DNA from: a virus
Length of the DNA: 24,638 nucleotides
Virus record (IMG/VR): IMGVR_UViG_3300000117_000235
Coordinates: 1 to 24,638 of that record
Direction: 5' to 3' (one strand)
Shown: positions 1-24,638 of the stretch, in pieces
Layout of the letters: each line of letters begins with the position of its first letter
Numbering within the stretch: position 1 is the stretch's first letter
The notes under the pieces: generated by a model
The model's database searches: none
What the model saw: the letters and a program-made list of their open reading frames with translations, nothing else
Told to the model about the DNA's origin: nothing
Program-made: the position numbers and the translations under genes

Positions 1-246
1 TTTTGTGTCTGGGTGGCAACTGCCGCCATCGTTACGCGCGATCGCGGGGCCGGGGGGGTCAATTTGCCAGCAAATCGCGGACTTGCGGCCGATCGGTAGC
101 GGATGCGTGGCGGATGCTGTACGGGTGAAGGTGTGAGGCGGAATGGCACCCAATACGGCTACCAATACAGCACCCAGAAAACCCGGCTTGTAATAAATCC
201 GGCCGCCAATCGTTTACACCCTGAACCCACAAACAGGTAAAGAAAA
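1..246. other. Left edge, no confident gene
   Basis: I see no well-supported gene in this stretch. It is G/C-rich with G runs near 46-58, a GCGATCGC palindrome at 38-45, and two direct copies of GCGGATGC at 99-106 and 110-117. A 45-codon open frame on the plus strand (ATG 103, TAA 238-240; Tyr/Gln-rich centre, basic end) lies directly upstream of the small membrane protein gene at 247. It lacks a clear ribosome binding site and resembles nothing I know. The region could also be the 3' flank of a gene lying outside the window. Confidence 0.3.
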
Positions 247-354
247 ATGGATGTAATGACAATGGCAGCGGTAACAGTGTTTGGAATCATTCCCGGCGCA
301 ATCGTATTGGCTTTGGTAGTCTGGCAGTTATGGGATCAATGCCCATGGCGCTGA
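247..354 (+). CDS. Small single-pass membrane protein (35 aa)
   Basis: The frame starts at ATG 247 and ends with TGA 352-354, giving 35 residues. After a short N-terminus (MDVMTMAAVTVFG) comes a hydrophobic run of about 20 residues (roughly residues 7-28: IIPGAIVLALVV and neighbours), then a short polar end with Trp residues. This is one predicted membrane helix. An AGGTAAAG stretch lies just upstream as a modest ribosome binding site. It has the same design as the micro-genes at 479, 3699 and 4153, all wedged between larger phage genes. No family is recognised; a role in the host membrane is an inference from the helix alone. Confidence 0.45.
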   Translation: MDVMTMAAVTVFGIIPGAIVLALVVWQLWDQCPWR

Positions 355-478
355 GGTTATAAGCAAACTTATTTAATATTCCGAAATATTCTTGGAATGT
401 TTGTAATGTTTGAAAGTATCATTCGTTTGTCGGATGCAATACCGCATCGGCACCAAACACTAAACGGGGTAAAACAAA

Positions 479-619
479 ATGATGAAAAGGCGGAACAAAA
501 ATCACGATCTGACAATAGGCGAGCAATTCATGGTCATTGGGCTAATGACGCTATGGTTTGCAGCCATGACAATTCTGGCCTTTTTGGCTTATCAAACAGC
601 AGCGGGGTTTTCACAATGA
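479..619 (+). CDS. Small membrane protein (46 aa), coupled to next gene
   Basis: The frame begins with a double ATG (479 and 482) preceded by GGGG at 466-469 at good spacing. The product has a basic start (MMKRRNKNHD), then a hydrophobic helix of about 25 residues (MVIGLMTLWFAAMTILAFLAY) and a short tail. The positive N-terminus suggests N-in orientation. Its TGA (617-619) overlaps the next ATG (616) in an ATGA junction, which implies translational coupling. A longer overlapping frame from 397 would embed this gene; the overlap signature and ribosome binding site favour this reading. Function unknown. Confidence 0.55.
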   Translation: MMKRRNKNHDLTIGEQFMVIGLMTLWFAAMTILAFLAYQTAAGFSQ

Positions 620-882
620 TGGCGCGCAAACAATACGCCGAGCGGTGGAGTTATTCGGTTGTACACCATTCGCAGGAGTGGGATTGCTGGCTAGTCACGG
701 CATACGATGCCGAGCACGACCAGATCGGGGACTCAGACACCTATCACCGCAAGGCTGACGCGGTAGACATGGCGCGGGCATACATCGAATCAAACCGCTG
801 CGATGTTGCGCACATTTACGCAAAGGACGGGCGGCTACTCAACTGCATGGCATATCGCCCGGAGCGGGGCAAAATCTGCTGA
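616..882 (+). CDS. DUF2188-like small protein (88 aa)
   Basis: I chose ATG 616 rather than an upstream in-frame ATG at 397. Bases 479-619 are better explained by a membrane micro-gene, a GGGG ribosome binding site sits at 604-607, and the start forms an ATGA overlap with that gene. The protein is MMARKQYAERWSYSV..., with a central segment in which a polar query-like strand pair is followed by YHRKADAVDMARAYIE and then IYAKDGRL. That pattern (two strands, a helix with alanines at A-x-x-x-A-R, a final strand ending in a DG turn) resembles the DUF2188 fold found in phages and bacteria, whose role is unknown. The family match is by eye and tentative. A stem-loop follows at 896-920. Confidence 0.6.
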   Translation: MMARKQYAERWSYSVVHHSQEWDCWLVTAYDAEHDQIGDSDTYHRKADAVDMARAYIESNRCDVAHIYAKDGRLLNCMAYRPERGKIC

Positions 883-895
883 ACGTGCGCCAATC

Positions 896-920
896 AATGC
901 GCCTCAATCCGGGGCGCATT
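896..920 (+). terminator. Stem-loop after DUF2188-like gene, weak terminator candidate
   Basis: AATGCGCC (896-903) pairs perfectly with GGCGCATT (913-920) around a 9-nt loop, 14 bp after a stop codon. Only three T's follow, so it would be a weak Rho-independent terminator. It may instead be an RNA processing or attenuation hairpin ahead of the gene at 967. Confidence 0.35.
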
Positions 921-966
921 TGTGGGCATACGCTCAAAATCAAACAAACAACCGGAGTGATTAGTT

Positions 967-1725
967 ATGGCAAAGCCAAACGGTTTTATATTCTATCGTG
1001 GCGCGTCCGTTTTAGATGGTGCGCCAATTGTCGGCATCGCTACGCTTTCGAGCAGCAACATTAAAACCGGGCCGAATGGTCGCGGGAACATGGTGCAAAC
1101 GTGGATACTCCGCGCGGATGTTAATCCGATGCACGCAAGCAAAAACAAGCTTGACGCATCTATTTGCGGATCATGTCCGCACCGCCATAGTTTAGGTGGC
1201 GCGTGCTATGTCAACATCGGGCAGGCTCCGCTCGGCATTTATCGCGCATTTGAGCGCGGCAATTATCCGGACTATTCAGATAACCCGGAAGCGATCGCGG
1301 CAGCATTACATGGCCGATCGGTACGCATGGGCGCTTATGGTGACCCGGCCGCTATCCCGGTGCCAGTGTGGGAAAGCTTGTTAGTCGCGGCCGATGGCTG
1401 GACGGGCTATACCCACCAATCCCGGCATCCCAATTTTGACGCGGCATTGCTGCGTTACTGCATGGCTTCGGCCGATACCCCAAAGCAAGCGCAAAAGCTA
1501 AATGATATGGGCGCGCGCACGTTCCGCGTTAAAACCGAGTCAGCGGCGATGCTGCCCGGTGAGATTGAATGCCTATCCGATGCGAAGGGCATTAAATGTA
1601 TTGATTGCGGGTTATGTAACGGCCGCGACAATGCCGCGCCGAATATCGTGATAAACGTGCACGGATCACGCTCCACTAACTTTGAGCGCGCATTGGGTGG
1701 CGCTCAGTTAATCGCGGTCGCTTGA
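967..1725 (+). CDS. Cys-rich phage protein, DUF7227-like (252 aa)
   Basis: This matches a widespread phage family of unknown function that I recall by its signature blocks. They are an N-terminal GFIFYRG...DGAPIVGIAT, an ADVNPMHASK-like stretch, a CGSCPH motif (Cys67, Cys70) with Cys80 in GGACYVNIGQ, then VRMGAYGDPAAIPVPVW (about 119-135), GWTGYTHQ (about 144-151), RYCMAS (Cys165), and a C-terminal CIDCGLCNG cluster (Cys211, 214, 217) before the IVINVHG end. The paired Cys clusters suggest bound metal, either zinc or an Fe-S cluster. Ribosome binding site GGAG at about 953-956. Length is normal for the family. Other members sit among phage early genes. The enzymatic activity is not known to me and I do not assign one. 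Confidence 0.75.
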   Translation: MAKPNGFIFYRGASVLDGAPIVGIATLSSSNIKTGPNGRGNMVQTWILRADVNPMHASKNKLDASICGSCPHRHSLGGACYVNIGQAPLGIYRAFERGNYPDYSDNPEAIAAALHGRSVRMGAYGDPAAIPVPVWESLLVAADGWTGYTHQSRHPNFDAALLRYCMASADTPKQAQKLNDMGARTFRVKTESAAMLPGEIECLSDAKGIKCIDCGLCNGRDNAAPNIVINVHGSRSTNFERALGGAQLIAVA

Positions 1726-1749
1726 ATAAAGCAACAAACATTGTTAATC
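1722..1749 (+). promoter_or_regulatory. Weak candidate sigma70-type promoter
   Basis: TTGAAT at 1722-1727 and TTAATC at 1744-1749 are separated by 16 bp and lie in the gap before the gene at 1804. Each box matches the consensus only partly. The call rests mainly on the shared 18-bp motif starting 7 bp downstream, the same arrangement as in the 5372-5477 control region. Confidence 0.25.
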
Positions 1750-1755
1750 TTTTGC

Positions 1756-1773
1756 AAAGTGTTGCCAACATTG
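1756..1773 (+). promoter_or_regulatory. Shared 18-bp leader motif, copy A
   Basis: AAAGTGTTGCCAACATTG here and AAAGTGTTGCAGACATTG on the minus strand at 5419-5436 are identical at 16 of 18 positions. Both are non-coding, both point toward the following gene (31 bp and 48 bp from the start codon), and both begin about 7 bp after a possible -10 box. A further AACATTG sits 30 bp upstream at 1737-1743. An operator for a phage regulator is the simplest reading. Confidence 0.45.
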
Positions 1774-1803
1774 GCGGCACATTTCAACAAACCGGGAGAA
1801 ATC

Positions 1804-2166
1804 ATGACTACCTACTCGCAACAATACGTCACAAAATGCGCACCTTGGCTCTCTAAATCAGAAGCCGAAGCGGTATACCATGCCATCCTAGATACCAGCT
1901 GGGACACCAAGTCAGTCTACGAGGTCGAAGTGGTCGCGGTGGCTCGCGACATGTTCCCATATATTGAGGAACACAAGCCAGCGCCCATATCCGACGAAAC
2001 CCAAAAGCAATTGACGGCCATTCGGCTGCGGGAAGCTATCGCCGGGCTGGCATCTGCTGACCGCTGGCTCTCAAAGATCCGCAATGGTTCCGATGATATC
2101 GCTATGGCTCGCCGTGATATTGCAATGATTATTGAATCTTTGGGGGGCGCCGAAAATGGTAGTTGA
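1804..2166 (+). CDS. Hypothetical protein (120 aa)
   Basis: ATG 1804 has a GGGAG ribosome binding site at about 1793-1798; a longer frame from TTG 1741 would run through the leader motif and is less likely. The protein begins MTTYSQQYVTKCAPWLSKSEAEAVYHAILD and is mostly helical. A C-terminal part (RLREAIAGLASADRWLSKI... ARRDIAMIIESLGG) looks like two amphipathic helices. No domain is recognised. Its end overlaps the next gene by 11 bp, so the two are likely co-translated. It may be an early accessory gene; function unknown. Confidence 0.6.
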   Translation: MTTYSQQYVTKCAPWLSKSEAEAVYHAILDTSWDTKSVYEVEVVAVARDMFPYIEEHKPAPISDETQKQLTAIRLREAIAGLASADRWLSKIRNGSDDIAMARRDIAMIIESLGGAENGS

Positions 2167-2365
2167 TCTGTCGTTAGTGTCAGAGATTGCAGAGCGCCGC
2201 GACCGCATGAAGGCGCAACACATGGAGGCGCTGAAAAAGCTACAAGCGGCGATTGAGGCGGGAAACCATGCCGACGAAGGCCATTACCGAGGGCTAGAGT
2301 TTGGTTTGGATTGCGGCCTGATTCATTTGGATTTTATTTACGATCTAGCAAAAAGGGGAGAATGA
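2156..2365 (+). CDS. Hypothetical protein (69 aa)
   Basis: ATG 2156 overlaps the previous gene's last codons and is preceded by a run of G's (about 2142-2147) that serves as ribosome binding site. An in-frame TTG at 2132 is a poorer start. The product MVVDLSLVSEIAERRDRMKAQHMEALKKLQAAIEAG... has a charged helical first half with heptad-like spacing, possibly a short coiled coil. A more hydrophobic end follows (FGLDCGLIHLDFIYDLAKRGE). No family recognised. Confidence 0.55.
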   Translation: MVVDLSLVSEIAERRDRMKAQHMEALKKLQAAIEAGNHADEGHYRGLEFGLDCGLIHLDFIYDLAKRGE

Positions 2366-2366
2366 C

Positions 2367-2639
2367 ATGGGCATTTCAACACTTTATGACCGCGTTCATG
2401 TATTCGCGACCGAGCTTGACTCAGAGTGGGCGACGATTGACGCGGAGATACATTACCGCATAAACGCGGGTGACGGTGACGCGGAACCGCAAACCTTTGA
2501 ACTTGAGAAGGTTACAACGCGCATCGCAGGCGCTGAGGCGCCGGTAAACATAACGCCTTTGGTTAACTTTGACTACATCATGGATTTAATTGAAGAGGAC
2601 GCCAGCAACGCTGACATTTGCGCGGGGGATTACTCATGA
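2367..2639 (+). CDS. Acidic hypothetical protein (90 aa)
   Basis: ATG 2367 follows the preceding stop by one base, with AGGGGAG at 2353-2360 as a strong ribosome binding site inside the upstream gene. The product is acidic (Asp/Glu-rich throughout) with a strand-like middle (EIHYRINAGDGDAEPQTFEL). It ends MDLIEEDASNADICAGDYS. The TGA (2637-2639) overlaps the next ATG (2636) in an ATGA junction. A small acidic early phage protein can be a decoy or inhibitor of a host DNA-binding protein, but nothing here proves that. Confidence 0.55.
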   Translation: MGISTLYDRVHVFATELDSEWATIDAEIHYRINAGDGDAEPQTFELEKVTTRIAGAEAPVNITPLVNFDYIMDLIEEDASNADICAGDYS

Positions 2640-3706
2640 AGCGGCCCGATTGTGATTTTGTTAGGCAAGTGCTACGGCATCTCGACAAGCCAAATCAAGC
2701 CTTCCGAAACCCTCTCCACAAAAAACTAATTTTAGAGTCATTACACGCGCCAGTAATTAGCCTGTGGGAAAAACCATTTAGCCATACCGAGCCAGCAATT
2801 TTTTGTGAGGGAAGAGAGGATAGCGCAGAAGAACAGTATGAACTTATAACGAACTGGCTGTATAACGACTTTGTTTTTCTTACACAAGGCGAGTGGAGGG
2901 ATTACGAAACCGGAGAAGCCGGCCCCGCAAAGTATTGGACATATTTTATTAGCAACTACGAAGCGCACCCCCTTCACGGAGATTTAGCCGCAGACGGGAC
3001 AGACTCCACGTTTATGCGGAAACTTATTGCTGGGCCAGACTTGTCAGAAAGCAAAATTTATACAACAAATCCAGACCATTTTTATTTTGGTGTGAGCGCT
3101 GCCTGCAATTTAGAGGGCGGCAAGTGGGGGAGCCCTGTAGTGCTGGGGATTTTTTGCTTCTGGTTCCCATCTCCAGACGATATATTTTATTCAGTGACAT
3201 CAAATGGTGAGTATAAATGGGTCTATTTTCCAACAAAATCAACTGAAGATTTTTTTGATGGAATTGGGATACCTAAATACGAGGCAGACCTAGTAGAGAA
3301 CAACTGCGCCGCCCAGTTAGCAAAAGTGGCGGACTTGCATTGTTATTTAAAATATGGCGACCGACACGCTGTTGAGGTTCTCCCAAACGCTGAAAGGCTC
3401 GCAAAGGCAAAACGTAACCCAGCAAATCGTAACAGACCTTGGAATACCGCTAGTGGCCCTAACGTTCTCCTACTCGACAGAATGCCGGCAACACAAAAGC
3501 CGGGGTGCGGAACTCACGCATCGCCCAAGCCTCACCGTAGGCGAGGGCACTGGAAAACCTTGAGCCACCCTAGATATAGGCATCACCCTCAGTACCAGAA
3601 AAAGATCTACTGCAAGCCCAGTTTTGTAGGCCCACAGCAGGCAACCTACGAAGGCAACATATATCGGCTTGTTCAGCCGTTAGAGGAGGCTCAAGGCTAT
3701 GTTTAG
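2636..3706 (+). CDS. Hypothetical protein with basic His-rich C-terminus (356 aa)
   Basis: ATG 2636 overlaps the previous stop (ATGA) with GCGGGGG at about 2621-2627 as ribosome binding site, and is preferred to an earlier in-frame start at 2618. The protein has a mixed aromatic-rich body (WLYNDFVFLTQGEW, YWTYFISNYE, GIFCFWFPSPDDIFYS). After about residue 265 it changes to a basic tail (KPHRRRGHWKTL ... YRHHPQYQKKIYCKPSFVGP). The RRGHW...xKPSFVGP element recurs at the end of many phage and plasmid hypothetical proteins and may bind nucleic acid or metal; that is recollection plus inference. The first two thirds are visibly richer in A/T than flanking genes, which may indicate recent acquisition. 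No catalytic motif found. Confidence 0.6.
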   Translation: MKRPDCDFVRQVLRHLDKPNQAFRNPLHKKLILESLHAPVISLWEKPFSHTEPAIFCEGREDSAEEQYELITNWLYNDFVFLTQGEWRDYETGEAGPAKYWTYFISNYEAHPLHGDLAADGTDSTFMRKLIAGPDLSESKIYTTNPDHFYFGVSAACNLEGGKWGSPVVLGIFCFWFPSPDDIFYSVTSNGEYKWVYFPTKSTEDFFDGIGIPKYEADLVENNCAAQLAKVADLHCYLKYGDRHAVEVLPNAERLAKAKRNPANRNRPWNTASGPNVLLLDRMPATQKPGCGTHASPKPHRRRGHWKTLSHPRYRHHPQYQKKIYCKPSFVGPQQATYEGNIYRLVQPLEEAQGYV

Positions 3707-3800
3707 TGAGAGAACGGGCGATCTGTTGATAGCAGCGTCCGCGACGATTGGGGCCGTGATCATTATCGCGGCTCTTTTCTTGCTACTGCTGGCGGCGTAA
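3699..3800 (+). CDS. Tiny membrane protein (33 aa)
   Basis: ATG 3699 lies inside the end of the previous gene and has a strong AGAGGAGG ribosome binding site about 10 bp upstream. The product MFSERTGDLLIAAS... continues into a run of Ala/Ile/Leu to its end (IIIAALFLLLLAA). That is one membrane helix with a polar N-terminus and almost no C-terminal tail. The good ribosome binding site and tight packing argue that this is real despite its size. Function unknown. Confidence 0.5.
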   Translation: MFSERTGDLLIAASATIGAVIIIAALFLLLLAA

Positions 3801-3804
3801 ACTC

Positions 3805-4041
3805 ATGCGGTTAGTTCATGGGGGCAGTACGGTGAAAAGACCATTTTGGCAAATGGAGGGATATTCGTCCGACGATGCGAAGATTGCGCTACAGGCAGCG
3901 GAGTCAATGGCTTTTAGATTTGGCGAGGACATGGCGATTATGGGTGATCTCAGCGTGATTCGCTTGGCTGATGCCGATGAACCGCCACTGGAAATAGTCC
4001 GATGCCCTGAAGTGTTTAAGAAAAAGCAAGAACAGTATTAG
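3805..4041 (+). CDS. Hypothetical protein (78 or 69 aa)
   Basis: Two starts are possible. ATG 3805 gives 78 residues. GTG 3832 gives 69 and has a better G-rich ribosome binding site (GGGGGC at about 3820-3825), yielding MKRPFWQMEGYSSDD. The body contains a helix (DDAKIALQAAESMAFRFGEDMAIM) followed by DLSVIRLADADEPPLEIVRC, an alpha/beta pattern with no family I recognise. The C-terminus is lysine-rich. It is the last rightward gene of this early block and faces the leftward operon ending at 4153, across a region with two hairpins. Confidence 0.5.
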   Translation: MRLVHGGSTVKRPFWQMEGYSSDDAKIALQAAESMAFRFGEDMAIMGDLSVIRLADADEPPLEIVRCPEVFKKKQEQY

Positions 4042-4079
4042 ACTTCAAACAACTTTTATTAGTATTATTGAATTGTCCA

Positions 4080-4141
4080 AGGGCCGCACTCCTGCCCTGT
4101 TTGAGCCGGTCGGCAGCGCCCCGGTGGACGGAATCGCTGCC
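4080..4141. terminator. Two hairpins between convergent genes
   Basis: AGGGC (4080-4084) pairs with GCCCT (4094-4098). GGCAGCG (4112-4118) pairs with CGCTGCC (4135-4141) around a 16-nt loop. They lie in the gap between genes converging at 4041 and 4153, where terminators are expected. Neither is followed by a U tract on either strand, so they could be Rho-independent only in a weak sense, or part of a small structured RNA. Confidence 0.35.
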
Positions 4142-4152
4142 TCCCGATTGAT

Positions 4153-4281
4153 TCAGAGCGGCCAGCTTAAGCCAGCCTCTCCCTGACCCATAGCGAATAT
4201 CACTAAAGACACCGCTAGAACGACCGAAAAGGGCAGGACGTACTCAGGTACGTCATACCACGGGTCGCGATCATCGTTCAT
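4153..4281 (-). CDS. Small membrane protein (42 aa)
   Basis: On the minus strand ATG (4281-4279) overlaps the upstream gene's TGA in an ATGA junction; the frame ends with TGA at 4155-4153. The product MNDDRDPWYDVPEYVLPFS... has an acidic, aromatic head, a helix of about 18 residues (LPFSVVLAVSLVIFAMG) and a short tail. It is the last gene of the leftward recombination operon. A perfect 7-bp hairpin with a 4-nt loop (GACGTAC/GTACGTC, 4237-4254) falls inside the coding region. No family recognised. Confidence 0.5.
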   Translation of the reverse strand: MNDDRDPWYDVPEYVLPFSVVLAVSLVIFAMGQGEAGLSWPL

Positions 4282-4478
4282 TCTGGGGCTTCTGAGGGCG
4301 TCTCAGGGACGCCAGTCAAATGACCGTTAATTGATGAGCGCAGGCAAAACGGCTTACCTTTTGAGTCCATCATGTAACGGATACCCTGATCCTCTAGGGT
4401 TCGCTTGAGCTTTGGCGTAGTGAACGCCTTGAAAATATCAAATAGCTCTCGATAATAGATGTATTCAGGATCTCTCAT
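4278..4478 (-). CDS. DUF4224-like small protein (66 aa)
   Basis: The protein contains ELFDIFKAFTTPKLKRTL followed by EDQGIRYMMDSKGKPFCLRS and a polar end. This resembles DUF4224, short phage proteins with a helix, a Q-x-x-x-L-x-x-x-G-I turn and a G-K/R-P strand. Here the initial LTG-type helix is atypical. DUF4224 proteins are often found near recombination or integration genes of lambdoid phages; their role is unknown. A ribosome binding site (GGGGGGAAG in the minus sense, about 4483-4491) precedes ATG 4478. It overlaps the downstream membrane gene by 4 bp. The family match is by eye. Confidence 0.5.
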   Translation of the reverse strand: MRDPEYIYYRELFDIFKAFTTPKLKRTLEDQGIRYMMDSKGKPFCLRSSINGHLTGVPETPSEAPE

Positions 4479-4487
4479 CTTCCCCCC

Positions 4488-4766
4488 TTACCACGGAATA
4501 TCATCATGGTCGGATTTAGCGGGCGCCTTTTCCTGAGCTTCAGGCTTCCACGTATCACGCTCAGCGTACAACTTACCGCCTTGCGACTCTTTGATGTCGA
4601 TGTTAATCCACTCGGCGCTGGGATCGGCCTTTACAGCACTGCCAATCCACGCCTTGAATTCATCTAACTTGATAGACATCTTGGCTTTTACCCAATCGGG
4701 CGCGTTTTCGTGGGGCTTCTTGATAATCATGCCGTTCACGAAGTCTTTTTCAGTTTCAGTGTTCAT
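4488..4766 (-). CDS. SSB-like protein with acidic DDIPW tail (92 aa)
   Basis: ATG 4766 follows a perfect AGGAGG site and overlaps the stop of the annealing-protein gene. The protein has a strand-rich core (VNGMIIKKPHENAPDWVKAKMSIKLDE, then WINIDIKESQGGKLYAERDTWKP) resembling a small OB-like or analogous single-strand-binding scaffold. A low-complexity linker (EAQEKAPAKSDH) leads to a C-terminal DDIPW (residues 88-92). Such tails (DDIPF in bacterial SSB) recruit partner proteins in known SSBs. Small proteins of this type are frequent beside phage annealing genes. The single-strand-binding role is inferred from tail plus neighbour; the core is not an evident canonical SSB. Confidence 0.6.
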   Translation of the reverse strand: MNTETEKDFVNGMIIKKPHENAPDWVKAKMSIKLDEFKAWIGSAVKADPSAEWINIDIKESQGGKLYAERDTWKPEAQEKAPAKSDHDDIPW

Positions 4767-5371
4767 GCTGCCTCCTTTCTGGCTTGGTAGAACTCCTCAG
4801 ATTTGAGGAACGCTCGCTCCTCGGTCGTAAAGATGCCGCCCTTGCTCGGGGCGACCCATAGTGCCTCCTTGATTGTGTTATCAATTTCATCCCACGCCTC
4901 AGCTACGGCATGGGCATCCCCGCTGGCAATGTTCATCTTGATATACGCCACAGAGTCGAGGTTCTCCCTAACCGCTTCGTTATGCTTGAGGATAGGCTCC
5001 ATTGCATCCTTCGCAGAGCCATGAGCGATCGCGTTTGATACTTCATCTGCGCTGGCTATCTCACTGCCGCCAAGGCCCAAGAACGCTAGCGCCCTGCCGA
5101 CCGCTGAGGTCTCGGCATTTTCAAGTGCTGAGGTTTTGTTGATCTTGCCGTATGCCCGGTTCTCTTCTGCGTAGCCAGTAGCCCTGACACGGCCCTCAGA
5201 GTCCTTGATGGTGGCCCGCATAACAACCATTGAATCTTCTGCTGTCACTAGGTCAGTCTCAATCGACCATCCCTGATGGGAATCGCTAACCCTAAAGTCA
5301 TCAATTCTCCTAGCTACCGTGAGGTAGATTTTACCGTGGATATTAACTTCACCCCTGTCTTTGTTTGCCAT
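4763..5371 (-). CDS. Putative single-strand annealing protein, ERF/Rad52-like (202 aa)
   Basis: The N-terminal half reads GEVNIHGKIYLTVARRIDDFR, then strands (GWSIETDLV, MVVMRATIKDSEGRVRATGYAEE). The signature helix region follows at residues 77-111, with INKTSALENAETSAVGRAL leading to FLGLGG and ASADEV. Strands followed by a small-residue-rich helix ending in an LG-x-GG turn is the layout of phage ERF/Rad52-superfamily annealing proteins, and this version is common in phages. The C-terminal part (about 120-202) is helical and likely regulatory. The role would be to pair complementary single strands during recombination-dependent replication, with the SSB-like protein as partner. Ribosome binding site AGGAG in the minus sense just upstream of ATG 5371. 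An alternative is a general ssDNA-binding protein. Confidence 0.6.
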   Translation of the reverse strand: MANKDRGEVNIHGKIYLTVARRIDDFRVSDSHQGWSIETDLVTAEDSMVVMRATIKDSEGRVRATGYAEENRAYGKINKTSALENAETSAVGRALAFLGLGGSEIASADEVSNAIAHGSAKDAMEPILKHNEAVRENLDSVAYIKMNIASGDAHAVAEAWDEIDNTIKEALWVAPSKGGIFTTEERAFLKSEEFYQARKEAA

Positions 5372-5418
5372 AGTTTGGCACTCCTTTGTTTACCCATGCT
5401 CAGGTTACTACCATACAG

Positions 5419-5436
5419 CAATGTCTGCAACACTTT
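5419..5436 (-). promoter_or_regulatory. Shared 18-bp leader motif, copy B
   Basis: On the minus strand this reads AAAGTGTTGCAGACATTG, matching the copy at 1756-1773 in 16 of 18 positions. It would begin at about the transcription start of the leftward promoter predicted just upstream, a position suited to repression. A related CAATGTT lies 37 bp away at 5456-5462. Confidence 0.45.
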
Positions 5437-5441
5437 AAAAG

Positions 5442-5470
5442 AATAAAAAACCTTGCAATGTTATTGACAA
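5442..5470 (-). promoter_or_regulatory. Predicted sigma70 promoter for the leftward recombination operon
   Basis: In the minus sense, TTGTCA (5470-5465) and TTTATT (5447-5442) match 5/6 and 4/6 of the -35/-10 consensus with a 17-bp spacer. They lie in the divergent gap between the annealing protein and the primase gene. The predicted start at about 5435 coincides with the shared 18-bp motif. I could not find a comparably good rightward promoter here. Confidence 0.45.
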
Positions 5471-5525
5471 CGATTCCGTGGTGAATCAAAGTGCTCGGTT
5501 CCATCAACACAAAGAGGAGATGCTT

Positions 5526-5993
5526 GTGCCCGACTTCAAACAAGGGTCATTCAGGGGTGGTAGTAACCGGGAAAGCCCGGCAGAGACAATCAACAAACTC
5601 TCAAGCCTAGATAAGTTCAAGCGGGTGAAAGCCAATGAATACGTAGCCTGCTGCCCAGCCCACGACGATAACAGCCCGAGCCTGTCGATCACCGAGGCCA
5701 GCGACAAGATCCTTGTCTACTGCTTCTCTGGTTGCTCTCAGGAAGAGGTGCTGGATGCTTTAAAGGCGCGAGGGATGTGGACGGAAAAAGATGACCGCTG
5801 GATACAGAAAACGTGGTCAACTGATGAACTGGATTACATGATGTATTGGTGCTTGTGTTACCACGGCGCCGTCAGACGGGGGGAAAAATTAAAAGATATG
5901 GATCCAAATAAACTAGATCGCCGCGTAACGCTGTTGAAGGACTTTTCTCCAAAGCGATACAAGATTGTGGAGGAGGATGCGTACCGTGGATAA
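5526..5993 (+). CDS. Stand-alone primase-type zinc-finger protein (155 aa)
   Basis: GTG 5526 is preferred because AGAGGAG (5513-5519) is 7 bp upstream. ATG 5520 is too close to that site, and GTG 5478 lacks one. The protein carries the CHC2-like zinc ribbon of phage primase/helicase proteins: CPAHDDNSPSLSI (Cys43, His46) and YCFSGCSQEEVLDAL (Cys66, Cys70). This element recognises template DNA in primases. The TOPRIM or other catalytic primase core is absent. The remaining 80 residues (KDDRWIQKTWSTDELDYMMYW...) are helical with no acidic catalytic motif. It overlaps the RepA-like ATPase gene by 8 bp, so the pair may be a split form of fused zinc-finger/helicase proteins, with host DnaG or an unseen gene making primers. 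Confidence 0.75.
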   Translation: MPDFKQGSFRGGSNRESPAETINKLSSLDKFKRVKANEYVACCPAHDDNSPSLSITEASDKILVYCFSGCSQEEVLDALKARGMWTEKDDRWIQKTWSTDELDYMMYWCLCYHGAVRRGEKLKDMDPNKLDRRVTLLKDFSPKRYKIVEEDAYRG

Positions 5994-7164
5994 GACGGAA
6001 GATGAGTTAGACGAAAAGATCAAGGCGGTATACTCAAAATCAGACGAGGAGTTATATCAGGAGATGTCACAACAACTTCGATCAGGAACGGAGGCAGACA
6101 CAAACGTCAGGCCAATTATTAGCTCTCTGGCCCGACTTCATCAGGCCGCGACCAACCACCGCATTCAGGAGCTAGAAGAGCGCATCGCCAAGGAGCGCGA
6201 GGTTATCCCGAACATGGTCACGACCGGCACTGTTACGCTGGTTTACGCACCATCCGGGGCGGGCAAGACTGTCTGGATTCTAGGCAGTCTGTTTCAGTCC
6301 ATCACCAAAAACCTCATACGAGGCTCTGATGTCATCTATTTCAACGAGGATGACGGTGCTAGAGGCGTACTCCAGAAGGCCAAGATGGGCCAAAAGTACG
6401 GCATGACTATGATTACCTTGGCTAATTCAGGCGATCCGATGCTACGCACCACTAATGATGCACTGCATTTGCTCGATATGATCCGGATTGAAGGTCACGC
6501 AGAGGGCAAGATCATCATCTGCGACACCCTGAAGAAGTTTGCGCCAGTCTTAAACAAGGGCGATATGCGGGATATTCTTCATGTTTTCCGCCAGTTTGCG
6601 GCCGCTGGCGGCACTGTGATCCTTCTGGGCCACTGCAACAAGCACCGATCCTTAGAGGGAAAGCTGATTTATGAGGGTGTGGGCGATCTTAAGGCGGACG
6701 TAGACAATATGTACGGCTTAGACCCACTCAATGACAAGTATTCAGACTGGCAAGAGCTACTGGTAATTAACGAGAAGGATCGCAGTCAAGTCAGTTTTGA
6801 GGGTGGCTTCAAGTATCGCCAAACCGGGGCGCTTACTAACTACGAGGAATCTGTGGACTCTGTACAGTTTCTAGGACCAGAGGACATATCAGACCTCAAG
6901 GCCCGTCAGAAGGCTCAGATCAACGTAGGAAAAGCGCTAGCGAAATACGAGGATGAGTTCTGCTTCCTGCAAAGCGTGATGTCAGACGGCATGACACGCT
7001 CTCAGAAGGAGCTTATGGGCCTTTTGCACGACGAAGAGGTCAACCCCAACGGCTGTTCGCCAAAGACGCTACGAACCTGTATCGACCTTCTGCGCGGCAT
7101 CCATCTAAAAGTGGAGCGTAGGGGGACTTATGGGGCCAAATACTTCCGCTGGGAGACTGAATAG
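5986..7164 (+). CDS. RepA-like AAA/RecA-fold ATPase, putative replicative helicase (392 aa)
   Basis: GTG 5986 lies 9 bp after AGGAGG (5971-5976); ATG 5977 abuts that site and is less likely. An N-terminal charged helix region precedes a RecA-type core. Visible elements are Walker A APSGAGKT (residues 88-95), the acidic strand end IYFNEDDGARG (about 117-127), Walker B IIICD (176-180) and the sensor-like LGHCNKH (214-220). This layout matches AAA_25/RepA-like hexameric helicases of phages and plasmids such as RSF1010. A C-terminal segment (SQKELMGLL ... KTLRTCIDLLRG ... YFRWE) looks like a winged helix that may bind DNA. It likely unwinds the phage origin, with the overlapping zinc-finger gene. 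The origin candidate lies immediately downstream (7170-7295). A Sak4-like recombinase is the main alternative. Confidence 0.75.
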   Translation: MDKTEDELDEKIKAVYSKSDEELYQEMSQQLRSGTEADTNVRPIISSLARLHQAATNHRIQELEERIAKEREVIPNMVTTGTVTLVYAPSGAGKTVWILGSLFQSITKNLIRGSDVIYFNEDDGARGVLQKAKMGQKYGMTMITLANSGDPMLRTTNDALHLLDMIRIEGHAEGKIIICDTLKKFAPVLNKGDMRDILHVFRQFAAAGGTVILLGHCNKHRSLEGKLIYEGVGDLKADVDNMYGLDPLNDKYSDWQELLVINEKDRSQVSFEGGFKYRQTGALTNYEESVDSVQFLGPEDISDLKARQKAQINVGKALAKYEDEFCFLQSVMSDGMTRSQKELMGLLHDEEVNPNGCSPKTLRTCIDLLRGIHLKVERRGTYGAKYFRWETE

Positions 7165-7169
7165 TCAGG

Positions 7170-7214
7170 ATGCCCAGAATGCCCAGAATGCCCAGAATGC
7201 CTCTAATGCCCATG
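7170..7214 (+). repeat. Left array: five 9-bp units (ATGCCCANN)
   Basis: Units start at 7170, 7179, 7188, 7197 and 7206, exactly 9 bp apart. The first three are ATGCCCAGA, the fourth is degenerate (ATGCCTCTA), and the fifth is ATGCCCATG. The array lies just after the helicase stop codon and mirrors the array at 7251-7295. Together they form an imperfect long dyad. Confidence 0.8.
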
Positions 7215-7252
7215 TTTTAGGGGGCGGGTTAGGTCAGTGGGGGGGTATTTCT
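7213..7252 (+). other. G-rich spacer between the mirrored arrays
   Basis: The 40-bp spacer carries GGGGG, GGG and GGGGGGG runs on the plus strand, separated by 1 and 10 bases. That meets the pattern for a possible G-quadruplex (the last run can supply two G tracts). Together with the flanking dyad it could mark an unwinding or protein-loading site. Folding is inferred, not shown. Confidence 0.45.
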
Positions 7253-7295
7253 TGGGCATCAGGGGCAAACTGGGCAACGTGGGCAACGTGGGCAA
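7251..7295 (-). repeat. Right array: five 9-bp units in opposite orientation
   Basis: On the plus strand the cores TGGGCAT, GGGGCAA, TGGGCAA, TGGGCAA and TGGGCAA begin at 7253, 7262, 7271, 7280 and 7289, again exactly 9 bp apart. Read on the minus strand they are (A/T)TGCCCANN units. The unit matching the left array's degenerate fourth unit is also degenerate (TTGCCCC). Confidence 0.8.
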
Positions 7296-7319
7296 AGTCA
7301 TGAAATTAAAGGAGAAATC

Positions 7320-7547
7320 ATGAATCCGATGGATAAACAGGTTGGCGGGAGCCATTACAAGGACTTTAAGGTTCAGCCGCTGGAGTATGCGCTGGACAAT
7401 GGATTGGGGATCTGTGAGCACGCGGTCATCAAATACATCAGTCGGTGGAATCACCCCACCGGCGGAGGCATGAAGGACTTGCAAAAGGCCGCGCATTACA
7501 TTGAAATTCTTATGGAACGAGAAGGACACACAAATCCTTATGAGTGA
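7320..7547 (+). CDS. DUF3310 protein, T7 gp1.7-related (75 aa)
   Basis: The sequence DKQVGGSHYKDFKVQPLEYALDNGLGICEHAVIKYISRW ... GGGMKDLQKAAHYIEILMERE is a full DUF3310 domain. Diagnostic parts are GGSHY near the N-terminus, QP-x-E-Y, the conserved V-I-K-Y-x-x-R-W, and D-L-x-K-A-x-H-Y-I at the end. The family includes part of T7 gp1.7, a nucleotide kinase; the short forms found in many phages are of uncertain activity. Ribosome binding site AAAGGAG (7308-7314) before ATG 7320. It is the first gene after the repeat arrays and overlaps the next gene by 8 bp. A link to nucleotide metabolism is plausible. Confidence 0.85.
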   Translation: MNPMDKQVGGSHYKDFKVQPLEYALDNGLGICEHAVIKYISRWNHPTGGGMKDLQKAAHYIEILMEREGHTNPYE

Positions 7548-7764
7548 ACAAGTTGATGATCGGCTGCTAGAGCTATTCGTATCGCAGAAATACCACTGGA
7601 AATCGCTTAGTACTGAGCAGCAAATGGCTATTGCTGTTGAGCTGCTTAGGCATCGGTGCGTAGAAAAAAAGCTGTACGAGTTTATCGAAGAACACGCAGA
7701 AGAAAAGGAAGCGTGGAAGCAGTACCGCCAGTTGCTACTGGAAGAAAGGGCTAAACACCCTTAA
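7540..7764 (+). CDS. Helical hypothetical protein (74 aa)
   Basis: ATG 7540 lies inside the end of the DUF3310 gene and is preferred over TTG 7501. The GAGAAGGA stretch about 20 bp upstream is too distant to be a good ribosome binding site, so translation is likely coupled. The product MSEQVDDRLLELFVSQKYHW... is charged and predicted almost wholly helical (LSTEQQMAIAVELLRHRCVEKKLYEFIEEHAEEKEAWKQYRQLLLEE). No family recognised. It is bounded by the HTH-phosphoesterase gene downstream. Confidence 0.6.
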   Translation: MSEQVDDRLLELFVSQKYHWKSLSTEQQMAIAVELLRHRCVEKKLYEFIEEHAEEKEAWKQYRQLLLEERAKHP

Positions 7765-7797
7765 ACTTCCGGCGATTGTAACCATACCGGGGGACGT

Positions 7798-8958
7798 ATG
7801 GAACATCCGCTACTAGAGTTTTGCACCACAGAAAAACAACTAACAGTTATACATATGTCAGCAGTCCAAGGGCTATCTCAGTATGAGATTGGCAAAAGGC
7901 TGAATATGTCACGGAGCGCAGTCAGAGATCACATCAAGGCGGTTAGGGACAAAGCCGCAAGGCGTGGGTATAGCCCAAACCATGATTGGAAAAACCCCGT
8001 ACCTGACGGTCATAAGATTAAAGGCGTATCAACCTTTTACGACGAAGCTGGCCTGCCAGTGCGTCAGTGGGTTAAGTCCCAGACTGATGAGCAACGCCAG
8101 TTTGAAATACTGGTAGAGCGTCTAGAGAATGCTCAATCTGGTCTGCCCAAGTTTAAAGTCACTGCAGCACCTAAAAGTTGCGACGAAAACCTGCTTACAT
8201 TGCTGACTATCACTGACTTTCACCTCGGCATGTACGCTTACGAGGCTGAAACTGGCGATGATTGGGATGTAAATATAGCTCGGGATGTATTCCTAAACTC
8301 GATCAACGACATGATTAAGGCTGCGCCCAAGGCAGAAACCGGAATGTTGTGCCAGCTTGGAGACTTTCTCCATTGGGATGGCATCCTCAGTGTAACTCCG
8401 CAGTCCGGGCATATACTGGATGCTGACACCCGCTATGGAAAGTTGGTTGATCTGTCTATGTCGGTAATGACAGAAGCCGTAAGAATGATGCTCAAAAAAT
8501 TCAGCAAGGTTGTTGTTGTATCTGCTGAAGGAAATCACGACATTTCTGGCAGCATCTGGTTAAGAAAGCACCTCAAACACCTGTTCGAAAACGAGCCACG
8601 CCTGACAATTATTGACAATGATTTCCCTTACTACGCCTACCTACACGGCGAAACAATGCTGGCGTTTCACCACGGCCACAAGGTAAAGCTAGCTAACCTA
8701 CATAAACTGTTTGCAAGTGAGCCGCGATTCAGGGAAATGTGGGGGCAGGCTAACTACACCTATATCCATACCGGACACTATCACCATGAGCGTGTGATAG
8801 AGGACGGTGGCGCTATTGCCGAGATGCATCCAACACTTAGCGGCAGGGATGCCTATGCGGCCCGTGGAGGCTGGGTATCAAAACGTGGAGCCAAGGTCAT
8901 TACCTACGATAAAAACGCAGGAGAGGTCGCTAGGATAACCGTAAGGCCGCGCACATGA
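7798..8958 (+). CDS. HTH-metallophosphoesterase fusion (386 aa)
   Basis: The N-terminus has a LuxR/sigma-4-type helix-turn-helix at about residues 10-52 (LTVIHMSAVQGLSQYEIGKRL, then NMSRSAVRDHIKAV). A linker of about 85 residues leads to a calcineurin-like phosphoesterase. Its metal-binding motifs appear in order: DFH (140-142), GD (188-189), GNHD (245-248), HHGH (291-294) and GHYHH (326-330). All usual metal ligands are present, so it should be an active two-metal enzyme. Relatives occur in marine phages. The substrate may be DNA ends (Mre11/SbcD-like) or a phosphoester metabolite. The HTH suggests action at DNA, or self-regulation. GGGGGA precedes ATG 7798. It overlaps the next gene (ATGA). 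Confidence 0.85.
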   Translation: MEHPLLEFCTTEKQLTVIHMSAVQGLSQYEIGKRLNMSRSAVRDHIKAVRDKAARRGYSPNHDWKNPVPDGHKIKGVSTFYDEAGLPVRQWVKSQTDEQRQFEILVERLENAQSGLPKFKVTAAPKSCDENLLTLLTITDFHLGMYAYEAETGDDWDVNIARDVFLNSINDMIKAAPKAETGMLCQLGDFLHWDGILSVTPQSGHILDADTRYGKLVDLSMSVMTEAVRMMLKKFSKVVVVSAEGNHDISGSIWLRKHLKHLFENEPRLTIIDNDFPYYAYLHGETMLAFHHGHKVKLANLHKLFASEPRFREMWGQANYTYIHTGHYHHERVIEDGGAIAEMHPTLSGRDAYAARGGWVSKRGAKVITYDKNAGEVARITVRPRT

Positions 8959-9185
8959 TCCCGATTATTGGCGTCAAACTACCAATCGGCAACGCCGTTT
9001 TGCTGACATCTACGATAGGCGGGGCTACAACCAACACAAAGAATAACAAGCAAACTGATGTGTATACTGATACCTTCCCAGAAGGTTTAACTATAGACAT
9101 GACCTTGGAAGACTTTTATGATCTTTGGCTCGCCAGCTTGGTGACTGAAGTTCACGTTACAGAAAAGACATACGAAATGCACTAA
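8955..9185 (+). CDS. Hypothetical protein (76 aa)
   Basis: ATG 8955 overlaps the phosphoesterase stop in an ATGA junction, so it is probably translated by coupling. The product MIPIIGVKLPIGNAVLLTSTIGG... has a hydrophobic first 24 residues that may be a strand pair or weak membrane segment. A Thr/Asn-rich linker and an acidic end (MTLEDFYDLWLASLVTEVHVTEKTYEMH) follow. No family recognised. Confidence 0.5.
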   Translation: MIPIIGVKLPIGNAVLLTSTIGGATTNTKNNKQTDVYTDTFPEGLTIDMTLEDFYDLWLASLVTEVHVTEKTYEMH

Positions 9186-9193
9186 GGAGTGAC

Positions 9194-9607
9194 ATGGGGC
9201 ATCGGTGGATAGTAGACACAAAAGAAAAGGCCGACTTCTTCATAGCCTTCATCAAGGATCAATTTAAATCAGGTGAGGTTCTTGCATACGGTATAAAGCC
9301 CTACGGCAGAACAGAGCGTCAGAATAACGCCATGCACTTATGGTTTCGCCAGATGGCAGATCAGCTAAATGACGCAGGATACTCAGCCAAGCACCCCTTC
9401 AACGACGAGATCGAAGTGCCATTCACTGAGGTTCTTGTCAAAGAGATGCTCTACAAGCCCATCATTAAGGCTATGTACGACAAAAAATCGACCGCTACCC
9501 TGACAGGGGGTCAGGTCAGCGAAGCCGCTGAGGTGCTCGTACGGTGGCTCTCAGAGAAGAAAGGCATTCACGCACCGTTTCCTCAAGCATTAAAGGATGA
9601 TATTTAA
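9194..9607 (+). CDS. ninB: NinB/Orf-like recombination protein (137 aa)
   Basis: ATG 9194 has an AGGAG site at about 9184-9188. The sequence carries features of the NinB (lambda Orf) family: a strand-rich start (AYGIKPYGRTERQNNAMHLWFRQMADQL), where the R-x-x-x-Q-N element is characteristic. A lysine-containing middle (VKEMLYKPIIKAMYDKKSTATLTGG) and a C-terminal helix ending GIHAPFPQAL follow. Lambda Orf binds single-stranded DNA and SSB and helps load recombination proteins. Its place beside an HNH gene (NinG/Rap-like) matches the lambdoid nin pairing. Ends in a TAATG junction with the next gene. A different phage recombination factor cannot be excluded. Confidence 0.55.
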   Translation: MGHRWIVDTKEKADFFIAFIKDQFKSGEVLAYGIKPYGRTERQNNAMHLWFRQMADQLNDAGYSAKHPFNDEIEVPFTEVLVKEMLYKPIIKAMYDKKSTATLTGGQVSEAAEVLVRWLSEKKGIHAPFPQALKDDI

Positions 9608-9810
9608 TGGCTATTAAGACATATCAAGTAATGGTTAAAGAAGAAGCAACATGGGATTTAGAGGTAGAGGCCACGAGTCACAAGGAAGCTAAGAAATTAG
9701 CTGTCCATGAAGTGGCAAACAATGACTGGGGTTACTTCCCCATGTTTGACAATATCCGGTACAAAATCTGTGATTCTTGGATCAAGGAAAAATACAATAA
9801 TGGCAATTAA
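9607..9810 (+). CDS. Hypothetical protein (67 aa)
   Basis: ATG 9607 overlaps the NinB-like stop by one base (TAATG), and its own end overlaps the HNH gene. The product MAIKTYQVMVKEEATWDLEVEATSHKEAKKLAVHEVANNDWGYFPMFDNIRY... has a strand-strand-helix pattern: a polar strand pair followed by SHKEAKKLAVHEV. It resembles small DUF1508/DpnD-like or BON-type folds only in outline. No function can be assigned. Confidence 0.6.
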   Translation: MAIKTYQVMVKEEATWDLEVEATSHKEAKKLAVHEVANNDWGYFPMFDNIRYKICDSWIKEKYNNGN

Positions 9811-10183
9811 GCGAGAAGCCTGCGACAACTGGTTTAGCAAGTGCGTCAGGCATAGAGATCAGCACCGCTGCCAGTATTGTTTTAACGAGGGGACGGACTG
9901 CGCTCACATCTATGGACGCGCCCGGAAGTCTGTACGCTGGAGCATGGATAACGCAGTGACGTTATGCAGATACCACCACCAGTGGTTTACGTCGAACCCC
10001 GTAGCCTTTACTGACTGGCTAACGAAGCTGTATGGCGAAGGCCATATGGATATTCTGAGGGAAAAGGCAAATGCCCTGCTGAAAACTAATAAGCTACTGC
10101 GTAAAGAAATTAGCGATCATTACAGGGCAGAGTTTAGGAAAGCTGAGGCTGACCCGGACTATGAGATTGTTAGCTGGAATTAG
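9800..10183 (+). CDS. HNH-family endonuclease, NinG/Rap-like (127 aa)
   Basis: I use ATG 9800 because an earlier in-frame start would overlap the preceding gene by 100 bp. The protein has MAIKREACDNWFSKCVRHRDQHRCQYC, with a zinc knuckle at Cys24-x2-Cys27. CAHIYGR follows (34-40, Cys34 and His36), then NAVTLCRYHH (51-60, Cys56, His59) and WFTSNPVAFTDWL. This is the HNH/NinG-like arrangement of phage Holliday-junction or recombination endonucleases. The role is likely processing of recombination or packaging intermediates, near the NinB-like gene. The stop codon lies inside the 3' end of the oppositely oriented gene (14-bp overlap), so the two modules meet with no gap. Confidence 0.7.
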   Translation: MAIKREACDNWFSKCVRHRDQHRCQYCFNEGTDCAHIYGRARKSVRWSMDNAVTLCRYHHQWFTSNPVAFTDWLTKLYGEGHMDILREKANALLKTNKLLRKEISDHYRAEFRKAEADPDYEIVSWN

Positions 10184-12914
10184 CTCGTTGCTCGGCCTCA
10201 GACCTGTATATTCTTTGTATTTCTTCCAGCCCCCTTAAACCAGAGCGTCTAAAGAAAGTCTGTAGTTGACCAACTTTCTGAGAATCAGGGATGTTTGACC
10301 TTTCAAGTTTTAATAGGTACTCCATATAATCTGGGTCTTGAATCATGTTTATAAGCACCCGCCTTGTCTGACTGCTCGGTAATATGTCTGCAAACTTAGA
10401 TGCTGTCCTTGAAAACAAGCCTGCGGCTTGCAAAGCTGCTGGGCCAGTTGTTACCTCTGCGGCGGCTCGCGCGCCTAAATATCTCGCTAAAAAATTTGCA
10501 ACTCGGCTAGACGTTGAGAGGCTGGACGCACCTGCCTCTGGCTTTAAGCTCGTCCCCGATGTTACTAAGTCCCTAGCTTTATCAAGCTCTATAATCTGTT
10601 TTCTTTGTGACGGCGTTAAAACACGCATGAAGGCAGCGCCTAACGTTTTGTCTTCGAGTATTTGTGACCGCGTATACCTAAATGTGCCATCCTTATTAGT
10701 GCTTGTAAGCCTGTCAAATATCTCCTCAATAAAGATATTTTGAAATCCAGACTCAACACCCTCTCTAACCGCAACTCTGTTGATGTTTATAAGATCATCG
10801 GCGGATAGTTTACTTACAGCAGAGTAACCGTCTCGCGGGTCGGCCCCAATCAAAGCAGCCATTGAGGTAACCTTTTTGTCGCCTGCCGTAACAGCTCGCC
10901 CCTCAGAGGTGGCAACCACGCTGGCAGCGGTGTCTATCTCGGCATTGATCTGATTCAAATCCCTTGCAAGCTCTGGAAATTTACGGAGCGTAGGCGCATA
11001 CGTTTCCATGAACTTCTTTTTGTCTTTTGCCTGAGAAAACTTTAGCCTCAGCATATCCTCGATATTTTGCGTCAGGCCCTCTGCAACTGGTATTTCGTTA
11101 CCATACTCGCTTACCTGAACCCCCTCAGCTTCAATCGCCCTGCGAACATCCCCAACGTCTGTTCCCCCTCGCACAACGCGGCTCATTGCCCGCTCGGGAT
11201 CTATTGTTTTTTCTCCCTGTATGTCAATTCCTAAGTACCTAGCCAGCTTTCCCTTGTTGTAAAGCCCATGTACTGTCCTAGTTACCTCTGAGGCCGCAGC
11301 ATACGTTTCTGCGTTAGGCCCCGACTCTATAAAATCCATAGTTAATTCATTGAGCTTTTGAATTGCCGATGCTCTATTTCTATCGCCAGCCCTGTTGGAC
11401 TTTCGCTGTTCTTCAAGAAGATTTGACCTGAACCTTTGGAGGGCCTCAAATGTATCAAGAGGCTCAACACCTTCTGGAAGGTCGGCCTTTGCTGCGCCAA
11501 AACGTATTACATCGTCAAAGAAATCAAGCTGAGAGGAATTGAACCCTCTCTGCGAAAGTTCTGACCTTAACGCTAAAGCCGCCGCTCGGAATCCTTTGGC
11601 ATCCATCTTTATCTCTCGATCTACCAGCGACCAAACCTCCGACTCGTATTGCTTAGCTCTGTTGTAGCTAGCCTCTAAAGCTGACACAAAATCTATGCCT
11701 AATTGCTCTTCAGTTAAGGGTGTGCCGTCCCTTTGTGGCGCGGCACTGGCCTCAAGTTTTTCTATCTGGCTTCTAGCTAAGTCGGCGTCTCTGACCGACC
11801 TATCAATCAGGTCATTTGTCAATGAGTTTAGTGACGCGAAAAACGCCGTAGAATCACCTGCGTCCGCCGCAACGCGAAGTTGCTGGATAATCGCTTCAGA
11901 CGCATCATCAGTCATCCTTGACATCAAATTGTGTATGGCGGGGTCATTTTGGGCGGCCTCAGATAGCAATGCCATAATCCCCGGATCTTCTGTTAGCTGA
12001 GCCGACGAAATTCGTTGCCCCTCTGGTAGAACAGACTCAATCAAAAGCCTATTGCTTTGCAAGGCCGAAAGCGCCTGATCTAAGTCCATTGATTCGCCAG
12101 CAAGACCACGCGCCACTCGTTCCTCTGCACCAGCCTGACTGAATTGATTGAACTGACGCTTCGCAAACGACATTAGTTCTGGGCCGTATTGGACACCAGC
12201 GGCGGCGGGGACGCCAGTTACTAGCGATCCAACAACCTCGCCAATGGGAGATTCAAGATACTCTCGCCCAGCAGCCCCGCCAGCTCCTGCCGCGCCTGAG
12301 ACGGCTGTTTCTGAACGAATAAACCCCGGTGCCGCAGCAGTTTCGGCAAATGACCCAGCAGGCCCTCTCGGGCCGGGAGAAATCGGCTGGCGAGCCAAAT
12401 ATCGTTGACCCAGCTCTTTCGCGGCAGTCGCAAACCCAAACCCGCTGCCAGTATATTCGCCGATAACACCCACGCTTCTTTCTAAGGGCGTATCAACAAA
12501 CTCTGGCGGTGTTGTCAAAGCGGCAATAGGACGTTTCCCGGTCAATTCATTGGAAAGCCAGTCAATACCCTGACTCAGATTTTGCGGCCCTTGCCTGAAA
12601 GATTGAGGCGCGCCAAATGCATCGAGGGCCAAATTTATAAGGTCAAACGGCAAATCCGCGATAGAAATAACACCTTTATTAACGCCAGCAGCAAACGCAT
12701 TTGCGAAGCCCAAAAGGTCTGTCTTTTTTTGCCTCAGCTCACCAACTATATCGTTCGGGTTGGGGGTTGGCGAAGCACCCACCGAAGCGTCATGCAGCTC
12801 AAACAGCCTAACCAAATCATCAGCCATCGCTTGTTTTGTTGCAGGGTTTTCCTCTGCCTGAATTTTTGCGTCCAAACTAACAATTGCGCTTTCAATTTCT
12901 GCTGCAGATGACAT
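10170..12914 (-). CDS. Large internal virion (ejection) protein candidate (914 aa)
   Basis: A long, mostly helical protein beginning MSSAAEIESAIVSLDAKIQ. Residues 40-120 include a Gly/Ala-rich hydrophobic part (LLGFANAFAAGVNKGVISIADLP). The middle has charged helices suited to coiled coils (DADLARSQIEKLEASA, SYNRAKQYESEVWSL) and the C-terminus has ARYLGARAAAEVTTGPAAL. No lysozyme or transglycosylase motif is visible. Size, composition and position last in the tail operon, after the nozzle and two other large proteins, are typical of podovirus internal or ejection proteins. Assignment rests on this context. A ribosome-binding AAAGG precedes ATG 12914. It overlaps the convergent HNH gene by 14 bp. 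Confidence 0.55.
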   Translation of the reverse strand: MSSAAEIESAIVSLDAKIQAEENPATKQAMADDLVRLFELHDASVGASPTPNPNDIVGELRQKKTDLLGFANAFAAGVNKGVISIADLPFDLINLALDAFGAPQSFRQGPQNLSQGIDWLSNELTGKRPIAALTTPPEFVDTPLERSVGVIGEYTGSGFGFATAAKELGQRYLARQPISPGPRGPAGSFAETAAAPGFIRSETAVSGAAGAGGAAGREYLESPIGEVVGSLVTGVPAAAGVQYGPELMSFAKRQFNQFSQAGAEERVARGLAGESMDLDQALSALQSNRLLIESVLPEGQRISSAQLTEDPGIMALLSEAAQNDPAIHNLMSRMTDDASEAIIQQLRVAADAGDSTAFFASLNSLTNDLIDRSVRDADLARSQIEKLEASAAPQRDGTPLTEEQLGIDFVSALEASYNRAKQYESEVWSLVDREIKMDAKGFRAAALALRSELSQRGFNSSQLDFFDDVIRFGAAKADLPEGVEPLDTFEALQRFRSNLLEEQRKSNRAGDRNRASAIQKLNELTMDFIESGPNAETYAAASEVTRTVHGLYNKGKLARYLGIDIQGEKTIDPERAMSRVVRGGTDVGDVRRAIEAEGVQVSEYGNEIPVAEGLTQNIEDMLRLKFSQAKDKKKFMETYAPTLRKFPELARDLNQINAEIDTAASVVATSEGRAVTAGDKKVTSMAALIGADPRDGYSAVSKLSADDLININRVAVREGVESGFQNIFIEEIFDRLTSTNKDGTFRYTRSQILEDKTLGAAFMRVLTPSQRKQIIELDKARDLVTSGTSLKPEAGASSLSTSSRVANFLARYLGARAAAEVTTGPAALQAAGLFSRTASKFADILPSSQTRRVLINMIQDPDYMEYLLKLERSNIPDSQKVGQLQTFFRRSGLRGLEEIQRIYRSEAEQRANSS

Positions 12915-12928
12915 ATCGCGTGCCTTTA

Positions 12929-14389
12929 TTAAAGGTTGTTTCTTTGCCTGATTTCATCAAGAACGGAGAGGGGCTTGGGCTGTCCTACGCCTAAATACTT
13001 ATCTGTCTTTTCTTTCAAGACCTGTTTAGTCTCGCCCTTTTCCATTCTTGCTATCTCTTCTTCCGTAAAAGTTATTGCGGCTGACTCCTGAATTAGCTCT
13101 TTCGCTTTTTGCGGCGTTATATTTTCAGCAAATAAGTCGGCTCCGACTCTGGTCAAGGCGGCAGCTTGAACAATTTTCTGCATCATGTGCTGTGGCGCAA
13201 ACAAATCTCGCGGCTGAATTTCAAACTGCTTCTGAAACCGTGGCAATTCATCATCTTTAATTGCCGCTCCAGACTGTAAGCGGCTTAAAGCCTCCGTAAC
13301 AGATAAATTAAATTGCTCAAGGCTGGCCGTTTCATCAAGAACAACTGGCGAAACTTTAGCTAGGACTACGGCTGTCCTTAACGCGCCTAAATCATCTAGC
13401 TCGTTTATAAGCGCCTGTGTATTGCCAGCGGCAGCAGCTAACGCGGGAATAACTCTTTTGTCTGCAGTGGATATTGTTGGCGGCCCATCAGTAGACCATT
13501 CGCCTTTTGAAACCTCAAGAAGACCCGCATCATCAGGCAATTTCCAACTTTTAGTGCCGTCAGGGTTTGGCGTCAACACTTTCCCATTTAACTCTGGAAA
13601 CGACGCAAACTGCCCCTGCCTTGGCCCACTAAGAAACGTAAAGCTCTTTAGCTGAGTTCCTGTCCCGTCTAGTTTATCTAAGAGGGATTTATTGTCTCCC
13701 ACATACATCCCTTGATTTATTTCTGCGATAAGCTCTGCTGGCGCGCCTCGACTTTGAGCAAGTTTTCCCTGCGTAACTGTCTGAGCATTATTCGCCACCT
13801 TATCTAGCCTTTGAGATGCTATTTCGGTCTCATAACGCCCCACAATGTCTGCAAGCGCCTCTGGATCTCTGGCTAAGGATGACGTTAGCTCTGACGTAAT
13901 TACAGGTTGTTGGTTGCTGTCAGTAAAAAATCTATTAACAGCGTCTACCCGAGGCGCTAAGGCTTTCGCTTGCCTTGTTCGTTCTGCTATGGCTGTTTCT
14001 GCCGCTCCGAGGCTCTGACTCATCTGTGCTAACTGAGAGGCATCCATAAATGGTAGCGATGTAATCATCCCCTTTGCCTCGGGAATTGCTGAAGCTCTAG
14101 CTAATAGACTAGTTCTCAGTCCCTCTCTGTTTCGTGCGGCCCGCTCATTCGCGGCTAAATCTTGGGCAAGAGCCTGCGCTTTAAGAGCCTGTTCGGCTTG
14201 CCCACGCTCTGAGTACAACCCAGCTAAATCCATGAGTCCGCCAGAGGTTGACAGATCAAGGCCCGCAAGCTGTCGGCTTAGCTTTCCCACTGCTTGTGCA
14301 GAGCCAGCCTGTTGACCAACGGCCGTAAGATTGCCTCCAAACGCAGGGTTCGTAAGCCCCGCAATAAGATTTTGACTAAATCTAGCCAT
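12929..14389 (-). CDS. Internal virion protein candidate (486 aa)
   Basis: ATG 14389 (MARFSQNLIAGLTNPAFGG) follows GAGGG about 9 bp upstream. A longer frame from TTG 14404 has no comparable site. The protein is helical and Ala/Gln/Leu-rich with long amphipathic stretches (AEQALKAQALAQDLAANERAA; LAQMSQSLGAAETAIAERT), and no enzyme motif. It lies between two similar proteins in the tail operon and is best read as a scaffold or ejection protein of the short tail. A short Ser/Gly N-terminus before a coiled region is common in such proteins. Function is inferred from position only. Confidence 0.5.
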   Translation of the reverse strand: MARFSQNLIAGLTNPAFGGNLTAVGQQAGSAQAVGKLSRQLAGLDLSTSGGLMDLAGLYSERGQAEQALKAQALAQDLAANERAARNREGLRTSLLARASAIPEAKGMITSLPFMDASQLAQMSQSLGAAETAIAERTRQAKALAPRVDAVNRFFTDSNQQPVITSELTSSLARDPEALADIVGRYETEIASQRLDKVANNAQTVTQGKLAQSRGAPAELIAEINQGMYVGDNKSLLDKLDGTGTQLKSFTFLSGPRQGQFASFPELNGKVLTPNPDGTKSWKLPDDAGLLEVSKGEWSTDGPPTISTADKRVIPALAAAAGNTQALINELDDLGALRTAVVLAKVSPVVLDETASLEQFNLSVTEALSRLQSGAAIKDDELPRFQKQFEIQPRDLFAPQHMMQKIVQAAALTRVGADLFAENITPQKAKELIQESAAITFTEEEIARMEKGETKQVLKEKTDKYLGVGQPKPLSVLDEIRQRNNL

Positions 14390-14400
14390 CGTTATTACCC

Positions 14401-15552
14401 TCAATCAAATGGATTTAAAAAGCTAATTGCGCTACTTACGCCATCGCCGATTAATTGACCAAGCGGATCAGCTACTGAGCTACCAATAACTTGCAACAAT
14501 CCATCCTGACCGCTTCCAGAGCCCTGTAAAGCCCCTGACAGCAATCCTGTGCCGACATTGCCCATCAGGTTAGCCTGACCCAAAGCAGACCCCAGAAGCG
14601 CTTCTAGGCCGCTCATAGACGCTTCACCAAACAGCCCTGCACCCGCCAGCTGTCCACGCTGTGCTAGCTGAGCAGCATTCAAGCCCTGCTGTGCTACGTT
14701 AAGTGCCTGAGCCTGCGGTACAAACGCACCAGTCAAAGCACCCAAAGCCATACGCTGTTGCGCTTCTTCTATAGCCTGCTGTCTACCGGCTAATGAAGAG
14801 CCAAGGCCCGCAAACTCCGCGCCGATAGCGGCTTGTTGTCGTTGTTCTTGTTGTGCCTGTTGTATAGCTGCCAGCGCCGCCCTATTCTGGGCTTCTTCTT
14901 GCGCTTGAGCCAAAGCAAACTGCTCTGGTGTACCACCAAACATCGACGTTCTAACGCCTAGCCTGCCTTGACTGGCTAGACGCTCCTCCAGCGCCAGTCG
15001 TTGACGCTCTTCTTCCCCCAGTTGTGTAGCTCGAATCCGATCAAATATCTCTTGCTCTCGCGCCGTATCGGTTTGCCCGAGCCGACCCATGAAGTCACTG
15101 CCCACACCAAATGCTTGTTGCATGGCTACGTCAGTTGCCGCTGTACCCGGCCCCATTTCATCCAGCTTTCTAGATGCAGTGCTTAAAAGCTGATTAGAAA
15201 CGTCCCGACCTCGACCAAGGTCAATATCTAACCCGCCTTCTGTTATACCAATCTGGTCGCCCATCCCCGTAGTCACGGTAAATGGCTTAAACGCAGTTTG
15301 ACCAAGACCTTGCTGAGCTATTAGGTTGGCCCCTGTTAGTGCGCGCTCACCAACACGACCCAGCCTGTCGTATGCAGCGTTAATGGCTGCCATACCGCCA
15401 ATACCAGAGCCTATCGTGCCAAGGTTACTGGTAACCCCGCTAAGCAAACCACCTATTGTGTCGCCAAGGTCAAAGCCTCCAGATGTCGGCTGTGTCATGC
15501 TCGGAATATTTAGCTCGTTGAGCATGTCAAAAACTTCTTGCTCCGTAGCCAT
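14401..15552 (-). CDS. Gln/Ala-rich internal virion protein candidate (383 aa)
   Basis: Starts MATEQEVFDMLNELNIP, then a Gly-rich hydrophobic segment (LGDTIGGLLSGVTSNLGTIGSGIGGMAA, about 29-57) that could insert in membranes. A long helical middle is full of Gln/Ala/Glu (EQFALAQAQEEAQNRAAL; QQAQQEQRQQAAIGAEF), followed by a Gly/Leu-rich end. This 'Gly-rich segment plus Q/A helix' layout recurs in marine podovirus structural proteins downstream of the nozzle gene and suggests an ejected, channel-forming protein. No enzyme motif seen. Stop TGA 14401-14403, 11 bp before the next start at 14389. Confidence 0.55.
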   Translation of the reverse strand: MATEQEVFDMLNELNIPSMTQPTSGGFDLGDTIGGLLSGVTSNLGTIGSGIGGMAAINAAYDRLGRVGERALTGANLIAQQGLGQTAFKPFTVTTGMGDQIGITEGGLDIDLGRGRDVSNQLLSTASRKLDEMGPGTAATDVAMQQAFGVGSDFMGRLGQTDTAREQEIFDRIRATQLGEEERQRLALEERLASQGRLGVRTSMFGGTPEQFALAQAQEEAQNRAALAAIQQAQQEQRQQAAIGAEFAGLGSSLAGRQQAIEEAQQRMALGALTGAFVPQAQALNVAQQGLNAAQLAQRGQLAGAGLFGEASMSGLEALLGSALGQANLMGNVGTGLLSGALQGSGSGQDGLLQVIGSSVADPLGQLIGDGVSSAISFLNPFD

Positions 15553-15580
15553 TATTGAATCCCTCTCACATTAAAAATTA

Positions 15581-17104
15581 TCATAGCGTCTTACCTACCA
15601 GTGCTAATACGTTCATTTCCTGTAAAGACAATGAGTAGCCGTTTATATCTGTTTCTAATCCTACGCTAATCACTGTCCCATAACCTGTTGTATTAATAGA
15701 CGTTCTACTAATTACATTGCCTTCTTCTGAGTATTCAGCAACATTAAATTCTGATTGCCCAAAGAATCCCGGCGTAGAACTGCTAGTTCTGAACGTACTG
15801 GTGTTTGTTGCAGTCTCAAAGTCATAAGACCACTTCAGAAAAATATCAGCGTTGTTGCCACCAATTAGTGTTGGGCGGATCTTTTTGAGCATCTTGATTT
15901 TAGATGAGTCGCCAAAGGACAATCCGGGGCTGAAGTATCGGAATCTATATACATTGCCGTTATCAAGAAAGTTGTTGTACTTACCCAAGCCAGCAGTAGT
16001 ACCAATATAAACGTCACCATTTCTATCCCTATAAAAACTTTTAAAGTCCACGCTAGGCCAACGAGTAACACGGTATGAGCCATTGTCTAATAGCCCGCGA
16101 ACGTCAAAACAATAAACAAGGTTAATGTCTGGAAAACACAAAAGATAAAAATAGTTTTCAGGACTGTATACCGAGCTAACAGGATCTGCTTTAGCCAATA
16201 CATTCGCAATAATTTCTTGCTTAATGTTTCTGCTCAAGTCTGTAATAGGCAAAGACTTTTCCTGAATTGTTCTGCCAAGACTACGAAGACCCGTCTGAGT
16301 CAGGAAGATTAAGTCGGTACCAATGTTCTGCACGCTCTTGCGATCTACACAGCCAACACCCGGAATAGCATCTCGTATTTCCATAGATGCAGGGCTTTCT
16401 GCGTTAGCGTACACAAGGGTGTTGTTCTCACCAAAAATAATTAACAGCCCGTTGTGCGCTGCAAGAGCTACAACCTTGTCAAATCCATTGGGCCACGCCT
16501 TAGATACGTCAATTGATCCACTAGATCCGCCAGCAAAATCGTGCCCCTTAAGAAGATCTGACCAGTAAACAACGTTGTCATCACTGGCGTTGCCTACGCA
16601 CCAGACGCGACCATACGCCGCAATAGCTTCATGGCAATGCTGCGTAGAAGCTACAGATGCGCCAGATACGCTAGACATCTTAGTCACAGCCCCTAACGCA
16701 TTGCTGTATACCAAAGGCTCGTAGCCACGCTGAAAAAAGTAAGCGTGATCGTTAAAGTTAAATATTTTCCAGTCGTTAGCACTAATCGTGTATGAACCCG
16801 GAGACGCATCTACCAAAGTAGTAGTCCCAGTCATAATCTTATTGTTGCCGGTACTAAAAATTACTTCATTGCCTGCGCTGTCATAAAACTCATGGATGTT
16901 ATGAAGATAGTCTGCCCCAAGAACTGTTTTGTTTGTTGTCAAAACAGCATTACCTTTTCGTGATGCAAGCCGACCACGCCGATCAATAATCGCGTTATCC
17001 GCAACCTCAGCAAATGATGGATCTTGCGCCAACGGCGAGTCTTCTGTGTTGACGCCCTTAAATGCAGGAGCAATCAAGTTAATGCTTTGTAAAGGCTGTG
17101 CCAT
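15581..17104 (-). CDS. Tail nozzle / stabilization protein, P22 gp10-like (507 aa)
   Basis: The N-terminus MAQPLQSINLIAPAFKGVNTEDSP, then AEVADNAIIDRRGRLASRKG, matches the start of P22 gp10-type tail proteins of podoviruses. These carry a conserved N-x-x-x-D-x-x-G-x-x-x-x-R-x-G element. The rest shows many beta-strand repeats with aromatic and Gly turns (DWKIFNFNDHAYFFQRG, GRVWCVGNASDDNVVYWSD, NGLLIIFGENNTLVY, GDVYIGTTAGLGKY), as in a beta-propeller. This protein closes the tail tube below the adaptor. Its place right after the adaptor gene in the same operon supports it. ATG 17104, TAG of the adaptor gene 10 bp upstream. Confidence 0.75.
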   Translation of the reverse strand: MAQPLQSINLIAPAFKGVNTEDSPLAQDPSFAEVADNAIIDRRGRLASRKGNAVLTTNKTVLGADYLHNIHEFYDSAGNEVIFSTGNNKIMTGTTTLVDASPGSYTISANDWKIFNFNDHAYFFQRGYEPLVYSNALGAVTKMSSVSGASVASTQHCHEAIAAYGRVWCVGNASDDNVVYWSDLLKGHDFAGGSSGSIDVSKAWPNGFDKVVALAAHNGLLIIFGENNTLVYANAESPASMEIRDAIPGVGCVDRKSVQNIGTDLIFLTQTGLRSLGRTIQEKSLPITDLSRNIKQEIIANVLAKADPVSSVYSPENYFYLLCFPDINLVYCFDVRGLLDNGSYRVTRWPSVDFKSFYRDRNGDVYIGTTAGLGKYNNFLDNGNVYRFRYFSPGLSFGDSSKIKMLKKIRPTLIGGNNADIFLKWSYDFETATNTSTFRTSSSTPGFFGQSEFNVAEYSEEGNVISRTSINTTGYGTVISVGLETDINGYSLSLQEMNVLALVGKTL

Positions 17105-17114
17105 CTACAATCCC

Positions 17115-17762
17115 CTACGGTGTATAAAAGATGGTTTCTTCAGGATGCTTTTGTGCATCCATAGCAATTGCGTCAGATAGGTATCTATCCGCAATAGCAA
17201 AGTATTCTGGTGTAGACGTACCGCCGGTCTCGCCCCGCTCTCTAGCAAGCAAAGCTACCGCCATGTGAATAACAGGCTGGCTAGGAATAGCTAAGGTATC
17301 TGAGTCAGATGCAAGCGGTACGTTTCGATTAACTATCTTGACCTTAAGCGAGTAAACACCGTCAGGCTTGGGATATACGTCAATCTGTGTATCACCGTTG
17401 GAATCTACGCCGTTATAAGTAAAGTATTTAGGTGCGCCAGATACTGGGTTGTTTACAAAGAACTCGTTATCAAACCATGCTTGTGTCTGATACTGCAGCT
17501 CGCAGTTAGACGTATCGTTAATAATCCTAAAGACTTTGCCCTTGTCACCACTTCCTGCTAGTGAATAGGTGTAGTCATCTGCTACTGTCGAAATCGTAAG
17601 CGTTTGTCGTAGAGCAGACCAATCCCAAGCTGTTTCAACTAATTCTTTGGCATCGTTAATAAAATCACTAACCATCTTGCTGTATGCATTTGTAGCAACA
17701 GTCGTAACCTCGTCCTCACGAAGTCTACGTAATACATTGTTTACTAAGTTTAAATATGTCAT
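17115..17762 (-). CDS. Head-to-tail adaptor, P22 gp4 / tail-tube A-like (215 aa)
   Basis: The protein [19 protein letters not shown] ... SDFINDAKELVETAWDWSALRQT has an N-terminal helical pair followed by strands (YTYSLAGSGD, FRIINDTSNCELQYQTQAWFDNEF, YFTYNGVDSNGDTQIDVYPKPDGVYSLKVKIVNRN). It ends in a helix (PVIHMAVALLARERGE). This matches the adaptor that connects the portal to the tail nozzle in podoviruses. It directly precedes the nozzle gene, as expected. Its ATG overlaps the stop of the 926-residue gene (ATGA), so expression is coupled. The head genes it would meet are outside the window. Confidence 0.75.
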   Translation of the reverse strand: MTYLNLVNNVLRRLREDEVTTVATNAYSKMVSDFINDAKELVETAWDWSALRQTLTISTVADDYTYSLAGSGDKGKVFRIINDTSNCELQYQTQAWFDNEFFVNNPVSGAPKYFTYNGVDSNGDTQIDVYPKPDGVYSLKVKIVNRNVPLASDSDTLAIPSQPVIHMAVALLARERGETGGTSTPEYFAIADRYLSDAIAMDAQKHPEETIFYTP

Positions 17763-20539
17763 GCCACACCCTTAGTGTCAGTAAGCATTCTGTTTGGCTG
17801 AGAGAGATCACGCATCAACTGCTCAAGCTCTCTGTTGTAATCTTTTTGCTGAAACGACAACTCTGAAGGCTGCAGTCGCTCGTAGCTAATACCTGTCATA
17901 AATGGGCTAAACGCAGGCGCGTCTCCGCCACCGCCAAAACCAGCTAATAAACCCGCGCCTAAGCCAAGGCCATCTCCCATTCCATCGCCATCGCCATCGC
18001 CATCGCCATCGCCGTCACCGTCACCGTCACCGTCTCCTTTTCCATCTCCAGATCCGGAACCTTCACCAGTGCCCTGACCTGTTCCTGACCCTGTGCCAGT
18101 GCCAGTGCCATTACCTCCGCCTGTGCCGCTTTCGCCGCCATTTCCACCTGCATCGCCACCAGTTCCCGCTCCTCCAGCAGCTCCGCCAACTCCGGCACCT
18201 GCTCCGGTACCAGAACCAGCTCCTGCACCTACTCCGGCACCAGAACCAGCTCCTGATCCTGCGCCTGCACCTGCTCCGGCACCAGCTCCGGCTCCTGCTC
18301 CGGCACCAGCTCCGGCTCCTGCTCCGGCACCAGCGCCACCACCGCCGCCACCAGCGCCACCAGCGCCACCACCGCCGCCACCTCCTCCAGCAGTAGTAGC
18401 GTCACCACTATCTCCTGCGCCCGCTCCAGAGTTAACGACATCTCCTGCACCGCTACTGCTACTATCATCAGAGCCGTCACCGCCTAAAATGACTGACAGG
18501 TCAAGGCCGCCTCCTTCTAAACAACCACCCTTGACAACCGAGGTTGTCCTACCGCCTTTACCATCTGCGGTAACTACTATTTTGTCGCCATTAGCTTGGC
18601 ACTCAGAAGCTAACTCTGTACCCGCTGCGGGATTAGATGCGGCTCCGCCGCCGCCAGTTGTAACGGGGTCTTCTGTTTTTGTGGTGTCTAGCCCATCATC
18701 ATCAGGGTCTGGATCTTGACCGCCAAATACATAATCACTGGTATATGTTCCATTTTCCCAATCAATATCAATGACAACGCCAGTGCCTTCTATCTGAACC
18801 CTAGACGTTCCAGAAGTGCCCCACTCGCCATTTTGATCGACAAGAATAAATCCACCAAATACGCCTTCAGGATCATTTTCCCAAGGATTTGATTCAGTCC
18901 AAACAATTGGCGATCCCTCACCAGTGGAGGTAGTTTCTATTCCTGTAGAGCCAGATGGGGTTTCAACACCGCCAGTTCCGCCAGAACCTCCACCTCCACC
19001 GGGAAGACTTGCAGCATCTCCAGCAGTACTACCTGCGTCAGCCCCGCCTGCATCAGCCCCGCCTGCGTCAGCCCCGCCACCTGCTCCGCCTGTAGATGAG
19101 CCTCCACCGCCACCGCTTGCACCGCCGCCATCTTCTGTCGTTGGCTCTATATTTGGTAAGGTTACTCTAGCGCCATACATTCCGGGAACAATCTGGTATT
19201 CAGTGCCGCTTGCTTGGTCAATAACAACATTGCGAGCTGTGTCTAAAATATATCCAGCCGGCAGATTAAAAGCGTTATAAGTAGTAGTGCCGTCATCATT
19301 TTCAATACCGACAGCCTGTTGGCCGCCATCAAAATCAGTGCCAGCAAGATTGACAATAAGCCCGCTTTGAGCTTCAGTAAATATCCTGTCAATTTCACTC
19401 TCTAGCGCAGCCCCTCCACCTGTTCCGCCAGCCATCAACCCCGGAAGCCCATCCGCAACAGCTTCAACTGCCGCACTTAAAGTCTCGCTTGACCGAATAA
19501 CATCTTTAACGCCTTTTGGTAGCTGAGCAAGAACGTCCGATCCAGTAACATTAAGACCTGATGCAAGCGCCTGCCCTGCCGCGCCTGTAGCAAGACTAAT
19601 AACAGCCGCCTTTGTTAAGGCTATAGCGTAGTCAGCAAAACTAGCGTGGTCATCGATCTTAATTGTTTTTTGATACCCAGAACCCGTCCACTTAAACTGA
19701 TCGCCATCGTCGTTATAAACAGTGTCTTGAATGCCCCACTTCTGAAGTATGTCAGCGCCTTCGTTCATCCACTGCTGATAGTCACTTTGACGGGCATTAC
19801 TGATATCTTGGCTTATTTTTTCTGTAACTTCTTCTTTTTCCCCCGGCCTAAATCTAAGGTCTTCACCTTCAATAACAGCAGATTCAATATCGCTACGTCG
19901 ATACTCAGGATTAGCAAGCATCCAGTCTGCTGACTGAACCCATTCCTGAGAATCTTTTATATAGCCCATGTAGTTTTCAAACGACCCAAACTGCTGCTGT
20001 AACTGCCCAGAGTCTTCAAACTCTTGCAGAAGCTCGCTCTCAGTCATCTGTACAAGCTGTGATGTCTCATTAGACTCAGCAGTGCCGCCAAAAGGACTGC
20101 TAGCATCACCTTTAGCTCGACTGGTAATAACCGTGTAACTGCCTTGGTCATCAGTATCGACCACAACACCTTCCGCAGTAGTGTCTTCTGCCGTAGTGTC
20201 TTCCAACATATCCATTTGATCTAAACGAAACTGCTGAGCCTCATTTGAAATAGCAATGTTGTATTCAACGTCTTCTAAGCTAACGCCACCTTCTTTGATG
20301 GAATCAACCCAATAGTTTAAGCCCGACTTGTCTGCATCACGGCCTAAGTATTCGTTATATAAATTATTAACTGCTTGAACAGTTTTTGCTTCATTTGAAA
20401 TGCTAATGTTGTATTCAACATCAGCTAAAGTAGCGCCGCCTTGGTTAATAGAGTTAAGCCAATAATTTGCGCCTGCATCATCTGCATCACGGCCTAAATA
20501 CTGTTGGTACAGGGAATCAATCTGTTCGCGTGTTGCCAT
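17759..20539 (-). CDS. DUF4214 protein with Gly/Ala/Asp-rich repeats (926 aa)
   Basis: Two DUF4214 units repeat with a 50-residue period (about 9-50 and 59-100), each containing YLGRDAD, a Gly and the NYW core, then EYNI-ISNEA. A mixed globular part of about 370 residues follows. Then come low-complexity stretches: [11 protein letters not shown] and GGADA x3 (about 470-525), a Gly/Ala run of about 100 residues (near 710-810), and alternating GD (near 835-852). A globular C-terminus ([23 protein letters not shown]...) ends [12 protein letters not shown]4214 often occurs in large secreted or virion-associated repeat proteins. The gene lies between holin-like and adaptor genes, so it is probably a virion component, perhaps an extended fibre or flexible linker. 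Low complexity in all of this is directly visible. Confidence 0.7.
17982..18035 (-). repeat. Tandem 6-bp repeat (nine units)
   Basis: On the plus strand five CCATCG units (17982-18011) are followed by CCGTCA x3 and CCGTCT. They encode the alternating Gly-Asp tract of the 926-residue protein. The same amino acids are spelled with different third bases in blocks, typical of slippage expansion. Confidence 0.85.
18185..18400 (-). repeat. Gly/Ala-coding low-complexity repeat region
   Basis: A (Gly-Ala)n-type tract with short repeats, including 24-bp units starting at 18269, 18293 and 18317 (the third partial). The opposite strand is therefore open as a Pro-rich frame, which I treat as a shadow. 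Unequal slippage or recombination would readily alter its length. Confidence 0.8.
19032..19076 (-). repeat. Three 15-bp tandem repeats coding GGADA
   Basis: Three copies of a 15-bp unit (CCTGCGTCAGCCCCG on the plus strand, the middle copy with one substitution) encode GGADA x3 inside the Gly-rich part of the 926-residue protein. Confidence 0.85.
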
Positions 20540-20917
20540 CTACTTCTTCCCCTTTAACGCAAGCAACTTATCAGCACCACGAATACCAAAAGATGCAGAT
20601 ACAGCCATAAACAAAAGATACTGATACCAGTCAGGAAGCCTATTTAGTTCTTCAAAGGCAATGCCTATTCGATCTAGTATCTCTATGTCATTCATACTAA
20701 TGCCCCACATAAGCGCAACCACGGGCGCTGACAGCAGCAAAGTAAACCACTCGTCCTTCCATGAAGTAGCACTAGCAGTAGCCATCAACTGCTCCCACGA
20801 TGCCGTAGTCTTGATTACCTCAAGTTTGGCATTGTGTATTGCCTTCTTTTCTTCAGACTTGTTTTTAATCACCTGTCCAAAGATGTCAGCAATCGGAGCT
20901 ATCAATGCAGTCCACAT
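20540..20917 (-). CDS. Holin-like membrane protein (125 aa)
   Basis: The sequence TASWEQLMATASATSWKDEWFTLLLSAPVVALMWG, then LPDWYQYLLFMAVSASFGIRGADKLLAL, is a familiar phage holin-like pattern. It has a hydrophobic N-terminus (MWTALIAPIADIFG), one clear helix at about 57-72, and a C-terminal segment at about 97-115 before basic KGKK. Such proteins are annotated in many phages as 3-TM holins. It would form lesions in the inner membrane for lysis. Its neighbour at 20921 is a coiled-coil membrane protein, consistent with a small lysis block. No endolysin is visible in this window. Confidence 0.6.
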   Translation of the reverse strand: MWTALIAPIADIFGQVIKNKSEEKKAIHNAKLEVIKTTASWEQLMATASATSWKDEWFTLLLSAPVVALMWGISMNDIEILDRIGIAFEELNRLPDWYQYLLFMAVSASFGIRGADKLLALKGKK

Positions 20918-20920
20918 AAC

Positions 20921-21196
20921 TTACTTCACCATGTAAACAACAAAGGATATACACGCACTGACAACAATCCAAAAGAATCGCTCAGCATTTTTAACGGAGC
21001 TTGAGTTAGCTAACACAGCGCCCTCTAGCTCCCGTATATCATCTTCCTGATCGTCTAGGCGTTTCTCATGCCTATCCATGCGCTTGAACACAGATAGGAT
21101 CTGCTCTTCGACGCGAGCAATCTGTGATACAGCTTCAGTCAGCTTGTCGAGCTTCTGCTCAATTCGATCCAGTCTATGTTCTTCCATCGGGTTCAT
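20921..21196 (-). CDS. Coiled-coil protein with C-terminal membrane helix (91 aa)
   Basis: Residues 5-65 form heptads (RLDRIEQKLDKLTEAVSQIAR, then VFKRMDRHEKRLDDQEDDIRELE). Residues 72-88 (FFWIVVSACISFVVYMV) form one membrane helix at the C-terminus. This tail-anchored layout is common in phages beside holin genes (DUF7201-like). It may be an accessory lysis protein or a regulator of the holin. An i-spanin is less likely because those carry an N-terminal helix. GAAAGAAA-type upstream sequence, ATG 21196. Confidence 0.55.
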   Translation of the reverse strand: MNPMEEHRLDRIEQKLDKLTEAVSQIARVEEQILSVFKRMDRHEKRLDDQEDDIRELEGAVLANSSSVKNAERFFWIVVSACISFVVYMVK

Positions 21197-21204
21197 TTCT
21201 TTCG

Positions 21205-21729
21205 CTATTCAGGTTTTTCGGGCCATGTAACTTCTTGCGGAAAACCTTCCTGTTGTGGCACATCTCGTAACGCCTGCCTGTACGCTGTCATAGCGTCTGA
21301 CATGGTTACATCGGACAGCCCATAGTGGTCTGTTTCCTTTAGCAAATCGTCCCGTGTAGCGCGTTCTGTAGCCGCTAAGGTTGCGGTATTTGCTGCATCG
21401 TAGGCGTCAATCTGATCCTGCACAGTCACTACGTTAGTAGTCGTTACGCCCTCTTCGTCAGTGACCTCTTCTTCGTACTCAGTGAACATATCTCGCTCTG
21501 TCCATGCGTACACCCAGTTGTCATTAGCGTCTTGCTCTACACCATCACGCACTACAACCTTGTAGTCACCAGAAGGCTCTGGCTGAGGTGATGTTAGTAC
21601 TGGGTCAATACCTAGACCGTCACAAGTAGCTTCAGTCCAGACCTTGGGTAAAGATGTGTTGGGATGATCGCTTCGAATTTGGCCTTGAGTTTTGACCTCA
21701 CCCGTTGATCTGATGCGATATTCAGACAT
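21205..21729 (-). CDS. Tail (fibre) assembly chaperone, Phage_tail_APC-like (174 aa)
   Basis: The C-terminal third has ERATRDDLLKETDHYGLSDVT, then MTAYRQALRDVPQQEGFPQEVTWPEKP. This is the signature of phage tail assembly chaperone proteins: R-D-x-L-L, D-x-x-x-x-D, Y-R-x-A-L-R-D, then F/P-x-x-V-x-W-P-x-x-P. The N-terminal half (YRIRSTGEVKTQGQIRSDHPN) resembles the DUF4376/tail-fibre assembly type. It follows the fibre gene in the operon, as these chaperones usually do. Its partner should be one of the two fibre-like proteins upstream. Starts at ATG 21729 with a GGAG site 12 bp upstream. Confidence 0.7.
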   Translation of the reverse strand: MSEYRIRSTGEVKTQGQIRSDHPNTSLPKVWTEATCDGLGIDPVLTSPQPEPSGDYKVVVRDGVEQDANDNWVYAWTERDMFTEYEEEVTDEEGVTTTNVVTVQDQIDAYDAANTATLAATERATRDDLLKETDHYGLSDVTMSDAMTAYRQALRDVPQQEGFPQEVTWPEKPE

Positions 21730-21740
21730 AGTTGATTCTC

Positions 21741-23708
21741 CTATGCTATTGCGTAAAACATGTAAGTGCCGCCAGAAGTGTTAACATCATTACCAGCCGC
21801 GTTTGTGATAGTAAAACCACTTGATAGTGGGTCTATCCAATCTGTGGTTGAGACGGGTGCATCTTGGCTGCTAAGTCTAAGATAAGGCTCAGTGCCAGCT
21901 ACAATGCCTTGCACAGAGTCCCACACATACCAATTACTAACATCGTCTGCCCACTTAATCAGCACAAACCTAGCGCCGTTGGTAAAGCCGCAGTCTACGT
22001 TTACGTTACTGCTTGTGCCTGTGCCTGTGTAGGTTCCTATTTTTGATATGCCGGGGACTGAAGCAAATAGATAAGCAATCATTGGTTCAGGATTAAAGTT
22101 GGTAGTAGCACTGTCACCAACGGTAAAATGAGTGCTAGTAGGGGATGTGTTATTCCAAGAAGAAGTATCCGCAGTAAAAGCACCACCGTCGTTTAGTTGA
22201 GCAACCTTAGTATTACCTTGAGATGCCAAATAAACTGCCCAAGGTCTAGTTTGGCTGCGGCACTTTACCCACATCATTTCTGGAACTGCGCCTAAGTTGT
22301 GAGATATCTGCCTTGCCGTTTGATTACCCGTATAAGTTACAACATCAAAAAACCCCGGCGCTCTGCGGAATCCATAACTCATGTAGTCGGCCCATGTATA
22401 GCCGGTAAAAAACTGAGTCATTGAATCCCAAGCATAATTTGCATGACTCGATTCTGCAGGGTAGTTAACAAAACCAGTATAAGCCCCTTGCGTCAGTCTG
22501 GCTCCAACATACCATCCCCCAGAACCTGTTGTGTTATGTGTAAAACCAAAGTCCGCGGGGAAGCCGGGAGTTATCTTATTACCGCTTGTGGGTTTATCTA
22601 GGCCAAGAAGCTGAGTAGCCGCAAACTCTGATGCTGGCTTGTGAGGTCTGCGGATGGCCATGTAGATGTGGCTTGCACCACTTGCATTTATATCGCCGTC
22701 TGCATTGACTATTTGAAAGCCAGTAGATGTAAAATCCACTATGTTTTGATTGTTTGTTTCTGCACTAGAACCGTTTGCGTATAAAAGAGCGTCATTACCG
22801 CCAGTTGCTACTCCTCGCATATTGTCGTACATATACCAGCCCGCAGAACCTGACGATTTTTTAATCATCAACCACTGAGGCTCAAATCCAAGATCAACCG
22901 TAGGGCCGGTACTACTACCGTTACCCGTATAGCTACCACACTTAATAATGGCTTCGTCAGAATCTTCACCAAAGTCTTGGGCATCGTGGGCAAATAAGTA
23001 GGCAACATAAGAAGCACCTAGCCTGTTTGTTTGGTCAGCAGTGTCAGAGTTTTGTCGTACCGCAAAATGCGTAGATGTTTGGTTAGCGTTTGTAGCAAAA
23101 CCTTGGTATCCACCAAAATCAGCATCATTGTCTAGGAATCCAGTAGACGCAAAGTAAGCATTATCATCAGCTACGCCCCTATGCCATGTGTACCAGCTAT
23201 TTGAGCTATCAAGTCTTTTTGTAATAATCATCCCCGGCGCAACACCTAAATTATGCGGGATGTTCCTGTGAGTAGGTGACCCGCCAGTTGTGTCTCCCGT
23301 CCCCGTATAAGTAACAACATCAAAAAACCCCGGTTGCTTGCGGAATGTCCACGTTACAAACTTATCGCTTGATCCGTCATACGAGCTACTGGGTGCAAAT
23401 GTAAAGCCGTCACTGTTAAACGAGGCCACTCCGTTAGGATAGCCTGATGTTTGAGCGGCATTACTGTTGGAGTTTAGTCGCTTTAAAGTACCTCGTTCGG
23501 TGTCGTGTAAATAATGGGCTTGACTTGTGGTTCTGCTTTTATGCCAAACCAGCCCTCCTTCTCCAGAAAGGTCAATACCGTTGGTTATAGTCACGGCTGA
23601 ACCGGGGCCTTTGTACACATCCGTAGAAAACACATCGTCAACGTAAACAGGGCCACCACCAGCAGCGCCAGCAGCAGCCTGCAACCCTTTTAAAGCTGAT
23701 CTACTCAT
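21741..23708 (-). CDS. Tail fibre-like protein with DUF7483-type repeats (655 aa)
   Basis: The protein has repeated beta-rich units: PGFFDVVTYTG occurs twice (near 129 and 455). G-x-YTG-x-G units also occur twice, and there are runs such as YMYDNMRGV and WYVWDSVQG. This repeat pattern corresponds to the DUF7483-type domains found in aquatic phage tail proteins. The Gly/Ala-rich N-terminus (LQAAAGAAGGGPVYVDDVF) could attach it to the particle. It is likely a receptor-contacting fibre or spike. ATG 23708 overlaps the previous stop (ATGA). No enzymatic motif seen. Confidence 0.7.
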   Translation of the reverse strand: MSRSALKGLQAAAGAAGGGPVYVDDVFSTDVYKGPGSAVTITNGIDLSGEGGLVWHKSRTTSQAHYLHDTERGTLKRLNSNSNAAQTSGYPNGVASFNSDGFTFAPSSSYDGSSDKFVTWTFRKQPGFFDVVTYTGTGDTTGGSPTHRNIPHNLGVAPGMIITKRLDSSNSWYTWHRGVADDNAYFASTGFLDNDADFGGYQGFATNANQTSTHFAVRQNSDTADQTNRLGASYVAYLFAHDAQDFGEDSDEAIIKCGSYTGNGSSTGPTVDLGFEPQWLMIKKSSGSAGWYMYDNMRGVATGGNDALLYANGSSAETNNQNIVDFTSTGFQIVNADGDINASGASHIYMAIRRPHKPASEFAATQLLGLDKPTSGNKITPGFPADFGFTHNTTGSGGWYVGARLTQGAYTGFVNYPAESSHANYAWDSMTQFFTGYTWADYMSYGFRRAPGFFDVVTYTGNQTARQISHNLGAVPEMMWVKCRSQTRPWAVYLASQGNTKVAQLNDGGAFTADTSSWNNTSPTSTHFTVGDSATTNFNPEPMIAYLFASVPGISKIGTYTGTGTSSNVNVDCGFTNGARFVLIKWADDVSNWYVWDSVQGIVAGTEPYLRLSSQDAPVSTTDWIDPLSSGFTITNAAGNDVNTSGGTYMFYAIA

Positions 23709-24544
23709 GCTAGTGCCTGCCCTGCAGTAAAGCCGTAGTAAGTAGTGCCACCGTCATGCGTAATAAATACAAAGTAATCAACCGCATTAGCCGTGGCTGT
23801 TAGTGTTGGTGCTGTAGCTGCAGGCCAATCCACTGCTCCGGGCCATGTAACAGTAAATCCAGAAGCACTTCCGTCTTGTACTAGCTTCAAGGTAAACGCT
23901 GAAAACTTACCGCTGGCAGCAGGGTTGCTAAACGTAAACGTAGTGTTCTCTGTCAACGTGTGGCTAAAGTTAGTACCCGTTCTGAGGTTTACAGCCGTAG
24001 CGTTTGAAGAAGACGTAACTGCTACGTACTCTTCTGAAATGCCATCATCAAAAGTTGCTACACCGTTAGCGTCAGTAGTAACAAGACCTGATGCTTGTGT
24101 AAGACCTAAAGTGTCTGGTAGCTTTACCGTGTAGGTTGCTGCGGCACTGTGTGCTGGGCCTTGAACAGTTACACCGTGGCTGTTGTTTTCGCAGTTAAAA
24201 CGAATTGTTCCAGCGTTAGTGTTGCCGTATAGCTCTGTATAACCAGTGCCGTTTGGAAACAGCTGAATGTTGCCGTTAGTATTTGTAGACGAAATAGCGT
24301 TACCGTCTAGCTTAATGTTATCTCCAGCTAGAGATCCTGTAATTGCAACATTGCCTGAATACGTAGCGGTAACATAACCGCCCGTATCAATCAGGTAACT
24401 AGCTGAGTTCCACGCTGTAGACCCGTCACCCGCCTTAACCTTGAGAGTATCTGTTTCAAGACCTAACTCGCCTTGAGCTAGTGTTGGATTAGCAGAAGAC
24501 CAGTTAGACGCTGTATCCCTGCGTATTTGAATTATGCTTGCCAT
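23705..24544 (-). CDS. Tail fibre protein with phage-type N-terminal domain (279 aa)
   Basis: The N-terminus MASIIQIRRDTASNWSS, then PTLAQGELGLETDTLKVKAGDG, is the common phage fibre start: R-R-D/G-T, W, A-x-x-x-P, L-A-x-G-E-x-G, then K-x-G-D-G. It occurs in hyaluronidase-like and major tropism determinant fibres. Collagen-free beta-strand repeats with Gly/Asn turns follow to the end (GNVAITGSLAGDNIKLDGN, FVFITHDGGTTYYGFTAGQALA). It should be a trimeric fibre or a connector for the 655-residue fibre, whose gene follows with a 4-bp overlap. A GGAGG site lies in the end of the upstream gene. Confidence 0.75.
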   Translation of the reverse strand: MASIIQIRRDTASNWSSANPTLAQGELGLETDTLKVKAGDGSTAWNSASYLIDTGGYVTATYSGNVAITGSLAGDNIKLDGNAISSTNTNGNIQLFPNGTGYTELYGNTNAGTIRFNCENNSHGVTVQGPAHSAAATYTVKLPDTLGLTQASGLVTTDANGVATFDDGISEEYVAVTSSSNATAVNLRTGTNFSHTLTENTTFTFSNPAASGKFSAFTLKLVQDGSASGFTVTWPGAVDWPAATAPTLTATANAVDYFVFITHDGGTTYYGFTAGQALA

Positions 24545-24546
24545 GA

Positions 24547-24638
24547 TTATGCACCGCCTCCGTTAAAATTCTGAGCTGTAAGGTAAGTTGAATTAGCAAA
24601 ACCACCATCCAGCCCTGCACCGGATGAACCCGCAATAA
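24547..24638 (-). CDS. 3' end of a tail/structural protein gene (cut by window edge)
   Basis: On the minus strand a frame open to the right edge reads IAGSSGAGLDGGFANSTYLT and on through AQNFNGGGA, ending with TAA (24549-24547). Gly/Ser/Thr-rich ends of the form Y-L-x-x-Q-x-x-x-G-G-x-A are frequent at the C-termini of phage tail proteins. The 29 visible residues are too few for an exact name. It is followed immediately by the fibre gene at 24544, so they share an operon. Confidence 0.55.
   Translation of the reverse strand, partial: IAGSSGAGLDGGFANSTYLTAQNFNGGGA

Follow-up and report, generated by a model that had tools for sequence, protein, structure and literature searches.

What is the function of the two mirrored arrays of 9-bp repeats that follow the ATPase gene of this marine phage, and which protein reads them? 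The window (the whole stretch of DNA that was analysed, 24,638 bases) is the record of an uncultivated podovirus-like marine phage. Its RepA-like AAA_25 ATPase gene, the proposed initiator helicase (5965–7164, plus strand), begins at the TTG start of a mechanical open reading frame, and the true start is uncertain. The array sits between the ATPase stop (7164) and the start (7320) of the first gene past it, which encodes a DUF3310 protein (7320–7547, plus strand). Apart from a mechanical open reading frame on the opposite strand, this gap (7165–7319) is non-coding. It holds ten 9-bp units, mirrored and in a single 9-bp register (7170–7214 and 7251–7295), with five bases between the ATPase stop and the first unit.

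Arm 1 (7170–7214, plus strand) consists of five 9-bp units of the form ATGCCCANN, with ATGCCCAGA at 7170, 7179 and 7188, ATGCCTCTA at 7197 and ATGCCCATG at 7206; the fourth unit (7197–7205) is weak. Arm 2 (7251–7295, minus strand) has five units in the reversed orientation, with TGGGCA cores at 7253, 7271, 7280 and 7289 and a weak GGGGCA core at 7262 (unit 7260–7268). As an inverted repeat, the arms extend over 42 nt, are 76% complementary and are separated by 40 nt. Tandem-repeat detection also picked up each array independently. The initial annotation was correct in its coordinates, in the mirroring of the weak fourth unit and in how well the arms match. In dinucleotide-preserving shuffles of the whole window, a mirrored array never appeared (0 of 300), and three or more in-register copies of any 6-mer appeared only once in 300. 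The mirrored 9-bp arrays are real. Their 9-bp period, which is the same in the window and its relatives, does not meet the period of about 17–22 bp of iteron plasmid origins. We also observed that a weak unit beside the innermost one (7197–7205 and 7260–7268 in the window) recurs in both arms of many relatives (TGCCTC, TGTCCT, TACCTC), a layout feature for which we have no explanation.

The centre between the arms (7215–7250, no strand assigned) is composed of a T tract, GGGGGCGGG, and then GGGGGGG and TATTT. Relatives keep this outline, with a T tract plus a run of G or C conserved on each side. The orientation of the runs flips among relatives (G..C in 24 distinct centres, G..G in 17 and C..C in 10), and a further 8 distinct centres were left unclassified by the script, examples of which are compact G..C hairpins. 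The window centre is G-rich with short T tracts rather than AT-rich, and the centre of a distant relative described below (L127) is AT-rich. When single-stranded, the centres could conceivably form a hairpin or a quadruplex and, in some relatives, a terminator, though their role is unexplained.

Near-complete relatives of the phage are 32–36 kb long and encode a terminase large subunit, a portal protein, NinB-like and NinG-like proteins and one AAA_25 ATPase; several also carry an ArdC-like antirestriction protein. Among the shared genes of these relatives that we examined, we recognised no DNA polymerase. Neither was a second replicative helicase or initiator recognised among the genes common to them, many of which have no known function. 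Close phage relatives were not found by megablast among 50,697 phage records, and the only match to the helicase among phage records was to Campylobacter phage CAM-P21, at 24% identity. The search for a host, one scan of genome contigs, returned only a 3-kb fragment of a gammaproteobacterial metagenome-assembled genome. The upstream neighbour of the ATPase gene codes for a CHC2 zinc-ribbon protein with a DnaG-type zinc finger only (5478–5993, plus strand), which is present in only 22 of the fetched loci. A phrog_2554 protein (window 967–1725) was considered as an array binder, since some other phages have relatives of it close to arrays, and rejected because it was present in only 5 of the 30 records tested. 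Elsewhere in the window we noted an exonuclease-type protein (phrog_704; 7798–8958) with an N-terminal helix-turn-helix domain like sigma-70 region 4, and, inside a minus-strand gene for a 926-residue protein (17759–20539), long stretches of tandem repeats with periods of 3, 6, 12 and 30 bp (17982–18382).

The only Pfam family matched in the ATPase was AAA_25 (PF13481). Its RecA-fold ATPase domain spans 6142–6864 (plus strand; residues about 60–300). Structural matches of this domain to RadA, RecA, Rad51, DnaB, RepA and T7 gp4 were tied near Z 15. For example, the model aligned to RSF1010 RepA (1olo) with Z 15.0 and an rmsd of 3.0 over 186 residues, level with structures of DnaB, RadA and RecA. 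Sequence searches of the PDB with the helicase gave nothing significant, and RSF1010 RepA appeared only at E 0.66. We infer from sequence context, without data on helicase activity, that the protein is a helicase and not a recombinase because it lies among replication genes, is present in every relative and has invariant K271 and R273.

A search of viral contigs with the ATPase yielded 134 relatives, the best 80 of which were fetched. Among about 110 fetched loci with ATPase relatives, mirrored arrays follow the gene in essentially all of those with enough downstream sequence. Relatives with the same gene order and no repeats, which the initial annotation had named as grounds for refutation, were not encountered. 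The arrays come directly after the ATPase gene in most relatives and after one inserted gene in others (among them L045, L059, L061, L066, L067 and L075). Even a distant helicase with 26% identity (L127) has mirrored TTGCCCAAC units immediately 3' of its stop codon. Two-plus-two mirrored TGCCCA units at the family spacing were found in 41 stretches of viral contigs, and 35 of these came from the AAA_25 helicase family, a count that includes one locus (L160) assigned by its downstream genes. The number of units per arm varies from two to six, so five is not universal, and the genes downstream of the array differ between relatives.

Several side observations concern this variable neighbourhood. 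In four relatives (L006, L014, L016 and L019), the gene that begins directly after the array looks, on inspection by eye, like one for a DNA C5-methyltransferase. With such genes downstream, and elsewhere an extra gene between helicase and array, the array region looks like an insertion hotspot. One record (L074; 58,241 bp) greatly exceeds its relatives in length and contains two AAA_25 genes; it may be a joined contig or two phages.

Mirrored 9-bp TGCCCA arrays were also seen in unrelated phages that lack the AAA_25 helicase (L173:2503–2617, L222:3819–3914, L226:2116–2207, L231:3038–3147, L233:10759–10873 and L235:1810–1924). Some of them lie beside VapE/DUF5906-type helicases and some have AT-rich centres. 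Similar TGCCCA arrays are also present in phages with P22-type portals and no AAA_25 gene. A search with a winged-helix profile found no homologue in the unrelated array-bearing phages. Intergenic TGCCCA arrays with the 9-bp period were noted in another twelve loci (L082, L106, L108, L113, L117, L125, L154, L162, L183, L188, L193 and L195), and in several of these the array is upstream of terminase genes (L113 has a P22-type portal) and next to RusA or phrog_2554 genes. These intergenic arrays might be origins, operators or packaging sites.

The candidate reader of the units is the C-terminal domain of the ATPase itself (6946–7155, plus strand; residues about 328–397). It is predicted to fold as a winged helix (helix, helix, recognition helix and wing) with a pLDDT of about 90. 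Its best structural match was 7p6f (Z 9.1, 2.4 Å over 76 residues), and many ArsR/PadR-type regulators scored just below. The fold by itself proves no function; the case for a reader rests on its co-variation with the units, which fall into a TGCCCA class, a T[C/A]CCCA class and a looser class that has a GCCC core but varies in its flanks. Residue 370 in the recognition helix (codon 7072–7074, plus strand) is arginine in the window. Among distinct pairings of helicase and array, arginine goes with G at core position 2 (xGCCC units) in all 48 cases, and leucine takes its place in all 5 with T[C/A]CCC units, where core position 2 is mainly C and A. Only positions 344, 351 and 370 separate this Leu class completely from all others. 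The looser class is set apart by residues 363 in the recognition helix and 389–391 in the wing, more weakly by 373 in the recognition helix, and by some residues outside both. We infer from this co-variation, in the absence of binding data, that the winged helix of the ATPase likely recognises the units. The change from Arg to Leu at position 370 could have been a single event spread by recombination.

The reader domain and the arrays also move between genomes. ATPase domains up to 100% identical are found in genomes whose winged helices are 60–84% identical and whose units differ. In the clearest pairs, the differing segment runs from about 200–250 bases before the helicase stop to about 80–150 bases after it, or about 330 bp. 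The backgrounds around it are mostly 90–100% identical, and in these pairs identity recovers just past the arrays. The clearest example is the L046/L041 pair; L069/L073, L053/L064 (with one extra gene in L053) and the window/L007 are others, and the L059/L037 pair differs further downstream too. Mapped onto a tree built from ATPase DNA, the three unit classes need 8 changes, which indicates several exchanges with protein class and array class always moving together. The Leu class alone needs 5 changes on this tree, 4 of them forced by the starred branches. In our reading, the coding end for the winged helix and the array that it matches make up a single exchangeable specificity cassette of about 330 bp.

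Physical adjacency complicates the interpretation of these exchanges. Much of the co-variation pattern is expected because the domain and the array are neighbours and are transferred together, and part of it may therefore be hitch-hiking. The chief case for which linkage does not account is L007, which has a winged helix and an arm 1 of another type and, from the inner flank of arm 2 onwards, sequence like that of the window. Its arm 2 differs from that of the window at 11 of 46 bases; the five GGGC cores, 20 bases in all, are untouched (P = 6e-4), and the changed flanks fit the looser class that accompanies its new winged helix. The pattern is best explained by selection exerted by the new reader, although gene conversion from an unsampled arm is not excluded.

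We consider it likely, with a probability of roughly 0.8, that phage replication starts at the arrays, which would make up the origin or its core, and that they are read by the C-terminal winged helix of the helicase. What the sequences establish are the arrays, their conservation beside the helicase, the modelled fold, the matched changes in protein and site and the cassette exchanges; physical binding, the loading of rings and activity as an origin are inference. In the proposed mechanism, helicase subunits would bind successive 9-bp units via their winged helices, and the oppositely oriented arms would assemble two helicase rings, one per arm, facing opposite ways. The centre between the rings would then be opened for bidirectional replication with the host primase and polymerase. 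We do not claim a one-to-one match of units with six subunits because the units per arm vary from two to six. The initial annotation had proposed either an origin or a cooperative regulator site, bound by the ATPase or the zinc-finger protein, and had allowed for a filament or an RNA form as well. The conservation of the arrays after the helicase gene and the co-variation of unit and winged helix support the origin side, and the ATPase is the better candidate for the binder. The GC-skew check that it suggested was uninformative, with no change in skew at the array; third-position skew around the array was inconclusive or even opposite to that of a simple bidirectional origin. The presence of similar TGCCCA arrays in unrelated phages without the AAA_25 helicase also counts against the origin reading, as does the G-rich rather than AT-rich centre of the window array.

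The arrays could instead be an operator to which the winged helix binds to regulate the following early genes or its own operon. Their position between genes of a single early cluster on the same strand is consistent with this alternative, and winged helices of such a fold are best known from transcriptional regulators. However, a sigma-70-like promoter was looked for near the array and none was found. The site is also 3' rather than 5' of the helicase gene, it precedes genes that vary among relatives, and fusion of the winged helix to a ring ATPase favours helicase loading, all of which make an operator unlikely. Another possibility is that a different protein, from host or phage, reads the arrays and that the helicase C-terminus is linked to them only by hitch-hiking. 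The domain adjoins the arrays, so recombination moves both, and the unrelated phages with similar arrays show that such sites occur without this helicase. Yet the residues that separate the classes include the recognition helix and the wing, the arm 2 substitutions in L007 all fall outside the cores, the core shifts track Arg370/Leu370 without exception and the distant L127 helicase also has arrays right after its gene. We therefore regard a separate reader as improbable.

Least plausible to us is a structured RNA or DNA hairpin in which the pairing of the arms is what counts, be it a stem-loop origin of the pRN1 type or an element for mRNA stability or termination. Folding is far stronger than in shuffles on both strands (z of -4.5 and -7.6), and the centre of many relatives could form a GC-rich hairpin, followed in some by T residues. 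But any mirrored array necessarily folds. Positions deviating from a genome's own consensus were compensated in 12% of cases in hairpin register and in 7% after a shift by one unit; agreement between the outer units was the same in and out of register. Compensation is thus barely better in register, which argues that pairing is not what is conserved. Furthermore, the core of the units is retained, whereas their flanking bases do not match between the arms. The RNA form that the initial annotation had entertained is therefore unsupported by the compensation test.

An origin read by the helicase's own winged helix has parallels in several known systems. The Rep protein of staphylococcal SaPI elements binds iterons downstream of its gene via its C-terminal domain, apparently as two hexamers (PMC7581432). 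Like SaPI Rep and SCCmec Cch2 (PMC7581432), the window has short repeats directly downstream of a helicase gene and a proposed C-terminal reader, although its winged helix is modelled and co-varying, without binding data. SaPI Rep and Cch2 belong to the DUF927 or Primase_Cterm/D5 families, whereas the window ATPase is an AAA_25 protein with a RecA/RepA-like fold; this difference in helicase core is why we do not place it in the SaPI Rep families. The SaPI origin has two sets of repeats flanking an AT-rich region. Unlike those of SaPI Rep and Cch2, the 9-bp units in the window abut one another and form two mirrored arms on either side of a G/C-rich centre. The alpha protein of phage P4 likewise binds origin repeats with a winged helix (cited in PMC4234260) but carries a primase, and no primase is fused to the window helicase.

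A precedent for the exchanges is the RepA/ori module of the PLE satellites of Vibrio cholerae (PMC8263062), in which DNA-binding domain and origin were also swapped repeatedly while the rest of the protein was conserved. PLE RepA, however, is a RepA_N initiator of a satellite with three semi-palindromic iterons of about 30 bp, whereas the window protein is the phage's own helicase and its units are 9 bp long. RSF1010 RepA, a hexameric replicative helicase, shares the RecA fold, but initiation in RSF1010 is split among three polypeptides (PMC4234260) and the window helicase has a fused DNA-binding domain. As in pRN1 (PMC4234260), the proposed origin follows a replication gene, and the protein encoded by that gene ends in a winged helix. 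Plasmids of the pRN1 type keep a stem-loop without sequence conservation; the window family, by contrast, keeps the unit sequence and not the pairing, with no clear compensation between partner units. The proposed system would resemble these initiator helicases, P4 alpha and the modular PLE origins but combine a RecA-fold helicase with contiguous 9-bp sites.

Replicative helicases related to DnaB and RepA ordinarily depend on a distinct initiator or loader. A bolder reading, which we rate slightly less likely than not, is that a RecA-fold ring helicase of the RepA/DnaB type acts as its own origin-recognition protein. Two opposed rings would load on the mirrored arrays, and specificity would have been switched repeatedly by exchange of the cassette of about 330 bp, perhaps to escape satellites or defences that target the origin. 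In the cholera satellites, which face an origin-directed nuclease, selection on origin specificity has been proposed (PMC8263062), and the repeated exchange of reader domain and origin in near-identical phages points to such selection here. If the origin reading is true, a single protein would be both ring helicase and origin reader, and, with its natural series of matched variants of protein and site, it would offer a compact system in which to study how helicases load and to read the code that links one winged helix to its DNA site.
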